A stretch of DNA of 64,000 nt, taken from the IMG/VR virus record IMGVR_UViG_3300031974_001349, positions 1 through 64,000 of that record. One strand, 5' to 3'. Below the pieces are notes generated by a model. The model did no database searches and had not been told where the DNA came from. It saw only the letters and a program-made list of their open reading frames with translations. This stretch comes from a virus. The position numbers were made by a program, and so were the translations under genes. Of this stretch, positions 1 through 64,000 are shown in pieces. Within the stretch, counting starts at the first letter, position 1. Each line of letters starts with the position of its first letter.

Positions 1-44
1 CGAGCCAGAGTTCGACTCAATGTTTGTCTGACAATTGCTGGCAT
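1..44 (-). CDS. 5' end of a further fibre-region gene (partial)
   Basis: An ATG at 42-44 on the minus strand opens a frame that runs off the left edge and reads MPAIVRQTLSRTLA. It is preceded by AGGAA with a 7-nt spacing, a good ribosome binding site, and lies 43 bases downstream of the adjacent fibre gene. The opening residues resemble the start of the small-repeat fibre protein at 2017-3189 (MAIVRTATAAV), so it is probably another tail-fibre or adhesin subunit. Only 14 residues are visible, so the function is inference. Confidence 0.55.
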   Translation of the reverse strand, partial: MPAIVRQTLSRTLA

Positions 45-86
45 TATAATTTCCTATTAAAAAGTCCTAACTTATATATAGTGATT

Positions 87-2000
87 TTACGATAATTTGC
101 CAAGAATTACTCTTGGATTTCCGTCCGAATCGTTAATTGTTATGGTATCATTGTCTAATACCATAGATGATAGATCTCCAGAAGCCTGACTAGTACTGTT
201 CTGTACCGCACCTAAACTTATTGAATTACTTTCGATACGACCCCCGTTAATCACAGTCGATCCATTAGCACCGACCGATGTCGGATCAAGAATTGGGATA
301 CCGTCTCCACCGTTAGTTAATTCTAAGCTTCCAGCAGTGCTATTCGTGAACGACACAACACCGTTGAAACTAATCAATGACTGTACAGCACTACCTGTGT
401 CTGTAGAAGTTGCCGCAACACCAGTGGAATCAACGAAAACGAGATCTGACCAATAGACGGTCGTGGACGGTGATACTGCAACTGTCGGGGCAGACAAAGA
501 CCAATTCGTAGTATCGTCTAAAACGACAACACCCGTTGCCCAAGTAATGGTGCCACTTGGTGCAGTAGTGCTTGTTGTACTATATGCACGGAAGGTTGAG
601 TATCGACCTGCTGGAGTACCGTTACTTCCAACGAATGGAACATAAGTAGCAGAAAGAAGGGTATTTGGAAGATCACTGTCCTGAGTCGGTTTAGGTGCTG
701 TCCATTCATAGAATGTAACAAACTTCTTCGTATCTAGAGTCAATGAAATCTGATTCATAGCACTTGGATTTTGCACCGAAGAATATACAGGCATCACACC
801 TTGTGCTGGTGGTGCGTTCGGAGTCTCACCTACGAACTTGATCCATGTACCACTGATATCATTGATTGTTGGTTTAGTATCAGTCCACTCATAATACAGT
901 ACATATTCTTGTCCGGCCTGTCGGTCAAAGTTTTTATTAGTACCACTCGCATCGTCTGCGTAAACTACCAAGACACCTTCAGAAGTACCATTGTCACCGT
1001 CGGTGATATCAAAAGAGGTATCTCCGATTGTAACTGTAGTTACTCCGGTAGAAGCATTATAAGAAGTCGATACACCAGGTGGTTGTGCATTTTCACCACC
1101 AACACCGACAATCTGTGCGTCACCAAATTCAGAGGCCGCAATGATGTCTGTAGTCCCACGTGCAACGACAGATCCCTGAATGATCCAAAGATACTCACCA
1201 TTCGTGATAGAAGGAGCACTCTGAGTCCATCCGTTAAAATCAGCACCGGACTCTGCAGTCAACAAACCACTAGAAAAGGTATGCTTGAAATCTCCCGACG
1301 GATCTGTTGGAGCACTTGACGCATCACTGTTTTTGTTGTATAGTTGTACAACTGCAGTATTGTATCCGTCCAGTCCCGTTCCTGACAGAACGGTTGCGGC
1401 ACTAAACTCACCTGCTGGGATGATGTCTGTACTGCCCGTGTTCGATGCAGTTGCTTGCTTGACCCAAACATAGTTACCTGGTGCAACTGTAGGTAAATCT
1501 TGAGACCACCCATTTAGAGTTCCACCTGACAAAGCACCTGTTTCGTAAGTGTAGGTAAAGTCCCCCGATGGGTTTCCAGTCGGTGCCGTAGTATTGCTTG
1601 TGCCTGGCTTGAATATGAAGACCGTCGCAACACTAGTTGCTGGGTCTGGTTGTGTCGGTTGGAAACCAACACGTGAAAGAACAACAGGACCGTTCCAATC
1701 ATCGTTATCAAACGTTGCGGTAGATCCTACTGGTCCTTCTAGTGTGATCGACACCATCCACAGTGCTTCCGAAAAGGAAAGACTGTCGGGTACGGTCGAC
1801 CAGTTAGCAAAAGCAGTGGAGACACTGGCAGTCAGTACTCCACTTAAAAAGTTGTATTCAAAGTTCCCCTGTGGTACAGTTGGTGCACTAGCATCTGCAC
1901 TAGTCTTATAAAAGTACTGCAGTGTTACTCGTGACGTGCCGTCTTGTAGATCTACAAGAGAGACAGAATCAGAAGCATATCGTGTCCATAATACCGACAT
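87..2000 (-). CDS. repeat-containing tail fibre / gpJ-like tip protein
   Basis: A 637-residue, almost cysteine-free beta-rich protein. An Ig-like module of about 85-90 residues is repeated: about residues 25-115, 120-210, 215-305 and a diverged copy at about 470-560. Each copy has an aromatic strand followed by an APT..PSG(D/N)F segment, then a (F/L)NGW(S/T) turn, then a Y.W or LWM strand. The C terminus (residues after about 590) has the pattern DNDTITINDSDGNPRVILG, like the end of lambda gpJ-type host-specificity proteins. It sits with three other fibre genes downstream of the baseplate wedge genes, so a role in host attachment is likely. Exact fibre type (long, short or tip) cannot be told. 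Confidence 0.7.
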   Translation of the reverse strand: MSVLWTRYASDSVSLVDLQDGTSRVTLQYFYKTSADASAPTVPQGNFEYNFLSGVLTASVSTAFANWSTVPDSLSFSEALWMVSITLEGPVGSTATFDNDDWNGPVVLSRVGFQPTQPDPATSVATVFIFKPGTSNTTAPTGNPSGDFTYTYETGALSGGTLNGWSQDLPTVAPGNYVWVKQATASNTGSTDIIPAGEFSAATVLSGTGLDGYNTAVVQLYNKNSDASSAPTDPSGDFKHTFSSGLLTAESGADFNGWTQSAPSITNGEYLWIIQGSVVARGTTDIIAASEFGDAQIVGVGGENAQPPGVSTSYNASTGVTTVTIGDTSFDITDGDNGTSEGVLVVYADDASGTNKNFDRQAGQEYVLYYEWTDTKPTINDISGTWIKFVGETPNAPPAQGVMPVYSSVQNPSAMNQISLTLDTKKFVTFYEWTAPKPTQDSDLPNTLLSATYVPFVGSNGTPAGRYSTFRAYSTTSTTAPSGTITWATGVVVLDDTTNWSLSAPTVAVSPSTTVYWSDLVFVDSTGVAATSTDTGSAVQSLISFNGVVSFTNSTAGSLELTNGGDGIPILDPTSVGANGSTVINGGRIESNSISLGAVQNSTSQASGDLSSMVLDNDTITINDSDGNPRVILGKLS

Positions 2001-2016
2001 GGGGAACCCTTAATAA

Positions 2017-3189
2017 TTAAGATGTTGACTTAGTTACAGTGACATCACAACGGATGCTGATTGGTGCAGATGTATCTGGCACAACGTCTGGACCTGCAGT
2101 AATCGCAGAGAAGTTGTTGTTGGTACCATCGGCAAAAACACCACCAGCTGTTACTACAGTAGAATCACTTGCTGAAGCGACTCGTACCGAAGATCCATCT
2201 CCGTATTCCCAACTGTACTTAATCTCGAAACCACCAACACCGTCAGTAATCTCATTATCACCTTCACTCGTTGCATCTGTAACAACCGCAGTTAGTGTTA
2301 CTGGAGTACCTGAGTTGTTACGGAATATGGTTGAACCACCAGAAGTTTCGATGTCTACCTTGATAGCACCACGACCAGCAAGCAGTTTAGCAACACTTAC
2401 TACGTCTTGACCCTGATCACCAGAAACCTTCATAGTATATGAGAATGCAGAGTCACCTACGTTAGATGGAGCAATCTTGATCTGAGATCCTGTTGTCCAA
2501 CCTTCGGTAGGAAGTGATCCGGTTGTTGTGAAACTATCTGATTGAGATAGTCGATATCCAGCAATCTTTCCTGCTTCAGTACCTACAGTTGTGGCACTGA
2601 ATGCTCCACCGTTTGTCTTAGTAGAGATTGCAACGTTAGTGGCAGTACCAGTAACAACGAACTCGACGATTACATCGTTTTGATCAGATGCCAATACACC
2701 GTCTGCGTCTGCAAGGAATGTGTGGTCTGACTGGATAAGATTGATGACCGTACTGTCCGCACCGTCACGTACAATAGTAACACTTAGTTCTAGGTCGATA
2801 GTGCCTGTGAACTTACCTGTGTTATATGCAACAGTAACGATTACTGTACCACTACGCTTATACTCTGCGGCATCTGGTGCCACAATCGCATCACATGTGA
2901 TAGTACCGTCTGCACCTTCTACGAAAGTGAACCCTGTTGCTTGTTGAATATCATCAATAACAAACTCTCCATCACCCGCAGTTGCGTTTGATGAGTATGC
3001 TAATTCTGTTCCTCCAACATATGCTTGCACGTTAGTTTGAAAATCTGTACGTGCAGCGTCTCCGACTTGACCTGTAGGACTACTGATAAAAGTATGGTTC
3101 GCATTGGTCAAGAAAGCAGATACCGCACTTTGACCGTCAATTACGTCGGTTAAGGTAACGGCCGCCGTGGCAGTTCTTACAATTGCCAT
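2017..3189 (-). CDS. tail fibre / adhesin subunit with two internal repeats
   Basis: A 390-residue, Thr/Ser/Ala/Gly-rich protein predicted to be nearly all beta, with few Cys. Two related segments are visible, one around residues 20-75 containing NANHTFISSPTG and one around 145-200 containing QSDHTFLADADG; both resemble Ig-like or pilus-like modules. It lies between two fibre genes with short gaps and no terminator, so it is probably co-transcribed with them late in infection. The name rests on position and composition; no enzymatic motif was seen. Confidence 0.65.
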   Translation of the reverse strand: MAIVRTATAAVTLTDVIDGQSAVSAFLTNANHTFISSPTGQVGDAARTDFQTNVQAYVGGTELAYSSNATAGDGEFVIDDIQQATGFTFVEGADGTITCDAIVAPDAAEYKRSGTVIVTVAYNTGKFTGTIDLELSVTIVRDGADSTVINLIQSDHTFLADADGVLASDQNDVIVEFVVTGTATNVAISTKTNGGAFSATTVGTEAGKIAGYRLSQSDSFTTTGSLPTEGWTTGSQIKIAPSNVGDSAFSYTMKVSGDQGQDVVSVAKLLAGRGAIKVDIETSGGSTIFRNNSGTPVTLTAVVTDATSEGDNEITDGVGGFEIKYSWEYGDGSSVRVASASDSTVVTAGGVFADGTNNNFSAITAGPDVVPDTSAPISIRCDVTVTKSTS

Positions 3190-3191
3190 GA

Positions 3192-3968
3192 TTAACCCTC
3201 TTCTTTATCGTTAATAGTTAATTGAATTGGCAGTGTCCCAGAATTAGGAACTGCCTTTGCTTCGATGAAAATAGACTTCAGTTCACCATTACTAAACTCT
3301 TGCGCAGTTGATTCAGCCGGTATGCCAAAACCAATTGGACAAGTGCCGTCGTCTCCTACAGTAACAATAGTTCCGTCTATATGTGACACGTAACGTGTCG
3401 TCTTATTAATGCACACGGGTTTACCCCCCGATGTCCATTGATAATCATAATCCCCGTATTGGTTTTCATCAATACCCAATCCGTTGATTGAAATTCGTGC
3501 TTGCAATTCGGTCTCACCCGAATCGTTTAAAAACACTGTTCCGTTCACTGCCGTGATTGCGACGTTAAGATCCTCGTAACCACGATCGTAAATAAGTGCT
3601 GGAGCAGTCCACTCCCCCGGTAGAATAGTCTTCTGAGACACACCATCCACGCGTGGTACAGATGTTTGAATAAGAAATACGTATCTTCCGTCTGTTGGAA
3701 TGCTCAACTTCCATCCCTGTAGAGTTGGATCTTCTGGCATGGTAATGTCGTTGCCAGAGAAATCGTAAATCGTAGGTAGGGAAATATCTTCTGACTCGGG
3801 AAGAGTCGGTTCATTGAATGCTTTGTAGAGTTCTACTCGTAGACCACCACTAGCAGAAAGACGGTACAGTTCTTCGAAGTTGTCGTTGACCTTTTCTGCG
3901 GTTGTGCGGAGTGTATCTCCGGTACCATCGTTACCTGCACCACCAGTGTTAATAATTTGTCTTGGCAT
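3192..3968 (-). CDS. virion fibre protein with a phage-fibre N-terminal anchor
   Basis: A 258-residue protein whose N terminus has INTGGAGNDGTGDTLR followed by a short helix (TAEKVNDNFEELY). This opening is common to many myovirus and podovirus fibre or baseplate-attached proteins and is thought to be the virion-attachment segment. The rest is beta-rich with an aromatic, Gly-rich middle. A TATAAATA late promoter lies just upstream at 3996-4003, giving a leader of only about 20 nt. The next fibre gene begins 3 bases after its stop. Confidence 0.7.
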   Translation of the reverse strand: MPRQIINTGGAGNDGTGDTLRTTAEKVNDNFEELYRLSASGGLRVELYKAFNEPTLPESEDISLPTIYDFSGNDITMPEDPTLQGWKLSIPTDGRYVFLIQTSVPRVDGVSQKTILPGEWTAPALIYDRGYEDLNVAITAVNGTVFLNDSGETELQARISINGLGIDENQYGDYDYQWTSGGKPVCINKTTRYVSHIDGTIVTVGDDGTCPIGFGIPAESTAQEFSNGELKSIFIEAKAVPNSGTLPIQLTINDKEEG

Positions 3969-3995
3969 GAAAATTGTCTCTCAATTCAATGTCAG

Positions 3996-4003
3996 TATTT
4001 ATA
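3996..4003 (-). promoter_or_regulatory. T4-type late promoter TATAAATA
   Basis: Exact TATAAATA on the minus strand, about 28 bases before the start of the fibre gene at 3968. The stop codon TAA (3999-4001) of the upstream 728-residue gene lies inside the promoter sequence. Late recognition by gp55/gp33-type sigma and co-activator is established for T4; use here is inference. Confidence 0.7.
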
Positions 4004-6185
4004 CCTGATCTACCTCTGGATTTTGACCAGGAGGAGTATCTGGTTCCGTCGGTTCTGTAGACCCATCATCTGGTTCCGTCGGTCCTGTAGACCCACCCGC
4101 AATCTTAATAGGAATGACTTTGCTGAATGTGACGTTCACATTGTCAAACCAAGAAGATACCGTAACCGACAGATCCTCTCCTCCAGTGACGGTACCTATG
4201 TTGGCAACATAGACTAACTCCGGTATTGTATTTTGTGTCCCGTCTTCGCGAAGGTCAATATAAACCGTACCTAATGGATTTTCTTGCAAACTCTTATCTA
4301 CCCATCCGTCACCAAACTCTAGCACCAACTGTTGCCCTGCAAGAGAACTACCCATAATTAAAAACTCAACACTCTCTGTTGATGGATCGAGTACTAATTC
4401 TTCGTCAGTAAATCCTTGCTGATTACTAGGGTATGGTATATTAGGTTTCGCAATGTGAAGGGCAAAGTGAGTAAATGCATCATCCGGATACTCATTCGCT
4501 GCACCTGGTGACATGCTAATCACAACGTTTGGATCTGTAAGATCTGTGCTAGGGTTAGCAATTCCAGAAAGATTAACGTCGGCAGTAATTGTGTGCTCAG
4601 ACGTTGATACCTTCGATAAACCCTTCACCCTAGATTTAAATACGACCGTGGTCTCTAATGGTATTGACGGATCTGAATCAAGGTTAGTTTCTTCGACCGT
4701 ACACTTAAACGACACTACTCCACTGCTTGTAATTGTTTCTCGTGTGTCATTCAGTAGAACCGAAACGTTAGGGTTACTCTCACTGCTGTTGGATTCTATA
4801 TCAAAGAATATTTCATAACTTTCACCAGCACCGACGGAACCATCTAACCATCTACCAGAGGATAATATTCCAATACCATCACTACCTGACGATTTGACTG
4901 CGTAGGTTCCGTTGGGTGAATACTCAACGGTAACACTGGTTCTTCGTACCAACTGGGTCATCCACGAACCAAGATTACCTGTGCCAGCAGTGTTTACAAT
5001 AAGTTTACGACGACCACTTTCAGTTACAACAGTTAACGGGTCCGGCCAGATACCTGTTGGATATTCGGTTGGTTCGGTCGATGTAAATGGTAGATACATC
5101 TTAGGTTGTCTATCTGGAGAAACAAAACTACTTGTGCTAGGATACTCTATGAACGAGTCTGGAGAGTTGATGAAATCATAGTATAGATTACCATCTACAA
5201 AATATGATGATCCATTTAACTGTCCACCAGAAAACGATTTTGGTACTATAACAGGTTCAGACCATGATCCTGCTACGTATTCATACACTTCAGTTTTATA
5301 CCCATCCGAAACAATTAACTGATCGGTACTTGCAGTGATGACCGGAAATGGTTTATACTCTACAACCGTTCCTGCTTCAGGACCAAGACCTTCCGGTACT
5401 GATATAGGATAATTGCCACCAAGCACCGCACTCCTTTCATGTATCAATTCTTTCATGGTACCATCACCAACGAACACATCAAGGGTCTCTTCTGCTTCTA
5501 CTACAACCCCTGTCCCTAGGTTAGTAAGACCAGCAGTGATCATGCTCTCTACGTCATGTACCCAAACAGTAGGAATCCACGGGTCAGTGCCAGCATGAAA
5601 CTCTGGGGCACTACTCCACTGTGTGTTTATAATCTTCTGCTTACCACCTATCGTTACTACCTGAGCGTTTTCTACACTAAATTCATAACGATATATGTTC
5701 GTTGGAATAATGAATGATAGGTTTGTGTACTCATATGTGATACCATATTCGTTGGTATGTTCATATTTAAGATTATCCAAATTGTCTAAATCTAAAAATC
5801 CGAACGACCGACCATAATGAATCCAATCAGATCCTGTCCATTTACGAGTATATCCCGCAGGGAATACTAGCCATCGATCATCGACAACAAAAACATCTGA
5901 AACTAGGTTAGTAGCAGACTCAGTAGTAGAACCCCCTGCCATAAATCTGTATGTTGCCCAGTTTTCAATGTTTGGTAGGTACTGTAGTTCTTCTACCAGA
6001 TTCCAGTTGCTGTCATATAACGTTATTGCGGCACCATATGGCAATTCATTTTCTATCTGTGCCTCTGCAACAAAGTGCCCTTTAAGAGAATTGAATACAA
6101 TGTTTCGTGTAGGAGTTGATACTACTTGAGAACCAAATAAACTTTTAGCATACATTCCACTTACTGCGTATGTCCCATCTGCCAT
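3999..6185 (-). CDS. large tail fibre / baseplate-attached adhesin
   Basis: A 728-residue beta-rich protein in the fibre cluster. It has many Tyr, Ser, Thr and Gly residues, several short WxxG-type turns, no signal peptide and no transmembrane segment. The C terminus is a low-complexity Thr/Glu/Pro-rich tail in which TEPDDGST is followed by TEPTEPDTPPG. The start at 6185 has ATG preceded by AAGGAGAATAATC, a strong ribosome site. It follows the PE-repeat protein by 2 bases, which suggests translational coupling. Assignment as fibre or adhesin is from composition and position; no homologue is recognised with certainty. Confidence 0.65.
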   Translation of the reverse strand: MADGTYAVSGMYAKSLFGSQVVSTPTRNIVFNSLKGHFVAEAQIENELPYGAAITLYDSNWNLVEELQYLPNIENWATYRFMAGGSTTESATNLVSDVFVVDDRWLVFPAGYTRKWTGSDWIHYGRSFGFLDLDNLDNLKYEHTNEYGITYEYTNLSFIIPTNIYRYEFSVENAQVVTIGGKQKIINTQWSSAPEFHAGTDPWIPTVWVHDVESMITAGLTNLGTGVVVEAEETLDVFVGDGTMKELIHERSAVLGGNYPISVPEGLGPEAGTVVEYKPFPVITASTDQLIVSDGYKTEVYEYVAGSWSEPVIVPKSFSGGQLNGSSYFVDGNLYYDFINSPDSFIEYPSTSSFVSPDRQPKMYLPFTSTEPTEYPTGIWPDPLTVVTESGRRKLIVNTAGTGNLGSWMTQLVRRTSVTVEYSPNGTYAVKSSGSDGIGILSSGRWLDGSVGAGESYEIFFDIESNSSESNPNVSVLLNDTRETITSSGVVSFKCTVEETNLDSDPSIPLETTVVFKSRVKGLSKVSTSEHTITADVNLSGIANPSTDLTDPNVVISMSPGAANEYPDDAFTHFALHIAKPNIPYPSNQQGFTDEELVLDPSTESVEFLIMGSSLAGQQLVLEFGDGWVDKSLQENPLGTVYIDLREDGTQNTIPELVYVANIGTVTGGEDLSVTVSSWFDNVNVTFSKVIPIKIAGGSTGPTEPDDGSTEPTEPDTPPGQNPEVDQV

Positions 6186-6187
6186 GA

Positions 6188-7156
6188 TTATTCTCCTTGC
6201 CTTATAATGCTATAGTATTTTGATAGATCGTCAGTCCCGTAGACCCCACGTTCTTCACCTCGTAGATAAACTCTTCCGTCCGTTCCAATAACTTGAGTCG
6301 GCACTTCTCCGGTAGAGATCTCTTCACTGTATACAATGGTATCGTTCCATGTTAGTAGAAGAGATACAGGTGCATCAACATTTTCAATATACTCTGACCA
6401 CTCGTATCTCGGACTCGACCCTGACCAATGTGGTTCGTTATCTGGAAGATCCGGTACAGGTTCTCCGACATATGGTGCAAAATTATACCCACCGTTAACC
6501 AACTTGATCGGGTTAAGTAGGAAATACGTTAGTGCTTTTATCTTACCTTGACGACCCGAATAAGCATTCAGTGCATCGGCAAGATCATATTGTTGTGCGA
6601 TATCATATAGTGCTGTCACCGACAACGTCTCGATTGCTAGATCTTTTAGCAGTTTAATATTCTCAAACGGATACGCATATAGGGCACCGTACGCAACAGT
6701 TCCGTCGGACATCGTAGTTTCTTCTTTAGTGTTGAAGACAACATGCGTATCGGTTATCGATACCAATTTTTCTGGAGTGTCACCATTTGCGGATGTGTAG
6801 AATGTGAAACTAGGAGAGTGTTCTTGTGACCAGTCTTGATATAATACGTTATCCTCTAACGGTGAGTTTACGATAGACTCGAAATATAGATTATCACCAA
6901 CGATGACATTCTCATCAATCGGATCTGTAGGTTCGAGAGGTTCTGGTTCTGCCTCTGGTTCCGGTTCTGGTTCTGGTTCCGGCTCTGGTTCAGGTTCTGG
7001 TTCAGGTTCCGGTTCTGGAGTTGGGGTTACACTACCAATTTCCTCACGGATGAAGTATAAGGTGTCCTCATTCTTTTCGGATAGGGCATCGTACTGCTCC
7101 TGTGTGCCGATCCAAACCTCGACTGCCTCACCTGTATTCTTGTCTATAATACTCAT
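6188..7156 (-). CDS. fibre-like structural protein with (PE)n linker
   Basis: A 322-residue protein with three parts. Residues 1-40 carry a WIGTQEQYDAL...DTLYFI module that recurs at the N terminus of phage fibre and minor tail proteins. Residues 47-72 are a proline-glutamate repeat that should form a stiff extended acidic spacer. The remainder is a globular domain with many aromatic residues. Its start overlaps the stop of the baseplate-type gene at 7153 by 4 bases (ATGA). A head anchor plus rigid linker plus distal domain fits a spike or fibre projecting from the baseplate. Confidence 0.65.
   Translation of the reverse strand: MSIIDKNTGEAVEVWIGTQEQYDALSEKNEDTLYFIREEIGSVTPTPEPEPEPEPEPEPEPEPEPEPEAEPEPLEPTDPIDENVIVGDNLYFESIVNSPLEDNVLYQDWSQEHSPSFTFYTSANGDTPEKLVSITDTHVVFNTKEETTMSDGTVAYGALYAYPFENIKLLKDLAIETLSVTALYDIAQQYDLADALNAYSGRQGKIKALTYFLLNPIKLVNGGYNFAPYVGEPVPDLPDNEPHWSGSSPRYEWSEYIENVDAPVSLLLTWNDTIVYSEEISTGEVPTQVIGTDGRVYLRGEERGVYGTDDLSKYYSIIRQGE
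6941..7018 (-). repeat. (Pro-Glu)n coding repeat
   Basis: Thirteen PE-type dipeptides encoded mainly by alternating CC(A/G/T) and GA(A/G) codons, with one Ala interruption. Near-identical hexamers make this a likely site of length variation by slippage or recombination. On the plus strand the same DNA reads as a spurious Ser-Gly repeat. Confidence 0.9.
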
Positions 7157-8253
7157 TGTTCATTTCCCACGATTACTTGATCGCCGACATATTCGATAGA
7201 TGATATCTCAACACCACCTAGTTTGATTCCTTCGATTACCAGATCACCATAGAATACGGTGTAGTCTGCTACACTGTACACTTCAGGGTTGCCTTCTGGC
7301 ATCGGTTGCATTCTGCCTGGTGACGGTGGAACTAGAGAAACGTCAATCGTAACCTCTGTTTCCTGTGCATCCATGAATTCGATATCGTCACCCATATGTA
7401 GGTCTGTCGCATCCATGCGAGGTGCTGCAGGTGATGCCCAGTACGCAAGGGTGTCGTAGATATCTTCGATTCGTTGCAGTGACATGTTTTTATAACGACC
7501 CAGAGTCTCTTCGGAACTCAAGATGAATGTCTCATCGACCGGATCGGTTTCACGCATCGTCATCAATGCGTATAATGGTTTGACCTTGTTCTCTGCTTCA
7601 CTCTCCAAGAACAGGTACGCAGTCTCTAGTGGATCTGTCTGCTTCCCTGATTCGGTCTCGATATCAGCAAGTCCCAGTGTAGATACTTCGGTAGCAAGAT
7701 AGAATCCCGCAGGGTGGACAAACTTCTTGTAGAACTCTTTGAAGTCCGATGTCGACATCCCCACCTTCAGTAGAACAGAGAAGACTTGGAATCGACGATC
7801 GTCTGTGATAAACTTGACAGACTCCGGTCCTATCTGTGAGTCGGCCTCACCGATCTTGAATATGTACTGCTTCGGGTAGACGACCTCGACATCATGATGG
7901 AAGAATGCCTTGAAGAACTGCTCGACCGACATCTGTGTGCCCTTGGCACGGTAGAAGTTGGCAAGCAGTTTGGTTGATAGACGTGCGGTTGCTTCGTCTG
8001 GGAATGCAGTGGTGTCGATACCGTTACCGATACCACGTAGTAATAGATCGAGTGCGTCTAGTGTTGTTGTGCTAATGTCACGGATGCTAAAGAGTTCTTG
8101 GATCTTTGCCTCGAACGATCCCGACGGATCCTCTTTAGTGTACTCATAGTAGTTCTCCAAGAACTCGATAAGTCTTGGATAGTCGGACTGGTAGAACTCT
8201 GGTAGTACCCCAGAGATCTCACTACTATGGAATCGAACCTTAGCACGTGCCAT
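7153..8253 (-). CDS. baseplate wedge-associated protein (gp7/gp8 position)
   Basis: A 366-residue protein immediately downstream of gp6, the place held by gp7 and gp8 in T4. Residues 1-45 (KVRFHSSEISGVLPEFYQ, then LIEFLENYYEY) and the segment FYRAKGTQMSVEQFFKAFF around 115-135, followed by a V.YPKQYIFKIGE strand, match a conserved tail/baseplate family of marine T4-like phages. T4 gp7 is far longer (about 1030 residues), so it is not a direct equivalent. The start overlaps the gp6 stop by one base. Structural role is well supported; the exact wedge subunit is not. Confidence 0.65.
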   Translation of the reverse strand: MARAKVRFHSSEISGVLPEFYQSDYPRLIEFLENYYEYTKEDPSGSFEAKIQELFSIRDISTTTLDALDLLLRGIGNGIDTTAFPDEATARLSTKLLANFYRAKGTQMSVEQFFKAFFHHDVEVVYPKQYIFKIGEADSQIGPESVKFITDDRRFQVFSVLLKVGMSTSDFKEFYKKFVHPAGFYLATEVSTLGLADIETESGKQTDPLETAYLFLESEAENKVKPLYALMTMRETDPVDETFILSSEETLGRYKNMSLQRIEDIYDTLAYWASPAAPRMDATDLHMGDDIEFMDAQETEVTIDVSLVPPSPGRMQPMPEGNPEVYSVADYTVFYGDLVIEGIKLGGVEISSIEYVGDQVIVGNEQ

Positions 8254-10076
8254 TATAATAGAACTCCGATGGTATCGGTCTCAACGTTAGCAGTTACGGA
8301 TGATCCTATGGCATCTAATCGTAGGATATAGTTGCGCAGTGGTTTGATCGTGCTTTGGTTAGCAGGTACTGCGTTTACTCTCAACGTATCCGATGTCCCT
8401 TCTTCGATGCGAAGACCTCGAAGATTGACCGCACCCTTCGCGGGGTCATATGACCCCACGTTCGAAAGAATGACGTTCCCGTCGGTATCAAAAATCTGCA
8501 GACGATACGACCCCAGTTCATTCTTTACAACGGCGTTCTTTCCGTTGTACCTGAAAGCAGACGTTGTGACAACATGTTCATCCTTGTCCGGTGCGGCAAG
8601 CAAGAACGGGAAGTTGACATCAAAGTCTCTTACGATAAAGTTCTCTGGCAGTAGACCGACAGTGATACCAGAGTTGTATGTGATAACCTCATCAAACAGA
8701 ACTCGAATGTTGATACGAGACTGTGCGGAGACAGACATCTTAGAGTTTAGGATTGCCGGACTTAGATCGTCGACCTTCGACAATAGAGGAGAACGACGGA
8801 ACGATGAATTGAACTTGTTCATCTCTTCGGCAAAGTGGTCGGTAATGATCTCTTCGACTCGTGAACGATACGTCTCTTTCGTTTCGGTAGATATCGTCGG
8901 ATCGATATTGAACATCGTCGTTGCGGTAATGTATACGACTTCCGGATCGGTGAACTCTGTGTCGATCGACATGATCGATAGGTTGCTTGTTAGTTCATCT
9001 TTGATACGGGTACGTAGATCGTCAACGTCGATTCCGAATCTCGGGTTCAGACTTACGAATACCTTTCCATACTCTGGTGGTACGTTGTCGTTACCACCCC
9101 ATGCTACTACGTCATTAATGAACGGAGCATATTTGTTACTGATCATCGACGTGTAGTCTTCGGCAGTGACTAGTCGACGTTGTGATGCGAATCCACGAGG
9201 TGCGTTTAGTTTGATCGACTCAAGTGACTCTTTTGCCGAACCACCGGCCGATCGAGTTGCACTTAGGATCTCTAAACCGTTACTGACTCCCTTCGTTGTA
9301 AACGTTGCGGCACCGTTACCTTCGGTTCCGGATGTCTTCAGATAGGTAACGACAATCTTACTACCCACTTTCGGTTTTTGACCTAATACGTTACCGTCAC
9401 TGAATAGGATTTCGTAGTGACCGTTCGACGTTTCCTTTATGAAGAAGATACGAGAGTTGTCGGTGATGCCGGAGACAGAGTCGATGTTCAGATACGACGT
9501 TGAACTATCGGATGTATACGAGTCGAATACTTCGACCTTTAGTGTGGTTGCGTCTAGGTCTTCGTCTGGAATGACGTACTGCGAGTATTCGACATCTGCT
9601 TGGAATGTGCGTCGACGGAGACGACCTTCGGATACCTTAACAAGACCCACTGCCAGACCGTCGTCGTTTACCTTGATAGTCGTTGGATCGGTTGTACGGA
9701 ACGTGTATCCTACCTCATCGACCTGACCAATGAACTCATGACCTTCGGGAACCACGACTTCGACTTCACCTGCTGCCGGTGTAATGCTTACGGTTAGGAA
9801 TGAAGATGCACCGACCTTCGACTTAGGAGTATACCCTAAAGTCTCTGCATGTGCAAGTGCCGACGCACGAATCTGAGACGAACTAAGGAACGACTCATTG
9901 ATTGCCATGTTTGCCGTTAGACCGTTCAGATGGGTGTTGTATGCCAGAACATCTAAGATAGCAGCGAGACCACTTCCCTCGAAGTTGTAGTCTGAGAATG
10001 TGCCCGACTGTCTTAGGTGTGCCTTTAGACTCTTACGTAACTCAAGAAAGTCAAGATCAGAGGTTTTGATTGTCAT
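8253..10076 (-). CDS. 6: baseplate wedge subunit gp6
   Basis: A 607-residue homologue of T4 gp6 (660 residues) in the gpJ-like family that forms the inner baseplate ring. Recognised by the N-terminal block DFLELRKSLKAHLRQ, the NTHLNGLTANMAINESFL segment near residue 50, the RGFASQRRLVTAEDY block near 300, and the following segment used in gp6/J proteins. It starts one base after the gp25 stop, keeping the T4 gp25-gp6 neighbourhood, though here both are read on the minus strand. Assembly with gp25 and gp53 into the wedge is established for T4. Confidence 0.9.
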   Translation of the reverse strand: MTIKTSDLDFLELRKSLKAHLRQSGTFSDYNFEGSGLAAILDVLAYNTHLNGLTANMAINESFLSSSQIRASALAHAETLGYTPKSKVGASSFLTVSITPAAGEVEVVVPEGHEFIGQVDEVGYTFRTTDPTTIKVNDDGLAVGLVKVSEGRLRRRTFQADVEYSQYVIPDEDLDATTLKVEVFDSYTSDSSTSYLNIDSVSGITDNSRIFFIKETSNGHYEILFSDGNVLGQKPKVGSKIVVTYLKTSGTEGNGAATFTTKGVSNGLEILSATRSAGGSAKESLESIKLNAPRGFASQRRLVTAEDYTSMISNKYAPFINDVVAWGGNDNVPPEYGKVFVSLNPRFGIDVDDLRTRIKDELTSNLSIMSIDTEFTDPEVVYITATTMFNIDPTISTETKETYRSRVEEIITDHFAEEMNKFNSSFRRSPLLSKVDDLSPAILNSKMSVSAQSRINIRVLFDEVITYNSGITVGLLPENFIVRDFDVNFPFLLAAPDKDEHVVTTSAFRYNGKNAVVKNELGSYRLQIFDTDGNVILSNVGSYDPAKGAVNLRGLRIEEGTSDTLRVNAVPANQSTIKPLRNYILRLDAIGSSVTANVETDTIGVLL

Positions 10077-10517
10077 TTACCTTATCCTCGCAATATTCAC
10101 GTTAACCGAAACCTCTTGCTCGAAGTCTACCACATTGAACTTCACAAGAACGTCAACCGAATTATAATCTGGTTTAATGTTAACTATGACCTGATTCACG
10201 ATTGCTCTTGGTTCATAGTTAGATATAGTTGATTCAACGAGAGTCTTGATGTCTCGTTTGTTTAAATCTGTATCGAGTTCAAACAGCAAACTGCCCAAGT
10301 CCGCACCCAACAAAGGACGGAATGGTCGAGACCCATGATTCGTCATCAACAGATTCTTTACAGACTGTATGACTGCCTGTGCGTCTTTCTTCTGGTAGAT
10401 GTCCCCCGATGGTTTCTTCATGAAGGTACAATCGATATCAGAATTAACGACGGCTACCGATACAGTGATCGGTCGAGTTGACAAATTTAAGTCTTGTAAA
10501 GAACTAATCTTAGGCAT
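10077..10517 (-). CDS. 25: baseplate wedge subunit gp25
   Basis: A 146-residue gp25/lysozyme-like baseplate protein (T4 gp25 has 132 residues). The family core is clear: GDIYQKKDAQAVIQSVKNLL near residue 40, then NHGSRPFRPLLGADL and LLFEL, which is the hallmark segment binding the sheath at the wedge core. It is directly followed by gp6. A late promoter lies at 10539-10546 with a leader of about 15-20 nt. There is no catalytic glutamate of a true lysozyme; the family is structural. Confidence 0.92.
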   Translation of the reverse strand: MPKISSLQDLNLSTRPITVSVAVVNSDIDCTFMKKPSGDIYQKKDAQAVIQSVKNLLMTNHGSRPFRPLLGADLGSLLFELDTDLNKRDIKTLVESTISNYEPRAIVNQVIVNIKPDYNSVDVLVKFNVVDFEQEVSVNVNIARIR

Positions 10518-10538
10518 TGCGTTAAACTCTTTTTTGTG

Positions 10539-10546
10539 TATTTATA
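10539..10546 (-). promoter_or_regulatory. T4-type late promoter TATAAATA
   Basis: Exact TATAAATA on the minus strand upstream of gp25. The TAA stop of the upstream 469-residue gene (10542-10544) is embedded in it, the same arrangement as at 3996 and 21642. Confidence 0.7.
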
Positions 10547-11951
10547 TGAGTCCACCGATGAATTCTTCAAATTCTTCGGGAGTCATATTTTCGGTGTCCG
10601 GTGCCTTGATATCATCAAGGTTCGGCAACTCTGGTGGTCCTTTGTGTTTCAGTTCATCGACCCCTTCCGGTATGTCGACAATGCCGTCTATTATATCCGG
10701 TAGAGCAACACTGAATGAGATCGGTAGTCCGATCAACATTAACACGTCGCACAGTGTTAGATCTAGGAACGACAGCAGTTTACCCAGACCGATTGCATCA
10801 AGGAACTTCTTGATCTTCCTGATCCAGATGTTCAGCAGTTCCTTCATGGAGATTGTCTTCCAGTCACGTGCGGCCGTTACGAGTTGGTGTACGTGCTCCT
10901 CGATAGACTCTACTGTCTTATCTATCTCTCCCCCCATGATGTCACTCAATTTGATATTGAACGGTGCTGGTAGGGGAATGCCTAGATCCATGAGTTCATC
11001 GACAAACGCATTCTTGATCTTACCGATCTCCTTGTTGAGGTCAAAGTTCTCGAAGTCTTCCTTGAGTTGCTCTGCCTGTTGCTTGACCCTTTCGATCTCT
11101 CGATCCATCTTCTCCTTTGCCGCGTCGATCATAGAACGAATCCATTCAGCAACATCGAATGACAATGGGATAGGTAGATCGGGCAACCCTAATGCGTCCC
11201 AGATCACCTTGAACTTACCGATCAGTTTGTCGAACAGTTTGAACAAAGAGTTAGTGCAGTACTCCATGATCTCGTTTTTAATATAAGACCACGTAAGTTT
11301 TGCCTTGTACTCATCACACAGTTGTCCGAACTCTCCTTTATAGTACTGGTATTCGGCATCAACCATAGCATAGAACTTGTCGACACCTTCCTCGATCTGC
11401 TTCTTTAGTTCTTTCTGATAGTCCGGATTGGCAATCTGTAGCACATCAATCTGTAGACCAAGTATCGATACCTCGAACTCAACAGGGATAATCTTAGAGA
11501 TCATCTCCATCATCTTGACCGGAACAAAGATGTGGTATTCCTGAATCAGTTCAGTGAATGCGTCCTCTGCTTCCTTTTCCCAGTCACGTACATCTCCTTT
11601 TGACCACCACGGGGCAAACAAGTCGGAGACGGTTTCGATCGTTTTCTCGACATCCTCGACCGTACCCATGATCTCATCGTAGACTTCAGTGCCTAGGTCG
11701 AACGATTCGAGTGCTTGGATCTGTGACTGCAGTTCTGCCCTTGCATCCTCCGGAGCATTCTTAATCTGCTTCTCTAGGTCACGTATCTGTGTCTCGATTT
11801 CTTCACTCTTTCCTGAGAGGTCGAGTTTTGCAGCGTCCACATACGACGTGATCTGAGGTGGTATGTCACTCAGTTTATTGAACAGGTTGACAATGTCTGC
11901 CTTCTTCGGTAGTCCACCACCTTCGCAAGACAGTTCAAGAGTTAAGTCCAC
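10542..11951 (-). CDS. helical virion protein of the baseplate cluster
   Basis: A 469-residue mostly helical protein with long Glu/Lys-rich coiled-coil segments (about 45-80, 195-215 and 270-310) and short amphipathic repeats of the type LG(L/I)P.P(I/L/A)P around residues 250, 330 and 410. It lies between gp5 and gp25 and overlaps the gp5 stop by one base. Proteins of this style occur at this position in marine T4-like phages without an assigned T4 counterpart. A structural or assembly role at the hub is inferred from context. Confidence 0.6.
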   Translation of the reverse strand: MDLTLELSCEGGGLPKKADIVNLFNKLSDIPPQITSYVDAAKLDLSGKSEEIETQIRDLEKQIKNAPEDARAELQSQIQALESFDLGTEVYDEIMGTVEDVEKTIETVSDLFAPWWSKGDVRDWEKEAEDAFTELIQEYHIFVPVKMMEMISKIIPVEFEVSILGLQIDVLQIANPDYQKELKKQIEEGVDKFYAMVDAEYQYYKGEFGQLCDEYKAKLTWSYIKNEIMEYCTNSLFKLFDKLIGKFKVIWDALGLPDLPIPLSFDVAEWIRSMIDAAKEKMDREIERVKQQAEQLKEDFENFDLNKEIGKIKNAFVDELMDLGIPLPAPFNIKLSDIMGGEIDKTVESIEEHVHQLVTAARDWKTISMKELLNIWIRKIKKFLDAIGLGKLLSFLDLTLCDVLMLIGLPISFSVALPDIIDGIVDIPEGVDELKHKGPPELPNLDDIKAPDTENMTPEEFEEFIGGLI

Positions 11952-12556
11952 TAGAATGTCTTGCCATTGATACTGACACCAGCACCCGATATGAGGTTGA
12001 TGCCCTTGGTTGAATCGATTGTTGTAACACCCTTGACAGTGATGTTGCAGTCATTGATCACCTCGATGATGCAGTCGTTCATCACTTTAATCTTAAGGGT
12101 ACCGTCCTCTAGCATCTCGTAGTGCGTACCTGAACGATGTCTCTCTTTGATTCGTTCCTTCCCTTCGGTATCGTCATACTCTTTGTAGTGACCTCTCTCG
12201 GTCTCGTACACCTTGTTGTACGGATAGTTCTCTTCTGCCAGTGAATTGTCATCACCTTCCTTCGGCATTGCCCCGATGACCAACGGCAGCTGCGAGTTAG
12301 GTCCGTCAAGGAACATACCGAATACGTTAGTACCCACTAACAGACCAACGTACTGTCCGGTACTCTTGTGTACCCCCTGTGTGACGGGAACAACGATCTG
12401 TGCCCACGGTAGATCTTCGGGTGCGATATCGTCATAGACACCGTACACACTGACCTTCACACGACCCAACTTCTTCGGATCTTTGTTGTCGACGACCTTA
12501 CCGACGAACCATCGGGTCTGGTCTCCATAGTAATCAATAAAATGCTTCGGGATCAT
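11951..12556 (-). CDS. 5: baseplate spike gp5, OB-fold form without lysozyme domain
   Basis: A 201-residue protein matching the T4 gp5 N-terminal OB fold (WFVGKVVDNKDPKKLGRVKV, then LPWAQIVVPVT and a GTNVFGMFLDG strand). After residue about 130 comes a short beta-helix-like region with alternating I.V and DC.I.V patterns ending GAGVSINGKTF. T4 gp5 has 575 residues with a lysozyme domain between these parts; that domain is absent here. So it acts as the central membrane-piercing spike but cannot itself cut peptidoglycan. The start overlaps the stop of the gp27-like gene by 4 bases. Confidence 0.85.
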   Translation of the reverse strand: MIPKHFIDYYGDQTRWFVGKVVDNKDPKKLGRVKVSVYGVYDDIAPEDLPWAQIVVPVTQGVHKSTGQYVGLLVGTNVFGMFLDGPNSQLPLVIGAMPKEGDDNSLAEENYPYNKVYETERGHYKEYDDTEGKERIKERHRSGTHYEMLEDGTLKIKVMNDCIIEVINDCNITVKGVTTIDSTKGINLISGAGVSINGKTF

Positions 12557-13869
12557 TCTTCGACACCACCATTAGATAATTTAACACAAGAAAGGGATAC
12601 GTCATACCCCTCCGTTTTGAATGAATGTTTTGCCGCAAAGACCAAGTAGTCACCGGACTTATGCGGATCATACTTTGCTTTTTCGTCGACCATGTTCGCA
12701 GACTGGAATAGTATGCGTGTTGGGATACCAATCGTCAGATGCGACATGGTAAGATAGTCGAACCCGTCGACGGTTACGGTCATTGGATTGAATGTCATGA
12801 GGTTCTTGATCGTTCGACTGATTATATTCAATCGATATTCGGATGTCTCCTTGGATTGGTTGAACGAGTCCGTACCCTCGAACCCTTGGAACCCACCGAT
12901 CTGGGTGATCACTCGACTGGTCATCTCGTTGAACGGTTCATCGTCAACCTTAAAGTCATCGGTATAGAAACGTTTGCGGCCTAGCAATCCATCCTTGTCT
13001 AATGGTTCCATCACGTGCTTCACGATATCGAACCCTACTTCGGTTGACTTATCTGCAAGTACATCGTAGTACTGATACTTGGAACCGATCAGTGCCTTGT
13101 CGATCATATCCAATAGGTTCGATGTCGATCGATGGTCGTGGTTCTTGATGACACGTCGACGTTGAGTTGCTCCTGCATTGCTAGAGGCATTGTTTACGTA
13201 GGGCACACCATCCTTACCTCCGTTCCACGGTCCTAGTTGCATCATGGTCTTGATATCGAGTAGGTACAGTTTGTCGTCGTTCAGTCGAGAGTGTAGGTAG
13301 AACGGATACCCTTCGGTCGTCGTCATGCGGTTCTTCACCCAACATATTGCATCGATCGGAGTGAGATTCGGTATGATCATCTTCATGTCTTGGATGTCGT
13401 TAGCAGTGCCCTTGACATCCTTTCCAACGAACTCCTTAGCAATCTTTGCGACAATGGTCGACGGTGTACCGGAGTAACTCTTGTTGACATTCTTGAGGTT
13501 AGACTCATACCAGTGCGCCTCGATAAGGTGCACGATGAACACTTCGGTATCTTCGTTCTGATCGGCACGTGAGGACATCAAGATCTTGTCAATGCGGAAC
13601 GTCTTGTCAACGTAAGGCATCATGATCTTAGGATCGTCAGTAAAGTAGTCGATCTTTACCGTCACGACATCACTGCTACGAATATCGAAGTCAGTCATGA
13701 TTGCACGAGTGTCTGTGAACATCATCGTCGCAGTGAGATACGGTTTGTCTAGGTGCTCGAAGATATCGATATCGGTCACTAAGTACTTGATATCAATAGT
13801 TGTATCGTACGAACTTGAATGTAAAACAACCGACTCAAGTTTGTACGGAGTGTTCTGCTCGACAGTCAT
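12553..13869 (-). CDS. baseplate hub protein, gp27-like
   Basis: A 438-residue protein directly upstream of the gp5 spike gene, the place expected for the hub ring that joins tail tube and spike. Features include a beta-barrel-like N terminus (YLVTDIDIFEHLDKPYLTA, then a D.V.V.I strand), a middle with SYSGTPSTIVAKIAKEF, and a C-terminal LTIGIPTRILFQ and SGDYLVFAAKHSF block typical of gp27/gpD-type hubs. T4 gp27 has 391 residues. The order gp53, hub, gp5 and gp25 is kept in related phages. Confidence 0.75.
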   Translation of the reverse strand: MTVEQNTPYKLESVVLHSSSYDTTIDIKYLVTDIDIFEHLDKPYLTATMMFTDTRAIMTDFDIRSSDVVTVKIDYFTDDPKIMMPYVDKTFRIDKILMSSRADQNEDTEVFIVHLIEAHWYESNLKNVNKSYSGTPSTIVAKIAKEFVGKDVKGTANDIQDMKMIIPNLTPIDAICWVKNRMTTTEGYPFYLHSRLNDDKLYLLDIKTMMQLGPWNGGKDGVPYVNNASSNAGATQRRRVIKNHDHRSTSNLLDMIDKALIGSKYQYYDVLADKSTEVGFDIVKHVMEPLDKDGLLGRKRFYTDDFKVDDEPFNEMTSRVITQIGGFQGFEGTDSFNQSKETSEYRLNIISRTIKNLMTFNPMTVTVDGFDYLTMSHLTIGIPTRILFQSANMVDEKAKYDPHKSGDYLVFAAKHSFKTEGYDVSLSCVKLSNGGVEE

Positions 13870-13871
13870 AA

Positions 13872-14618
13872 TTAACCTATTGCGTCACGGAATGCCTTCA
13901 CTACGTCACCGACGGCCGATTCCTTGAGTGCTCGAATTCTTCTTAGTTCGTTGTTGGTTGTTCTATAGTAGTCGTAGTGACTGACCTGTGCTGGTGTGAC
14001 GACCTCATTATCAATCGTCGTGTGCTTCCCTGTGTAAGGATCGATGTCTACCTGTTCACCGTTGTACGTGTGATACTTAGTCGATAGATATTGAGGTTCG
14101 ATCGAGTAGGCAGTCAGTGTCTGAATCTCTTCGGACTCACCAACCACCGATGTGAGGTCTTCACCGGACGATGCGAACGTGCCTTCGTATACCTCGATCA
14201 CGAGTTGACCTAGGTTCACATCACGTGATAGGACTCTACCTGACGCACCTGACGTTTGCCCTGTGACCAACTGACCGACGAACATCTTGTCTAGCATGTT
14301 TTGGTTAGTGTTTACTACGGTATGTGGTAGATCCTTCTTCACCTGATCGAGCACTTGAATGTCCGTGCGAGGCCATCCACACTCTCGTAGATCCGGATTC
14401 ATGAGGTAGAACGTCCAGTGCAACTGTGGGTTATTGTACAGTTTGTATGCGACGTGGTCTGCACGTTCACCGTGTTGGATGTAATAGTCGACATAGAAGG
14501 AGTCGTTCACTCGCAAGGTGTCTAGAACCTCTGCGTATACCGTTAGGTCTTCGGTAAAACTCAGTTCGTCGGCATCTCCGAATCGATATGACGTGTACGG
14601 AAACATTTTGAAAAACAT
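13872..14618 (-). CDS. 53: baseplate wedge subunit gp53
   Basis: A 248-residue gp53 homologue (T4 gp53 has 196). The diagnostic LysM-like block GERADHVAYKLYNNPQLHW then TFYLMNP is at about residues 50-78, and YYRTTNNELRRIRALK closes the C terminus. A beta-rich insertion at about 110-165 (TGQTSGASGRVLS) looks like a module found in several marine phage structural proteins. gp53 bridges wedge subunits in T4. The start overlaps the gp48 stop by one base. Confidence 0.88.
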   Translation of the reverse strand: MFFKMFPYTSYRFGDADELSFTEDLTVYAEVLDTLRVNDSFYVDYYIQHGERADHVAYKLYNNPQLHWTFYLMNPDLRECGWPRTDIQVLDQVKKDLPHTVVNTNQNMLDKMFVGQLVTGQTSGASGRVLSRDVNLGQLVIEVYEGTFASSGEDLTSVVGESEEIQTLTAYSIEPQYLSTKYHTYNGEQVDIDPYTGKHTTIDNEVVTPAQVSHYDYYRTTNNELRRIRALKESAVGDVVKAFRDAIG

Positions 14619-15949
14619 TAGTAACCCTCCTCAATGTCTGTTCTGTTGAGTGCGATATCTTCCTTAAAGGTAAGTGCTAGATCATACTCTACTGGACGAC
14701 CGTCTTTATGGTATGCCATGCTGGACGGGTTATAGTTAGTTGCAATACTCTCTAGGTAGCACTTCTTGATCTTGGTACCGATTTGTACTTCGTTACCCTC
14801 AGAGTCTGTCGACGTGAGTTCGATGTTGAACATCCACGGATATTTGTAACCGACGATCGTACCACCTCGGGCATTGATCGGTTCTGGGAATGCATAGTGA
14901 CGGAAACGATAGATGATTGCTTCGACCATCTCTGCTTCTGCCTCACTCACGGGAATGAACTTGAACTGGAATTGGAACTGACGTAGGTTTACACCCTTGA
15001 ACATTGCACGGGTGTTCGGGTTGATCGTTACCTGTGCGGCAAGGCTCATTGCTCCACGTAGTTCATCCGGTATTGCTTTACCTACCAGACTCTGTGCTCC
15101 ACGTAGTGCGGCAACCTTAGCAAGATCATTTCCGTCGGTAGTGCCAGAGAACAAATCACCGATTGACTTGAATCCATTAACCAATGCCTGACCTATAACA
15201 CCCGTCATCGTGCTACCACTATTGAATGCATTCAATGCAGCCGCACCTGACATACCTAAGTCAACGTTAGTGTACTGCATAGCATCGTTTACTGCAAACC
15301 CGACAGGTAGGTAGAGAGCAATCTGTTCTGCTACTTGGGGTTGAGTTTCCGGTGCCATTTCCGGTGCGTTCTCATCACCTGCTTCTCCGGACTTAGGTTT
15401 GTCCCCTTCACTCATTTCCTTGAGAGTCTTGTCTGCAGCTGCCTTCTCTGCTTCACATGCATCTAGTTCGTTCTGTGTCTGTTTGATCTCAGTCTGACAC
15501 TCATTATATTCTTTTTCTGCTTGAAGTGCCTTAGCATTATCCATCCTACCTTGACCTTCAGATTTGACTTCATTGATTGTATCTTCTGCGTCTTGGGCAC
15601 GTGCTTTAAGTTCTGTCAGTTTTGCCTGCAAGTTCTTCTTTCTCTCTTCGAACTCATCGGTAATCTTCTTTGACTTTTCATGTTTCTTTGCAATCCCATC
15701 AACGCTTTCTTTACCTGCCTCTACTGTCGATAGAGTCTTGACAGGTTCGAATAGAATTTTAGTAGGGCATCGTTTACCGGCAGTTGTGCCGTCGGCAGGA
15801 TACTGCAGTTTACCAGACTTCTGCTTGTTCTTCTTCTTTGCCTTGGTTTCGGTAGGACCGTCTTCACTACCACCTGCTGCGCGTCGTAGTTGTTCGGGGG
15901 TTAGTTTGTCCCCAACCTCCACATCAAAGATGTCGTCGTTATCTGCCAT
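14618..15949 (-). CDS. 48: baseplate tail-tube cap gp48 with coiled-coil N-terminal extension
   Basis: A 443-residue protein. The C-terminal 200 residues carry the gp48 signature (RQFQFQFKFIPVSEAEAE, then IIYRFRHYAFPEP and a GY.YPW.F.I strand). The N-terminal half is unlike T4 gp48 (364 residues): it is a charged, Lys/Glu-rich region with a heptad-like coiled coil at about 75-165 and a following acidic linker. The coiled coil may contact the hub or tape measure. A TATAAATA promoter lies upstream on the minus strand at 15983-15990, with a leader of about 28 nt. Confidence 0.8.
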   Translation of the reverse strand: MADNDDIFDVEVGDKLTPEQLRRAAGGSEDGPTETKAKKKNKQKSGKLQYPADGTTAGKRCPTKILFEPVKTLSTVEAGKESVDGIAKKHEKSKKITDEFEERKKNLQAKLTELKARAQDAEDTINEVKSEGQGRMDNAKALQAEKEYNECQTEIKQTQNELDACEAEKAAADKTLKEMSEGDKPKSGEAGDENAPEMAPETQPQVAEQIALYLPVGFAVNDAMQYTNVDLGMSGAAALNAFNSGSTMTGVIGQALVNGFKSIGDLFSGTTDGNDLAKVAALRGAQSLVGKAIPDELRGAMSLAAQVTINPNTRAMFKGVNLRQFQFQFKFIPVSEAEAEMVEAIIYRFRHYAFPEPINARGGTIVGYKYPWMFNIELTSTDSEGNEVQIGTKIKKCYLESIATNYNPSSMAYHKDGRPVEYDLALTFKEDIALNRTDIEEGY

Positions 15950-15965
15950 GAGAGAATCTCGTGTC

Positions 15966-15973
15966 TATAAATA
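15966..15973 (+). promoter_or_regulatory. T4-type late promoter TATAAATA for gp4
   Basis: Exact TATAAATA on the plus strand, start predicted near 15979, about 24 nt before the gp4 ATG. It is interlocked with the minus-strand late promoter at 15983-15990. Confidence 0.72.
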
Positions 15974-15982
15974 TGATTTAAC

Positions 15983-15990
15983 TATTTATA
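15983..15990 (-). promoter_or_regulatory. T4-type late promoter TATAAATA for gp48
   Basis: Exact TATAAATA on the minus strand, start predicted near 15977. Each promoter lies in the initial transcribed region of the other, so transcripts in both directions overlap at their 5' ends. Confidence 0.72.
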
Positions 15991-16002
15991 CACGAAATCC
16001 AA

Positions 16003-16515
16003 ATGAAGACTTACAAGGGACGATACAAACCAAGCAACCCGTCGAAGTACGTAGGTGACATCGACAACGTGGTGTATCGTTCGGGGTGGGAACGTCACGT
16101 AATGAAGTGGTGTGACACCAACCCCGATGTCGAACAATGGATGTCCGAAGAACTAATTATACCATACATATGTGAGACTGACAAGAAACCTCACCGATAC
16201 TTTATGGACTTTGTGATCAAGTATCGATCCGGTCGAGTGACACTGGTTGAAGTCAAACCAGAGAAAGAGACCAAACGTCCAGAGAGGACGCAAGGCAAGT
16301 CACGACAGAGACTGCTCAGTGAGGGTCTCACCTACGTTAAGAATCAGTCCAAGTGGAAGGCTGCATCCGAATACGCAAAGGATCGGGGATACCACTTCGA
16401 GATCTGGACAGAGAAAGAACTCACCGCAATGGGCATCATGCCCAAGTCGACGCAACGCATGCGTACTAAGAAACCCCTGAAAAAATTACCCCCGTTCAGA
16501 AAAAAGAAAAAATGA
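16003..16515 (+). CDS. 4: head completion protein gp4 (gp50), TnsA-nuclease-like
   Basis: A 170-residue homologue of T4 gp4 (about 150 residues), needed to finish DNA-filled heads before tail joining. The N terminus KGRYKPSNPSKYVGD and VVYRSGWERHVMKWCD are family hallmarks. The arrangement E30, D69 and EVK at 83-85 (FMDFVIKY...VTLVEVKP) fits a PD-(D/E)xK nuclease core as in TnsA endonucleases. The C terminus is a highly basic tail. It opens the plus-strand block; only about 54 bases separate it from the divergent gp48 gene. Confidence 0.88.
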   Translation: MKTYKGRYKPSNPSKYVGDIDNVVYRSGWERHVMKWCDTNPDVEQWMSEELIIPYICETDKKPHRYFMDFVIKYRSGRVTLVEVKPEKETKRPERTQGKSRQRLLSEGLTYVKNQSKWKAASEYAKDRGYHFEIWTEKELTAMGIMPKSTQRMRTKKPLKKLPPFRKKKK

Positions 16516-16516
16516 G

Positions 16517-16524
16517 TATAAATA
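16517..16524 (+). promoter_or_regulatory. T4-type late promoter TATAAATA
   Basis: Exact TATAAATA starting 2 bases after the gp4 stop, with the next ATG at 16556. Predicted leader about 26 nt, including AACAGAACGGA. It drives the plus-strand tail assembly genes. Confidence 0.72.
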
Positions 16525-16555
16525 GAACCATTAGGTCTTAACAGAACGGATACAC

Positions 16556-17155
16556 ATGTCTAACATCTTTCAACGACTAGAGTTACAGGCGTTCCGTGCT
16601 GGGGTCACTCCACGTACCAAGGAGTCCCGTGCATGGTTTCAAAAGAAAATTAAGAACCTTCGTAGCATCAATCGTGAAGAACTAATGAAAGAAGATCCCC
16701 TGAAGCAGACTTCAGAGGAGATTGTGGGTAGTATGTACATGTTCTTCTATGACCCAAAGTTCAAGAACGATCGAGTCAAACTACCGTACTTCGATTCGTT
16801 CCCTTTGGTTGTAGTTGTCGGTCCAGCAAAGGGTGGGTTCTTGGGGTTAAACCTCCACTATCTACCTCCAGTGCTACGAGCAAAGATGCTCGACGCATTG
16901 ATGGATATCACCAACAACGAGAAGTTCGATAAAACGACTCGGTTCAAGATGTCGTATGAGTTGCTGGTTAAGACAAGCAAATTAAAATACTTCAAGCCGT
17001 GCCTCAAGCACTACTTGAACGAACATGTCCAGAGTAGATTCGCAATGGTACCTCCACCAGAGTGGGAGATTGCTACGTTCTTGCCAACACAGCAGTTCCG
17101 TTATGCAAGCAATGCGAAGGTCTACTACGACTCGAAACAGATGATAGGTGACTAA
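16556..17155 (+). CDS. conserved T4-type virion morphogenesis protein, unassigned
   Basis: A 199-residue protein with the N-terminal block LELQAFRAGVTPRTKESRAW and a central FPLVVVVGPAKGGFLGLNL then HYLPP segment. This family is constant in marine T4-like phages and lies beside gp4 and the tail-tube genes. A match to T4 gp2 (DNA end protector) or another neck or tail-completion protein is possible by position, but I do not recognise a firm T4 counterpart. The ATG has a weak site upstream. The next gene starts 2 bases after its stop. Confidence 0.65.
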   Translation: MSNIFQRLELQAFRAGVTPRTKESRAWFQKKIKNLRSINREELMKEDPLKQTSEEIVGSMYMFFYDPKFKNDRVKLPYFDSFPLVVVVGPAKGGFLGLNLHYLPPVLRAKMLDALMDITNNEKFDKTTRFKMSYELLVKTSKLKYFKPCLKHYLNEHVQSRFAMVPPPEWEIATFLPTQQFRYASNAKVYYDSKQMIGD

Positions 17156-17157
17156 TC

Positions 17158-17787
17158 GTGGCAGGGATAGAAGAATTAAAGAGCAAGGTGATCTCGAAGA
17201 ATGGTATGGCATTCTCGAACCAGTTCGGGATCGAGTTGCCTAGCATAGGTTCAGAAGACAAAGACACCCTGAACATCCTATGTAAGACTGCTGAACTTCC
17301 TGGTAAACAGATCACTACACTTGACCGTAATATAGGATTGCAGTTTGAAAAAGTAGTAAATGGATTTGCGGTTGCTGACGTTACGGTATCATTCATCATG
17401 CTGAATGACTACGGTGTCAAGAAATACTTTGACAAGTGGCAGAGTCTTATGGTAGACGAAGAGGGTGGTCGTGTAGCATATAAGACAGACTACGCAAAGA
17501 AGATCACCATCCACCAGTTGTCAAAACCGCAAGTACGACTAGGATTCGACCTAGGTCCACTTGATTTCAATTTCGATCTTTTCGGCAACTCTATATACAG
17601 TGTAGAGTTAGAGGACGCATTCCCGACATCGATCAATGCAATCTCTCTAGCAAACGACGCAGACCAGTTGGTTGAGTTCTCAGTGCAGTTCTCATTCACT
17701 CGATGGTCTGTCAAGCAAGACAAACGTGATAGTCTATCAGACATCATTGACGCTAAATTTAACGTGAACTTGGGCAAGTACATTTAA
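17158..17787 (+). CDS. tail-tube-fold baseplate initiator (gp54/gp19 family)
   Basis: A 209-residue protein with the tail-tube fold pattern. A long strand pair around ILCKTAELPGKQITTLDRNI is followed by VADVTVSFIMLNDY and YFDKWQ, as in T4 gp19 and gp54. Between gp4 and gp26, and without the sheath gene next to it, the tube initiator gp54 (T4, about 320 residues) is the better fit than the major tube protein. The start is GTG (17158-17160) with moderate spacing to TAGGTGAC. The two possibilities cannot be told apart by eye. Confidence 0.65.
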   Translation: MAGIEELKSKVISKNGMAFSNQFGIELPSIGSEDKDTLNILCKTAELPGKQITTLDRNIGLQFEKVVNGFAVADVTVSFIMLNDYGVKKYFDKWQSLMVDEEGGRVAYKTDYAKKITIHQLSKPQVRLGFDLGPLDFNFDLFGNSIYSVELEDAFPTSINAISLANDADQLVEFSVQFSFTRWSVKQDKRDSLSDIIDAKFNVNLGKYI

Positions 17788-17802
17788 ATTATAGGATAAA
17801 TT

Positions 17803-18510
17803 ATGGCATTACCAAAACTAAACGATAATCCTAGTTATAGGGTTACGGTACCGTCGACGGGGCAAGAAACTTCGTTCCGTCCGTTCTTGGTCAAAGAGCA
17901 AAAGGCATTGTTGATTGCATATGAGACACAAGACAAGAAGGATATGATTCGTGCTGTTTTAAGAACGATCGAAGCATGTGTTGAAGAACCGTTAAAGGGA
18001 AATCTTACTACATTCGATGTAGACTATCTGTTCACGAAGATCCGTGCTAAGTCTGTCGGTGAAACTGCGGACATTCAAGTAAAGTGTTCGAAGTGTGAAG
18101 CAGTAAATGAAGTATCGGTTGAATTGGACGAAGTTGTGATGTCCGGTGAGGTTTCCGAAAATGTTATCGCACTCAATGATGACGTATCTATTGAAATGAG
18201 ATACCCGACCTACGAGCAATTTATGGACAGTCAAACCTTGCTCGAAGACGGTTCTCCAACAGAGACCTTAATGGATCTTTTGGTGGTTTGCATGGATAGT
18301 GTGTTGACAGAAGAAGAACGTATCGATATGTCCGGAGAAACTCGGGAGTCGATCAATGAGTTCTTAGAGTCGATGACTGCAGATCAGTTCGAACGAGTCA
18401 CGACATTCGTAAGTAATATGCCTACAGTTTCGCAGGACATAGTCTTCAAGTGTACCTCATGTAAGACTAAGAACACACGAACCCTCAAGGGGATGGATGA
18501 TTTTTTTTAA
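17803..18510 (+). CDS. 26: baseplate hub protein gp26 (T4_baseplate family), zinc ribbon
   Basis: A 235-residue protein equivalent to T4 gp26 (208 residues). The N-terminal SFRPFLVKEQKALLIAYET segment is the family mark. Two CxxC pairs, CSKC at about 95 and CTSC at about 222, suggest a structural zinc site. gp26 is needed for hub assembly. The frame ends in GATGATTTTTTTTAA: a T TTT TTT heptamer lies directly before the stop and a -1 shift there would continue into the gp51 frame. TAAGGATAAATT upstream of the ATG gives a usable ribosome site. Confidence 0.85.
   Translation: MALPKLNDNPSYRVTVPSTGQETSFRPFLVKEQKALLIAYETQDKKDMIRAVLRTIEACVEEPLKGNLTTFDVDYLFTKIRAKSVGETADIQVKCSKCEAVNEVSVELDEVVMSGEVSENVIALNDDVSIEMRYPTYEQFMDSQTLLEDGSPTETLMDLLVVCMDSVLTEEERIDMSGETRESINEFLESMTADQFERVTTFVSNMPTVSQDIVFKCTSCKTKNTRTLKGMDDFF
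18487..18509 (+). promoter_or_regulatory. -1 programmed frameshift site between gp26 and gp51
   Basis: In the gp26 frame the codons are GAT TTT TTT TAA with an eighth T, making a perfect X XXY YYZ heptamer (T TTT TTT, 18501-18507) abutting the stop. An AAGGGG Shine-Dalgarno-like element at 18487-18492 lies 8 bases upstream, like the stimulator of dnaX. A -1 slip reads TTA ATA AAC CTC TCT and runs in frame into the gp51 ATG at 18534, giving one 889-nt fused frame. Frameshifted assembly chaperones are established for many tailed phages; use at gp26/gp51 is inference. Confidence 0.6.
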
Positions 18511-18533
18511 TAAACCTCTCTCACGATAACTTG

Positions 18534-18692
18534 ATGAACTACTATCAAGTCAATTTCCAACTACTAACAAATTTCAGTTACTCGTTGGATGAAGTCGAAA
18601 GAATGATACCGTGGGAGAGAGAAATTTATTTGACGATGCTAATCGAAGACATCAAAGAGAAGAACGAAAGAGCAAAGCAACAACAAGGATAA
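18534..18692 (+). CDS. 51: baseplate hub assembly catalyst gp51
   Basis: A 52-residue protein opening MNYYQVNFQLLTNFSYSL and including MIPWEREIYLTMLIEDI. The SLDEVERMIPWEREIY segment is the recognised core of the small gp51-type protein between gp26 and the tape measure in T4-like phages. T4 gp51 (249 residues) is longer. The ATG has no good ribosome site (CACGATAACTTG upstream), which fits production as a -1 frameshift extension of gp26. The frame is open back to a stop at 18498, so fusion is possible. Confidence 0.7.
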   Translation: MNYYQVNFQLLTNFSYSLDEVERMIPWEREIYLTMLIEDIKEKNERAKQQQG

Positions 18693-18696
18693 AAAA

Positions 18697-20349
18697 ATGG
18701 CAGCCACTCTTGATTCTGTTGTACAAGAACTTCAAACGCAGAGAACCGAAAATAAGACCAATTCGGAATCTGTTACTGAAGTTATGGGAGACGTACGCAA
18801 TCGTGTAGGGATGTCTAACAGCACTCTGCTTGACATGGTTGGTAATGTTCGTCGTCTCGATAGAAATATCATCGCAATAAAGAATGCTCCAAACGGAATG
18901 TCAGATGATTTAGTAAATGCTCTTGTCCCTTTGCGTATAGGTATCATGACACTAGTTGCTGATACTAAAAGCATGTTAAGGGCAGTCACCTCTCCACCTC
19001 CAGTAAACCCAGACGATTTAGAAACAGCAAGAGACGACGCATCATATAAATCCAACGTGCTCAAGTTGTTGACTGAAATTCGTGACCGTAGTAGTAGTGG
19101 AAACTCCAACGACGACGACGACGAACCAAGTAATTCTCCTAGGAGATCTGGTGGTGCATTGGGTGTTCTTATTGGTCCTGCCGCAACACTTGCGGTTATA
19201 TTAGGATCATTAGCAGGTGCAGCTGCTGGCATAACAAAACCTCTTCGAATGATGGCGGGTGCAGTTGGTAGACTCTTAAAATCAATGAGTCCTCAATTCA
19301 TTAAAGACTTTGCAAAACGAATAAAAACTTTTGCTGTCGATATGGGAAAGAGAGCAAGGGATGTCTTCGTTGCATTCGTTACCACTGTTAAATCTACTGC
19401 TAGTATGATAGGCAACACTATAAAAGCAGTGGTTGTAGAAAGTAAACTTGGGCAGACAGTAAGTCGTGTTAAGGATGGATTTAAATCACTTGCGGCACCA
19501 TTCAAAACCCTAGGAGATACTTTGGGTAGAGGAAAGGGGATGCTAAGTGGTATCGTACAACCGTTTCAAAAATTTGGTGGGTTCTTCAAATCCTTTGTGG
19601 GTACAATCGGTGCGGTCTTTAAAATTGTAGGAAAATTATTTGCTCCACTATCTGCTATCATCATCATAGGTAAAAATATTGTTAGTGATTTGATGAGTGG
19701 TGACTTTGGATTCGGTACCATAAAAAATATCATCGATGATCTCATAAAATTCTTCGTCACCGATTTGCTTGATTTGATTAAAGGAGCATTTGCTTGGATC
19801 GCAGAAAAACTTGGGTTTGACGGCATAGCAGAATCTTTAAACTCTTTCAGTTTCTCGGGACTGTATCAAAAATTATCAGACACTATCTCAGACACCATCG
19901 GTGGTTTCTTTGATGCCTTTAAAGATGAAGGTGGGAAACTAAATTTTGGTAAGATGATAGGATTTGTTCTACAAAAATTTATCTCTGTAGCAACGTCTAT
20001 TCCACGAGCAATATTGAGAGGACTTGCAACAGCCGCAGAAGAGTACCTCCCAGACTTTTTAAGTTCCAAAGTTGCGGATGGTCTAAGGGGAATGGAAGGT
20101 AAACTTGATAAAGCATTCGGTATCGATGCGGACGTAAGTGGAGCAATTGCCGCACGTAAGTCTGCTCGTGCGGCAGAACTGAATGAGGCAACTCAAGAGT
20201 CAGATGAGTTGAAAAGAACTGCTGGCAACGTCACCATCATGGACAACTCTCAGAAGAATACTGTCTCCGGTGGTGGGGGTGGTGGATCACCGTCACTGGG
20301 TACGTCGTCTGCAACAGACGCACACGATCCAGCAACAAGTCACATATAA
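18697..20349 (+). CDS. tape measure / baseplate hub protein gp29-like
   Basis: A 550-residue protein close in size to T4 gp29 (590) and in the same place after gp26 and gp51. The first 150 residues are helical and charged. Hydrophobic, Gly/Ala-rich segments follow near 155-185 (LIGPAATLAVILGSLAGAA) and 310-330, then alternating amphipathic helices and a Gly/Ser-rich C terminus. This pattern fits a tape measure that fills the tube and enters the host membrane. It has TAAAAAA between gp51 and its ATG with AAGGAT as ribosome site, and ends before a terminator. Confidence 0.75.
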   Translation: MAATLDSVVQELQTQRTENKTNSESVTEVMGDVRNRVGMSNSTLLDMVGNVRRLDRNIIAIKNAPNGMSDDLVNALVPLRIGIMTLVADTKSMLRAVTSPPPVNPDDLETARDDASYKSNVLKLLTEIRDRSSSGNSNDDDDEPSNSPRRSGGALGVLIGPAATLAVILGSLAGAAAGITKPLRMMAGAVGRLLKSMSPQFIKDFAKRIKTFAVDMGKRARDVFVAFVTTVKSTASMIGNTIKAVVVESKLGQTVSRVKDGFKSLAAPFKTLGDTLGRGKGMLSGIVQPFQKFGGFFKSFVGTIGAVFKIVGKLFAPLSAIIIIGKNIVSDLMSGDFGFGTIKNIIDDLIKFFVTDLLDLIKGAFAWIAEKLGFDGIAESLNSFSFSGLYQKLSDTISDTIGGFFDAFKDEGGKLNFGKMIGFVLQKFISVATSIPRAILRGLATAAEEYLPDFLSSKVADGLRGMEGKLDKAFGIDADVSGAIAARKSARAAELNEATQESDELKRTAGNVTIMDNSQKNTVSGGGGGGSPSLGTSSATDAHDPATSHI

Positions 20350-20351
20350 GA

Positions 20352-20383
20352 AAAAGGGGACTCGATGTCCCCTTATTTTTTTA
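20352..20383. terminator. bidirectional intrinsic terminator
   Basis: Stem AAGGGGAC / GTCCCCTT around a short loop (20354-20374) with a run of T on the plus side and A on the other. It ends the plus-strand gp4-gp29 block and, read backwards, also the minus-strand gp32 transcripts; the stop of the small minus gene lies in the T tract. Confidence 0.85.
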
Positions 20384-20626
20384 CTTCAAGTGTGTTTCAA
20401 TTTCACCTAAGATTCTTGACTTACTCCAAGACTTGCGGACAACAATGCCGTTAGTCTCAGCAGTCTCGATCAACTGTGCCTTAGACAAGTTGACCAAGTC
20501 TGGTTGACTTGGGGTGGTAGGTCGACCACCACCCGTAGTCTTTTCTGGTTTGCTTGATACCGATCGGTAGATCAGACCAAACGCAACCAGACCCGCAAGA
20601 ATCAGAATAATCATATTAGTATCCAT
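20381..20626 (-). CDS. small membrane-anchored SAP/HeH-like protein
   Basis: 81 residues. An N-terminal transmembrane segment (MIILILAGLVAFGLIY, residues 5-20) is followed by a Lys/Pro/Thr linker and a C-terminal helix-extended-loop-helix (LSKAQLIETAETNGI, then SKSRILGEIETHL). The latter resembles SAP or HeH folds that bind nucleic acid. It could tether DNA or a replication protein to the membrane. It lies 3 bases downstream of gp32. Function is unknown; the domain call is by pattern only. Confidence 0.6.
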   Translation of the reverse strand: MDTNMIILILAGLVAFGLIYRSVSSKPEKTTGGGRPTTPSQPDLVNLSKAQLIETAETNGIVVRKSWSKSRILGEIETHLK

Positions 20627-20629
20627 TGA

Positions 20630-21580
20630 TTAGTCCTCCGCAGCCATCTGAGCAAAATAGGAAAGAGTGTCGTCTTCTTCTGCGGCAACCGCAGGAGTTG
20701 GTGCCGCAGCAGGTGCGGAAACGACAGTCGGTTCATCTGCAGTTGCGAAAGGTGCCGCCTCTGCAGTCTGAGCAAGTGCTTCGTTCTTCAACGTTGCACC
20801 AGCACCAGTAGCAAGACCCAGTACAGTCTCCAGTTTTGCCTTCAGATCATCGTAAGACTTAAACCAGTTAGGATCGTGTGCATTCGGATAATTAGGTACC
20901 ACAAACTCGTTCAGATCATATAGAGAGTTGTAGATTGCTTCAAGTTGTGTCTCATCGGCACCAGCAAGAGGAGCAGTTGTCTTGAAGTCAGACTTATCGT
21001 AGTTACGGTATCCAGCAACGTTGCGGATCTTCAACTCGAAGTCTGCTCCACCCCAAAAATCAAATGGGTTGACAGGTTCTTCTCCAGGGAATTCTGGTTG
21101 CATCTGATCCATGATCTTGTCGAAGATCTTCTTGCCGAACTCATAGATGAATACCTTGCCGTTGTTGGCAGGGTTGGCAGGATCGTTGATGACTTGAATG
21201 TTAGTGACGTAGTGCAGACGACGCTTCTGTCGACGTGCAGTCTCTTTGTCCTCTTCAATGCCAGAGTTCCACAGACGTGAGTTTAACTCACCGACTGGGT
21301 CGTTCTGACCTAGAGTTGTAAGAGATCGTTCGATATACCACTGACCAGTTGGACCCTTGAATGCGTGGTCCCAGTAACGTACCCACGGAAGATCTTGACC
21401 TTCGGTCGCAGGTAGGAAACGAATGACTGCGTAACCGTTACCCTGTTCATCAACAGTCGGTTTCCACTTTCGGTCGTCTTGGTATTTGTTGGTGTTTGAG
21501 ACCTGACCAGATGCTTCAGTTGCCGCACTGACCAGTTTAGAGATGTCCATAGATCTGGACTTGAGATTTGCAAAAGACAT
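20630..21580 (-). CDS. 32: single-stranded DNA-binding protein gp32
   Basis: A 316-residue T4 gp32 homologue (301 in T4) that coats ssDNA in replication, recombination and repair. The N terminus (MSFANLKSRSMDISKLV) is the cooperativity domain, the core has GYAVIRFLPATEG, WVRYWDHAFKGP and KVFIYEFGKKIFDKIMDQM, and the C terminus is acidic (EEDDTLSYFAQMAAED) for partner binding. T4 gp32 holds a zinc ion with His and three Cys; this protein has no cysteine, so the zinc subdomain is lost, as in cyanophage gp32. Its late promoter is at 21642-21649. Confidence 0.93.
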   Translation of the reverse strand: MSFANLKSRSMDISKLVSAATEASGQVSNTNKYQDDRKWKPTVDEQGNGYAVIRFLPATEGQDLPWVRYWDHAFKGPTGQWYIERSLTTLGQNDPVGELNSRLWNSGIEEDKETARRQKRRLHYVTNIQVINDPANPANNGKVFIYEFGKKIFDKIMDQMQPEFPGEEPVNPFDFWGGADFELKIRNVAGYRNYDKSDFKTTAPLAGADETQLEAIYNSLYDLNEFVVPNYPNAHDPNWFKSYDDLKAKLETVLGLATGAGATLKNEALAQTAEAAPFATADEPTVVSAPAAAPTPAVAAEEDDTLSYFAQMAAED

Positions 21581-21641
21581 AATATGTTCCTTGTATAAAC
21601 TAAAATATAAACTTAAGTATGAATTACCTCTAGGGCATATG

Positions 21642-21649
21642 TATTTATA
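21642..21649 (-). promoter_or_regulatory. T4-type late promoter TATAAATA for gp32
   Basis: Exact TATAAATA on the minus strand, about 60 bases before the gp32 start. The gp33 stop TAA (21645-21647) is inside it. T4 gp32 is also read from middle and late promoters. Confidence 0.7.
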
Positions 21650-21881
21650 CGTCCAGAGTGTTCTGCTTCGGCAAAAAGTTTAATTGCCGTGCCTCCGATT
21701 CGAGATGCTCAACGATAGTAGGTGTTAGATACTTTTTGATATCCTCCAACTCCAATCCGTTCTTTTCGCATAGGTGCACAATGCTGTCCATGTAGGACAT
21801 CTTGTTTTGGTACACGAAGGTTTCGATCATCTGAGAGAAAGACTTTTTCGTTAGAAATTTTTCTTCTGTGTTCTCATCCAT
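21645..21881 (-). CDS. 33: late transcription co-activator gp33
   Basis: A 78-residue protein of the gp33-like family of marine T4-like phages. The pattern MIETFVYQNKMSYMDSIVHL then CEKNGLELEDIKKYLTP and LESEARQLNFLP is the recognised core. T4 gp33 (112 residues) binds the RNA polymerase beta flap and joins gp55 to the sliding clamp. Its place next to gp32 matches T4 (59-33-dsbA-32). Together with TATAAATA sites in the window it supports T4-style late transcription. Its start overlaps the DUF2693 stop by 8 bases. Confidence 0.8.
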   Translation of the reverse strand: MDENTEEKFLTKKSFSQMIETFVYQNKMSYMDSIVHLCEKNGLELEDIKKYLTPTIVEHLESEARQLNFLPKQNTLDV

Positions 21882-22140
21882 TGATTACCTCAATGTTGGA
21901 GACGCTATCCACACGGAAAGACCTCCAATCTTGTGAGTCAATCGAATATGCTCGAACGACAGATCGGTTAGCAGAGTTTGCTTCCACACGTGACACCTTA
22001 TCTCCGGAGAGTTCAGGCATGTATTCAGTGAGCAGAGTGCATGCCATGATGCGTTCCTCACCGTTTACCTTTGTGAAAGTAACTTCAAGAACATTCTTGC
22101 GTAGTTGGTCTACGATTTTTTCATAATCAAAAAATGTCAT
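21874..22140 (-). CDS. DUF2693-like small SH3/WYL-type protein
   Basis: 88 residues. The pattern VTFTKVNGEERIMACTLL near residue 20 and the closing SQDWRSFRVDSVSNIEV match the DUF2693 (WYL-type) family of many T4-like phages. In this family the first strand pair is followed by a variable loop and a WR.FR.D motif. A ligand or nucleic-acid sensor has been suggested by fold; no function is established. It overlaps gp33. Confidence 0.7.
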   Translation of the reverse strand: MTFFDYEKIVDQLRKNVLEVTFTKVNGEERIMACTLLTEYMPELSGDKVSRVEANSANRSVVRAYSIDSQDWRSFRVDSVSNIEVING

Positions 22141-22151
22141 GGTAGACCCCC

Positions 22152-22451
22152 TTAGAAACGTTCGAATTCTTCGTCCTCTTCTGCGGACTCTTCTGAGTCT
22201 GCTTCTTGATGGACAAATTCAAGGAACTCTTCACTCTGGTCCAAGACAGCAATTGTGTGCTCGAATGCTTCCAGAGTACGAATAACTGCTTGTCGAGTTT
22301 CGTCATCTTCGGGTTTTTCACCGTGCTCCTTGATAAACAAATCAAGTGTATCAAGGTAGGCACAACGCATGTACTCACGGGTAATGAGTTCCACGTCGTT
22401 ACGTGGGTACTGACCTAGGTCGATCAGATTTTCAGGTTGTGGGATTGCCAT
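22152..22451 (-). CDS. conserved phage protein, unknown
   Basis: 99 residues from the ATG at 22451, chosen because it overlaps the preceding stop as TAATG; another ATG three codons further out is less likely. The protein is helical and acidic at the C terminus (QEADSEESAEEDEEFERF). No motif is recognised. It lies in a compact string leading to gp33, so it is probably an early or middle gene. Confidence 0.65.
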   Translation of the reverse strand: MAIPQPENLIDLGQYPRNDVELITREYMRCAYLDTLDLFIKEHGEKPEDDETRQAVIRTLEAFEHTIAVLDQSEEFLEFVHQEADSEESAEEDEEFERF

Positions 22452-22672
22452 TAATTCCATTCCTCTGAGTTTGTAGTAACTAAGTCTGAAAATTGACCTT
22501 CAATAAAACGATCAGTATCAGACCAACTAATGTTGGACTTGTAATCTTGACGATCCAAGACCTCAACTTCTTTTGCCAGTGCTTCATTAGCACGTGCGAT
22601 TTTGCCACGTTTCTGAATCTTAAGGGCAGCCTTACGAATCATTGCGTAACGTTCCTCTTTCGAGATTGCCAT
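22451..22672 (-). CDS. small helical phage protein, unknown
   Basis: 73 residues, with a basic N-terminal helix (EERYAMIRKAALKIQKRG) and an acidic tail. An excellent sigma70 promoter (22674-22703) abuts the first ATG and would start transcription inside codon 1-3. A second in-frame ATG at 22642, preceded by AAGAGGAA, could then be the real start, giving 63 residues. The stop overlaps the next start as TAATG. Confidence 0.6.
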   Translation of the reverse strand: MAISKEERYAMIRKAALKIQKRGKIARANEALAKEVEVLDRQDYKSNISWSDTDRFIEGQFSDLVTTNSEEWN

Positions 22673-22673
22673 A

Positions 22674-22703
22674 ATTATACCTCACTATGTATATGCCTGT
22701 CAA
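22674..22703 (-). promoter_or_regulatory. sigma70 early promoter
   Basis: TTGACA (22698-22703) and TATAAT (22674-22679) on the minus strand with an 18-base spacer. The predicted start near 22667 falls within the first codons of the gene that begins at 22672. Confidence 0.7.
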
Positions 22704-22707
22704 GCGG

Positions 22708-22854
22708 TTAAAACCCGTTGTTTGGATATAACTTATCCTCGGGGTAACCACGTTTCTTTACTTCTTTCTTACGATCGATGTGGGTAGATGGCCGATTGAA
22801 CTTCGGAGCATTCTTTGCTACCGGATTCGATCGTCTGGTAGACTTCTTCTTCAT
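22708..22854 (-). CDS. short basic phage protein, unknown
   Basis: 48 residues, opening MKKKSTRRSNPVAKNAPKFN and continuing with PSTHIDRKKEVKKRGY. The pattern NPVAK...FN(R/K)P.THxDRKKE recurs in small proteins of many phages, so it is taken as real despite its size. It overlaps the C terminus of the HExxH protein (22769-23254) by 86 bases in another frame. Rich in Lys and Arg, so it may bind nucleic acid. Function unknown. Confidence 0.6.
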   Translation of the reverse strand: MKKKSTRRSNPVAKNAPKFNRPSTHIDRKKEVKKRGYPEDKLYPNNGF

Positions 22855-23254
22855 AACGATATGCTTCTTCTTCCCAAGGTTGATCAGCATACCCGACGTT
22901 AACGTACTCGACTCCGTCGAAGATATGCTTGTAAACAATACTGTGCCTCTGGTCACACCAAGTCAAACCGATGTGGAGCAGTCGACCCGTGAGGATCTGA
23001 ACTGCGTGAATCAGTTCGTGTGCGATATGCACTTTCAATTGAGTATCGTCGACATCGTTGGTTCGCAATCGGACATCGACACGATCCTCTGTACCGTCTG
23101 CCTCACCCGAAAAGATTCCGATATCATCGGCAAAGGACACCTTGATGTATCCTCCTAAACGACCAATCCCAAGTGACTCCGCACAACGAAACACGTAGTC
23201 AGAGATCTCGAAACTGGGAGAGTCCTCGACGATGACGTTCTCTGCAATATTCAC
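22769..23254 (-). CDS. HExxH metallopeptidase-like protein
   Basis: 161 residues, with a zinc-binding motif AHELIHAVQ near residue 80 and a PWEEEAY segment near residue 128 whose Glu could be the third ligand (gluzincin style). No signal peptide, so it acts inside the cell. It shares its HExxH plus PWE.EAY layout with the gene at 28647. Neighbours are small genes in a coupled operon. A true protease, or a fold reused for another purpose, cannot be settled by eye; SprT-like is another possibility. Confidence 0.6.
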   Translation of the reverse strand: MNIAENVIVEDSPSFEISDYVFRCAESLGIGRLGGYIKVSFADDIGIFSGEADGTEDRVDVRLRTNDVDDTQLKVHIAHELIHAVQILTGRLLHIGLTWCDQRHSIVYKHIFDGVEYVNVGYADQPWEEEAYRYEEEVYQTIESGSKECSEVQSAIYPHRS

Positions 23255-23481
23255 TTCGGCATTACCATCTTGTTATCACGGAACTCAACACCCTCTGGTC
23301 CGGTCAACTTACCAAGCAACCACCAATCCTCTGCCTTCATAGCAGGAACGAACTGGTCACGGTCATCCTTGAACTTCGGACCCATCTCGTTGTAGTTGTT
23401 AAGGTACTCAACTGCTTCCATAAAAGATTCGAACTCTTGGACACAAAGACGATTATTCAATTTTGGTTTTGCTGTAAACAT
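23251..23481 (-). CDS. small phage protein, unknown
   Basis: 76 residues from MFTAKPKLNN. The start at 23481 is chosen over a longer frame because AGGAG lies 6-8 bases upstream and its ATG overlaps the previous stop as TAATG. It contains EFESFMEAVEYLNNYN and a C-terminal WWLLGKLTGPEGVEF block. The ATGA at 23251 overlaps the next start. Function unknown. Confidence 0.65.
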   Translation of the reverse strand: MFTAKPKLNNRLCVQEFESFMEAVEYLNNYNEMGPKFKDDRDQFVPAMKAEDWWLLGKLTGPEGVEFRDNKMVMPK

Positions 23482-23642
23482 TACTGATCTCCTTTCATTT
23501 CGTGACGGTACTCTCTCTTCAACCACCACTTGTACATTCTAAAATATTCTGCTGAATCGTAGAGGGGACTGCGACCCGTGAACTGTGTCACTTCGTCGCA
23601 GTGCTCGTACCACTTCTGACTACACCAATGACGGAAACTCAT
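23481..23642 (-). CDS. 53-residue phage protein, unknown
   Basis: The frame opens MSFRHWCSQKWYEHCDE and ends KREYRHEMKGDQ. It exactly fills the gap between its neighbours with TAATG overlaps at both ends, a strong sign of real coding. It is rich in Trp, Tyr, His and Arg (six aromatic residues in the first 15 or so). The C-rich opening (CS, HC) might bind a metal. No family is recognised. Confidence 0.65.
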   Translation of the reverse strand: MSFRHWCSQKWYEHCDEVTQFTGRSPLYDSAEYFRMYKWWLKREYRHEMKGDQ

Positions 23643-24190
23643 TATGCGTACCAACTACGGTAGAAGTCTTTGCCTTCTTCGGCAGGACTAGCATATCGAA
23701 CGTCGTCGATGTTGATGCCACGACCAGTGATTCGTTTCTTGAACTCAGCACCGATGAACTCATCCTTGACAGGAACGACACGGTCACTCATGAAACCTTC
23801 ACTACCCTCAACAGAGGCAACCGCAATCTCACGCAGAGTAACAGTCGCACCCTTCTTGGCAACAACCTGGTAAGCATCAATGTTAGTCTGCTCCCAACCC
23901 CAAGACGCAACGTAGAGATCACCTTCCTTGACACTCTCAAGGGCAGCTGCCTTAGCAACAGCACGGGCAATCTTACGATCTTGCTTCTGAACTTCAGCAC
24001 GATCAAGATCAACAAGGAACTGCTCAACGTGCTCGATCATGCGAGCAACACTACCGTAACGGTAAGCAAACTCAGTCTTGTAACCCAGACGGGCACGTTT
24101 GCTAGGACGTTGACAAACCGCAGTGATCTTATCTTCGTCGATGTTCAACTCAAGACCACGTGCTTCGTACTTCTCAATCAATGTTTTCAT
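23642..24190 (-). CDS. conserved phage protein with SWGWEQTNID motif
   Basis: 182 residues from the ATG at 24190, which has GAGG at a 7-base spacing. A central GDLYVASWGWEQTNIDAYQV segment (about 105-125) is a recognisable domain of phage and bacterial proteins of unknown function, followed by beta strands. The N terminus is helical. First gene of a long operon behind promoter 24220-24247. No catalytic motif was seen. Confidence 0.65.
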   Translation of the reverse strand: MKTLIEKYEARGLELNIDEDKITAVCQRPSKRARLGYKTEFAYRYGSVARMIEHVEQFLVDLDRAEVQKQDRKIARAVAKAAALESVKEGDLYVASWGWEQTNIDAYQVVAKKGATVTLREIAVASVEGSEGFMSDRVVPVKDEFIGAEFKKRITGRGINIDDVRYASPAEEGKDFYRSWYA

Positions 24191-24207
24191 AATCAATCCT
24201 CAACTCA

Positions 24208-24247
24208 ATTTACACAGTAATTATAGCAAATCTGGAACAAATGTCAA
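24208..24247 (-). promoter_or_regulatory. sigma70 early promoter with overlapping palindrome
   Basis: TTGACA (24242-24247), 16-base spacer, TATAAT (24220-24225) on the minus strand, with an A/T-rich tract just upstream (GTGTTGACA core). An imperfect 15-bp palindrome (ATTTAC ACA GTAATT on plus, 24208-24222) overlaps the -10; near-identical palindromes occur at 46754 and 48443. Confidence 0.8.
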
Positions 24248-24265
24248 CACTTTTTTAAAACTTTT

Positions 24266-24502
24266 TTATGGTAATTTCTCACAATAGATCGGATCTATTT
24301 TTCGTTCAACAATCTCCATCGCACATGGGTCACTGGCAAAAACCTTCCAAGTCCCATCGTACTGACTTGCAATCGTGATCTCGAACTCCTCTCCGTAAAC
24401 GTCATACGCCTCAAACTTGAACTCGTAGAAGATGTTAGGTTCTCCTAATCGTTCTACTAACCGTTCATAAGACGCATCAATATATCCCTGTAAACAACTC
24501 AT
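24266..24502 (-). CDS. small phage protein with LGEP motif
   Basis: 78 residues. The pattern SYERLVERLGEP near residue 12, then F..E.YDV and TWKVFASDP, resembles a small family in which a LxxxFGEP helix is followed by two or three beta strands. The RBS is GAGG upstream of the ATG at 24502. Its 5' leader is about 185 nt and holds three tandem UNCG hairpins (24522-24679). Function unknown. Confidence 0.6.
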   Translation of the reverse strand: MSCLQGYIDASYERLVERLGEPNIFYEFKFEAYDVYGEEFEITIASQYDGTWKVFASDPCAMEIVERKIDPIYCEKLP

Positions 24503-24521
24503 GACAACCTCACTGGGGAAA

Positions 24522-24679
24522 GGAGAAACAGTGAACCCCGAAGGTTCCTAGTCGAGAGACTCCTGATCTCCTCAAAACTGAGGGGAGAAACAGTGAACCG
24601 TAGTTCCTATTCCGACTCCAGATGTCCCTGGGGGACAAGCAGTGGACCGAAGTCCCTAGTCGTGAGTCCAGATCTCCCC
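24522..24679 (-). repeat. leader RNA with three tandem UNCG hairpins
   Basis: On the minus strand three units of about 50 nt occur: 24631-24679, 24582-24629 and 24522-24571. Each has an outer stem (GGGGA/TCCCC, GGGA/TCCC, GGAGA/TCTCC), a shared GACTAGG-like side strand and an inner hairpin closed by C-G around UUCG, UACG or UUCG. Inner stems differ by compensating changes: GGAC/GTCC, GAAC/GTTC, GAACC/GGTTC. The sigma70 promoter 24694-24721 puts the start about 8 nt before unit 1, so the array is the 5' leader of the 24266 gene. C(UUCG)G hairpins are known in T4 mRNA; the array is not a known element to me. Confidence 0.75.
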
Positions 24680-24693
24680 AACTCACAATACAC

Positions 24694-24721
24694 ATTGTAC
24701 CTGTTTTGGAAACAAAGTCAA
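24694..24721 (-). promoter_or_regulatory. sigma70 early promoter of the hairpin leader
   Basis: TTGACT (24716-24721), 16-base spacer, TACAAT (24694-24699). Predicted start near 24687. A 12-bp palindrome CAAT-ACAC-ATTG (24686-24697) overlaps the -10. The GTGTTGAC core and A-tract are shared with the other early promoters. Confidence 0.8.
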
Positions 24722-24744
24722 CACTTTTTTGACTATTTCTTAGA

Positions 24745-25362
24745 CTATTTTGTTATATCAAAATTACTTTTTATAGGAGCACGTTCGACTGCCTTCAACC
24801 ATGCCACGGGTTCTTTGATCACTGGTCGAGTGTACTTCAGTTTATGCTTTCGGAACGATTCCTTTAGACCCTTTGCTTCCGCCTGACCTAGGAACCGTGA
24901 CACCAGTTTGAGCAGTGCCCAACGGAACCGATAGTCGTGACGATTGAATCCTGCAGCATGTGCCAGTTCATGTAGGATCACGTACTTGTTGGTTCCCGAC
25001 TGACTGTCGAGTTTGATCATATTACCATAGCAGAGACCTGCCCATGACCTCGACTTGAATTCATAGAGATTGACTTTCTTGTATGCCTTGCGAACACGTC
25101 GCATGTCCATATCGTCGTTAGCAAACTGCTCCCACAGTTTAGACTTGAGCACTCGTTTCACAAACTTCTCGCAGTCTTTGAACTCCATCCTCTCTCGCAC
25201 GTGGGGAAAGTTCTGCTCGAAGTCCCACTCTGCATTGTAGGTCTTTTGACGTTGAGAGTCACGGGTTGGTAGTCGAGACTTGCGGCGGACATAGTCGTCG
25301 TAGTCCCATGCTTGGGTCTTGGTCAGACCCGCAGAAATTGCTTTGCGATATGCTACTGTCAT
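24745..25362 (-). CDS. SprT-like HExxH protein
   Basis: 205 residues. HELAHAAGFNRHDYRFRW at about 133-150 has the HExxH...H(D/G)xxF layout of SprT-type zinc proteins; upstream Trp/Tyr/Cys residues and a basic C terminus follow. It differs from the other two HExxH proteins by having a His-Asp third-ligand site. Such small proteases cut DNA-bound proteins in eukaryotes, and SprT-like phage genes are common; the substrate is unknown. Its ATGA overlaps the basic-tail gene. Confidence 0.6.
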   Translation of the reverse strand: MTVAYRKAISAGLTKTQAWDYDDYVRRKSRLPTRDSQRQKTYNAEWDFEQNFPHVRERMEFKDCEKFVKRVLKSKLWEQFANDDMDMRRVRKAYKKVNLYEFKSRSWAGLCYGNMIKLDSQSGTNKYVILHELAHAAGFNRHDYRFRWALLKLVSRFLGQAEAKGLKESFRKHKLKYTRPVIKEPVAWLKAVERAPIKSNFDITK

Positions 25363-25694
25363 GCCTTCTTCTTTCTCACCGTCTTCTTAACCGGAGTCTT
25401 CTTGACAACTGCCTTCTTCTTGGCAACTGCTTTCTTCTTGGTAGGTGCCTTTCTTTTGGTGGGTGCCTTCTTCTTGGGGGGTTCCCAAGTCTTTGCGAGG
25501 AACTCCTCAACGGACAACCCACACTCACGAAGTGCTTTGTGAAATCTCTTTACGTCCGACATCTCCCATGAGTTGTTAATGAACGATCCAAAGTGGTCTG
25601 CTACTTTATCACCCAACTGAATGTTTTCTTCAGTCTCTTTATCGAAGATGTAGCGCACCTTCTTGGTGAAGTTTAACTTGACGATTTTAGACAT
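25359..25694 (-). CDS. DNA-binding-like protein with histone H1-type Lys/Ala tail
   Basis: 111 residues. A compact N-terminal half (about 1-70) is followed by a tail of PPKKKAPTKRKAPTKKKAV and more AKKK/VKKT units. The repeated KKKA and K.P triplets resemble the C-terminal tail of histone H1 and of bacterial H1-like (AlgP/Hc1-type) proteins. RBS AAGGAG precedes ATG 25694. It could coat or condense DNA, or bind RNA or membranes. The tail is encoded by near-tandem hexamers and may vary in length. Confidence 0.7.
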   Translation of the reverse strand: MSKIVKLNFTKKVRYIFDKETEENIQLGDKVADHFGSFINNSWEMSDVKRFHKALRECGLSVEEFLAKTWEPPKKKAPTKRKAPTKKKAVAKKKAVVKKTPVKKTVRKKKA

Positions 25695-25702
25695 AGGACT
25701 CC

Positions 25703-25906
25703 TTACGCAATACCGTGAATGATACCGATTCGTTTCTGTTTATTGACGACAACCGTCACAGTCGAACCGACAGGACGTTCGGGTTCACCTTCGTAATCAA
25801 GGTAGGTGAGTTCCTCGAACACTCGTTTACCGTACTTAGTGAACTCGACCAAGTAGGTACGCCAGACATGTCGACGCAAGTACTTTTCAAAGTCTTTCAG
25901 GGGCAT
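25703..25906 (-). CDS. small phage protein, unknown
   Basis: 67 residues from MPLKDFEKYL, whose ATG overlaps the previous stop as TAATG (25904-25908); a start three codons further out has poorer context. The pattern FEKYLRRHVWRTYLVEFTKY then a short beta pair (STVTVVVNKQKRIGIIHGI) suggests a small alpha/beta or SH3-like fold. Function unknown. Confidence 0.6.
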   Translation of the reverse strand: MPLKDFEKYLRRHVWRTYLVEFTKYGKRVFEELTYLDYEGEPERPVGSTVTVVVNKQKRIGIIHGIA

Positions 25907-26157
25907 TATGCACACTCCTCTATAATTGGTTTGGCAATCAAGTAAACACCGACTGCACTAGGGACATCACCGAAGTAGTACTCACTGGTGAGCAGTCTCC
26001 ACTTGGCAAGGTACTTGACCTCAGAATCATCTGCACTGTCGATTGGTGGGAACCAAACTGCAACCTGTTCACCACGGTCACCAATGACCTCACCAAGACG
26101 TGTTGGATGCATCGCACCCGAATTGATCTGAACTACACGACCTTTCAAATTCTCCAT
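25906..26157 (-). CDS. small SH3/KOW-like phage protein, unknown
   Basis: 83 residues from MENLKGRVVQINSG; the ATG at 26157 has AGGAG upstream and the longer frame has none. Beta strands (GRVVQINSG, RLGEVIGDRGEQVAVWFPP) fit a small barrel of the KOW/SH3 type. First gene after promoter 26186-26214. Function unknown. Confidence 0.6.
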   Translation of the reverse strand: MENLKGRVVQINSGAMHPTRLGEVIGDRGEQVAVWFPPIDSADDSEVKYLAKWRLLTSEYYFGDVPSAVGVYLIAKPIIEECA

Positions 26158-26185
26158 AACAACTCTCCTCTCATTCAATACAAAC

Positions 26186-26214
26186 ATTATCGCACATGTT
26201 TCAAAAAAAGGCAA
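26186..26214 (-). promoter_or_regulatory. sigma70-like early promoter
   Basis: TTGCCT (26209-26214), 17-base spacer, GATAAT (26186-26191) on the minus strand, followed by the small barrel gene at 26157. Weaker -35 than its siblings. Confidence 0.55.
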
Positions 26215-26234
26215 GAACTATTTTTGTTAATTTG

Positions 26235-27320
26235 TCACAATCCGACATATTCGTGCGAGAAGCAATCCCTAGCTGCGTGTCTCAGCATGAGATCCTCACT
26301 GAATCCTCCGAACCCGATCCCCTGCTCGATTCTCTTAATGTAGTCATTGCGACCACCGATCTTGTTCTTTGATGTTGCTCTCCACTTAGGGGATGCCTCT
26401 CGATACGCACCTAACTTAGGATGGGCAACCTTACTGAAGTATCTCTTGCCCTGAGACAGAAGGATCTCACCAATCGACTCTGACAGTCTCACTCCAACAC
26501 CCAAACCTTGAAAGTCTGGAAGAACCACTGTCCGGTGCTCTCTCCAAGCACGTTTGAGTGACCCACTGGGCATCGAGATTACACTAGAAAATCCGATAGG
26601 TCTGCCGTTCCAGATTGCGATCCAGCAGTGTGCACCTGAATTAATGTCTCCCGTGAGATAGTGATGTTCACGGAACATTGACCACGCCTCGACCCCGCAA
26701 GGTAAGACTTCCACCTCGATGTCGGGTCGCCGAAGTAACCTCCGATCTTCACAGGTCTTCGTATCAGTGTCGAAGATCCAATCGGGTTCCAACCATTCGA
26801 TGATGTCATAGTGACACGATGCGAATACAAGGTTCTTAAGTCCCTTCCGTTTGACGTATTTGTTGATCGCAACCGAACAGGATCGAGCAACGTTACGATC
26901 GACCACTGAGGTGTACTCATCGATCACTGCACCATCACCCAACTGACGTGCGAGGTCTGCTCGAAACTTCTCACCATTGGATAGCACGTGATAGGGTTTC
27001 AACCAAGACGGAATCGAGTTGAACCCAACTGCAGAGAGACGGTCTTCTGCATCTTCTGCATCCTCGAAGTGAGAGCAGACTGCCTTGTCCGGATTCCATT
27101 CCCCTGGGGACTCAGTTCCGAACTCACTCAACAGGATAGACTTACCCGTACCCGACGGTCCTACAATAAGACCAATGCCCCACTCATCTCCGATCGTTGA
27201 TACACGATCTATGGTGGGGATCTCGATGGGTTCGAAGGTAGACACCCCCGTGAACTCGTAATCGAATGCTCGACTGATTTCGTCGGTGATGCTGTCTGTC
27301 TGTACTTGAGATGTTTTCAT
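26235..27320 (-). CDS. ABC-type ATPase fused to GNAT acyltransferase
   Basis: 361 residues from ATG 27320 (a GTG at 27344 would add 8). Residues 54-61 GPSGTGKS are Walker A, 113-117 LSNGE the ABC signature, 130-136 GAVIDEY Walker B, and VFASCH near 165 the H-loop: an ABC ATPase without membrane partners. From about 210 onward a GNAT fold appears, with RTVVLPDFQGLGVG (CoA-binding Q/R-x-x-G-x-G/A type) near 263-276. The GNAT end resembles Mom-like and other phage GNATs (Ser/Arg-rich AHP..Y..ASP.W). An ATP-driven loader of a modifying enzyme onto nucleic acid is one idea. A structured leader and possible terminator lie before it. Confidence 0.75.
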   Translation of the reverse strand: MKTSQVQTDSITDEISRAFDYEFTGVSTFEPIEIPTIDRVSTIGDEWGIGLIVGPSGTGKSILLSEFGTESPGEWNPDKAVCSHFEDAEDAEDRLSAVGFNSIPSWLKPYHVLSNGEKFRADLARQLGDGAVIDEYTSVVDRNVARSCSVAINKYVKRKGLKNLVFASCHYDIIEWLEPDWIFDTDTKTCEDRRLLRRPDIEVEVLPCGVEAWSMFREHHYLTGDINSGAHCWIAIWNGRPIGFSSVISMPSGSLKRAWREHRTVVLPDFQGLGVGVRLSESIGEILLSQGKRYFSKVAHPKLGAYREASPKWRATSKNKIGGRNDYIKRIEQGIGFGGFSEDLMLRHAARDCFSHEYVGL

Positions 27321-27329
27321 AATAAAAAT

Positions 27330-27383
27330 AGGGGAGCAGTCCACATACCTGTCAGTCGGAATCTTCGCAAGACCGACTCCCCT
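27330..27383 (-). promoter_or_regulatory. structured leader / possible attenuator before the ABC-GNAT gene
   Basis: Outer stem AGGGGAG (27330-27336) with CTCCCCT (27377-27383) and inner stem AGTCGG/CCGACT on the minus strand, followed by ATTTTTATT. It could act as a terminator for the upstream zinc-finger gene or hide the ABC-GNAT start. The GTG at 27344 lies inside the hairpin and ATG 27320 has no Shine-Dalgarno sequence. Confidence 0.55.
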
Positions 27384-27389
27384 CTTAAC

Positions 27390-27851
27390 CTATCGTTGCT
27401 CTACAAGACCAATGCCGTCACAAAAGTAACAGTCTTCTTCATCGACATAACCGTAACCTGAACACTCTGGGCACGTCTCATCGAGATCCTCATCTGAGTA
27501 GTCGAGCATGTCTTCGGTGTTCTCCATCGTCATCAACTGGGGATTGAAGGTGACCATCTTGGTGGTCATCTCGACGATGCGATCGATCGAGTAGTGAAAC
27601 AGATCGTTCTCGTACTTACCCTGATAAAGTCGACCAGTAGTGAAGGGTAGGACGTACTCGAACAGCTGTGCGTCGATGGCACCTTTGTCACGTAGGAACT
27701 TCAGGGCACCGGATGTGTTGTTGCCCATCCCGTTATTGTAGAAGTCATACCGCAGTCGACCTGCAGCACGGATCATTTCACCTGCAACTGTATCGCACTT
27801 ACCTTCTCTAGGAACTAACTCTTCCCAGATTCTTTCAAACGTAGCACTCAT
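27390..27851 (-). CDS. phage protein with DnaJ-like CxxCxGxG zinc motif
   Basis: 153 residues. The N-terminal REGKCDTVAGEMIRAAGR block and a following Y.NN..G.N.SGA segment define a phage family of unknown role. Residues 127-148 have CPECSGYGY then CYFCDGIG, two halves of a DnaJ-type zinc finger. Such fingers in DnaJ hold substrates; use here is unknown. Its start overlaps the 35-residue gene by 4 bases (ATGA). Confidence 0.65.
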   Translation of the reverse strand: MSATFERIWEELVPREGKCDTVAGEMIRAAGRLRYDFYNNGMGNNTSGALKFLRDKGAIDAQLFEYVLPFTTGRLYQGKYENDLFHYSIDRIVEMTTKMVTFNPQLMTMENTEDMLDYSDEDLDETCPECSGYGYVDEEDCYFCDGIGLVEQR

Positions 27852-27955
27852 CGGGTTCTCCCTTTCAGTAGAGCATGAATTGCTTTTGCTTCCTTGCCTT
27901 TGATCCGACGATCCTTGTCGATCTGTTTCTGAACTGCTTGCTTGTTATACTTCAT
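27848..27955 (-). CDS. 35-residue basic phage protein, unknown
   Basis: Residues MKYNKQAVQKQIDKDRRIKG then KEAKAIHALLKGRTR. The DxRIxGKEA..IHALLKGR pattern is repeated in small phage proteins of marine genomes, supporting it as real. It is translationally coupled at both ends (ATGA with each neighbour). Rich in Lys, Arg and Gln; a single amphipathic helix is likely. Function unknown. Confidence 0.65.
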   Translation of the reverse strand: MKYNKQAVQKQIDKDRRIKGKEAKAIHALLKGRTR

Positions 27956-28260
27956 TCTACCACAACCTCCACACGGTTGTCAAATTCACCAGCACCAGCA
28001 ACCTCGAAGGGGACGTACATGATTCGACCCACACGTTGGATGTCGTGATCGATAGAACCAGTCACAGAGTCCTTGACGAAGACGGTGTACCCGTTACACA
28101 TGTAGACCTTGCGAGGGGCAGTGTAGTGGGGTTTTGCGTAGATCTCACCCTTCTCAAGAACCTCACCAACCAAGTAAGAATCGGGACGATCGGGCATCGG
28201 TTCGAAGTCGTATGCACGGATGATGTCTCCGACGTTAGCAGTGTTTTCAAATTTCAACAT
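27952..28260 (-). CDS. conserved small phage protein, unknown
   Basis: 102 residues. It contains GDIIRAYDFEPMPDRPDSYL and a later GEIYAKP..TAPRKVYM block, with a conserved beta pattern across marine phages (acidic D.EP..GR..RY.VG). Likely a small barrel. In an operon from promoter 28590-28617. Function unknown. Confidence 0.65.
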   Translation of the reverse strand: MLKFENTANVGDIIRAYDFEPMPDRPDSYLVGEVLEKGEIYAKPHYTAPRKVYMCNGYTVFVKDSVTGSIDHDIQRVGRIMYVPFEVAGAGEFDNRVEVVVE

Positions 28261-28269
28261 AATAAATCC

Positions 28270-28401
28270 TTAGTAGACGTAGGGTTCGACGGGGTGACCA
28301 GCTGCAAGATTCATTGCGGCATAGACAAACATCCAGAGAATTGCTTGACCGAAGATCACTTCGGCAATTCGTTGGGGGGTTGCGGGTTTCAGTTTAATCA
28401 T
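28270..28401 (-). CDS. 43-residue predicted membrane protein
   Basis: Begins MIKLKPATPQRIAEVIFGQA with a hydrophobic helix AILWMFVYAAMNLAAG and a short polar tail. It starts at 28401, just 8 bases into the previous gene, and ends with TAA. Single transmembrane segment with the N-terminal basic part inside. Function unknown; small phage membrane proteins of this kind often affect host processes. Confidence 0.6.
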   Translation of the reverse strand: MIKLKPATPQRIAEVIFGQAILWMFVYAAMNLAAGHPVEPYVY

Positions 28402-28564
28402 TGAGAGCAATCTCCATCCTGGGACCAACAAACTCGTTCAGTCGACGTTCAACCTCTTGAAACATCAAAGTGTACTTGCGTCCTTCAAGTTGACGGATGC
28501 GCATCGGGCACACTTCGTACTTGAGTTTCTCATCGTACATCGCAATCTTTTCTTCGTAAGTCAT
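28394..28564 (-). CDS. 56-residue phage protein, unknown
   Basis: Begins MTYEEKIAMYDEKLKYEVCP; later FQEVERRLNEFVGPRMEIAL. Two amphipathic helices with Arg and Glu suggest coiled-coil or partner binding. It is the first gene after promoter 28590-28617 with AGGAGATGATT as ribosome site. It overlaps the next gene by 8 bases. No family recognised. Confidence 0.65.
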   Translation of the reverse strand: MTYEEKIAMYDEKLKYEVCPMRIRQLEGRKYTLMFQEVERRLNEFVGPRMEIALND

Positions 28565-28589
28565 AATCATCTCCTCATCAACAGTACCT

Positions 28590-28617
28590 ATTATACTGAT
28601 TTTGAGAACAGAGTCAA
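28590..28617 (-). promoter_or_regulatory. sigma70 early promoter
   Basis: TTGACT (28612-28617), 16-base spacer, TATAAT (28590-28595). The region from the -10 to the ribosome site is nearly identical to the promoter at 47647. Confidence 0.8.
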
Positions 28618-28646
28618 CCCTTTTTGAAAACTTTTTTATGGTAATA

Positions 28647-29048
28647 TTACCAAAACATCTCGGTCAACCAGCCTTCGGTGGCGTATGCCTCGATCTCCCA
28701 AGGTTGACTACGGTAAGGGATCATCACGTCTTCAGGGATGTGATTCTTCTTCCATCGAGTCATGTCACCGTTCAACTCTTTGCGAATGAACTGCTTTGCA
28801 TGAACCAACTCATGGGCAAGGGTCTGTGCGATCTCACCTGCACTCTGGTTGGTGTTGATCTGGATACCGATCAAGTCGGTGTCCTCAAGGTGACACAATC
28901 CCATCTCTTCGATGGTCTTAGTGAAATGAACCACAACGTCGATCTCTCGTTTGAACGGACGGGGCAATAACTCATTCACCACATTACAGGCAAACTCTTC
29001 GTACCGTTTGCGGTTCTTGACTCGACCTTGGAAGTAGATATTGATCAC
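28647..29048 (-). CDS. HExxH metallopeptidase-like protein, second copy
   Basis: 133 residues with AHELVHAKQFIRKEL near residue 79 and QPWEIEAYATEGW near residue 115, the same HExxH plus PWE.EAY arrangement as at 22769, so the two may be paralogues or share an origin. No signal peptide. It lies behind promoter 29075-29103 and ends just before promoter 28590. A gluzincin-like zinc protease is the best guess; activity and substrate unknown. Confidence 0.6.
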   Translation of the reverse strand: MINIYFQGRVKNRKRYEEFACNVVNELLPRPFKREIDVVVHFTKTIEEMGLCHLEDTDLIGIQINTNQSAGEIAQTLAHELVHAKQFIRKELNGDMTRWKKNHIPEDVMIPYRSQPWEIEAYATEGWLTEMFW

Positions 29049-29074
29049 GGGTCACCTCTCTCAAATACAGTAGT

Positions 29075-29103
29075 ATTGTCTCACAGACAGGGGGTGGGGT
29101 CAA
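29075..29103 (-). promoter_or_regulatory. weak sigma70-like early promoter
   Basis: TTGACC (29098-29103), 17-base spacer, GACAAT (29075-29080) before the HExxH gene at 29048. Confidence 0.45.
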
Positions 29104-29129
29104 ATGAAATTTTGGAATACAATATATTC

Positions 29130-29321
29130 CTATTTTTCATCCTTTAGGTTCTGAGGGTACGAGTTCTGAGGTTTGTACAACTCGTAGAGTCGTGCGTACA
29201 TGTCCCGATCAATGGTCATATTGCGCAACTCATACTTCAGGTTATCGACGTATAACCAGAGGGACATGCCTCCAAGTCCAAGTAAGATCAACCCATAAAA
29301 TAGTAGTGTTTGATTTTCCAT
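29130..29321 (-). CDS. small single-pass membrane protein
   Basis: 63 residues. A transmembrane segment LLFYGLILLGLGGMSLWLYV (residues 6-25) is followed by a charged helix (LKYELRNMTIDRDMYARLYE) that could form a coiled coil. The ATG overlaps nothing; the preceding gene's stop is 2 bases away. Topology N-out is likely. Function unknown. Confidence 0.6.
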   Translation of the reverse strand: MENQTLLFYGLILLGLGGMSLWLYVDNLKYELRNMTIDRDMYARLYELYKPQNSYPQNLKDEK

Positions 29322-29322
29322 C

Positions 29323-29661
29323 TCATCTCCTCATAGACGCAAGGTCTTTCATCTGTTGTTCGTCGATCACCGGAATGGCATTCGACTTGTGCATTGTACC
29401 GATACCCTTGACTAGGGTACCAGTGTATCTCTTTGGTTCGACTTTGGTGCCGACACCATTGCCAACGGAGAAGTCGTCTCTACTTGGGTACTGTGCGAGT
29501 TCCTGTCGTCTCTGCTCTGCATAAGAAAGGATGCGCGACGGTTTCGTTGACTCGATTGGACGGAACGGTGGCGGTTGGTACTTCTCATAAACTTCTCCTT
29601 TGGGTTTCACTTTCTTAATCTTACGACCACTCGGGGTATGTCTCATTGAACCGTGGATCAT
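29323..29661 (-). CDS. conserved phage protein MRHTPSG-type, unknown
   Basis: 112 residues. The opening MRHTPSGRKIKK, the middle YPSRDDFSVGNGVGT and the closing YTGTLVKGIGTMHKSNAIPV segments are shared by a widespread small family in marine and enteric phages. There is no clear fold; Lys, Arg and Pro are frequent. It overlaps its neighbour by 4 bases (ATGA). Function unknown. Confidence 0.7.
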   Translation of the reverse strand: MIHGSMRHTPSGRKIKKVKPKGEVYEKYQPPPFRPIESTKPSRILSYAEQRRQELAQYPSRDDFSVGNGVGTKVEPKRYTGTLVKGIGTMHKSNAIPVIDEQQMKDLASMRR

Positions 29662-29825
29662 AACTCTTTCTCCATTCGACGCAATATCTGTTGCATTGCA
29701 CCCAACTCTGCTGTAAGGAAGTGCAATTTGGTGTTGGGTGTCATGTTATCAACAGGCAGATTCCGGATCTGATCCATCTTCTCGTTGATCTCTTCCTTAA
29801 CGATCTTAAGCACTTGCTCTTTCAC
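29658..29825 (-). CDS. 55-residue coiled-coil-like protein, GTG start
   Basis: Reads from GTG 29825 (preceded by GAGG) as VKEQVLKIVKEEINEKMDQI then LTAELGAMQQILRRMEKEL; two amphipathic helices. It overlaps the preceding gene by 20 bases and the following by 4 (ATGA). The overlaps and heptad-like pattern support it. Function unknown. Confidence 0.55.
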   Translation of the reverse strand: MKEQVLKIVKEEINEKMDQIRNLPVDNMTPNTKLHFLTAELGAMQQILRRMEKEL

Positions 29826-30372
29826 TCTTTACCTCAAACCACTCTGGCACTGGACGGTTAGTCCAAAGCATAGTAAACCGATCTTGCTTGGTCTGGTAGA
29901 ATGCACGGTATGACTTGACAGGGTCAGACATTATGCACTCAGGGTTAGAACCCATTGCAAGTTTGAACGGGGTGCGTTCTACCTGGGGGATTGCCGCAGG
30001 TGGAGTTTGTAATATATCACGCAGTAGAGTGTCTGTCAAGTGCTTCTTACCATATCGATAAGTATACTCATCACAGAGAGCAACAAAGTGCCGGTAGTGC
30101 CAGATGTAATTGCAGACGGATTCCATTGTCCAGACGGTACACGGGTGGCCGTGGTGGACTGCTTTGTAGAGTTTGTCCTCTAGGGTGGGATGATCATAAT
30201 ATTTGATCATGGTCTTGCCAGACTTGGATGGTTTGCGGTATACTTGACCGTCTAGCATTCGATGTGCCGTAGACAGCATTTGTGCCGACTCGACCACCAT
30301 CTTTGGTATGTGTTTATCGCATTGCTCTTGCGCAGCTATGACAGGATCTTCGTTCAGTATAAAAATATTCAT
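29806..30372 (-). CDS. conserved phage/bacterial protein, possible DNA-repair family
   Basis: 188 residues. MNIFILNEDPVIAAQEQCDK then HIPKMVVESAQMLSTAH is the hallmark of a family common in marine phages; later NHP/HGHPCTVWT and YTYRYGK motifs occur. Members are sometimes annotated as pyrimidine-dimer glycosylase-like but bear no clear likeness to T4 DenV. The conserved His, Cys and Asp in the first 30 residues could bind a metal. First gene after promoter 30400-30428. Function uncertain. Confidence 0.55.
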   Translation of the reverse strand: MNIFILNEDPVIAAQEQCDKHIPKMVVESAQMLSTAHRMLDGQVYRKPSKSGKTMIKYYDHPTLEDKLYKAVHHGHPCTVWTMESVCNYIWHYRHFVALCDEYTYRYGKKHLTDTLLRDILQTPPAAIPQVERTPFKLAMGSNPECIMSDPVKSYRAFYQTKQDRFTMLWTNRPVPEWFEVKSERASA

Positions 30373-30399
30373 ATAGTATATCCCCCATTAGGTTAGAAT

Positions 30400-30428
30400 A
30401 TTGTAACAGAAGATTTTTAGTCTGTCAA
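30400..30428 (-). promoter_or_regulatory. sigma70 early promoter
   Basis: TTGACA (30423-30428), 17-base spacer, TACAAT (30400-30405) on the minus strand, divergent from the late promoter at 30441. Confidence 0.75.
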
Positions 30429-30440
30429 GCCCCCAACTTG

Positions 30441-30448
30441 TATAAATA
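30441..30448 (+). promoter_or_regulatory. T4-type late promoter TATAAATA, possible leaderless start
   Basis: Exact TATAAATA on the plus strand only 6 bases before the ATG at 30454. The T4 rule places the transcript start at about 30454, so the message may be leaderless; no Shine-Dalgarno is present. Confidence 0.75.
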
Positions 30449-30453
30449 ACCGT

Positions 30454-30708
30454 ATGACTACAGATTTATTTGATTTTGGTTTCACTGCCGTTGACGAATC
30501 GGAACTAGAGGCTGCACAGCAACTGGAGACGGTTACGTCGACTGTGGACGAAACTCAAGATCGACTCGATCGACTGTTCAATGCGATTCAACCACTGTTG
30601 ACCAATCTCAAGTTAAACCCTGAGAAAGAGTACATCCTGTGGCCGAATCGATTGGAGAAGATTGAGGAGTTTGAAGCATATATTCAAAACATCTATAAGG
30701 GATCCTAA
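30454..30708 (+). CDS. small conserved protein of the plus-strand late island
   Basis: 84 residues. MTTDLFDFGFTAVDESEL is followed by a helical acidic middle and the block NLKLNPEKEYILWPNRLEKI with a short helix. The LxPLL.NL..NPEK.YI.WPNR.EKI pattern is repeated in small proteins of many marine phages. Its ATG is 6 bases after TATAAATA. It may be a virion or assembly cofactor, being read late; role unknown. The next gene starts 3 bases after its stop. Confidence 0.65.
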   Translation: MTTDLFDFGFTAVDESELEAAQQLETVTSTVDETQDRLDRLFNAIQPLLTNLKLNPEKEYILWPNRLEKIEEFEAYIQNIYKGS

Positions 30709-30711
30709 CCA

Positions 30712-31557
30712 ATGTTTTACAATCCAAAACTAGAATCTATTCAGTCGAATAGTTCCACGCAAAAGTACGTATCCGAAATGAGCAAGGAAATGCTTGCTGG
30801 CAGACTTGAGGGATGCGTCAAGAATGTAACTACCAATCAAGGCAAGTACCTACGCACATGGAACGGTGAAGTTGATGTCGTCGAAGAGGCAATATCACGT
30901 GCACCAATGTTCGCAAACGTATTAAAGTCTCGTGGATACAAGAACATCCTTTTTGTCGGTCACTTTAATGACCACCAGACATCGTGGATTCTGGACAAGT
31001 TTGCTGGTCGTATGATCGATCTTGTACCAGAAGAACGTGGAGATGCTCAGACATATCCAGATCTAAACGTAGTTGTACAATTCATTCCAGTAATAATGAA
31101 AGAATTCGGATACGAAGATTCGTTTACTGTAGCACGTCCGTCAGAGAGCAAGCACCAAGGTGTTATGCACGAAGTATACTCTGAATGCGGAGTTCCTGTA
31201 TCTCCTTGTGGTCCTCAGTACAAGCATGGACATCAATCTTTCGGTATGGAGCACTCCGGTGAACCATTCGATGCGGTTGTCTTCCTAGGAGTTCCAATGA
31301 GTACTCCGGATGTCGGTTTCGAAGAAGATCTAGTACGCAGTGTGTTCGCACCAATGTGTACAGAAGACTTTGAGATGGTTGACCTATACTATGGTGCACC
31401 ATCTTCAGTTAAGTGGCAGAACGGTGAAGAGAAATCTTCCCTACCAGAAGTACAGTCTGCCTTTACTACTCGTGTTTCATGGGATCATGGATTTGCCCGT
31501 CAAGGCGGTTCCCCAGAAGAGTTTGACATTATGGCACGTATGTTTACCGTTTACTAA
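30712..31557 (+). CDS. unknown late protein, isolated by a terminator
   Basis: 281 residues with mixed alpha/beta pattern: RGYKNILFVGHFNDHQTSW (strand-loop of Rossmann type), VVVQFIPVIMKEFGYED, and SGEPFDAVVFLGVPMSTPD. Alternating strands and helices and a GH.ND segment suggest a nucleotide- or sugar-nucleotide-binding enzyme, but no family is recognised. Late transcription and a strong terminator imply high, independent expression, as in the sulfotransferase-like and carbamoyltransferase genes. Its C-terminal YPW-free sequence lacks fibre features. Confidence 0.5.
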   Translation: MFYNPKLESIQSNSSTQKYVSEMSKEMLAGRLEGCVKNVTTNQGKYLRTWNGEVDVVEEAISRAPMFANVLKSRGYKNILFVGHFNDHQTSWILDKFAGRMIDLVPEERGDAQTYPDLNVVVQFIPVIMKEFGYEDSFTVARPSESKHQGVMHEVYSECGVPVSPCGPQYKHGHQSFGMEHSGEPFDAVVFLGVPMSTPDVGFEEDLVRSVFAPMCTEDFEMVDLYYGAPSSVKWQNGEEKSSLPEVQSAFTTRVSWDHGFARQGGSPEEFDIMARMFTVY

Positions 31558-31581
31558 CGGTAGGAACTTACCCGACAGTGA

Positions 31582-31615
31582 AAAAAAGAGGGGGACGCAA
31601 GTCCCCTTTCTTTTA
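31582..31615. terminator. bidirectional intrinsic terminator
   Basis: Stem GGGGAC/GTCCCC (31591-31606) with loop GCAA, A-run on the left and T-run on the right. It separates the plus-strand island from the convergent minus-strand genes; the stop of the 47-residue minus gene sits in it. Confidence 0.88.
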
Positions 31616-31756
31616 TATGCAATATAAGATACCACCTAGAACACCACACCATATCAAGACATTTGGATAGTCTATCCAGCAGTCCTTAAAATCAACGGCA
31701 GTGTACCGGATGAAATCTACAGTGTATCTAAGATACTTCGTCACCTTCTGGTTCAT
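31613..31756 (-). CDS. 47-residue predicted membrane protein
   Basis: Begins MNQKVTKYLRYTVDFIRYTA and continues to a hydrophobic C terminus (VLIWCGVLGGILYCI). It overlaps the next gene's end by 29 bases and stops in the terminator. A single transmembrane segment at the C terminus is likely (tail-anchored). Function unknown; coding is judged from size, overlap and hydrophobic pattern. Confidence 0.5.
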   Translation of the reverse strand: MNQKVTKYLRYTVDFIRYTAVDFKDCWIDYPNVLIWCGVLGGILYCI

Positions 31757-32393
31757 TGATTGTCCCCACTTCTATCTTTACATTCTTAGGTAAGATTAGT
31801 TTTATATCTGAGTGAACGTGATGTATCACGAACTGCGTGTTACTGAACTCTTGAAAAAACTTAGACCAGATCGGTCTCCAGTTAGATGCCATGCGGTGCA
31901 CGTTCAAGGCACTGCGATCTGCCTGTAAAAAGTTGTCAGTATAACTGGCAAGGTTCATATCGAACATAGCATCGAATCCGTATATGTGAACTTCGGTTGC
32001 TCTCATGATACGACAAGCATAGTCAACTGCCATGTGACCGCATGAGTAGTTCGATGCGGCATCTGCCAACTTTTGCCCTGGTAGTCTTGCGTATGGTGGT
32101 ACGTGGGTATGAAACCCTTTGATGTTTTGAGAATATTTTAGGTAGAACGTCGGGTTCTTTTCCATCCATCGACGTGGACGTGTGCCTAGAATCCAATCAT
32201 AGTGATCTAGTTGAATCTCACCTCGTTCAAGTGCACCCATGATCTTGAAGTCTACCATACAAGACGCAAAGACCTCGTAAGGTGTCAGAGGGAGAGGGGG
32301 CATGTTGCAAACAAGGAGTTCTCCCTTCACACCACGTTCGAAGAGAGGCCAACTGTCACCGTTGCCCAGTATGTGAACTGTTCTCTGTTTCAT
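31728..32393 (-). CDS. GT29/sialyltransferase-like or DUF115-like protein
   Basis: 221 residues. VHILGNGDSWPLF at the start (nucleotide-sugar G.G.S loop), then ASCMVDFKIMG, LGTRPRRWMEKNP, and a later SCGHMAVDYACRIM segment with HIYGFDAMFD. This layout resembles sialylmotif-type or DUF115 glycan enzymes. It lacks the known catalytic His of all members, so it may be a related transferase or degraded copy. It lies next to other sugar enzymes. Medium-low certainty. Confidence 0.5.
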   Translation of the reverse strand: MKQRTVHILGNGDSWPLFERGVKGELLVCNMPPLPLTPYEVFASCMVDFKIMGALERGEIQLDHYDWILGTRPRRWMEKNPTFYLKYSQNIKGFHTHVPPYARLPGQKLADAASNYSCGHMAVDYACRIMRATEVHIYGFDAMFDMNLASYTDNFLQADRSALNVHRMASNWRPIWSKFFQEFSNTQFVIHHVHSDIKLILPKNVKIEVGTINEPEGDEVS

Positions 32394-32752
32394 CGTTCAC
32401 CCTCTTTATGAAACGATCCGTAGATGCAGTGTGCTAGTTCATGTCCCCAAGTAGACATTCGATTGGTGTCTCGAACACTCCTTGGTTCCACTACGTATAT
32501 ATCGCAACGTTTTACCTTAGTCAGATCTCCCTTTGGATGTACCCATCGAGCAAGACCATCGACCTCTTGCTTGCTAAAGTCTGCGTCCTCCAAATACTTG
32601 TTTAGAGCACGTTCTGTTGGAAACGTCTGAATTCGAATATCGATGTACTCTCCGGTAACATCGTGCGTCTTGGTGATGCTCTTCTCTGTGGTGTCGCAAC
32701 TGGATAGTACCAGCAGCAGGACAACTAGAGATCCTAGTGCTTTAATATTCAT
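32390..32752 (-). CDS. lipoprotein with HExxH site
   Basis: 120 residues from MNIKALGSLV (a start at 32764 adds four). Residues 1-20 form a signal peptide ending in LSSC, a lipobox, so it should be a lipoprotein in the cell envelope. Residues 100-116 contain STWGHELAHCIYGSFHKEG, a zinc motif HExxH with a following His. The mature domain is small (about 100 residues). A membrane-anchored protease could cut host envelope proteins during lysis or exclusion; this is inference. It overlaps the nuclease gene by 11 bases. Confidence 0.6.
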   Translation of the reverse strand: MNIKALGSLVVLLLVLSSCDTTEKSITKTHDVTGEYIDIRIQTFPTERALNKYLEDADFSKQEVDGLARWVHPKGDLTKVKRCDIYVVEPRSVRDTNRMSTWGHELAHCIYGSFHKEGER

Positions 32753-33077
32753 ACCTGACAGCATGTCCTTTCTCTGTTAGTAGGGTGTTGATCATGGTCT
32801 CTCCTAGATATATCTCACCTAGGATGCGACCATACTTGCCTTCCTTGAATGTTTTTAGTTTTATTTTGGTACCAACAGGTGCGACCTGATTCACGAACTC
32901 CTTTGCGGCAAGTCCTTTCTTTTTTTCCTCAAGGTCTCTCGTGCGAGATTCCCAAGCATCAATACCGAAAAGACGAATGCGCTGGTTGTGGTAAATAAGA
33001 CCAAACCCAAGATCAATATCAACGTCGACGGTATCACCATCAACCCATCTACGAACTGTCGCATTGTATTCGTACAT
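32742..33077 (-). CDS. SNase/thermonuclease-like nuclease
   Basis: 111 residues of the staphylococcal-nuclease fold: RRWVDGDTVDVDIDLGFGL, RIRLFGIDAWESR, YGRILGEIYLGE and a C-terminal LLTEKGHA block. The catalytic Arg35, Glu43 and Arg84 correspond to the Arg-Glu-Arg triad of the family (Arg35, Glu43, Arg87 in S. aureus). It has no signal peptide, so it works in the cytoplasm, perhaps in host DNA breakdown or recombination. Length is about that of the core fold. Fairly sure of the family; substrate unknown. Confidence 0.8.
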   Translation of the reverse strand: MYEYNATVRRWVDGDTVDVDIDLGFGLIYHNQRIRLFGIDAWESRTRDLEEKKKGLAAKEFVNQVAPVGTKIKLKTFKEGKYGRILGEIYLGETMINTLLTEKGHAVRYEY

Positions 33078-33296
33078 TTACTCCACATCTGGAACTATCG
33101 AGTAGGCAACCTCCAAGATATCTTGGTATTCAGCAACCTGTTTTAACTCGTGTTCCAGAGCCTCCATTACGTCTGAGTGTTCACCGATACCAGCAGGATT
33201 TTGTAAGTATACCTCTACGTTTGCTTTATGCATAGAGATCTTACCTTTCATATGTGCGATAGTCGCATCAATCATTCTATTTCTCAAAGTTTTCAT
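33078..33296 (-). CDS. small conserved helical protein
   Basis: 72 residues. RMIDATIAHMKGKISMHKAN then EVYLQNPAGIGEHSDVMEA; two or three amphipathic helices with heptads, akin to small coil proteins of many marine T4-like phages. It shares one base with the holin-like gene upstream. Role unknown; small coiled-coil proteins beside holins may regulate lysis, but nothing proves this here. Confidence 0.6.
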   Translation of the reverse strand: MKTLRNRMIDATIAHMKGKISMHKANVEVYLQNPAGIGEHSDVMEALEHELKQVAEYQDILEVAYSIVPDVE

Positions 33297-33757
33297 TACC
33301 CTTCCCTTGCTTTCTCTATTGCACGAGAACCGAACCAGAACGATATGATTGCCGCAAAGATTGCTTTGGTGTCATCATCCCATAGGATGTTTAATGCTTG
33401 CGTCAGTGACATACCGTCGTTGACTGCTTCTCGTAATAATGTAATTTCTATTGTGGTGAACAGTATGAAAAAGGCATACGTGATCACCGGCCTTACCGAC
33501 TTCTGCAATCCGGACATAAATCCTGTGCCCTGAGAAATTGCAGTGTCGTGTGCCAAGAGTGCCTTCTGCTCTTCGTGCAGACCCATCTCTTGAAACCTTT
33601 TTATCTCATGGTCGTACCCTTTCATCTGGAGTTCTGCCATCTTCTCCATCTTCTTGAGTTCGAACTCCATCGTTCTTTTGGACTTGTAGTGTTCTGTGAT
33701 GGCTGGTACTACCGAACTACCGAATCCAAGGATCGACCCTATTAAACCACTTAACAT
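33296..33757 (-). CDS. putative holin, 3TM GTA-type family
   Basis: 153 residues. Segments at 3-19 (SGLIGSILGFGSSVVP), 85-108 (SVRPVITYAFFILFTTIEI) and 128-147 (KAIFAAIISFWFGSRAIEK) are hydrophobic, a three-segment layout known from the holin-3TM family of gene-transfer-agent holins. A polar, helical region with KMEKMAELQMKGYDHEIK lies between. It probably forms the pore through which the cytoplasmic lysozyme (42242) passes. Such a holin with T4-type lysozyme is plausible; spanins are not firmly found. Confidence 0.65.
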   Translation of the reverse strand: MLSGLIGSILGFGSSVVPAITEHYKSKRTMEFELKKMEKMAELQMKGYDHEIKRFQEMGLHEEQKALLAHDTAISQGTGFMSGLQKSVRPVITYAFFILFTTIEITLLREAVNDGMSLTQALNILWDDDTKAIFAAIISFWFGSRAIEKAREG

Positions 33758-33758
33758 A

Positions 33759-34439
33759 TCACTTCCTCCAATATTGACCTACCCACTCTTGTGGTTCGTA
33801 GGTCTTTCTAGGGGTTACGACTGTTTCCGTCATAGACTGTTTAATGCTTGGTCGTCCGTGGAAACAGACAATAGATGCACTCCCAATGTTACTTGGGTAC
33901 ACTTCATACTTATATGATTTTATCTGTTGCGGAAATGCTCTCTGCAATAAAACTCTCTGTATGGTGGGTATTGTGCTCTCCAGATATTCACCGTCTCCTC
34001 GATAGGTTTTCATTGCTTGCTCTTTACCGATCTGCCACTCGTGCCACACCCAGACCATTGTCGAAGATTCCCAAGACATGATAGGAGACTGCAGTTTACC
34101 CTTGAGGTATTGTTGATGATCATTGGTTGCACCCAGATCTTCCACACCCGCAAACTTACCGTCATATGACAGCAACCAATCGATGTTGCCTGTGATCACA
34201 GTGTCCAAGTCAAAGTAGACAACCCGTCCATCCATTCGACCATCGAACAGTTGGAGTTTATTCCACCATCCTTCGAGACCACCTCGAAGTGGGACAGTAG
34301 ATACTCCCGGAATGATTCGGTCGCTATAGCATACGAACTTGTGAGGCACCGTAGTGTTGCGTTCTACAGATGCTTTCAAAACATGTACGTACTCTTTGGA
34401 GAATTTGTCTCCCCATAGCACACAACAAACTGTGATCAT
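33759..34439 (-). CDS. GT-A glycosyltransferase (DxD)
   Basis: 226 residues. The DxD metal motif YFDLDTVITGN is at about 75-85, followed by G.EDLGATND, MSWESSTMVW and a VCFHGRPSIKQ closing segment. The layout is that of GT8-like or other small GT-A enzymes that move a sugar from UDP-hexose. It overlaps the GT25-like gene by 4 bases (ATGA), so these two act together. Acceptor unknown: host surface glycan or virion protein. Confidence 0.7.
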   Translation of the reverse strand: MITVCCVLWGDKFSKEYVHVLKASVERNTTVPHKFVCYSDRIIPGVSTVPLRGGLEGWWNKLQLFDGRMDGRVVYFDLDTVITGNIDWLLSYDGKFAGVEDLGATNDHQQYLKGKLQSPIMSWESSTMVWVWHEWQIGKEQAMKTYRGDGEYLESTIPTIQRVLLQRAFPQQIKSYKYEVYPSNIGSASIVCFHGRPSIKQSMTETVVTPRKTYEPQEWVGQYWRK

Positions 34440-35078
34440 ATTATCTCGTAATTGCTGTCAAAACCATGTTTTGCCAGACACCCTCTCTCGTTTTGGACTG
34501 TGGTGAAGTCGTCCTGTGCGTATGCACAGTACGGGTAGTGTTCTTGTAACCAACCGAATCGACTTAGATGTAGATAGACATCCGGTGTGTTTGCCTCTTT
34601 CCTCGCACGTTTTGTGAGGATCTTGGCACCCATTGGTGTAACTATATATGCGTGAGTCCCGGGAAAGTATGGTTTAGATACGAGTCCACCCCACCCAATC
34701 GTTGCTGGAGTATTGAACTTTCCGTAGGATGGTGCTCCTATGTTGCCACAGAAGTTAGGAAGCACGGTTGGTAGAGGCGCAGTGATCACTGCGTCGTGCT
34801 CGAACACTGCAATAGGTTCGTTTAGATGCATGCATGTATTCCACAAACTGTAGTGGGATAGGAAGCATGCGATTTGATTCTCTAGTCGTGAGTAGGTGTC
34901 ATTGAAGTGCTCTGTGCTGATACCTGATCTCTCACATATTTTGAAAACGTCATTCTTAGGTGTGATTGCCGCAAACTTTTCGACAGATACTCCATGAAGT
35001 TTCCCTGACTTGATACATCGATCGGCTGCCTGTTGTGACTTTGCATGCCCACCGATAGCAATTACAACTGCTCTCATA
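34436..35078 (-). CDS. GT25-family LPS glycosyltransferase
   Basis: 213 residues from MRAVVIAIGG (ATG 35078, GAAGGAAAC upstream). The GT25 signature NQIACFLSHYSLW, then AVFEHDAVIT, a GGLVSKPYF segment and a C-terminal YPYCAYAQDDFTTVQ match LPS sugar transferases (LgtB/LpsA-like). Typical reaction: transfer of a hexose from UDP-sugar to LPS core or lipooligosaccharide. In a phage this might alter the receptor after infection or decorate virion proteins. Terminator 35093 lies just upstream. Confidence 0.75.
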
Positions 35079-35092
35079 TAGTTTCCTTCAGA

Positions 35093-35121
35093 CAAAAAAA
35101 AGACGGGACATGCCCGTCTTT
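35093..35121 (-). terminator. intrinsic terminator
   Basis: Stem GACGGG/CCCGTC (35102-35118) followed on the minus strand by eight T. It ends the sulfotransferase-like transcript (35140-35835) ahead of the GT25-like gene. Confidence 0.88.
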
Positions 35122-35139
35122 CTATTTAGAGTATGCGCA

Positions 35140-35835
35140 TTATAGTGATGTTACGAATTCGTCAATCTCTTCTGCTTGTGCTGGAGATAGGAACTCTTTC
35201 CAGATTCCTACTTTTTCGACAAGACCTGAATCAGACCATTCACGTAGTGAACGGACTTCTGACTTCTCTACAGCAACGTCGATACAACCTAGATCAATGC
35301 TCTCTTTTTTCTGACCAAAACTTTCCAACTCCGGATTGTCTTGTTGAGGTAGTACACTGAATACGAAATCCATTAGTACACGTTGAGGTTCAGCAACCAA
35401 CTCTTCGTATGATATCTCTTTCTCGAATACGACATCTGAGACTGCCGATTCGAATTCTGCTACCATACTTAAACCTAGACTTGAATCACGGAAACCTTCC
35501 CATGACATTTCTGGTTCGAATGTTTGCCATACCTGAACTAGGGCATCTTTCCAATCACGACGGATTAGATAACGACGGTCAGTTGTGCACTGTAGAAGTG
35601 CCTCTTTGCTGATACCGTCTCTTGCTGGAGTATAATCTAATGAAGTAGTCACTACAGGTTTTAGGTTAACGTGATGTGCTTCTACAGCAACTTCCAAATT
35701 TGTACTACCTGGAGGAACTGCTTTTTCAGCACGAACCCACATGCCGTACATGTTCTGTAGAAAGTCTGCACCACAACCTGCACCACCTACTAGTACTTGA
35801 TCCGACAGATCACGCATAGATATTGCTTCAGACAT
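35140..35835 (-). CDS. sulfotransferase-like protein
   Basis: 231 residues. The N-terminal VLVGGAGCGADFLQNM looks like a 5'-PSB loop for PAPS in which GxxxSGT-type residues are altered; RRDWKDALVQVWQTF lies in the middle, and the closing VEKVGIWKEFLSPAQAEEID is the characteristic C terminus of sulfotransferases (bind 3'-phosphate of PAPS). It is a single-gene unit: late promoter at 35915 and terminator at 35093. Sulfation of a host or virion glycan is a guess. Confidence 0.5.
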   Translation of the reverse strand: MSEAISMRDLSDQVLVGGAGCGADFLQNMYGMWVRAEKAVPPGSTNLEVAVEAHHVNLKPVVTTSLDYTPARDGISKEALLQCTTDRRYLIRRDWKDALVQVWQTFEPEMSWEGFRDSSLGLSMVAEFESAVSDVVFEKEISYEELVAEPQRVLMDFVFSVLPQQDNPELESFGQKKESIDLGCIDVAVEKSEVRSLREWSDSGLVEKVGIWKEFLSPAQAEEIDEFVTSL

Positions 35836-35914
35836 ATTTCTTTCCTTGTTTGAACGTTCTAAGAATACTGTGATGTGTCCATACTCTGGCCAGTGGTCAC
35901 CATCACAGTTTAAT

Positions 35915-35922
35915 TATTTATA
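35915..35922 (-). promoter_or_regulatory. T4-type late promoter TATAAATA
   Basis: Exact TATAAATA on the minus strand about 80 bases before the sulfotransferase-like start, with an AAGGAAAG ribosome site. It follows directly after the terminator stem at 35922-35947. Confidence 0.7.
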
Positions 35923-35947
35923 AAAAAACCGGACCCGAAGTCCGGTT
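35922..35947 (-). terminator. intrinsic terminator with TTCGG loop
   Basis: Stem AACCGGAC/GTCCGGTT around CCGAA (35927-35947); on the minus strand it is followed by seven T. It ends the radical SAM operon. Confidence 0.88.
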
Positions 35948-35955
35948 CTTGTGGA

Positions 35956-36162
35956 TTATTTTTGCTCTTCTTTCCAAATAGTCCATAATCCGTATAGAAC
36001 ACCAGCATATGCTACCAGTGAGATCAAGGATTCAAAGAGAATGTAACTACCACAGACTGCGACGATTACTGTCCCGTCCCACGTGGTTCGTTCACCGATT
36101 CGTTCGTTGACCCATTCCTTTGCTTTTGCTACCCATACAGCTGCTTGTGTAAATCCCCACAT
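35956..36162 (-). CDS. small membrane protein
   Basis: 68 residues; amphipathic N terminus (TQAAVWVAKAKEWVNERIGE), then a transmembrane helix with GTVIVAVCGSYILFESLISL and a second hydrophobic part (AYAGVLYGLWTIW). Similar small proteins with a paired hydrophobic region occur in marine T4-like phages. It shares one base with the radical SAM gene. Role unknown; could be antiholin- or spanin-like but nothing shows it. Confidence 0.6.
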   Translation of the reverse strand: MWGFTQAAVWVAKAKEWVNERIGERTTWDGTVIVAVCGSYILFESLISLVAYAGVLYGLWTIWKEEQK

Positions 36163-37154
36163 TATTTGTTATCCCTATAGTCGTTGAGTGTGAAGTTTGT
36201 GCCGTGCATCTTCATAAGATCACGTTCGTGGTTGGTGTAGACTAAGACTTCCGGATCATCAACTAGGAAGTCACATTCTTTGCAGAAACCAGGATAGTCT
36301 CCTGTCTTGTGCTGTTGCCTCAGTTTTTCATATTCTTCACCGAAGAAAATATCTTCGATAGTATCGTCTTGACAGTGCCCCAGAACGGCCTCTTCGTCCC
36401 GTCCCAGTACCTGACAACATGGATGTACAGCCCCATGTTTACCGTCAAGACCGCCAGCACGTATAACCACATCGGGACTAAATGGTCTACCACAACTTTT
36501 TACCTTTCCTGTTCTTGCATTATCACCAATTTCGTATGCTCCTGACCAGTTGTGCATCTTCCAGATCTCTGTCTTGACACCCAACTCTTCGACCAGTGCT
36601 TTGTATTTGGTTAGTTCTTCATCAATCTTATCGTTGTCTGTGATAAGGTGATAGGTTGACACTACGCAATCTGCGCCTGTTTCGTTTACATAGGAAACCA
36701 TTTCCTGAATGTTGCGTTTGATTTGTGCGTAGTGCCCACCTACAGCGTTGTACATCCATTTGGTGTAGTCTTGTTCGTCTGACCCAATGAATGAAAACCG
36801 ATAGAAGTCCAGACCTGCGTCGACACAGTCTCGCATGTACTGACCTTCCATTTTAAATCCGTTCGAGAAGATGAAGCACTTTGCCCCATACTTCTTCACT
36901 ACCTTTATATATTCAGGTAGGTTCTTTGCCATTGTTGCCTCACCAGAACCATCAAGGTTCACGACACGGAGTCCATGCTTCGCACAGTCTGCAACGTATC
37001 CCTCGAACTCATCGAGTTTCATGATGCGACGGAACCCTTTGTGACGACCACCTTCACGCAGATCTTGTGGGCACATGCTGCAGGAATAGTTACACCCTCC
37101 AGCAACCTCGATAACCGCACGATCGATCGTGAATGTTTCTCTAGTCATTTCCAT
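36162..37154 (-). CDS. radical SAM enzyme with SPASM-like auxiliary site
   Basis: 330 residues. CNYSCSMC (C21, C25, C28) binds the 4Fe-4S cluster with SAM; VNLDGSGEATMAKNLPEY is the GEP-type loop, and PFIF-like strands follow. C-terminal Cys residues at KSCGRP, HPCCQV, FCKECD form a SPASM-type auxiliary cluster. Such enzymes modify peptides, sugars or nucleobases (e.g., peptide thioether crosslinks, sugar dehydration). It overlaps the GT9-like gene by 14 bases, which ties it to glycan chemistry. It may need a host reductase. Substrate unknown. Confidence 0.75.
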   Translation of the reverse strand: MEMTRETFTIDRAVIEVAGGCNYSCSMCPQDLREGGRHKGFRRIMKLDEFEGYVADCAKHGLRVVNLDGSGEATMAKNLPEYIKVVKKYGAKCFIFSNGFKMEGQYMRDCVDAGLDFYRFSFIGSDEQDYTKWMYNAVGGHYAQIKRNIQEMVSYVNETGADCVVSTYHLITDNDKIDEELTKYKALVEELGVKTEIWKMHNWSGAYEIGDNARTGKVKSCGRPFSPDVVIRAGGLDGKHGAVHPCCQVLGRDEEAVLGHCQDDTIEDIFFGEEYEKLRQQHKTGDYPGFCKECDFLVDDPEVLVYTNHERDLMKMHGTNFTLNDYRDNK

Positions 37155-38022
37155 AGTATTTACTCAATCTTGTTTCGTAATCAACTGCTCTTTTTTTAGT
37201 TTCACCTAAGAGAGTTCCCATGTTATTTATCCACCACCAAGGACTGTGCATCTCATGAGGTTCTAACTGCGGATGCATTCTAAGTGCATTTGGTGTGTGA
37301 TATTTAGTGACACCTTCACCTGACGTTACTGCCAAAGGTCTAGCAAAGTTCTTTGCGACGTAGTGCCAGATGCCATCATAGCACAGTACCAGTCTCGATG
37401 TAGAGATCAGATACATTGCCTCGGATGCTGGTGTACGATATGATACTTCATATACCTCAAACCCCAGTCCTTTCAGATGGGCAATTGCTCGTTCCCAGTC
37501 ATCGTTTGTGAATAAACGTTTCCACGTCCTTGGAGTCTCTGCGTTCCATGTAGGTCTCCAAATGGTGATCCGATTATCCACGTAATCTCGAAATGCATCT
37601 TTTCGAAAGATCCAATCGTTGTCTGGGGCACGGCCACCTTGTTCATCGGTATACACACCAGACTCGAAGTAGAATCGTGCTTTTGCTCTATGAATAGATG
37701 CAATCCTACTCGTACCATTCTTCTCCTTAACCACATCATCAAAAAACTTCCAGTCTCGATATCTGCCTTGCGCATTATAGATGTGGTGGACTTCTACACG
37801 ATCCTTGTCGTGGTAAAAGTTATGGATGTAGTCACACCTCTCGATGATTGTCTCGGGATCTTCAAAGTGGTGTAAATATTCAGGACCATGCTCCCAATGG
37901 AACTCTAGGTTGATTTTCCTGACATTATAGTCTGCGGCATATTTGTGGCACGAGTTAAGTGCCCACATAAAATCACCTACACCCGGTGTACCTCTCCAGG
38001 TTACGAGTTCCGACGGTTTCAT
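37141..38022 (-). CDS. GT9/heptosyltransferase-like protein
   Basis: 293 residues. GTPGVGDFMWALNSCHKYA at the start is like the GDxxxAL loop of GT9 heptosyltransferases; later LKGLGFEVYEVSYRTPASEA, LVLCYDGIWHYVAKNFARP (the family's D(T/S)G..H.A) and W.WINNMGTLL occur. GT9 enzymes add heptose to LPS core. Active residue pattern is partial. It overlaps the radical SAM gene by 14 bases. Moderate certainty. Confidence 0.6.
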   Translation of the reverse strand: MKPSELVTWRGTPGVGDFMWALNSCHKYAADYNVRKINLEFHWEHGPEYLHHFEDPETIIERCDYIHNFYHDKDRVEVHHIYNAQGRYRDWKFFDDVVKEKNGTSRIASIHRAKARFYFESGVYTDEQGGRAPDNDWIFRKDAFRDYVDNRITIWRPTWNAETPRTWKRLFTNDDWERAIAHLKGLGFEVYEVSYRTPASEAMYLISTSRLVLCYDGIWHYVAKNFARPLAVTSGEGVTKYHTPNALRMHPQLEPHEMHSPWWWINNMGTLLGETKKRAVDYETRLSKYYGND

Positions 38023-38366
38023 TAGTTAGTCTTAATACTCTTTACTTTACGTGCTGATCCAGTAGAAGTATATAGACCAAACCATGCGGCACCTGCACCG
38101 ACCACGACAGAGATAAGACCTGCCTGTGATGGGTTCGGTTCCGGTATAGTCATGAACCACTTAGTGGTCTCAATTAGTAGATACAGATATGTACCGATGA
38201 ATGCACGAGGGAAGATGCGGTAGGCATCGATCACATCTGCGAATTGCATTAGGGTTTCGAACTTATTAGCAACGGCAGTCTTCTGAGTTGTATCTAACTC
38301 AATCTCAACTTGTAGTTTCTTCTTCTCTATTGTTGGTACTGCTGTCTCTGTTGTTTCTTCAGACAT
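38022..38366 (-). CDS. small membrane protein, holin-like or structural
   Basis: 114 residues. An acidic, Thr-rich start then a helix (KFETLMQFADVIDAYRIFP) and two hydrophobic segments (AFIGTYLYLLIETTKWFM, AGLISVVVGAGAAWFGLYTS). It resembles small two-TM proteins often near lysis genes in marine T4-like phages. Its ATG is one base before the GT9-like stop. A holin or spanin component is possible but unproven. Confidence 0.55.
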   Translation of the reverse strand: MSEETTETAVPTIEKKKLQVEIELDTTQKTAVANKFETLMQFADVIDAYRIFPRAFIGTYLYLLIETTKWFMTIPEPNPSQAGLISVVVGAGAAWFGLYTSTGSARKVKSIKTN

Positions 38367-38639
38367 TTAACTAAACCTCTTTTGTATCCATTTGAATATG
38401 GCATATATGGACAGTCCGTAGAATGCGAGCACGCTCATCGGTAAACCAATGTAAATCAACTCCCATGGGTGAAGGAATAACAATTCCCACGAAAGATCTA
38501 CGATTGCCTGTACATCACTTGTCCTAGAAACATCTGAAGTCATGTCCATGGCAAGATCGTATTCTTCTACAATCCCATTCCATGTGTCGATGTCTAGACA
38601 GACCTGATCGTCTGGGCAGATAAAGCCCTCTTCCATCAC
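38367..38639 (-). CDS. small membrane protein, unknown
   Basis: 90 residues. An acidic N-terminal domain with two Cys (CPDDQVC) and a hydrophobic C terminus (ELIYIGLPMSVLAFYGLSIY). N-in single-pass or out topology unclear. The CxxxxxC pair could form a disulfide if exported. Follows the DUF6356 gene with TGATG overlap. Function unknown. Confidence 0.55.
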   Translation of the reverse strand: MMEEGFICPDDQVCLDIDTWNGIVEEYDLAMDMTSDVSRTSDVQAIVDLSWELLFLHPWELIYIGLPMSVLAFYGLSIYAIFKWIQKRFS

Positions 38640-38797
38640 TTCACCTTAAAATCTTGAGGGTCACCGTTGACTAGTTCTTTTGCTTTGTCTTCCCAGATGA
38701 ATGGGAATAGTCCGTGCACGAATGAGACGAATGCAATCGTCCATGCTCTGTATAGGTGCTCGAAATAGTTGAGACCCACGTCCTTTAGATGACTCAT
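38636..38797 (-). CDS. DUF6356-family protein
   Basis: 53 residues. The pattern LNYFEHLYRAWTIAFVSFVH followed by GLFPFIWEDKAKELV matches DUF6356 (HLxRAW..A......HGLFP..W...A). Predicted one hydrophobic helix. Family is found in marine phages and Proteobacteria; function unknown. It overlaps the following small membrane gene (TGATG). Confidence 0.7.
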   Translation of the reverse strand: MSHLKDVGLNYFEHLYRAWTIAFVSFVHGLFPFIWEDKAKELVNGDPQDFKVK

Positions 38798-38814
38798 ATA
38801 TTGCCTTATTATTA

Positions 38815-38842
38815 TTTTAAAAATGGGGGTCCGAAGACCCCC
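38815..38842 (-). terminator. intrinsic terminator with UUCG loop
   Basis: Stem GGGGGTC/GACCCCC around CGAA (38825-38842), UUCG on the transcribed strand, followed by ATTTTTAAAATAAT. It ends the carbamoyltransferase transcript. Confidence 0.88.
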
Positions 38843-38864
38843 GATCGAAGTTGCGTTAGGGTTC

Positions 38865-40385
38865 CTAGAAAACCTTCACATCATACTTCTGTTCCCACAT
38901 CTCGGCGTCCAGTTCGTCATTAACCATAGGACGACCGCGAATGTTGAGACTTGTGTTAAGTAACATAGGCACTCCGGTTCGATCGAAATACTCCTCGATC
39001 ACTTTTCGGAATACCGATTGACAATCCTTCCTTACAATCTGAACACGAGCAGATCCATCAACGTGTGTTACTGGTGCATAATCATGCTTTGCCCAAGACG
39101 TGAACTGCATGTACTCGTTCATTGGACCATCAAAATATTTGTGCGCAAACTCCTCTAGGATAGCAGGAGCAAACGGACGATACTTCTGTCGTCTCTTAAT
39201 TGTGTTGACCGTATCCTGTACGTCGTATCTCACATCGGCAATAAGAGACCGATTGCCAAGTGCTCTAGGACCGAACTCAGCCCTTCCATTAGCAATACCA
39301 CAATAACGATATTCGAGCAGATGATCAACGACAGCACTGGGATCAATAGGATTGGTAATATCATATCCCGCATATGGACTCCAAATAAGTTTATCCTTAC
39401 CTGTTGCTTTTGCCCATGAACGTGCGGCAGTACCTAGACCTGAACCAGCATCCGTCGGTGATACTGCAATGTGCACTTCGTCGAACAACTCAAACAGACG
39501 TGAGTTGATTACGACGTTCTGTGCGCACCCCCCAGAGTAACACAACTTGCTACCATATTTAGCAGCTTCACGCATTATACCCATGATTGCATAGTCTGCG
39601 AAGTCTTGGACGGCACGTGCCGCAACCTTGTCTTCTACTGAGAGGATCTTTTCTTTGAATGATGATCTCCACTTCTGACGTGCTTTCTCTCGTGGAGATG
39701 TTTCGAAATCACCTACTGCGATACCTTTCTCGATTTCTGGTGCAATGTCTTCAAGGTTATCGTACCAGTTGATCAACCATTGAGTGATGCCCCAAGATTC
39801 TTCGTCGGTCTCGTGGTATGCAGATAGACCCATGACCACGTACTCATCCTCAAGTGGACGCAGTCCCATAATCTTAGTTGCGGTTGTATAGACTAGACCG
39901 ACAGACTTCGGGTAGTGCCACTCTTTGATCAAATTGAAATTGTGATCCATGATGGTCGCAGTCTGCAACTCACCGACACCGTCAATCGATACTAGGACAG
40001 TATCCTCAGATGAGTCCCAAGGACGGGTGTAGAATGCGGAAGCACAGTGCGACTCGTGGTGTAAGTGATTGACATCAAAGTGTTGTGCGTTAGGAATGAT
40101 GAGACGGTTGAAGGTCTCTTCTGCGGTGTCCGGACGATCCTTTAAATGATCTGTAGATCCCGTGACACCGATGCCTCCACGCATATCAAACTTGAGGGTT
40201 TGGTCTTCGTAGAAAGAAACATGGTCGTCTTCATCAACCATGTCCCAGAGAACTTCCGGAAGGTGAGGATCGTTTTTCTTTTTGGAGTAACGTTCCCCGT
40301 GGGTTGCGAACTCGACTACACCATCTTCGTTGATGATTGCGAATCCTGCGTCATGATAATATTCACTGTATCCTACGTATTTCAT
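38865..40385 (-). CDS. NodU/CmcH/TobZ-type carbamoyltransferase
   Basis: 506 residues. The Kae1-like N-terminal half has YHDAGFAIINEDG, HLHHESHCASAFY (metal-binding HxxxH) and VLVSIDGVGE; the C-terminal half has YRCG-free NGRAEFGPRALGNRSLIAD with TGVPMLLNTSLNIRG, the family's hallmark for carbamoyl transfer. Enzymes use carbamoyl phosphate and ATP to carbamoylate sugars or antibiotics. Similar genes occur in cyanophages. Single-gene late unit (promoter 40413, terminator 38815). Target may be a sugar or modified base. Confidence 0.85.
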   Translation of the reverse strand: MKYVGYSEYYHDAGFAIINEDGVVEFATHGERYSKKKNDPHLPEVLWDMVDEDDHVSFYEDQTLKFDMRGGIGVTGSTDHLKDRPDTAEETFNRLIIPNAQHFDVNHLHHESHCASAFYTRPWDSSEDTVLVSIDGVGELQTATIMDHNFNLIKEWHYPKSVGLVYTTATKIMGLRPLEDEYVVMGLSAYHETDEESWGITQWLINWYDNLEDIAPEIEKGIAVGDFETSPREKARQKWRSSFKEKILSVEDKVAARAVQDFADYAIMGIMREAAKYGSKLCYSGGCAQNVVINSRLFELFDEVHIAVSPTDAGSGLGTAARSWAKATGKDKLIWSPYAGYDITNPIDPSAVVDHLLEYRYCGIANGRAEFGPRALGNRSLIADVRYDVQDTVNTIKRRQKYRPFAPAILEEFAHKYFDGPMNEYMQFTSWAKHDYAPVTHVDGSARVQIVRKDCQSVFRKVIEEYFDRTGVPMLLNTSLNIRGRPMVNDELDAEMWEQKYDVKVF

Positions 40386-40412
40386 GCTTCATCCATACTG
40401 AGGTTAAACTTG

Positions 40413-40420
40413 TATTTATA
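40413..40420 (-). promoter_or_regulatory. T4-type late promoter TATAAATA
   Basis: Exact TATAAATA on the minus strand with start predicted at about 40407, 22 bases before the carbamoyltransferase ATG. It abuts the terminator 40422-40450. Confidence 0.72.
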
Positions 40421-40421
40421 T

Positions 40422-40450
40422 AAAAAAAAGGGGGGTCACGAAGACCCCCC
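40422..40450 (-). terminator. intrinsic terminator
   Basis: Stem GGGGGGTC/GACCCCCC (40430-40450) around ACGAA, with eight T after it on the minus strand. Ends the HAD phosphatase operon. Confidence 0.88.
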
Positions 40451-40473
40451 GACATGCTACCTTGAGCGGGAAC

Positions 40474-41046
40474 TTACTGTCCTAAGACGTAGTCGTATAT
40501 ATCTTTCCAGTTACGCATCAACGGGAACTCACTGTTCTGATTGTAACCGTGTGACATTACTACAGACTCAAGACCTACCTTCGCACCTGCGACGGCATTC
40601 TCTACTTTGTCTTCTACCCACAGACACCCTGTGTCTCGATAGAACTCCAACTCTTCGTCCTTGTCCGCACCTGTGTCGAGATACACATACTTCTCGAAGA
40701 CGGTAGGACCGAACAACTCTTGGAGATTCTTGGTACGCAGATGTTGCGCATATTCGTCGTTACTCAAAGAGGTGATTGCGTGAAACACGTAACCGTGTTC
40801 TTCGTGCAACTTTCGAACGTACTTGATTGCGTCACGGAGTGGTGGGATCTTTCGAACCGTCGCACTCTCGTTGAACATACGACAGAGTCGTCGTTTCTCG
40901 TTGCGTTCCAAACCGTACATGACACCTACGTCGTATACGTCTGGGTTCTTAATCGTATAGTTGTGGCGTTTCATCCACTGTTGAAATGCGTACATCCAGT
41001 CTAACAAGACACCATCACAATCAACGAGTATTACTTTATCCCTCAC
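40474..41046 (-). CDS. HAD-superfamily phosphatase / nucleotidase
   Basis: 190 residues. Motif I VDCDGVLLDW (D9, D11), motif II AITSLSND, then a Lys-region and motif III WVEDKVENAVAG, followed by a C-terminal R and G. Size and order match HAD hydrolases such as 5'(3')-deoxyribonucleotidases and phage NucP-type phosphatases. Substrate could be a dNMP, fitting nucleotide-pool work, or a sugar phosphate, fitting the island. Overlaps the next small gene by 4 bases. Confidence 0.75.
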   Translation of the reverse strand: MRDKVILVDCDGVLLDWMYAFQQWMKRHNYTIKNPDVYDVGVMYGLERNEKRRLCRMFNESATVRKIPPLRDAIKYVRKLHEEHGYVFHAITSLSNDEYAQHLRTKNLQELFGPTVFEKYVYLDTGADKDEELEFYRDTGCLWVEDKVENAVAGAKVGLESVVMSHGYNQNSEFPLMRNWKDIYDYVLGQ

Positions 41047-41216
41047 GGGGCAACTCCCTCCTCTCGAACGTTTTGCATAACAACATAGACCTCACTGGAT
41101 GTCAAGCCCTCATCGTACAGGGCAACTTGCATGTTTGCCCAGTCCGGTGCATAATCGCACTGGTAGATATAGTGAGTTACGATGTCGTCGATTTTGATTT
41201 TCATTTCTTTAGTCAT
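41043..41216 (-). CDS. small phage protein, unknown
   Basis: 57 residues from MTKEMKIKID; ATG 41216 shares ATGA with the upstream stop. The ORF can extend to 41255 but lacks a good ribosome site there. Contains DIVTHYIYQCDYAPDWANMQ and a C-terminal helix. Function unknown. Confidence 0.6.
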   Translation of the reverse strand: MTKEMKIKIDDIVTHYIYQCDYAPDWANMQVALYDEGLTSSEVYVVMQNVREEGVAP

Positions 41217-41398
41217 ACCACCTTGCCCTCTCGTATAAATTTGTCGGCGTACCACTCCAAATCGTGTTTGTTATTGCCGAACTTTACTCCAATGGATAGA
41301 TCGTCCTGGTACATCACTAGACGGTATTTAAATCGATCGGTTGGTGATTCATCGACCACCGCACGACGATTGTATTTGTAGTTTACTGCTTCGTACAT
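41213..41398 (-). CDS. small phage protein, unknown
   Basis: 61 residues with YKYNRRAVVDESPTDRFKYR and LSIGVKFGNNKHDLEWYADK; an alpha/beta fold is likely. First gene after promoter 41407-41435; the start ATG lies only 9 bases from the -10, so an AT-poor leader of about one base may exist and a later start is possible. Function unknown. Confidence 0.55.
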   Translation of the reverse strand: MYEAVNYKYNRRAVVDESPTDRFKYRLVMYQDDLSIGVKFGNNKHDLEWYADKFIREGKVV

Positions 41399-41406
41399 AT
41401 GCGTAT

Positions 41407-41435
41407 ACTATACCCCACTAAGTGCCATATGTCAA
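41407..41435 (-). promoter_or_regulatory. sigma70 early promoter
   Basis: TTGACA (41430-41435), 17-base spacer, TATAGT (41407-41412), with an A-rich tract and GTGTTGACA core. The predicted start is at about 41400, within or just before the gene starting at 41398. Confidence 0.72.
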
Positions 41436-41460
41436 CACTTATTTTTAAAAAATGTAATTA

Positions 41461-42285
41461 TTACTGCGTTTTATATCTTCGGTCTTTCCAATGACGGAGC
41501 ATGTCGACTTTCCACTCACCCCCAGTGTAGTGGCAGAATTTTGCCTTCTCGAAGAATTCTTCTTCGGATGCGTAGTGTGGAGAGTCGTTCCATGTCTGAT
41601 TAATAGTCTCGACATCGAAGTCGTGCTTCATCAATTGAGAAGAGATGTAGGGTTGGTCGTTCATGATGGACATATGGAAGTTCCCAGTGTAGCACCAGTC
41701 TTCCCACGGCATGAACAATTCACGTGCACGTAGGCGTGCTTCTTTTGTCCACAGAACGACACCCGTGTTCATTATCATTATCTTGGATGGTCTATTGGGG
41801 GGCATGACAGGGACGATCGGGCAGTCATGCATAGAGAACTTACGACAGAAATCTCTGTACGTATCGTCTTTGTAATCCCAAGAATTGTAACCACCACCAT
41901 TGGCAGTGACAAAGTCTGACTCAAGGACACCGTAGACATCGGCACCAGACTCCATCACATCGAATATATTTTCTTCTGTATTGACGACGATGTCAGTGTC
42001 TGCGAACAACACATTGTCGTAGTCATCGAAGATTGGGTCTAACCAGACACGAGCACACTCGTGTAGTAGGGAAGTAGAACAACCGTGTCCTTTAGTTGCG
42101 ACACGTTCGTCTGAATAGAAATGCTTGGCACCTATCTTTTCCGCATAGTCCTCGAAAGACGTTTTGGAAATGTCTGCTACCTCTTGGTATAGTTGGGATC
42201 GGGTGCCGTCGTATCCTTTAATGTTGCCTCGTTTGTCAACCTCATTGGTGACAATCATATACTGGAATATTGCGTTCTGGGACAT
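41461..42285 (-). CDS. GT8-like glycosyltransferase
   Basis: 274 residues. The DxD motif NVLFADTDIVVN is at about 92-103, preceded by CARVWLDPIFDDYD and followed by GADVYGVLESD, MIMNTGVVLWTKEA and a C-terminal KFCHYTGGEWKVDM. Such an order is typical of GT8-type retaining enzymes. The start ATG 42285 has AAGG at a 7-base spacing and overlaps the lysozyme gene by 44 bases. Acceptor unknown. Confidence 0.7.
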   Translation of the reverse strand: MSQNAIFQYMIVTNEVDKRGNIKGYDGTRSQLYQEVADISKTSFEDYAEKIGAKHFYSDERVATKGHGCSTSLLHECARVWLDPIFDDYDNVLFADTDIVVNTEENIFDVMESGADVYGVLESDFVTANGGGYNSWDYKDDTYRDFCRKFSMHDCPIVPVMPPNRPSKIMIMNTGVVLWTKEARLRARELFMPWEDWCYTGNFHMSIMNDQPYISSQLMKHDFDVETINQTWNDSPHYASEEEFFEKAKFCHYTGGEWKVDMLRHWKDRRYKTQ

Positions 42286-42730
42286 TCTCTAACCTTGTCA
42301 TAAGTCGTTCGGCACGATTGCCTACTTGACGATACCATCTCGAATCACGACCTTCAATTGCCGCATTCTTCCAATCACCCATTTCTAGGTGACCATACAT
42401 TTTCTTAAACTTACTTAGTCTTGGTCTACCAAGGTTAAACATCATGTTGACCAAGATCTCTTTGACCTCATCTGGAAAATTAGACCAGCTGTGTCCGTAT
42501 AGCACACCACACTCTCTGAGGGACACGTCGAGATCTGCTTCGAATGCCTGTGCAACTCTTTCTTCGGATATCGACGTTCCCACTGGGAACCCGTACTCGG
42601 GGTCACTCTTTGTGATGAGATGTCCAACACCGAACGTGGGATAGCCGAGATGGTCTCTGTAAATCTCATACACTACTCCTTCGTCAATCTTTAACTGTTC
42701 GTAAACAGACTCTTTGCTAAAACTTTTCAT
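42242..42730 (-). CDS. e: T4-type lysozyme (endolysin, gpe-like)
   Basis: 162 residues versus 164 in T4 lysozyme, without a signal peptide, so it needs a holin. The catalytic triad Glu17, Asp26 and Thr32 keeps the exact T4 spacing (Glu11, Asp20, Thr26): KIDEGVVYEIYRDHLGYPT. Further family blocks are VNMMFNLG, SRWYRQVGNRAERL. It cuts the beta-1,4 bond of peptidoglycan in lysis. It lies among sugar genes, far from the 3TM holin at 33296. Good certainty. Confidence 0.92.
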   Translation of the reverse strand: MKSFSKESVYEQLKIDEGVVYEIYRDHLGYPTFGVGHLITKSDPEYGFPVGTSISEERVAQAFEADLDVSLRECGVLYGHSWSNFPDEVKEILVNMMFNLGRPRLSKFKKMYGHLEMGDWKNAAIEGRDSRWYRQVGNRAERLMTRLENVPERNIPVYDCHQ

Positions 42731-42731
42731 A

Positions 42732-43412
42732 TCATTTCGGTGCGAATATGTAGTCGTTCCTCACGAAGTCTACCAGTTCATATTCAATCTCTTTGAAGAA
42801 CTGTAGTAGATCTTGTCGTGCATTGAAGTTGGGTAGACTGTCTCGTTGAGAGTGAAACTCTAGCATGATTAGAGGTCTATGCTTTTGTATCAACTCGATG
42901 CCACCATGCAGTGCCTTCAGTTCAGCACCTTCAATGTCTAACTTTATGAATCGCACGTCTCCTTCAATTGGATAACTATCTAACTTTACTGACTCAACCT
43001 TTATTCTACCACTATCGTCCGGCAGCAGGTAACAGTGTCCCGATGGGTTACGGGGCATATAGGACAATACCTCATCTTTGTCACTGACTGCCTTGTGTAC
43101 CAATGTTACGTTCGAGATGTCGAGTGCTGATATGTTGGCATAAAGACAGGTCAGCACATCCAACTGCATATCAAACGCATACACTTTATCGAAGTGAGAG
43201 GCAAACGGAATCGTGAAGAATCCATAGTTAGACCCAAGGTCTAATGCTACACCACCTCTCCCTGCGAGAAAGTTGTCTCTGAGCATCGGCCACAGATTAC
43301 CGTGCCATTGCTCGAAATCTTTACTTAATGGATAGTTCTTAAAATTCTCTATTGCAAAGTGATCGTTTTCTTGTACTGTGCAATGCCACCCATTAATGTA
43401 TTTTGCTTCCAT
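42732..43412 (-). CDS. FkbM-family SAM methyltransferase
   Basis: 226 residues. GGVALDLGSNYGFFTIPFAS is motif I of the FkbM type; the run VRFIKLDIEGAELKALHGG is its signature IKxDVEGxE. C-terminal strand LIMLEFHSQ. FkbM-type enzymes O-methylate sugars or small molecules. With neighbouring transferases this suggests a methylated glycan product. It lies 1 base from the lysozyme gene. Family is sure, substrate is not. Confidence 0.8.
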   Translation of the reverse strand: MEAKYINGWHCTVQENDHFAIENFKNYPLSKDFEQWHGNLWPMLRDNFLAGRGGVALDLGSNYGFFTIPFASHFDKVYAFDMQLDVLTCLYANISALDISNVTLVHKAVSDKDEVLSYMPRNPSGHCYLLPDDSGRIKVESVKLDSYPIEGDVRFIKLDIEGAELKALHGGIELIQKHRPLIMLEFHSQRDSLPNFNARQDLLQFFKEIEYELVDFVRNDYIFAPK

Positions 43413-43604
43413 CTACAACTTGACGACCAGTGCAGTCAAGATCCCTGCTAGAAGAACGTTGGTCATCAACAGTTCTAGTGCTAGGATTGTGTGGTACCAG
43501 ATCCAACGAGTCTTGTATGCATTGTCCACAGAGATGTCCTGTGGGTCTGGATCGTTATCTACTTTATTCACCTTCGCATGCTGAAACAACTTTGAAAAAA
43601 TCAT
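43413..43604 (-). CDS. small membrane protein, unknown
   Basis: 63 residues. A polar N-terminal part (QHAKVNKVDNDPDPQDISVD) and a C-terminal transmembrane helix with ALELLMTNVLLAGILTALVV. The acidic-to-hydrophobic layout recurs in tail-anchored small phage proteins. Directly upstream of the FkbM gene. Function unknown. Confidence 0.55.
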   Translation of the reverse strand: MIFSKLFQHAKVNKVDNDPDPQDISVDNAYKTRWIWYHTILALELLMTNVLLAGILTALVVKL

Positions 43605-43612
43605 GCTCTTGC

Positions 43613-43855
43613 CTACACGTTAATTGTATTGTCTTTGCCCGAACCCTTCTTGATTGCGGACAGTTTATCTTCCCATTCCTTACCAGCAATAGACAAAGTA
43701 GATCTCACTCCGGTAACCATTTTAGGTGCGGATGTGGGACTGTGGTATCGTTCCCATTGTGGGTTGTCCGATTTCCACTGATCGTATTCGGATAACCGGA
43801 GAGACACTTCTGTGACCTCTCCGGTTTCCTTATTTTTAAACTCATACTGTGGCAT
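43613..43855 (-). CDS. MPQYEFKNK-type small phage protein
   Basis: 80 residues. MPQYEFKNKETGEVTEVSLR then LSEYDQWKSDNPQWERYHSP. This is the shape of small FmdB-like phage proteins with the first beta hairpin retained but without the Cys pairs. It ends with a hydrophilic tail. Likely a small barrel with protein-binding role. Function unknown. Confidence 0.6.
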   Translation of the reverse strand: MPQYEFKNKETGEVTEVSLRLSEYDQWKSDNPQWERYHSPTSAPKMVTGVRSTLSIAGKEWEDKLSAIKKGSGKDNTINV

Positions 43856-43933
43856 TATCTAACCATCCAAAACGTTGATCATTCACTACGACAAAGAACT
43901 CAATATATGTCTCTGAAGAGATACGTCACCCCC

Positions 43934-44092
43934 TTATGCAGAAAGTTGTTGAATAGAAACTAGCAAATTTCGATAATTCGTCAGAGTCGTCGTTCGATTA
44001 CTCTGCGAATAAAGTGCTTGCTTTCTCGTATCGTGTACGAACTTCTGTAGTTCGTTAATATCTTGGTTCAACTTTTTTTCTGATATCGACAT
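43934..44092 (-). CDS. 52-residue phage protein, unknown
   Basis: Begins MSISEKKLNQDINELQKFVH and ends TNYRNLLVSIQQLSA. ATG 44092 has AAGGAG at a 6-base spacing, a very good ribosome site. The sequence is helical and amphipathic with a heptad-like pattern. It is separated by about 80 bases from the next gene on each side. Function unknown. Confidence 0.6.
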   Translation of the reverse strand: MSISEKKLNQDINELQKFVHDTRKQALYSQSNRTTTLTNYRNLLVSIQQLSA

Positions 44093-44135
44093 AAGGTACT
44101 CCTTGTTATAGTTTTGTTTGTCGAATTATGAGATT

Positions 44136-44570
44136 TTACTCACGGATCAAGTTTGGATATGCCTCCTGTACAAGTTTTTTGGTTATGTAACGACACGGTG
44201 GTTTCTTTGCCACCATCTTTATCACGTACTCTGCATCCTCCGGATGAACGGATTCCAGTAACTGGATGAACTTATTCTCTCGTTGGAACGCAGGTAACGT
44301 CTCTCCCCGACCACCCTTAACAAACAAAGCAAAGTCTTTGTGTTTTCTGAGTAGACTACTAGGGACAGATTCTGGTTTATTGGGGGTGAAAGGTGGGCGT
44401 CCTTCGGGGAGTAGGAACTCCAAAGATTCGTCGAACGACCCACGGATGATATCTAGGAATGCCCAGTTATCGGAGTATTTTTTTAAAACATCTAGTCGAT
44501 CTTCTCGACCATCTGCCTTCTTGAATTCTTCGAAAATTTCGAAAACTTCTCTACGATAGTTCGTAATCAT
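44136..44570 (-). CDS. DUF6433-family protein
   Basis: 144 residues from MITNYRREVF (ATG 44570; AGAAGG upstream). The pattern FLDIIRGSFDESLEFLLPEG then RPPFTPNKPESVPSSLLRKH, followed by FVKGG and FIQLLESVHPEDAE, defines DUF6433 of marine T4-like phages. A C-terminal ITKKLVQEAYPNLI block closes the family. Its conserved role is unknown; the frequent location next to RNR and replication genes hints at a DNA-metabolism link. Confidence 0.8.
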   Translation of the reverse strand: MITNYRREVFEIFEEFKKADGREDRLDVLKKYSDNWAFLDIIRGSFDESLEFLLPEGRPPFTPNKPESVPSSLLRKHKDFALFVKGGRGETLPAFQRENKFIQLLESVHPEDAEYVIKMVAKKPPCRYITKKLVQEAYPNLIRE

Positions 44571-44571
44571 A

Positions 44572-44841
44572 CTATGCCTTCTCAATTTGATAGCAGACGT
44601 ATCGTTTCCTCTCTATGAGTATGTCCTGTTTCGTTTGACAAGCAAACAGGAACTGACGTAGTCCGATATCATACCTAATGATTGTATTGCGATCTTGTCC
44701 AGTCTTTCTCTCTAGTTGAGCAATCCGACTGTCTTTTTGATCGATCACCTTTATATATTCATCATGTAACTCTGCTATGCTTACAACCCAGATCAGAGAG
44801 CACAGCAGGGCAGTTACGCCTACGGTATATAAAGTGCGCAT
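44572..44841 (-). CDS. single-pass membrane protein, spanin-like
   Basis: 89 residues. The N-terminal transmembrane segment (YTVGVTALLCSLIWVVSI, residues 4-21) is followed by a charged coiled coil (EYIKVIDQKDSRIAQLERKT) and a C-terminal Cys pair. This type II layout is like inner-membrane spanins, although an o-spanin partner was not found. Other small coil proteins would also fit. Late promoter at 44865-44872. Confidence 0.5.
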   Translation of the reverse strand: MRTLYTVGVTALLCSLIWVVSIAELHDEYIKVIDQKDSRIAQLERKTGQDRNTIIRYDIGLRQFLFACQTKQDILIERKRYVCYQIEKA

Positions 44842-44850
44842 TAGACCTCT

Positions 44851-44880
44851 CCTCTGTCTACATTTATTTATAGACAGAGG
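44851..44880 (-). promoter_or_regulatory. T4-type late promoter in a 10-bp inverted repeat
   Basis: Exact TATAAATA on the minus strand (44865-44872) lies at the edge of a perfect 10-bp inverted repeat, CCTCTGTCTA (44851-44860) and TAGACAGAGG (44871-44880), that overlaps it. The hairpin has a 10-nt loop. It could act as an operator or as mRNA end signal of the upstream operon. Confidence 0.65.
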
Positions 44881-44885
44881 GGTCT

Positions 44886-45086
44886 TTAGTCGGGTAGTTT
44901 ATCTACTTTTGTTTTGACGAATGTGCGTCCCTTCGTACTAAACAATCGAGACACAAAAGGGATGAACTTACCACCCTCTTCGGTCTGGTAACCGTGAAGG
45001 TGCGTGTTGCGTTCGGACGTGTAGTAGATATAGTTGCGAGCCGCACCACCCCACTCAGTGGTCTCTGTAAGTTTGTTATAACTCAT
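44886..45086 (-). CDS. small phage protein, unknown
   Basis: 66 residues. TEWGGAARNYIYYTSERNTH and EGGKFIPFVSRLFSTKGRTF indicate short beta strands and a basic turn; likely a small barrel. Follows the 68-residue gene by an 11-base overlap. Function unknown. Confidence 0.6.
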   Translation of the reverse strand: MSYNKLTETTEWGGAARNYIYYTSERNTHLHGYQTEEGGKFIPFVSRLFSTKGRTFVKTKVDKLPD

Positions 45087-45282
45087 TATGCATTTCCTTG
45101 ATCAAGTCAATAGAATGGGTGAGACCGTTGATCTCACCCTCAAGTAACATCCACGAAGTCTTACGAGTCTCAATCTTCGTACTCGCAAGCACCTCATGAT
45201 GTACGATGTCGATTTGAGACTGCAGGTATCTCACCTGACGCAGTCTCTCTTCGAGTCGTGCTACTAGCAGTTCTACGTTCAC
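45076..45282 (-). CDS. small coiled-coil protein, unknown
   Basis: 68 residues. The opening VELLVARLEERLRQVRYLQS and LEGEINGLTHSIDLIKEMHN form two heptad-like helices. It overlaps the DUF932 stop by 4 bases (ATGA), so it may be made in step with it. Function unknown. Confidence 0.6.
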   Translation of the reverse strand: MNVELLVARLEERLRQVRYLQSQIDIVHHEVLASTKIETRKTSWMLLEGEINGLTHSIDLIKEMHNEL

Positions 45283-46235
45283 GCAGCGACTGCCATTTCA
45301 ACAGCAAGTTCTGCCGCCTTCTTCTTCTTGACACCGTTAGCACCGTACCATGCAGAAGTCATACGACCGTCCGCAGAACGACCCAACTGGTGGTCAGTCA
45401 AGTAGGTCACAGAGTTGAATGCTTGCCACCATGAACCACGACCAAACTCTGCCCCTGGTTGAGTCTCTAGCAACTCATATGCCTTCTTAGCATTGGGTGC
45501 GAGATCACGGTACTCACGTACCTCATCCGCAGGTGACTGCGAGGGGAACAAAGAATTGTAGTACTGGATCAGTGTATCAGCAGTGAACTGCTTGGACGAC
45601 AGGAACTGTGCCATCTCTTTGTACTGGTCGAACTTCTCGTGTGCGAGACCCAAGTGTTGCTTGACCATCTGAGGATCGAATGCACGACGGTGGTTAACCT
45701 TGATGCCGTTGTTCGCAGAACCCTTCAGTGCCAGAGATAACGTGTTCATGCACGTCACACGGATCGGAGTGAATCGGATGTCGATCGACTTACCGTACTC
45801 GTGTGGATTAGAGAACAGAAGGTACGAGTCCACTTGGTCACCCTTCAGCACGTCGAACGACTCTTTGATCTTTGCGAGTGCGTAGACGAACTTACCACCC
45901 TTGAGTGAACCCGCAGAGTTCATCTCCATGTCACCTGCAGCACAGTACTCATTGAAGAACGTGAATGCATCGATGTTCTGACAAGGTTCCCAGTTGCCAC
46001 CCACCTGAGTGAGAACTGCGTTGTCAGAAGAACGTACCAGTGCTTCCATACCCGTAGGGATCAGATCAACACCTTCCTTTGCGGCATACGTGGGAACCTT
46101 CTCGACTTCCCAGTTCACACCTGCTTTCTCCATCATCTGTATCGGAGTCATGTCGTTAGACACCTCAGTTCCGATACCCCAAGGACATCCACCTACTGCG
46201 GCAGACGATTCGATTTGCAAAATATCATTCATCAT
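45279..46235 (-). CDS. DUF932-family phage/plasmid protein
   Basis: 318 residues. PWGIGTEVSNDMTPIQMMEK, the VLTQVGGNWEPCQNIDAFTF block, and the RVTCMNTLSLALKGS segment followed by RR (R/H)-patterns match the DUF932 family of phage and plasmid proteins (TIGR03299-like). In other phages these lie near replication genes, but function is unknown. TAATG overlap with the preceding gene. C-terminal Ala-rich tail. Confidence 0.8.
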   Translation of the reverse strand: MMNDILQIESSAAVGGCPWGIGTEVSNDMTPIQMMEKAGVNWEVEKVPTYAAKEGVDLIPTGMEALVRSSDNAVLTQVGGNWEPCQNIDAFTFFNEYCAAGDMEMNSAGSLKGGKFVYALAKIKESFDVLKGDQVDSYLLFSNPHEYGKSIDIRFTPIRVTCMNTLSLALKGSANNGIKVNHRRAFDPQMVKQHLGLAHEKFDQYKEMAQFLSSKQFTADTLIQYYNSLFPSQSPADEVREYRDLAPNAKKAYELLETQPGAEFGRGSWWQAFNSVTYLTDHQLGRSADGRMTSAWYGANGVKKKKAAELAVEMAVAA

Positions 46236-46438
46236 TATATAAACTCCGGTCGGTATTTTTCGTACAGTTCTTTTGCTTGGTCACCTTGACCAGCTGCTTC
46301 AAGACGTTCCATCATGATGCGGATTTTGTGTGCCTCATCACGACCCTTAGTGTAGTAACGATGATCGTCACTGTAGTGATACGTCCAATCGTGGTTCTGG
46401 AGCATCTGCTCAAACAGATCCATTTCAACCTGGGTCAT
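46235..46438 (-). CDS. small phage protein, unknown
   Basis: 67 residues. EMDLFEQMLQNHDWTYHYSD then HRYYTKGRDEAHKIRIMMER contains a W-Y-x-Y-S-D-D motif seen in small phage proteins and two helices. Coupled by TAATG to DUF932 and to its upstream neighbour. Function unknown. Confidence 0.65.
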   Translation of the reverse strand: MTQVEMDLFEQMLQNHDWTYHYSDDHRYYTKGRDEAHKIRIMMERLEAAGQGDQAKELYEKYRPEFI

Positions 46439-46731
46439 TACGCAACCTCCTTTCGTTCACGAGCATCCAAGATCATGTCACGGACATACTCACGGTCGAT
46501 GGTGTCACCATCAAAGTCAACAGAAGGACGGTAGTTGAATCGGTCGATCATGCCTTGGCAGATCTCTGCGATAGTGAAGTCGTAACGGTAGATCGCCTCT
46601 TCACCAACGTAGAACATGTTCATGTACTCGATGAAGTCAAGGACTTCGGCAACAGTCAACTCTGGATCGTTGGGACGAAACGCACAACGGTAGTACTCAG
46701 TCACTGCGTGGATCTCTAAAATGTCACTCAT
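46438..46731 (-). CDS. small phage protein, unknown
   Basis: 97 residues from MSDILEIHAV (ATG 46731). First gene after promoter 46766-46795. Helical, with YRCAFRPNDPELTVAEVLDF and EYMNMFYVGEEAIYRYDFTI. No family recognised. TAATG coupling to the next gene. Confidence 0.65.
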   Translation of the reverse strand: MSDILEIHAVTEYYRCAFRPNDPELTVAEVLDFIEYMNMFYVGEEAIYRYDFTIAEICQGMIDRFNYRPSVDFDGDTIDREYVRDMILDARERKEVA

Positions 46732-46753
46732 AATCAACTCTCTCTTATCATCA

Positions 46754-46795
46754 AATTACAGGGTAATTGTAACACGATTTCAAAACGTCTGTCAA
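46754..46795 (-). promoter_or_regulatory. sigma70 early promoter with overlapping palindrome
   Basis: TTGACA (46790-46795), 18-base spacer, TACAAT (46766-46771). The perfect palindrome AATTAC AGG GTAATT (46754-46768) overlaps the -10 downstream edge, as at 24208 and 48443. Confidence 0.8.
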
Positions 46796-46814
46796 CACAT
46801 TTTGAAAAAAAGTT

Positions 46815-47027
46815 TTAGTGAATTGTACCATTATTTTCGGGGAATGAGAGCAGTGCTTTTTCGTGGATATCGATCTGCTCTTTCAGTAACTCCAATTGCT
46901 CCTCGACCGACAGACCTAACCTGGTTAACTCTTCTGCGAATCCGATATTGGTTAGGAACCCTTCTAGGAAACTCTCGACGACTAGATCGACTGCTTCTCC
47001 GATCTCACCTACTTGATACCATTTCAT
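46815..47027 (-). CDS. small helical protein, unknown
   Basis: 70 residues. EAVDLVVESFLEGFLTNIGF and LGLSVEEQLELLKEQIDIHE; three amphipathic helices, acidic, with a short C-terminal tail ending NNGTIH. Overlaps the next gene by 4 bases (ATGA). Function unknown. Confidence 0.6.
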   Translation of the reverse strand: MKWYQVGEIGEAVDLVVESFLEGFLTNIGFAEELTRLGLSVEEQLELLKEQIDIHEKALLSFPENNGTIH

Positions 47028-47467
47028 GCGACATCCTTATAATTGACATATGTGAGAGGGAACTGTTCACCATCTTGGTGCTGAATCCAAGTGCTCTTAG
47101 AAACAGGAGTGAGATCGAAGAACGACTTCGACTCACGGGTGCAGTGAAGGCAGTCACCTGCCGACTGAGCATAAGTGGGTTCTTCCCACTCCTCTACGTG
47201 GTCTGATTCCACGAAGTCGATAGCATCGACAACGGTCTCAGAGATGACGTACTCCACAGAGTACTCAGAAGAGTGCGAGATGCACTTAGTCACCATGTCC
47301 CACCACTGCGGATCGGCAATCTCCGCCGCAGACGCAGAGACGATATAGGTGGAACCCCCCTTGGACTTCCAGTACTGAGGGCACTCACCCTCACCGTCCC
47401 AATCATGGGCACCGTAGTTCTCACGGTACTGAGTGTGGAAAACAACACGAATAGACAGATTAGACAT
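47024..47467 (-). CDS. conserved phage protein, unknown
   Basis: 147 residues. N-terminal RVVFHTQYRENYGAHDWDGE is the mark of a small family in marine and enteric phages; a CPQYWKSKGG stretch and a lone CLHC pair (residues about 114-117) follow. The Cys pair may bind zinc with another residue. Coupled to the preceding membrane gene by a short gap. Function unknown. Confidence 0.65.
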   Translation of the reverse strand: MSNLSIRVVFHTQYRENYGAHDWDGEGECPQYWKSKGGSTYIVSASAAEIADPQWWDMVTKCISHSSEYSVEYVISETVVDAIDFVESDHVEEWEEPTYAQSAGDCLHCTRESKSFFDLTPVSKSTWIQHQDGEQFPLTYVNYKDVA

Positions 47468-47479
47468 AACAAAACCCTC

Positions 47480-47620
47480 TTAAGTATAAAGTAGACCGTA
47501 ACCGAACATGAATCCCAGTGCCATGCCCATCGCAATTAGGACACCCCAGGCAACGAACCCCTCACTAGAAATTTCTTTCTTCTTCTCAGGACGGGGTCGA
47601 AAATCTCTCATAGAACTCAT
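47480..47620 (-). CDS. 46-residue membrane protein
   Basis: Begins MSSMRDFRPRPEKKKEISSE with a hydrophobic helix GFVAWGVLIAMGMALGFMFG. ATG 47620 has AGGAG at 7 bases; a start at 47611 would lack it. One transmembrane helix, N-terminal basic part inside. First gene after promoter 47647. Function unknown. Confidence 0.65.
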   Translation of the reverse strand: MSSMRDFRPRPEKKKEISSEGFVAWGVLIAMGMALGFMFGYGLLYT

Positions 47621-47646
47621 AGAACATCTCCTTATCAACAGTACCT

Positions 47647-47674
47647 ATTATACTTGTTTTGGAAATAAAGTCAA
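47647..47674 (-). promoter_or_regulatory. sigma70 early promoter
   Basis: TTGACT (47669-47674), 16-base spacer, TATAAT (47647-47652). Nearly identical, including the leader up to AGGAGATG, to the promoter at 28590. Confidence 0.82.
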
Positions 47675-47693
47675 CACTTTATTTGTGTGAATT

Positions 47694-47996
47694 TTACACA
47701 TCTAACGAGGTATAGTTCTGTGTACGATACCAAGTTCCCACTGCATAGAGACCTTCATTAGCATCTTTACATTTTGCAGTATTCATCATGATACCTTGCT
47801 TTTTACCTGCTTCAGCACCAAACCCAATGTTAGGAATTCCATAAAGTTCTTCTTGCAACCCCACAGGAAATTCACTGACATCAATACCATAATCTGCGAA
47901 CAGATCATCGATTACAATTTTAGACCATTCTTTCTTTTTACGAGGCACCTCTAATGCCTTATAAATTCGAACCATTAATTTTTTAGTAACACTCAT
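47694..47996 (-). CDS. small phage protein, unknown
   Basis: 100 residues. Basic N terminus (KLMVRIYKALEVPRKKKEWS) and a middle with IGFGAEAGKKQGIMMNTAKC; fold unclear. ATG overlaps the upstream stop (ATGA). Its C-terminal YAVGTWYRTQNYTSLD is aromatic. Function unknown. Confidence 0.6.
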   Translation of the reverse strand: MSVTKKLMVRIYKALEVPRKKKEWSKIVIDDLFADYGIDVSEFPVGLQEELYGIPNIGFGAEAGKKQGIMMNTAKCKDANEGLYAVGTWYRTQNYTSLDV

Positions 47997-48145
47997 AAAT
48001 TACACTCCCGTACTTTACAGTACTCCTCAGTGACACGGGTGATGGTGTAGAGACGACCATCCGCCTCCAACACCTCAACGGTGGAACCGACGGCAAGGTT
48101 GCCGACGGCAAAGTTTTGGGTAACACAATCAAAAGATAAAGTCAT
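47993..48145 (-). CDS. 50-residue small barrel protein, unknown
   Basis: Residues MTLSFDCVTQNFAVGNLAVG then TVEVLEADGRLYTITRVTEE; ends REC NL. Strands and turns suggest a small beta barrel. TAATG and ATGA overlaps at both ends support coding. Function unknown. Confidence 0.6.
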   Translation of the reverse strand: MTLSFDCVTQNFAVGNLAVGSTVEVLEADGRLYTITRVTEEYCKVRECNL

Positions 48146-48423
48146 TACGCAGCCTCCTTTGGGGCAAACAGTTTACCGAAACCTTCGACCAGAAGGTTGT
48201 AAGAGTAGACTTCGTATCTCCACTCGTGGTCGAAATCGTAGTCGTCAGTCTCAAGAGCATCAACCTCTGCTTTCGCATAACGTTTCTCAAAACCTTGGAG
48301 AGCATCAAGAGTGTCGTCAGTGCCCATGAAACCCTTGATGATTCGAAGTGCTTGGTTAAAGTCAATACCAGCATCCTTCATTTCTTCGATTTCACACTGA
48401 GTTTGGTAGATAATCCGTGCCAT
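48145..48423 (-). CDS. small phage protein, unknown
   Basis: 92 residues, helical. CEIEEMKDAGIDFNQALRII and an acidic YDFDHEWRYEVYSYNLLVEG segment. First gene after promoter 48455-48483. TAATG coupling to the next gene. Function unknown. Confidence 0.65.
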   Translation of the reverse strand: MARIIYQTQCEIEEMKDAGIDFNQALRIIKGFMGTDDTLDALQGFEKRYAKAEVDALETDDYDFDHEWRYEVYSYNLLVEGFGKLFAPKEAA

Positions 48424-48442
48424 AACTATTTCCTTATCATCA

Positions 48443-48483
48443 AATTACATAGTAATTCTACTTGATTTGGAAACGTATGTCAA
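48443..48483 (-). promoter_or_regulatory. sigma70 early promoter with overlapping palindrome
   Basis: TTGACA (48478-48483), 17-base spacer, TAGAAT (48455-48460). The perfect palindrome AATTAC ATA GTAATT (48443-48457) overlaps the -10. Confidence 0.8.
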
Positions 48484-48524
48484 CACTTATTTTCGAAATA
48501 AATGAACTTTTTTTCGGTAATTTA

Positions 48525-48938
48525 TCACACTTCCGGAAGGTGCTTTGCGTGGATCTTACAACCGATGAATGCGTTGTAATAGTCGTCTCGCAGGAGTACG
48601 TCGTACTCGAACTGGAGTTTTGCTTCGTAGTAGGAACACTCTCCCTTGGTACGGCAGAGTTTGAGGATCTCACGTTTGTAGTTTTCAGGTCCGTGAGAGG
48701 CAACCTGTTCTTTGAGTTCTTGACTCGAACCGTAGTACTTCATCCAGTCAGACTCTACTCGTGTCTTCACACGACGCTTTCGAGTCTTGGTCACTGGCAG
48801 TGTTTTCGGTTTCCAAAAGAACTTCTTACCGATGTACTTCATTCCGGTATCAAGTTCTGTAATCTGGTAGACGAATCCCTGATAGAACTCAAGGAAGTCT
48901 TCGTCTGGAGTAAATTCTTTATCTTCGTATAACCACAT
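48525..48938 (-). CDS. GIY-YIG-like putative endonuclease
   Basis: 137 residues. The GFVYQITELDTGMKYIGKKF segment at about 21-40 is a variant GIY-YIG core (FVY then YIG), and SDWMKYYGSSQEL and an NYKREIL segment follow, with a late YYEAKLQFEYDVL block. This family is annotated in cyanophages as a putative endonuclease. It is compact, lacks the zinc or helix-turn-helix tail of homing enzymes, and lies at the end of the early cluster near the RNR operon. Activity not shown. Confidence 0.65.
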   Translation of the reverse strand: MWLYEDKEFTPDEDFLEFYQGFVYQITELDTGMKYIGKKFFWKPKTLPVTKTRKRRVKTRVESDWMKYYGSSQELKEQVASHGPENYKREILKLCRTKGECSYYEAKLQFEYDVLLRDDYYNAFIGCKIHAKHLPEV

Positions 48939-48942
48939 GCAA

Positions 48943-49473
48943 CTATATAGAGTTGCTGTAAACCTCTATGAAGTGTGGTTCACCGTTCGCAACGGTCTTG
49001 CTCCATTCTTCTGCCGCACCGTCATCTGCTTGATCACTGACGTACTTGTAGCATCGGAACTCGACACCAGCATCCTGACAGACTTTGGCAATTGCGTATG
49101 CCTCCATCTCAACCAAATCTGCTGGGATCGCAAGGTTAGGGTCTGCAACGAAATCGTCACCTGTGCTGCAGGTGAGTCCGTCCCCTTCCCCAAGAACAAC
49201 CCCATTCTCGAACGGAGTCTGTCCTAGACTGTAACCCAGTCCAGCACACGACATATCTCGTTGTACGAACTGTGTCACCTTGTGGATACCACCATCGACA
49301 GTGATACCACCTGCGGTACCGAAATTCCAAACCACGTTCGGTTTGTGTCGTTCGATTAGTTTTGCGGCAGTGAGTGCCGCATTGACCTTACCGACTCCGG
49401 TAAAAAAGACGTTGTCCCATTGGGACATTTTTGGTGCCTCTAACTCTAAGGCAATGAGAATGATGTCTGACAT
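48943..49473 (-). CDS. MTA/SAH nucleosidase-like (PNP_UDP family)
   Basis: 176 residues from MSDIILIALE (ATG 49473). FTGVGKVNAALTAAKLI and VWNFGTAGGI form the phosphorylase-like core; VEMEAYAIAKVC holds the ribose-binding Glu and YVSDQADDG holds the catalytic Asp, so the MTAN active site is largely kept. It is shorter than host Pfs (about 230). The reaction would cleave methylthioadenosine or S-adenosylhomocysteine to adenine. The next gene is adenine phosphoribosyltransferase, so product adenine can go to AMP. Confidence 0.8.
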   Translation of the reverse strand: MSDIILIALELEAPKMSQWDNVFFTGVGKVNAALTAAKLIERHKPNVVWNFGTAGGITVDGGIHKVTQFVQRDMSCAGLGYSLGQTPFENGVVLGEGDGLTCSTGDDFVADPNLAIPADLVEMEAYAIAKVCQDAGVEFRCYKYVSDQADDGAAEEWSKTVANGEPHFIEVYSNSI

Positions 49474-49474
49474 C

Positions 49475-50002
49475 TTACTTATCATATGTTACTACACTGT
49501 AGGTTTTAATCTGTTGACCACGGAGTTGCTCCGTGCCACCCAAGTACTCTAGGTCGATGACACAACCATAGGAGATCTGCGAGACATCAAATGATTGTAA
49601 TAGTTCTATGATAGCAAGTGCCGTCCCACCTGTCGCACTCACGTCATCGATGATGCATACCTGACTGTTCTTGTTCAGGGGTGCAGTCGTTTTGATTTCG
49701 AGTGTGCGTGAAGCATACTCGCACTTGTACTTGCGAGACTTCACGGGTGGGGGCAACTTACCAGGTTTACGTACGATGTGCAGAGGTATGCCTAGGTAAA
49801 GTGCAATAGGTGCACCCCACAGAAAACCACGAGCATCTGGTGCAACGATGTCCGTATACCCTTTGCCTTCTATTTGATTCACAAGGGTTCGGACACTCTG
49901 TTGGAATGCCTGTGGGTTGTGTAGGAGACTGGTCACGTCTTGGAAGTTGATTCCTTCCTCTGGCCAGTCTGGTACCGATTGTATTACCTGTTTAAGATTC
50001 AT
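49475..50002 (-). CDS. apt: adenine phosphoribosyltransferase
   Basis: 175 residues from MNLKQVIQSV (ATG 50002). PDWPEEGINFQDVTSLL near the start, DIVAPDARGFLWGAPIALYL, LHIVRKPGKLP and the PRPP motif VCIIDDVSATGGT are all as in APRT. It makes AMP from adenine and PRPP. It overlaps the zinc-ribbon stop by 3 bases (ATGA). Pairing with the MTAN-like gene makes a two-step purine salvage unit next to RNR. Confidence 0.9.
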   Translation of the reverse strand: MNLKQVIQSVPDWPEEGINFQDVTSLLHNPQAFQQSVRTLVNQIEGKGYTDIVAPDARGFLWGAPIALYLGIPLHIVRKPGKLPPPVKSRKYKCEYASRTLEIKTTAPLNKNSQVCIIDDVSATGGTALAIIELLQSFDVSQISYGCVIDLEYLGGTEQLRGQQIKTYSVVTYDK

Positions 50003-50136
50003 TCGTCGTCTGACTCTTCTGCTTCGACATCTGCACCGCACATAGGACAGTGCCTAGGCACCTCATCCTCATACGGGACACGAACAACACTCGTGATGTC
50101 GCAGATAGGACATTCAATTGTGTATTCAGTATCCAT
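49999..50136 (-). CDS. 45-residue zinc-ribbon protein
   Basis: Starts MDTEYTIECPICDITSVVRV and has a second pair HCPMCGADVEAE; two CxxC knuckles about 17 residues apart make a zinc ribbon. An acidic tail follows. It is coupled to NrdB (TGATG) and to APT (ATGA). It may bind nucleic acid or serve as a redox or metal chaperone, but nothing proves this. Confidence 0.75.
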   Translation of the reverse strand: MDTEYTIECPICDITSVVRVPYEDEVPRHCPMCGADVEAEESDDE

Positions 50137-51110
50137 CATGCTACCTCTAGTTCTATATCCTCCCAGCCGAAATCGTCACCTTCCATACCTACGACTGAGT
50201 ATTCGGTCACACGTTTCTCAAAGAAGTTGTCGTGTGATGCTCCATTTAGTACCCAATCCAACCAAGGGAGTGGGTTGTCCTTTTGCTTAAATTTTGGTTT
50301 TAGTCCCAACTGAAGTAGCCGACGATCGGCAATGTGTCGGATGTAATCCCTAACCTCTTGCTTGGTGATCCCCTGTACTTCGTTGCCGTCAAACGCAAGA
50401 TCAATAAACTTGTCCTCTAGTTTGACTGCATTTCTTGCCATTTTATATATCTTCGACTTAAGTTCGTCGTTCACGATGCGAGGATGTTCCTCACAGAACT
50501 CACGGAACAACTTTGCATTACCTTGTACGTGGATGGTCTCATCACGAATAGACCACTCAACGATTGTTGCCATACCCTTCATCTTGCCGAACCTCTGGAA
50601 GTTCAGTAGCATGACAAACGATGCGAAGACAGACATGCCTTCGTTAAACACCGACTGTGCCAATGCAAGTGCCAGTCCAGTGTGAGAGTTCGTGTCACCC
50701 TCTTTCATAAAATCAATCTTGTCTGCCATTTCCTTATACTCTAGGAACTTGTGAAAGTCTTCGTCTGGCAGACCAAGTGTATCATTGAGAAGTGCGTACG
50801 CACGTTGGTGTACTGCTTCTCGTGCCGCAAACGATGACAACATGTTGCGGACTTCATTGTTCTTGAACTTTGGTATCAACAGTTCGTGGTAGTTCTCCCC
50901 TACCTGTACGTCCGACTGCGTGAATAGTCGTAGTACATGAGTAATAAACTCTTTTTCAGACACTGTCAGTTTGGTCTTCCAATCCTGTACGTCTTCTGAT
51001 AGTTCTGCTTCGTCCTCAATCCAGTGGATTTCCTCGTGTTTCTTTGATAGTTCTACCGCCCAAGGATACTTGAACGGTTTATAGGTTTCCGATGTTTTTA
51101 GTAATGACAT
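50136..51110 (-). CDS. nrdB: class I ribonucleotide reductase beta subunit NrdB
   Basis: 324 residues. Diiron ligands and radical site: EAVH at 98-101 with Tyr105 (as E115, H118, Tyr122 in E. coli), E157, and ETIH at 191-194. So the tyrosyl-radical type is kept. It makes the radical that NrdA uses to reduce ribonucleotides. The C-terminal acidic end (DDFGWEDIELEVA) should bind NrdA. It lies 25 bases downstream of nrdA. Confidence 0.92.
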   Translation of the reverse strand: MSLLKTSETYKPFKYPWAVELSKKHEEIHWIEDEAELSEDVQDWKTKLTVSEKEFITHVLRLFTQSDVQVGENYHELLIPKFKNNEVRNMLSSFAAREAVHQRAYALLNDTLGLPDEDFHKFLEYKEMADKIDFMKEGDTNSHTGLALALAQSVFNEGMSVFASFVMLLNFQRFGKMKGMATIVEWSIRDETIHVQGNAKLFREFCEEHPRIVNDELKSKIYKMARNAVKLEDKFIDLAFDGNEVQGITKQEVRDYIRHIADRRLLQLGLKPKFKQKDNPLPWLDWVLNGASHDNFFEKRVTEYSVVGMEGDDFGWEDIELEVA

Positions 51111-51135
51111 ACTAATCCTTTATTTGAATTGTTTA

Positions 51136-53133
51136 TTAACCCTCGCAGGCCCGACATTCGTCGCCACCGTCACTTGGTTCGTACTCCACTTCACCTTTTA
51201 GATGCATCATAAGATCTTCATAACCACCTATGTACTTGCCTTCCAGATAAATTTGAGGAACTGTCTTGACTTTCCGTCCGGTGACCTCTGCAGCCGACTT
51301 TCCAATCTCTTCAAGGTCGACGTAGTCATATTCGATGCCCCTTAAAGACAGTTCCTCTGCGGACATCTTACAATACGGACAATCTTTCTTGCCGTAGAGT
51401 ATGGTTCGGTTGTCGTCTTCTAACGCAACCCTTTCTACCTTATCCGAAACAGTCTCTGCCCTTGACTTTGCTTCGGTACGTAGATAGTACAATCCCTTTA
51501 GACCCAATCTCCATGCGTTGAAGTGTACCTTGTTCACATATCGTTTTGGTGTCCCTGCAGGGAAGAACAGGTTAACCGACTGACCCTGACAGATATACTG
51601 CTGTCGGTCTGCGGCATGAGTGACCACCCAGTTCTGATCTAACTCTTGGGCAGTCTTAAATATTGCCTTCTCACCCTCGTTAAGGAACGGTAGGTGTTGA
51701 ACCGATCCTTTCCGTGTAATGATGCTAGACCACGTAGATTCGTTATTGTACCCCTTTTCCTCTAACAACTTGGAGAGGTACGGGTTCTTAACTAAAAACG
51801 AACCAGCACGTGTTCTGTGCGTGTATGCGCATGCTTTGAGAGGTTCGATCGACGGTGATGTCGAAAGGATCACTCCGGATGAGGCATTCGGTGCGATAGC
51901 AAGTAAGTGTGCGTTTCGAGTGCCCCAGCCTTCTCCATCGGGATACTCACCCCGTTCTTCTGCCAGAGTTCTTGATTCTGCTTTTGCCTGTTCACTAATG
52001 TGTTCAAAAACGACTCGGTTAATTTCCCTTGCCTTATCTGACTCCCAAGCAACACCGTGTTTTTGTAGGAGTGAGTGGAATCCCATTGCTCCCAGTCCAA
52101 TACTGCGTTCTCTCTCTGCCGAATAACGGGCCCTTGAAATACTATCGGGCGCATGGTCGATGAAGTATTGGAGAACGTTATCCAACATACGAACAAGATC
52201 ACGCACGATATTAGTGTCTTTCCATTCGTCATAATATTCTAAGTTTAGTGATGACAAGCAACACACTGCAGTCCTCTCTGCAGAAGTAGGTAGGTGGATC
52301 TCATTACACAGATTAGATCCGTGTATCTTTAGTCCCTTCTCTTTTAATGGCATAGGAAGGGATCGGTTGGCAGTGTCGATAAAGTTCAGGTATGGTTCAC
52401 CTGTACGGAAACGGATCTCAAGGATGCGTTCCCATAGTTTACGTGCATTCACAGTATCCTTTACCGCACCATCCTTTGGGTCACGCAAATCAAAGTCCGT
52501 GTTGTTCAAGACTGCCGCCATGAACTCATCGGTGAGGTTGATTGCGTTGTGTATGTTTAGTGCCTTACGTTGCACGTCACCCGTAGGAATACGGATGTTA
52601 ATAAACTCGATAATGTCCGGATGTGAAATGTCCAGATATGCCGCATACGATCCCTTACGGGTTCGTCCCTGTCTGTATGCAATCATGTCTGCATCGACCG
52701 TGTGCAGGAAAGGAATCGGTCCTGGTGCTATGTCTGAGACGGTACGCACATCACGCCAGTGTCCACCGACACCACCACCCATGACAGACAACCAACGTAA
52801 CTCAGAAGAGTGTTCGATCAACCCTTCGAGTGTATCTGGTACGTATGTAAGGAAGCACGAGATCGGAAGACCCTTTCCTTTGGTCTCCCCGTCACGTGGT
52901 GCATTGGATAATACAGGAGATGCATACATGAACCATTTCTTACTCACGTACTCGTAGAGACGTTGTGCAAGACCTTTATCAAGTTCCCCTTCGTAGTGTG
53001 CCCATGCCTTAGATGCTCTGGCATATGCTTCCTGTGGAGAAGTCTCCCCCTCCATCATATAGAAATCTTTCAGCATACCCACGGCATAGTCGGTCAGCAG
53101 ATCATCCCGCGAGTATTGTATATCAAGTTTCAT
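51136..53133 (-). CDS. nrdA: class I NrdA with internal glutaredoxin domain
   Basis: 665 residues. Catalytic Cys93 (LPISCF), Cys276 with Asn274 and Glu278 (NLCNE) and Cys292 (CCLSSLNL) are present. No ATP-cone is at the N terminus, so dATP feedback inhibition is probably absent. Residues 575-647 form a glutaredoxin with CPYC at 585-588 and TVPQ at 624-627; the usual NrdA C-terminal CxxC tail (C660, C663) follows it. So the reductant lies between the barrel and swinging tail. This is unlike T4, whose NrdA lacks such a domain and uses a separate NrdC. Confidence 0.92.
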   Translation of the reverse strand: MKLDIQYSRDDLLTDYAVGMLKDFYMMEGETSPQEAYARASKAWAHYEGELDKGLAQRLYEYVSKKWFMYASPVLSNAPRDGETKGKGLPISCFLTYVPDTLEGLIEHSSELRWLSVMGGGVGGHWRDVRTVSDIAPGPIPFLHTVDADMIAYRQGRTRKGSYAAYLDISHPDIIEFINIRIPTGDVQRKALNIHNAINLTDEFMAAVLNNTDFDLRDPKDGAVKDTVNARKLWERILEIRFRTGEPYLNFIDTANRSLPMPLKEKGLKIHGSNLCNEIHLPTSAERTAVCCLSSLNLEYYDEWKDTNIVRDLVRMLDNVLQYFIDHAPDSISRARYSAERERSIGLGAMGFHSLLQKHGVAWESDKAREINRVVFEHISEQAKAESRTLAEERGEYPDGEGWGTRNAHLLAIAPNASSGVILSTSPSIEPLKACAYTHRTRAGSFLVKNPYLSKLLEEKGYNNESTWSSIITRKGSVQHLPFLNEGEKAIFKTAQELDQNWVVTHAADRQQYICQGQSVNLFFPAGTPKRYVNKVHFNAWRLGLKGLYYLRTEAKSRAETVSDKVERVALEDDNRTILYGKKDCPYCKMSAEELSLRGIEYDYVDLEEIGKSAAEVTGRKVKTVPQIYLEGKYIGGYEDLMMHLKGEVEYEPSDGGDECRACEG

Positions 53134-53145
53134 AAAATATCCGTC

Positions 53146-53481
53146 TTATTTCGAGTAGTCGTAGAAAGGTTCGTCCCTTTGATACTCGTAATTTTCAATC
53201 AGCATTTGTTTTCCTGTTTCCCAGAATTTCTTACAACACTCTGCTATGTATTTTTCCTGATCCTCGGCGTCAAAACGTCCCTCCCACATGAGATGGTTCT
53301 CAAAGGAGTCTTTGAAGTTTCGGACTAGGAATCGATCTGAGGATAGTTCTGACCCGTTGTATCCTTGCAAGGGGACATAGATCAAGTTGTCTTCGTTGTA
53401 AGACTGTAGGATTAGATCTGGGTCTTCATTATTTGTTTCAAGAATGACTATCTTGTAGTCATTGAAATCTATAATCTTCAT
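53146..53481 (-). CDS. small acidic protein upstream of nrdA, unknown
   Basis: 111 residues. MKIIDFNDYKIVILETNNED then YNEDNLIYVPLQGYNGSELS and a Trp-rich, Tyr-rich C-terminal half. Alpha/beta pattern. First gene after promoter 53508-53536; 12 bases from nrdA. Function unknown; could aid RNR or be unrelated. Confidence 0.6.
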   Translation of the reverse strand: MKIIDFNDYKIVILETNNEDPDLILQSYNEDNLIYVPLQGYNGSELSSDRFLVRNFKDSFENHLMWEGRFDAEDQEKYIAECCKKFWETGKQMLIENYEYQRDEPFYDYSK

Positions 53482-53507
53482 CGGGTTTCCTCAAATTTCA
53501 ATGTAGA

Positions 53508-53536
53508 ATTATATAGTAATTTGAGGACTTTGTAAA
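53508..53536 (-). promoter_or_regulatory. sigma70 early promoter of the RNR operon
   Basis: TTTACA (53531-53536), 17-base spacer, TATAAT (53508-53513). It lies just before the small acidic gene and would drive it, nrdA, nrdB and the salvage genes. Confidence 0.72.
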
Positions 53537-53544
53537 GAGGGATT

Positions 53545-53712
53545 TTAAGGTTTTTTTGGAAGCAATCGTCTTAAAATTTCGACATTATCTTTACGTTTGT
53601 TCTTACGGTCACCCTTCTTACGAATGATGACTGTGTTCTGAACACCAGTGCTACTAACGTTGTTGGTGATTTCTTCTTCGAACTGCTTCAAAAATTCTTT
53701 ATACGTCTTCAT
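53545..53712 (-). CDS. 55-residue virion-region protein, unknown
   Basis: MKTYKEFLKQFEEEITNNVS then VIIRKKGDRKNKRKDNVEIL. Short helical start and basic tail. The start (MxxFKxFLxxF) is like many prohead-core-type proteins in marine T4-like phages, as at 61074 and 62680. Overlaps the next gene by 4 bases. Function unknown. Confidence 0.55.
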   Translation of the reverse strand: MKTYKEFLKQFEEEITNNVSSTGVQNTVIIRKKGDRKNKRKDNVEILRRLLPKKP

Positions 53713-54302
53713 CTGCGTATCTCGTTTGCTGTAAACAGCACTCTCTTGCCTGACAACATGTGGGTGCCTTCATAGACAGAGATGCCCAAGATGTTGTGTA
53801 CAAAATTATTTTCATGAATTCTGACTTTATCGTCTTTTTTGACTATAACGTCGGTGGTATCGGAGATGGTATCGTTTGCCATGCGATAGACACCCTGACC
53901 TAAGTGACCACTCTCCAGCACATACCACTTGGAATCTTCAAGTAGTACATCGAGCAAATCGATACCTGTTTCTGCATGGATCTTCTCTAGGTTACGATCG
54001 GACAAGTTGCCATGCTCTTTGATCAGTGCAAGTGCGGCCCCGTAACGTGCGACGACCGAAGATCCCCCTGGTGCCTTTGCCATGATTCTCTTTAGGTTGT
54101 ACACCAGACGGTGAAACGACGTGTAGTGTTCACGATAGTTCTCACGATCGTCCATCGAGTCTGTAGTGAAATCCTTCCTCTTCTTACCTTCCTTGTCGAT
54201 GATACCTGCCTTGTATGCAGGTGTATCCTCGAACGGAGTCACGAGTAGTTTCAAGAATCGAATTGTATAGACGACATCTGCCGCAGACTTCAGGATTCCC
54301 AT
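53709..54302 (-). CDS. conserved virion-associated protein
   Basis: 197 residues. LKSAADVVYTIRFLKLLVTP then FEDTPAYKAGIID define a family of T4-like marine phages; the middle MAKAPGGSSVVARYGAALAL is rich in small residues. No T4 counterpart is known to me. Overlaps its neighbours by 4 and 13 bases. Probably structural by position. Confidence 0.6.
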   Translation of the reverse strand: MGILKSAADVVYTIRFLKLLVTPFEDTPAYKAGIIDKEGKKRKDFTTDSMDDRENYREHYTSFHRLVYNLKRIMAKAPGGSSVVARYGAALALIKEHGNLSDRNLEKIHAETGIDLLDVLLEDSKWYVLESGHLGQGVYRMANDTISDTTDVIVKKDDKVRIHENNFVHNILGISVYEGTHMLSGKRVLFTANEIRR

Positions 54303-54658
54303 CGAAGTTCTCTCAATTTGCTTATAACGTATTTATCCATTTTCACACCTGTAATCTCATCATTCTTGATCGCACGGAGAAATACGAGGAATGGCTTGAT
54401 TGTTGACCACTGTTCGAGTGGGATCTTGTATGCCAACATCTCCACCCCTGCTTCATGACCAAACACATTAAAGAACACGATCAAGTGATTGAGGATCAGT
54501 CTCTCTGATAGTTCACCTGTTTGATGATATCTGTTGACCAACCTCTTGATGTACTTGAGTCTTTTCAGGTCGTCGAAGAATTCATCCCCGTCGATACAAG
54601 ATGGGTTGTAATAGTTCTTTGCCGCATAGACTACAATGTTCTTACTATTTAACTTCAT
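54290..54658 (-). CDS. conserved phage protein, probably structural
   Basis: 122 residues. IVVYAAKNYYNPSCIDGDEF followed by LKRLKYIKRLVNRYHQTGEL and a helix-rich C terminus. This family with a conserved YYNP block is widespread in T4-like marine phages. Its location among virion genes supports a structural or assembly role. Overlaps the glycosyltransferase by 14 bases. Confidence 0.65.
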   Translation of the reverse strand: MKLNSKNIVVYAAKNYYNPSCIDGDEFFDDLKRLKYIKRLVNRYHQTGELSERLILNHLIVFFNVFGHEAGVEMLAYKIPLEQWSTIKPFLVFLRAIKNDEITGVKMDKYVISKLRELRWES

Positions 54659-55598
54659 AATATGGATCGTGAAACTCTCTTAGTTTATACCCTAATGGGA
54701 ACATATCCATGCTATTTAGTTTGATTACAAGAGGTTCGATCCAAGACAGATCCAACACACCGTTGCGAGTCACACTGTCTACGTCTTGCATGTACAGATA
54801 GGAGTAGCATGGATTTTCGTTCCTTACTCTCATATCTATCTTACCTTCATAGGACAGTTTCTTCAGTTCGTAGTATTGTAGTACATCCTCTCCGATCATC
54901 ATATCCTTATCGTAGTGCATCATCTCTGCGGATTTCTTAGAGAAGAACACCAGACGATTCAAGGAATTCATTTTGTCACCGTAGCTGACCGCATACTCTT
55001 CTGAGATTTTTCGGGCAGTCAACCATGCTCTAGCAGTCTCTCGACGGATTCCGTCTCCCACCATGCGATCAATTTCATTTTCACTAACTTTGGGAGTATA
55101 CCTGTGCGGACCCCTTTCTGTCAAGGAGTGAGTGTGGTGAGCATTGTTCTTAGGAGAGATGTAGAAGTGCTTTCTTTTGACGGTGAGGGAGTCTACCTGA
55201 TTTCGAAACAAGTCAAAGAAGTCTTCTTGAGGAGTTTGTACTGCCAGTTGATTTGCTAGACATATCACGTCCGGTGTTTCACCTATACCATATGCTACTG
55301 TCCTGTATAGGTTTCTACCGTACGGTGTTATGATGTCGTCACCGTCTACGTGTACCATATAGTCGTAGTCACTGGCAAGGAAGAGTTTCAAAACGGAATT
55401 CTTTCCGGTGGACGGAGTACCATCGGAATCAGTGACGTAGTGTTCTATGTTGTTACGCGAACAAAACTCCGCAACCTCATCGACGTACTCTTTGTTGAGT
55501 GAGTTGATGACGACTACGGTCTCGTTTGTTTTTAAGAACGTGAATTGACGTTCCAGTGACCACAGAGGGCCACTGGTGAGAATGTAGTACCGAAACAT
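54645..55598 (-). CDS. GT-A glycosyltransferase, virion-region copy
   Basis: 317 residues. The DxD-type motif MVHVDGDDIITPYG at about 88-101 binds metal and nucleotide sugar; a GxNS/SVL loop (TGKNSVLKLFLASDYD) precedes it. Further ENDVS or FxxGED-like part GEDVLQYYELKKL. It sits between virion genes, unlike the other transferases at 31.7-43.4 kb, so it might glycosylate a virion protein. Family GT2-like, exact class uncertain. Confidence 0.65.
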   Translation of the reverse strand: MFRYYILTSGPLWSLERQFTFLKTNETVVVINSLNKEYVDEVAEFCSRNNIEHYVTDSDGTPSTGKNSVLKLFLASDYDYMVHVDGDDIITPYGRNLYRTVAYGIGETPDVICLANQLAVQTPQEDFFDLFRNQVDSLTVKRKHFYISPKNNAHHTHSLTERGPHRYTPKVSENEIDRMVGDGIRRETARAWLTARKISEEYAVSYGDKMNSLNRLVFFSKKSAEMMHYDKDMMIGEDVLQYYELKKLSYEGKIDMRVRNENPCYSYLYMQDVDSVTRNGVLDLSWIEPLVIKLNSMDMFPLGYKLREFHDPYYEVK

Positions 55599-55613
55599 AC
55601 CTAGTTGGTATTA

Positions 55614-56666
55614 TTACTGACCTTTGTTCGGTTCTTTTGCTTTCTTCTGTGACTTACCACCTGCAGCAAAAGTCTTCTTGATTGCGTCTTCTACGTTGTC
55701 TTCGATCTTCTTGTCAGACTTCTTGTGTTGCGCAATGACTTTCTTGTCGTGCTCAGATGAGTGATCGTCGTACTTCTCTGGAGCAAGTGCACCTTTCTTA
55801 GGATCAATAGCCTCTTCGATAGCAGACCACATCTCTAGGAATGATTGAGTTAGATCTACCTCGACGGATTCACGTTTGTACCAGTTCTCTTTACCACGGT
55901 AAGTGTCACCTGGTTCATGTCGATCCGTTCCACCAACTGCACGACCGTTCTGATTTTGGAAACTCACAGAATATCCTGCTTTGTACTTTGCGAAGAATTG
56001 GTCCTTGCCCATCTTACCACCCTTGTCACGATATCTTTTATAAGCATCGGTAGCAGACTTATCGTCGGCATCTCGGGACTTGAATTTCTTTGCCTGTGCA
56101 TCTTTCTTATTTGCAATGTCTTGATTCTTCTTGAATCCCTTAGACTTCAATGCGTCTGAATGAGACATGCCTTTTGCTTTATTTCTGTCGTATGCTTTAT
56201 CCGCACGATCAACTGCTTGGTCTGCTTTCGCATCTGCCGCAGCTGCCGCACGACGAATAAGACCAGTAGATAGTTCATCTACTTGCTTGGATTCTTTGGC
56301 AGGTTTCTTAGCATATTCGTTTGCAGGTTTCTTGCCACCGTCGATCGCATCGTCGGTTGCTTTACGTTTCTTGTGTAGATATTCGTCAGAAGAATCTACA
56401 TCACCATCGTTGTCGATGTCCTTGTCCTTACGATCCTTGAACTTCTTGTCGTTCTCTGCATCGTCTACTGGGTCAAGTTTCTTTTCTGCTACATCGTGGT
56501 AACCTTTGTCATCGCAGTGATCACAACCTTTACCTTCGCACTTAGGACATTCTTCCTGTCCTTCTTTGTACGACTTCTTACCTGTACCACAAGATGATTC
56601 ATCTAGTTCGGCACGGTCGGAGACCATTCCCAAATATGCCTCCATAATTTTATTAATATCTGACAT
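55614..56666 (-). CDS. prohead-core-like virion protein with Ca-type motif
   Basis: 350 residues from ATG 56666 (GGAG at 6 bases). Very high Lys/Asp content, hydrophilic, with two CxxC knuckles (CPKCEGKGCDHC) near residue 40, then DKDIDNDGDVDSSDEYLHKK, a dockerin/EF-hand-type Ca-binding loop shared with cyanophage head-core proteins. Helical coils follow (AAAAADAKADQAVDRADKAY). T4 analog could be gp22 or gp67/68-like internal core. Function is inferred from composition and site. Confidence 0.6.
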   Translation of the reverse strand: MSDINKIMEAYLGMVSDRAELDESSCGTGKKSYKEGQEECPKCEGKGCDHCDDKGYHDVAEKKLDPVDDAENDKKFKDRKDKDIDNDGDVDSSDEYLHKKRKATDDAIDGGKKPANEYAKKPAKESKQVDELSTGLIRRAAAAADAKADQAVDRADKAYDRNKAKGMSHSDALKSKGFKKNQDIANKKDAQAKKFKSRDADDKSATDAYKRYRDKGGKMGKDQFFAKYKAGYSVSFQNQNGRAVGGTDRHEPGDTYRGKENWYKRESVEVDLTQSFLEMWSAIEEAIDPKKGALAPEKYDDHSSEHDKKVIAQHKKSDKKIEDNVEDAIKKTFAAGGKSQKKAKEPNKGQ

Positions 56667-56683
56667 CATAGTCTCCGTTAATA

Positions 56684-57031
56684 TTATGCGTCAAAAAACA
56701 TTTTGACGACTACACCAGCAAAGATTGTTGCGGTTAGAGTAATGATATACTGCATCACCTTAACAGTCTTGCCCTGTTCATTCACACTATCTTCGATGTC
56801 GTCCATTCTCTGAGAGAATCGGTTCATACGTTCAAAGTGTTGTGCGTTTGCCTTTTCTATGTTAATCAACTTCTCCTCTGCACGAGCTAGGTTGATCATT
56901 GCATCGGAAAGTTTGTCAATTTTATCCTCGATTCTTGCGAGGCGTTGTTCTTCACGTTGCACATGCTCATGTAGAATATCTTTGTCTGCCATTTCGATCA
57001 GTCCATTAGATGTGTTGATTATATAAGTCAT
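56684..57031 (-). CDS. coiled-coil protein with C-terminal membrane segment
   Basis: 115 residues; an internal ATG at 56992 could give 102. Long coiled coil (EQRLARIEDKIDKLSDAMIN, then further heptads) ends in a transmembrane segment IITLTATIFAGVVVKMFF. This looks like XhlA-type or holin-associated coiled-coil membrane proteins. Late promoter at 57077-57084. Alternatively a virion accessory. Function unknown. Confidence 0.6.
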   Translation of the reverse strand: MTYIINTSNGLIEMADKDILHEHVQREEQRLARIEDKIDKLSDAMINLARAEEKLINIEKANAQHFERMNRFSQRMDDIEDSVNEQGKTVKVMQYIITLTATIFAGVVVKMFFDA

Positions 57032-57076
57032 CTATATGATCTAAAAGGATCCTTGTTTTGACTTACGGGTTGCTTC

Positions 57077-57084
57077 TATTTATA
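57077..57084 (-). promoter_or_regulatory. T4-type late promoter TATAAATA
   Basis: Exact TATAAATA on the minus strand, about 45 bases before the coiled-coil gene. Confidence 0.7.
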
Positions 57085-57111
57085 ACGAATCAATTGTCTA
57101 TTTTGGATCGA

Positions 57112-57429
57112 TTACCATGCCCTACACGACCAGTACCGTGCTTTCCACTTCGGACCAGGGTTATCACAGTTGTGACGTGCCCTGAAACTTTTTCTACGAG
57201 CAGGGTTGTCTTTCTTGATCTCCATGTTCGGATCACCGAACGAGACCTTGACGACATTGCCCTTATCGTTTGTTGTATATACATAGAACTTCTTAGAACC
57301 ACCACGTACAGGTTTGTTCAGAGTAACCTTCTTACCTTGATACTCTGCTTCGGTCAGTTCTAACTCTTCGTCGAGTGACGCACAATCGTCACAGCAACGT
57401 TCTTCTATGTACTGCTTAAACCTTTTCAT
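57112..57429 (-). CDS. DUF5872-like Cys-rich virion protein
   Basis: 105 residues. N-terminal ERCCDDCASLDEE with a CC..C cluster; a beta pair (KKFYVYTTNDKGNVVKVSFG) and a C-terminal RARHNCDNPGPKWKARYWSC block. This closing HNC...RYWSC motif recurs in cyanophage structural proteins. Four Cys could bind metal. Overlaps the 58460 gene by 4 bases (ATGA). Virion placement is by family and context. Confidence 0.7.
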   Translation of the reverse strand: MKRFKQYIEERCCDDCASLDEELELTEAEYQGKKVTLNKPVRGGSKKFYVYTTNDKGNVVKVSFGDPNMEIKKDNPARRKSFRARHNCDNPGPKWKARYWSCRAW

Positions 57430-58460
57430 GATTCCTTCTTGAAACTCGTCATCGTTGCACCCATATCACCAAGTGCAAGTGTCGCATCCTTACCACTGCG
57501 ACTATACAGGAAGAACTTCATGCCACCTGGCTTGCCCTTCAACTGCATTGATACTTTGTCGACATTATACTTAGCACTGCGTGATTTACCTTTCACGACG
57601 AAGGTGTTGGTTGTGCCCTTGCGGATTGATGAGTCATAGGTGATCGTAACTTCGTCACCCTTCTTCAATTTGTCAAACTCAGCACGAGGTACTGTGACTG
57701 CCTCAGTCAGATCGACTGATTCTTCGACCGATTCGTTATACTTGCCCTTGCCTAGACGTGCAAGGATCTTTTTTGCCTTAGCACGATCGTGGAAAGTGTA
57801 CTGACGGTTCTTGCCGTCCTTCTCATCCTTGACAATGTAACCTTTTGGTGTTACCTTTGTAATCTTTCCCATTCTCTTGGTGCCAGAACCATCATAGTAG
57901 TCTAACTCAAGACCGACACGTGCCTCACCTTTGGATTCTGTTCCCATACCAGCACGTGCAAGAGTGCGGTAGTTCTCATTGATGTCGGTAGACTCAACAA
58001 CGGTTAGGTCTGATTTATTGCAAGACATAGTCTTACCGTCTACAGCAATAATGTAATCACCCTTACCTGCTGCACGAACGGTGCCGACTTTACCGTCAGA
58101 TGTCTTAACCTTCTGTCCAATCTTGAGATGATCTTCGGTTAGACTCTCTCTCAAATTAAAAAAATCTTTCACTTCGACCGATTCATTTGCTTGTTGAAGT
58201 GCCGCTCGTACTGCCTTGTGTTTAGACAGACCTTTCTTCATTTTCTCAATCTCGCGAACAGCACCTGTCATATTACCACCCATTTTTTCGGCAGTCTTAA
58301 TTGCTTTGATAAGCAGATTTCGGTTAGCAAGCTTGTTGTGAATTTCCATATCAGAAAGCTTTGCTTCGTCAACTTCGACCGACTCTTTTACAGGTTTGCC
58401 GTCTTTCTTTCCATACCGCTTACTGATTGCGGATTCTCTTAATTCAAAAAAATCTTTCAC
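57426..58460 (-). CDS. multi-SH3-like virion protein, GTG start
   Basis: 344 residues from GTG 58460 (GAGGA, 6-base spacing); an upstream ATG lacks a ribosome site. A short peptide repeat (E)SVEVKDFF.LRES occurs near residues 1-10 and about 90-105. SH3/KOW-type strands (KVKTSDGKVGTVRAAGKGDY, DEVTITYDSSIRKGTT) recur at about 110-150, 190-230 and 265-300. The end joins the DUF5872-like gene. Probably head-core or inner virion protein. Confidence 0.55.
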   Translation of the reverse strand: MKDFFELRESAISKRYGKKDGKPVKESVEVDEAKLSDMEIHNKLANRNLLIKAIKTAEKMGGNMTGAVREIEKMKKGLSKHKAVRAALQQANESVEVKDFFNLRESLTEDHLKIGQKVKTSDGKVGTVRAAGKGDYIIAVDGKTMSCNKSDLTVVESTDINENYRTLARAGMGTESKGEARVGLELDYYDGSGTKRMGKITKVTPKGYIVKDEKDGKNRQYTFHDRAKAKKILARLGKGKYNESVEESVDLTEAVTVPRAEFDKLKKGDEVTITYDSSIRKGTTNTFVVKGKSRSAKYNVDKVSMQLKGKPGGMKFFLYSRSGKDATLALGDMGATMTSFKKES

Positions 58461-58461
58461 T

Positions 58462-58650
58462 TTAACTTCCTCTTGATGCTCCTCGAAATACCTTCGTTCC
58501 CGCAACTGGATTGACTGATTTGGTGTTACTACCCTTATTATTTAGTGGGTTGAAATTCAGTCCCCCGTAGTTATTGTCGGATGTCTGCTGTAGTCTTTGT
58601 TTCTTTGCGGCAGACATTTTCTTGTTACGTGGTTTCTTCGATCTGCTCAT
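58462..58650 (-). CDS. 62-residue basic protein, unknown
   Basis: From MSRSKKPRNKKMSAAKKQRL (ATG 58650 with AGGACAG upstream). Strongly basic N terminus, then Asn/Gly-rich part (GGLNFNPLNNKGSNTKSVNP). It ends 2 bases before the GTG of the next gene. May bind DNA or RNA inside the head. Function unknown. Confidence 0.6.
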   Translation of the reverse strand: MSRSKKPRNKKMSAAKKQRLQQTSDNNYGGLNFNPLNNKGSNTKSVNPVAGTKVFRGASRGS

Positions 58651-58657
58651 AACTGTC

Positions 58658-59458
58658 CTATGTGATGTACGTGTTGAGTTCGTACTTGCCACCACCCATA
58701 CCATACACTTGGACAGCAAGCATCTTCTTAGGATTGTCCTTGAGTTTCAACGTGAAACTGTTAGTACGACCCTCACTTGGTTTCTTTGGTCCGGACGCAA
58801 CCTTCGAATCGATGTCGTCCGGATCTACTGTGTAACCTTTTTTCTTTGCCCATGCGTATGCGTGTTGTAACGCACCTGAGTAGGACTTGTGGTAAAGGTC
58901 ATAACCTGAACCTGATTTGGAACCCATCTTTGGTGGTTCCTGTTTCTTTGGTGTTGCCTTGCGTTGACCACGGTAGTATGCTTCGTCTACCGACTCAAGT
59001 GACATCACCTGATTTGCTTTCTTAGCAATTGCTATCGCTGCCTGTTGTGCAGGATTCTTTGCCTCATCCACCTCTGCCTGAATATAGAACTTTTTAAGGT
59101 CACGATTTAGTGCAGGTAGCATTGCCTTCTTCAGGAGATTAAATCCCTCTCCTTTGTCGGTGGTGAATGCGTGTTTGATAACACCTTTTTTGATATATGC
59201 GTCAAGTATTTTATTTACATCATCTTCTTTTTTACCAAGGTGGTCCATGCGAACATGGACCTCCGTTGATTCAACTGCATATCCCATCTTCTTCAGATCA
59301 TCCTTGCTGTAAGATGGTGGTGGTTTACTGAAAAAGTCAGACGACTTCTTAATCTTGTCTAGTCTCTTCTGAGACCCAAGACCATGTTTCGACGCACGAG
59401 CGGAAAGACGGTCTTGTGCAGACCGCCTTGCTTCTCTTATTTCAGTAAACTTTTTCAT
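58658..59458 (-). CDS. virion protein with C-terminal YHK-type domain
   Basis: 266 residues. A charged N-terminal helix (MKKFTEIREARRSAQDRLSA) is followed by a middle with HVRMDHLGKKEDDVNK, and a C-terminal block SGYDLYHKSYSGALQHAYAW then KKKGYTVDPDDIDSKVASGP shared with other T4-like marine virion proteins. The last strands (FTLKLKDNPKKMLAVQVYG) close the domain. Its ATG overlaps the beta-propeller stop. Structural role inferred. Confidence 0.65.
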   Translation of the reverse strand: MKKFTEIREARRSAQDRLSARASKHGLGSQKRLDKIKKSSDFFSKPPPSYSKDDLKKMGYAVESTEVHVRMDHLGKKEDDVNKILDAYIKKGVIKHAFTTDKGEGFNLLKKAMLPALNRDLKKFYIQAEVDEAKNPAQQAAIAIAKKANQVMSLESVDEAYYRGQRKATPKKQEPPKMGSKSGSGYDLYHKSYSGALQHAYAWAKKKGYTVDPDDIDSKVASGPKKPSEGRTNSFTLKLKDNPKKMLAVQVYGMGGGKYELNTYIT

Positions 59459-61047
59459 TACGATACCTTAGTTAGAACCGCATTTCTCATCTCACCTACT
59501 CCACCGCTGTTCTGTGATACTAGGTGCATGTATGCTTTAGTCAATCCTGCTGGTTGAGTCCACGATAATGTTTGAGACTGATACCCACCATTTGTATAGG
59601 TACTTGCCATCAAGAACGAGGCATCAGCTGTTCTATGAACTTCCACACCTGTAGGGCCTGTTCCAGACGCAAGTTTGACTTCAAATGTTAGTTCATAGGA
59701 TTCGCCTGGTACCATGTTAATGATTTCATAATACGCAACAGAAGTATTTACGTCATTACGTCTCCACCAGAACTCTGTGTTTATACCGCCGCCTGGATTT
59801 GCTATTAATTCGTTACTTCCAATAACCGTCCAGTCGTCAATAGTCATATCTGCAACGGTTGCCGGAGGTGGCGGTGGTGGAGCGACGTATGCTGGCATTT
59901 CTAATATAGGTTGCTCTGTCTCTGATTCCCAAAGAGGAGTATCTAAATCAGATATGTTGTAAACAAAGAATTTTGTAGTACCGCCTTGGTTGGCAAGATT
60001 TCTATGAAATGATATTCTGTTAGAACCATCTTTAAAGAGTTGAGGATATGTACCATACTGTTCCGCATACATATTTCCTGTCTTTATAGTAGGGTTCGAC
60101 AAGTTGGTTAGTGGATATATGAAAAGTCTACCGTTTTCATGTAAATTAGAACCAGAATAGTTACCTTCACTTACTGCTAAGTGTGTGCTATTCAGGTCTA
60201 TAGCTCTACCGTATTCGTCACCATATCCACCTCCAGTTAACTTTGTTGGAGTTGCAGAAAGATCCTGCGCATCGAACAAATATACTGCTCCGGTTTGAGG
60301 TTGATATCCTGACGATGAATCCGCACCATGTGCACCAATAGCAACATGAGTGTCAGTCACTCTTATTTCACTTCCGAACTTATCTCCGTACTCTGTATCT
60401 GTACCATATAGAGATGTTTCATATTGTTCTGTGGAAAGATTCCACACATGAACCTTTCCTGATTCTGAATTTACACCCGATGCTTGAACACCACCTGTTT
60501 GATTTATTCTTGCGTATTGACTACCAATGAACAAATGAGTAGAGTTACATGCCAAATCAGAACCAAACCCACCAGCAGATACTTCAGATGCTGGCGCACT
60601 AATTGTAGTAGGTGCCGCAGATAGGTCAGATAAATCATAAGCATATACTGGATTTTGTCCAACAAATATCTTATCGGCAGTCATACACATACTCTGACCC
60701 GTATTACTATGACCGGAAGGTGTGGTTATCTCTGTAGGTGCGGCAGTAAGGTCTTGCGTGTCGTAAATAAAAACTTTACGTTCTATTTGATCGCTAACTG
60801 CAAGGTAGTTTCCGTTTGGATCTGATACCACATTAGTGCCAAAATAAGGGCTAGTGTTGGTGATGGTTGTAGGATCTGCATCGATATCAATTACAGATCG
60901 CAAGTAGATTGGTCTAGGGTACCCACCAAGACTCCTTGTAATCCATTTTGCTACTGGTGGTCCTACGTATGGTGGGTTGTCTGCGTCAACACCGGCAATT
61001 ACTTGACCCGCCTGAAACACAGCACCCGCTAAAATTTGATTTGCCAT
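59458..61047 (-). CDS. beta-propeller adhesin with polyproline linker and carbohydrate-binding-like domain
   Basis: 529 residues, no signal peptide. From about 50 to 375 it has five or six repeats of the type GDxFGSEIxVxDxHVAIGAHG..S....TGAVYLFDAQDL, as in FG-GAP or NHL-like propellers. A PPPPPP stretch follows at about 390-397. Residues 400-529 resemble a jelly-roll binding module (MVPGESYELTFEV). This may be a decorating fibre or host-recognition head protein. It lies between virion-core genes, apart from the tail fibres. Confidence 0.65.
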   Translation of the reverse strand: MANQILAGAVFQAGQVIAGVDADNPPYVGPPVAKWITRSLGGYPRPIYLRSVIDIDADPTTITNTSPYFGTNVVSDPNGNYLAVSDQIERKVFIYDTQDLTAAPTEITTPSGHSNTGQSMCMTADKIFVGQNPVYAYDLSDLSAAPTTISAPASEVSAGGFGSDLACNSTHLFIGSQYARINQTGGVQASGVNSESGKVHVWNLSTEQYETSLYGTDTEYGDKFGSEIRVTDTHVAIGAHGADSSSGYQPQTGAVYLFDAQDLSATPTKLTGGGYGDEYGRAIDLNSTHLAVSEGNYSGSNLHENGRLFIYPLTNLSNPTIKTGNMYAEQYGTYPQLFKDGSNRISFHRNLANQGGTTKFFVYNISDLDTPLWESETEQPILEMPAYVAPPPPPPATVADMTIDDWTVIGSNELIANPGGGINTEFWWRRNDVNTSVAYYEIINMVPGESYELTFEVKLASGTGPTGVEVHRTADASFLMASTYTNGGYQSQTLSWTQPAGLTKAYMHLVSQNSGGVGEMRNAVLTKVS

Positions 61048-61073
61048 TTTTGTTAAAAACCTCTATTTGAGTT

Positions 61074-61346
61074 TTATGCTAAGTCTTTGTCGTGGTTCAG
61101 GTTACCTTTCTTCTTCTTAACGATGAAAGCATTAACCCTTGCCATTCCCCATTGTTGCGGAGTAGTACCAGGTCGATGACCCGTCTTCCATGCCGCAACA
61201 CCTCTATTATAAACCTTGCGAAGGGTGTCTGGTGAGATACCTGACTTCTTCGCCTTCGCTGCGATACCATCTGGACCTTCATCCAGATCTAAACTGTCGT
61301 AAACAGAATATCGTTTCTCTTGAAGATACTGCTTAAAAGAAATCAT
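61074..61346 (-). CDS. DUF5824-family virion protein
   Basis: 90 residues. KAKKSGISPDTLRKVYNRGV then WKTGHRPGTTPQQWGMARVN is the DUF5824 core. N terminus MISFKQYLQEK is like other prohead-type genes here. Overlaps the next gene by 4 bases (ATGA). Found in many T4-like marine phages near head genes; function unknown. Confidence 0.8.
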   Translation of the reverse strand: MISFKQYLQEKRYSVYDSLDLDEGPDGIAAKAKKSGISPDTLRKVYNRGVAAWKTGHRPGTTPQQWGMARVNAFIVKKKKGNLNHDKDLA

Positions 61347-62683
61347 GCCAATTTCCTTATCATACCTGCGAGTGCTTTAGTATCCATATCGAGATTAAAC
61401 TTACGGATGGTATTCGCCGCATGGTATTCTATCGAACGTTTGTCACCAGACTTCTCAAGTTCTTTCTTGATGTGCTTGGCAACCTTCGTATATTTATCAC
61501 GATGAACAGATTTAGCATCTAACTTATTCATTAGATCAGTAACCCAGTTCTCTAAGATGTCAGTGCTTTCTGGTACACAATCTGGTACCATCTTATCACC
61601 CTTCTTTTTCATGCCCACTTGCTTGTACCCATCCCAGCAATCTTCGTCATACATGTCCTTGAACGACTTAGTGTATTTGGATGGTTTAGTCTTTGCAGTC
61701 TTGTCTCCTGGTGCAGGTTTGTAAGCAGAGTCATCGTCGTCTGCCTTCTTACCGTGCTTCTTAAAATGCGCATCACGTTTAACCTTGGTAGACTTCTTCA
61801 GTCCAGCATGGTAACGAGCAGGTTGTGTGCCTTCACGGTCTTTGATGTCTGGATCTTGTGCTTCGACAATCTCGACTGAGTCTAACCACTTGCGCATTTT
61901 CTTACCATCGTTTGTTTCTACGATAACGTAGTTAGCACCTAGAACGGATACAGTGGCCACCTCATCACTTTCCTTGATGACTACTGTATCCCCTACCTCA
62001 AACAGAGCACCCGCAACATACTGTTCACGAGTCTCAGATACGGGTTTGAGTTCTAGGTGATTACGGAATTCCAATGCTTCTTTGAGTCCCATACCTTTAC
62101 GTACATCATTGAAGAGTTTGCGAGTCTCTTTGTCTGACATAGACTTAGGTACACCCTGAGAAAATGAGACGAAGTCATTCTTCGATGCATTCTCACGTTG
62201 CTTTGAAGCAGACATACCTTCTACACCTGTAGCATCCGGATCTCTCTTACCTGCGGATACTATCTTGATCGATTTGAAATTGTAGAAACCGTGTCTTGCC
62301 TTTTGCCCGTTGTACTTGTTCAACAGGACTTCGAATTCTGTAATGCGGTCTTCTCCCACAACCATCGTTACAGATCTGTAACCTTGGTCATAGAGAACCA
62401 CCATTGCGTTGATTGCGGTCTTTACCGACTTATCAACAACGATATTCCGTGCATGTTTCGGAAACATCTTACGGGTATGTTTGATTTTATCAGTGTACGA
62501 TAGAGGATTCTTTTTTGCGTCTTGGGACTGTGATACAAAGACTTTGTAATCGGACTTTCCCGACTTAACCGCAAGTGCGTCCATGACCTTACCGTGACCT
62601 ACGGTAGGCGGATTCATACGACCAAACGTGAAGTAGACCTCACGTTCCTCTTCGATTAGATACTGACTGAAATTCTTAATCAC
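61343..62683 (-). CDS. nucleotidyltransferase-domain virion-core protein
   Basis: 446 residues. FTFGRMNPPTVGHGKVMDAL at about 19-38 is the nucleotidyltransferase HxGH loop (here VGHGK), with a further VVGEDRITEFEVLL and an SASKQRENA block near 180 like the second motif (IS.TxxR). From about 225 comes an SH3-like part (EVGDTVVIKESDEVATVSVL) and a charged C terminus. Related genes in cyanophages are called cytidylyltransferase. It might join the head core and also process nucleotides (NAD-like or CTP). Confidence 0.75.
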   Translation of the reverse strand: MIKNFSQYLIEEEREVYFTFGRMNPPTVGHGKVMDALAVKSGKSDYKVFVSQSQDAKKNPLSYTDKIKHTRKMFPKHARNIVVDKSVKTAINAMVVLYDQGYRSVTMVVGEDRITEFEVLLNKYNGQKARHGFYNFKSIKIVSAGKRDPDATGVEGMSASKQRENASKNDFVSFSQGVPKSMSDKETRKLFNDVRKGMGLKEALEFRNHLELKPVSETREQYVAGALFEVGDTVVIKESDEVATVSVLGANYVIVETNDGKKMRKWLDSVEIVEAQDPDIKDREGTQPARYHAGLKKSTKVKRDAHFKKHGKKADDDDSAYKPAPGDKTAKTKPSKYTKSFKDMYDEDCWDGYKQVGMKKKGDKMVPDCVPESTDILENWVTDLMNKLDAKSVHRDKYTKVAKHIKKELEKSGDKRSIEYHAANTIRKFNLDMDTKALAGMIRKLA

Positions 62684-63051
62684 TTCTTGTCGTCACCCTT
62701 GTTGCGATTTCTCTTACGTTCGACTTCTTGCTTACGAACGGTCTTAATGAGTTTCTTCGACTGACGATCAATACGTGCTTGCATTTGAGGACTGGACAGT
62801 CTCTTCTCTAGTCCTTTCTTACGGGCAACAGAGAGTTCGTCCTTTGGCATGTCCTTTACAAGTTTTGCAGCCATGGCATTACGTGCCTGACGACGTGCTC
62901 TCTTCTTAAGAGTATCCATGTCTGCGAATTTTCTTTCGGCACGTTTACGTGCCATTTTAATTTTTGCTTTATTCTTTTTCATTCTCTGAGCAAGTTTTCG
63001 ACGTTGTTGTGCGTCGAGTGCTTCAGAGACAAAATTCTTAAACGACAGCAT
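62680..63051 (-). CDS. very basic internal head-like protein
   Basis: 123 residues, about one third Lys/Arg. MLSFKNFVSEALDAQQRRKL then RMKKNKAKIKMARKRAERKF. Long amphipathic helix pattern. Such small basic proteins occur in marine T4-like phages with head-core genes and resemble internal proteins packed with DNA. Overlaps the nucleotidyltransferase gene by 4 bases. Structural role inferred. Confidence 0.7.
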   Translation of the reverse strand: MLSFKNFVSEALDAQQRRKLAQRMKKNKAKIKMARKRAERKFADMDTLKKRARRQARNAMAAKLVKDMPKDELSVARKKGLEKRLSSPQMQARIDRQSKKLIKTVRKQEVERKRNRNKGDDKK

Positions 63052-63082
63052 TGCTGTTAACCTCTAATTGGTTTATCCCATG

Positions 63083-64000
63083 TCATCTACGAGGTGAGTC
63101 CCACCCCTTTAATATATCAGATGAAAAGTTGTTGTATGAGAACTCCATACGATCAACCAGTTTCACCGCATCACCACCAAGTGTATCAATTGCCACATAT
63201 CCCTCTTCACCCGTTACCTTGTAACCGTCGGTGGTTTTAACGAAGGTGTCAATTGACTTAAGTTTGTCCAAACTATTTATAAGTTTTAATTTGGCAAGAA
63301 CGATGAGTCGTTGTAACTCGAACATCTTCTCCAGATTAGCACGATTAGTGGCAGAGAAAAAGTCCATCTCATCCTTCATTTTAGCAGTCCATGTGTCCTT
63401 ACCACGTTGAGACTTCTTACTATCTATCTCTTTTTTATAGTATGCCTGACGGTGTGCTATGAGACCTGCAACATGCTTCTTCGAATTCGGGATCAATGTT
63501 CCCTTGCGAACATAGGAGTTGTTGTATGTCTCGATCGCACCAGCAAACTTAGGATTGTCTGCGACTGCTTTGAGAGTGGTTGATGCTGTTTGATTGAACA
63601 GACGACCGATCTGTGTGAGGATGCTGTTCACCTCGTTGGTCTCTCTTTCTGACATGGTTGCCTTTGTAAGATCACGAAGCATTGCGTCCTGTGACCACAC
63701 GTTTCGAGAACGTCTGAACTGAGATACGTCCACACCGTACGATGCCTTCATGTTTTCAAAAGAATCTCCGGTGTAGGTTGTGTGCCATACGATACCGATC
63801 TTTGCCGCACGTAGGTCTGCGGCCTGCTCCCACGGTACTGCGTATGCAATAGTGTTCGGATGGAAAACGACATACTTCTTACCGTCGATCTTCTTACCCT
63901 GTAGATCCGCACGACTGAATAGAAAGTCTCCCTGAACAACACCCTTGATGTTTAGTTCTGGCAGATACTTGAGTGCGTCTTTAAGTTTGGCATTCAGATC
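63083..64000 (-). CDS. DUF6267-like virion protein (5' end outside window)
   Basis: The frame continues open from 63083 to the right edge at 64000 and enters as DLNAKLKDALKYLPELNIKG. VVQGDFLFSRADLQGKK, YVVFHPNTIAYAVPW and GIVWHTTYTGDS then follow, with the helix-rich rest to the stop. These blocks are as in the DUF6267 family of T4-like marine phages, found next to head-core genes. About 305 residues are visible. A TATAAATA (63274-63281) lies inside the gene. Confidence 0.75.
   Translation of the reverse strand, partial: DLNAKLKDALKYLPELNIKGVVQGDFLFSRADLQGKKIDGKKYVVFHPNTIAYAVPWEQAADLRAAKIGIVWHTTYTGDSFENMKASYGVDVSQFRRSRNVWSQDAMLRDLTKATMSERETNEVNSILTQIGRLFNQTASTTLKAVADNPKFAGAIETYNNSYVRKGTLIPNSKKHVAGLIAHRQAYYKKEIDSKKSQRGKDTWTAKMKDEMDFFSATNRANLEKMFELQRLIVLAKLKLINSLDKLKSIDTFVKTTDGYKVTGEEGYVAIDTLGGDAVKLVDRMEFSYNNFSSDILKGWDSPRR
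63274..63281 (-). promoter_or_regulatory. candidate late promoter inside the DUF6267-like gene
   Basis: Exact TATAAATA on the minus strand, about 220 bases before the start of the basic head protein. It might produce a separate late transcript for 62680 and the following genes; a chance match is possible. Confidence 0.4.

Follow-up and report, generated by a model that had tools for sequence, protein, structure and literature searches.

Glutamine riboswitches fold as a three-way junction. The glnA and Downstream-peptide riboswitch candidates are found in tandem or ahead of short unknown open reading frames (ORFs), and manA and wcaG RNAs occur in T4-like cyanophages (PMC2864571). Riboswitches do occur in marine phages of this sort, as shown by the glutamine riboswitch of the related phage Melnitz (PMC9004378). 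Here we describe a leader RNA from a 64,000-nucleotide stretch of viral DNA (the window), taken from the 70,637-base record IMGVR_UViG_3300031974_001349. The closest named relative of this phage is Phage C48C1 (Kyanoviridae), at ~80 to 82% identity over parts; the next closest ribonucleotide reductase is that of OM43 phage Melnitz, and gp32 is nearest to those of T4-like cyanophages. In setting, the described RNAs nearest to this leader are the glnA/Downstream-peptide RNAs and the manA/wcaG leaders of T4-like cyanophages. With glnA and Downstream-peptide (RF01739 and RF01704) the element shares a marine or phage setting, a position near the transcription start, and, for glnA, a tandem arrangement (PMC2864571, PMC9004378), but its junction sequence is different and it is built as a circularly permuted double with a common helix P2. 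RNAs of the glutamine class lie in the 5′ UTRs of nitrogen genes or short ORFs; the ORFs behind the element are short and mid-size. Like manA and wcaG, it is a structured 5′ leader in T4-like marine phages (PMC2864571); those RNAs go with sugar, photosynthesis, or light-related genes, and the element matched neither covariance model.

No Rfam 15 family scored above its gathering score in the window. At E values up to 10, the window copy returned only a chance snoRNA match on the other strand, the related locus L007 returned none, and L105 and L139 returned only chance matches, while the RF01739 and RF01704 covariance models gave no match at gathering score or at E ≤ 10. Divergence from a riboswitch or RNA family already known, for instance the glutamine (glnA/Downstream-peptide) class, would fit the tandem arrangement, the phage setting, the short ORF behind, and the three-way junction, which is also the glutamine-class fold. 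However, searches of the transcribed strand reached no Rfam 15 family at an E value of 10 for the window copy, for L007, or for the L139 element, and the match in L105 was a chance miRNA hit beginning at the last bases of the element; we consider such an origin highly improbable. The original prediction of an early leader RNA with no described counterpart is upheld in that relatives covary, Rfam holds no match, and the same promoter-proximal position recurs in many phages. We conclude that the leader represents a new family, of a kind already described but unusual in its permuted-double build. T4-like phages of aquatic samples thereby gain a structured RNA family that Rfam 15 does not contain.

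The leader is predicted to be transcribed from the minus strand. A sigma-70 type promoter at 24694 to 24721, as originally proposed, has a −35 box TTGACT (24721 to 24716), a 16-nt spacer, and a −10 box TACAAT (24699 to 24694), matching the consensus at 10 of 12 positions, and relatives have equivalent promoters upstream. Placing the start 7 nt past the −10 box, at 24687, yields a predicted 5′ leader of 185 nt (24503 to 24687, minus), in agreement with the length first suggested, ahead of a 78-codon gene (24266 to 24502, minus; ATG at 24502) with 26 relatives. The next gene has a perfect (12/12) sigma-70 promoter with an extended −10 at 24220 to 24247 (minus) and a short leader without the element. 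ARAGORN found no tRNA or tmRNA in the window, in keeping with the earlier statement that the leader is not a tRNA. A 61-codon ORF across the leader (24510 to 24695) was discarded since its start falls within the −10 box, and a leader peptide was likewise rejected because reading frames, compared by eye, vary between members. A stem GUGAGU/ACUCAC at the start of the window leader (GAGAGU/ACUCUC in L004) was set aside on inspection, being broken in L008 and L009 and impossible in other groups.

The three hairpins with UUCG, UACG, and UUCG loops that had been noted are present in the sequence. As a single sequence, the leader folds about as well as its shuffles (z = −1.04; 24 of 200 shuffles fold equally well), so that structure was tested by comparison with relatives. 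The claim of selected RNA structure accordingly stands on covariation among relatives, and not on the single-sequence fold, which is unremarkable. These comparisons show the conserved unit to be a compact three-way junction of ~45 to 60 nt formed by helices P1, P2, and P3, rather than a UNCG hairpin. Single-junction forms span 43 to 57 nt and follow one layout, in which P1 (e.g., GGGGAGA/UCUCCCC) is followed by UCUGG-N, P2, UAG, P3 with a bulged A, CUG, and YU. P2 of singles varies (GUC..GAC, GCG..CGC, GCC..GGC, and GCA..UGC), the sequence of P1 drifts in divergent singles, and P3 loops in relatives range from 3 to 5 nt (UACU, UUU, UCA, CUCGG, ACCAA, and others); UNCG loops were accordingly rejected as the conserved feature. 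In an alignment of 13 singles, which was fitted to the model and in which some bias towards pairing is expected, pairing holds in 98.7% of pair cells and both sides have changed in 11 of the 18 pairs, compared with 85% pairing in shuffles and 38 to 58% with slid partners. A first, independent MAFFT alignment of seven singles gave 99.2% pairing with five pairs changed on both sides. The helices of divergent members found by pattern are hardly constrained by the search pattern, and their complementarity therefore provides independent support.

The junction strands, A-UCUGG and UAG...ACUG-YU-U, are near-invariant. Since most members were found with patterns fixing ATCTGG, TAG, and ACTGYTT, this invariance is overstated and is in part ascertainment. 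Exceptions in the core are the third unit of the window, with UCAGG, and one class of doubles with CUGG and a one-base J3/1.

In double forms, two such junctions are joined through P2. Across 13 of 13 distinct doubles, P1 (7 bp) joins the 5′ strand of unit 1 to the 3′ strand of unit 2, and P4 (5 to 6 bp) joins the 3′ strand of unit 1 to the 5′ strand of unit 2, with pairs such as UGUCC/GGACA, UGUCUC/GAGACA, UGCCC/GGGCA, and YGAUC/GAUCG. Self-closure of each unit, counted from the junction, amounts to 0 to 1 bp in these 13 doubles. P2, common to both junctions, also covaries (UCUCAAC/GUUGAGA, UCCCGAC/GUCGGGA, and UCUCGAC/GUCAGA), and a MAFFT-based count agrees, with 98.1% paired. Because the second junction of a double is entered via P2 instead of P1, it amounts to the single in circularly permuted form. 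The permuted junction strands remain constant while P2 and P4 (in doubles) and P1 (in divergent singles) drift, which would be expected were the junction the functional part, and it is to the junction that this unusual build points. A GGA sponge of the CsrA type was rejected, most doubles having UCUGGU instead of GGA at that place.

The window copy is predicted to consist of one double followed by a self-closed single, unit 3. The original prediction of three units, each with an outer stem, is revised in this respect, since units 1 and 2 form one double and only unit 3 closes on itself. The double (24582 to 24679, minus, as are all its parts) is matched in both halves by models R1 and R3. Its P1 pairs GGGGAGA (24673 to 24679) with UCUCCCC (24582 to 24588), the 7-bp helix found in all doubles. 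The J1/2 strand UCUGG of junction A (24668 to 24672) is present in all matches found; ATCTGG was demanded by the pattern searches used for collection, but not by the search with the 78-aa protein. P2 is formed by UCACGAC (24659 to 24665) and GUCGGA (24611 to 24616), pairing with 24616 to 24611 with one base bulged, where relatives have UCUCAAC/GUUGAGA or UCCCGAC/GUCGGGA. P3 of junction B (24640 to 24658) reads UAG-GGAC-UUCG-GUCC-A(bulged)-CUG, and P3 of junction A (24591 to 24609) reads UAG-GAAC-UACG-GUUC-A-CUG. The P4 hairpin, UGUCCC-CCA-GGGACA (24623 to 24637), is replaced in relatives by GUCC/GGAC, GUCUC/GAGAC, GCCC/GGGC, or GAUC/GAUC, and the J1/2 strand UCUGG of junction B (24618 to 24622) has the variant CUGG in L006, L139, and L155. 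The single (24520 to 24573, minus) comprises P1 GAGGAGA/UCUCCUU, J1/2 UCAGG, P2 AGUC-UCUC-GACU, and P3 GAACC-UUCGG-GGUUC with a bulged A. R1, whose training set includes unit 3, matched it at 24519 to 24574 (76.9 bits, E = 2.3e-18), and R3, built without it, scored 65.7 bits (E = 7e-16). An offset pairing of GGGGA with UCCCC of unit 1 could form in the window alone, but relatives do not preserve it.

Nearest-neighbor energies in several doubles favor a rival hairpin, UCUGGU...ACUAGG, the totals differing by as much as 12 kcal/mol. Given this energetic preference, the invariant strands could, on modeling grounds, serve otherwise than in a junction. UAG is able to pair with CUG or CUGG, and this choice of partners could in itself constitute a switch.

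Searching with the 78-aa protein returned 26 loci, 14 of which have the element upstream (L003 to L015 and L017), with an extra gene between element and 78-aa gene in L006 and L007; the remaining loci have a short plain leader, a different leader, or other sequence. The HNH-like gene of L006 (2585 to 3001) lies directly behind the element and ahead of the 78-aa gene, a position that suggests a homing-type insertion at the leader-gene boundary. A core pattern search yielded about 34 true contigs, many with the element before other genes, and relaxing the pattern brought in a divergent group (L094, L098, L101, L106, and L092) as well as L105, which is a contig of 122.5 kb from another phage. A further match, L184, is tentative, as it follows a small gene and has no adjoining promoter. 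Pattern matches L032, L034, L047, L054, and L058 were set aside as chance on reading, and L093, L095 to L097, L099, L100, L102 to L104, L107, and L185 to L190 were treated as chance because their model scores were weak or absent. Three pattern matches in bacterial MAGs were unsupported by R1 and R3, and no host copies appeared in 146 plus 200 sampled genomes, a weak result given that no positive control genome was included. Two leaders used as DNA queries against isolated phages gave no credible match.

Wherever the element is present its stems are compensated, so that the refutation proposed earlier, stems not kept in relatives, did not materialize for the fold; what some close relatives do lack is the whole element, between the same promoter and gene. 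It is absent, for example, from the complete C48C1 genome, though the same promoter and neighbors are kept there. We conclude from these absences that the element is accessory. At the element site upstream of the 182-aa gene, L176 has only a stump, GGGGAGAGUCCCC, suggestive of a deleted junction.

The position of the element is constant and the genes behind it are interchangeable. P1 begins 13 to 14 nt from the −10 box in 14 of 16 leaders, the other two being L094 (11 nt) and L105 (18 nt). The element ends 15 to 29 nt ahead of the start codon in 14 leaders that differ in the gene they precede. At least eight unrelated gene families, of short and mid-size ORFs, follow it: the 78-aa family, a 182-aa family, a 173- to 176-aa family, metallopeptidase-like and HNH-like genes, and at least four small ORFs. 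The element is thus not tied to the 78-residue gene. A T-run after P1 exceeds the 99th background percentile in 18 of 21 leaders, the window, L008, and L009 being the exceptions.

One explanation for this distribution is a trans-acting small RNA (a decoy, regulator, or anti-defense RNA) that has its own early promoter and stops at the U-tract following P1, the next gene being reached by read-through. The single locus per positive record (47 records scanned, then ten more), standing at many different genes, an accessory presence and absence like that of anti-defense cassettes, and the terminator-like P1 and T-run in most leaders are all compatible with it, and RNA anti-CRISPRs (Racrs) provide a precedent for phage noncoding RNA (PMC10651486). 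Racrs are likewise small phage RNAs acting early in infection, but they mimic CRISPR repeats (PMC10651486), whereas the fold here is a covarying three-way junction and not a simple repeat-like hairpin. Furthermore, the tight distance to the start codon is kept throughout, the leaders read contain no second promoter for the gene that follows, and a good terminator past unit 3 is missing from the window copy. Fixed spacing at both ends of the element is hard to reconcile with a free-standing RNA gene, and we regard a trans-acting role as possible but unlikely. The motif GUUCACUGC is similar to the beginning of type I-F CRISPR repeats; since the remaining parts come in a different order, mimicry through this motif was rejected and the likeness treated as coincidence.

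That P1 begins 11 to 18 nt past the −10 box regardless of the gene would also suit a 5′-end stabilizer, in which a fold near +8 slows 5′-dependent decay by RNase E or blocks the 5′-3′ exonuclease RNase J, at the extreme as a flaviviral xrRNA does. Flaviviral xrRNAs stop RNase J1 in vitro and share with the element a compact three-way junction and tandem copies (PMC5760640), and an unrelated structured RNA stands at the same place in L016 and in tandem with the element in L139. However, an xrRNA depends on threading its 5′ end through a ring and on a loop pseudoknot, which does not fit P3 loops that are 3 to 5 nt long and variable in sequence, and xrRNAs belong to another virus world and another location. 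A stabilizer would not need invariant junction bases, and the predicted start leaves ~5 to 12 unpaired 5′ nucleotides, probably sufficient for decay enzymes; on balance we find this role rather unlikely. The second structured leader (GUGGGGUGMGCGGUUUCGAAGAUUCCGACUGAYAGGUAAGUGCCGCAAGUCCCCACGUUUUUU) lies at 2925 to 2990 of L016, where it replaces the element, and at 1885 to 1950 of L139, and also occurs in L197, L199, and L202. Its Rfam matches are chance only, and its outer stem and U-run resemble a terminator.

The place of the element just downstream of an early promoter is that of HK022 putL, which raises the prospect of a put-like cis antiterminator, a nascent RNA that binds RNA polymerase after the early promoter and leads to terminator read-through. 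Both are structured RNAs of similar size with no coded partner, and both open an early phage transcript made from a sigma-70 promoter (PMC9378689). HK022 put is composed of two stem-loops (~70 nt) present in two copies, and an enclosing three-way junction is not described for it (PMC9378689), whereas the element is a three-way junction enclosed by P1, with one locus per record and single-junction forms. No terminator was found close downstream of the leader in the window, the sole terminator-like site in 23500 to 25500 lying within the leader itself, and the next gene is served by its own promoter (24247 to 24220). Antitermination of this kind is therefore very unlikely in our estimation.

The reading that we put at about even is that the leader represents a new family of cis-acting, receptor-like structured RNAs controlling the gene behind. 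Tight spacing to both transcription start and ribosome-binding site favors action in cis, and a conserved junction amid free helices favors recognition by a ligand or protein. As in riboswitches, a receptor-like core is conserved within a 5′ leader, though that conservation is partly ascertainment. The near-invariant junction strands presumably create a receptor, either for a small ligand or for a protein. The element fills the space from transcription start to ribosome-binding site, with a U-tract close after P1 in most relatives, and occupancy of the junction would probably decide whether P1 closes beside the Shine-Dalgarno sequence or U-tract and, hence, the output of the first gene. Output through P1 may take the form of attenuation at the U-tract in most relatives and of translation in others. 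Several observations run against a receptor: the downstream genes have no common known function, unlike those of most metabolite riboswitches; the window copy, L008, and L009 lack a strong T-run after P1; and a conserved sequestering of the Shine-Dalgarno sequence was not found on inspection, L105 being unable to form one. Sequestering by the 3′ strand of P1 was discarded as inconsistent in L105 and L033.

Alternatively, the elements might be phage-specific 5′-terminal modules, a portable cap for early genes, whose junction, in either orientation or as a shared-stem dimer, is recognized by or blocks a host machine (RNA polymerase, the ribosome, or a 5′-dependent nuclease), such that the early gene behind is protected or timed; we offer this as a tentative and less probable idea. 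Should either a metabolite or a host machine be bound, the element would represent a further RNA control device in the early phage program. Its strict 5′-end place before unrelated early genes, together with clean absence in close relatives, makes its function directly testable.

UUCG loops are also used in apparent terminators of the window phage. A terminator-like hairpin at 38836 (minus) reads GGGGGUC-UUCG-GACCCCC-AUUUUU, and a similar one at 35940 (minus) reads CCGGAC-UUCG-GGUCCGG followed by a U-run. Small early genes at 24745 to 25362 and 22769 to 23254 (both minus) encode zinc-peptidase-like motifs, HELAH and HELIH, respectively, and the relative of the latter gene in L051 has a weak SprT-like Pfam match. 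A further gene, at 38865 to 40385 (minus), encodes a Nol-like carbamoyltransferase (PHROG 1601) in this T4-like phage genome.
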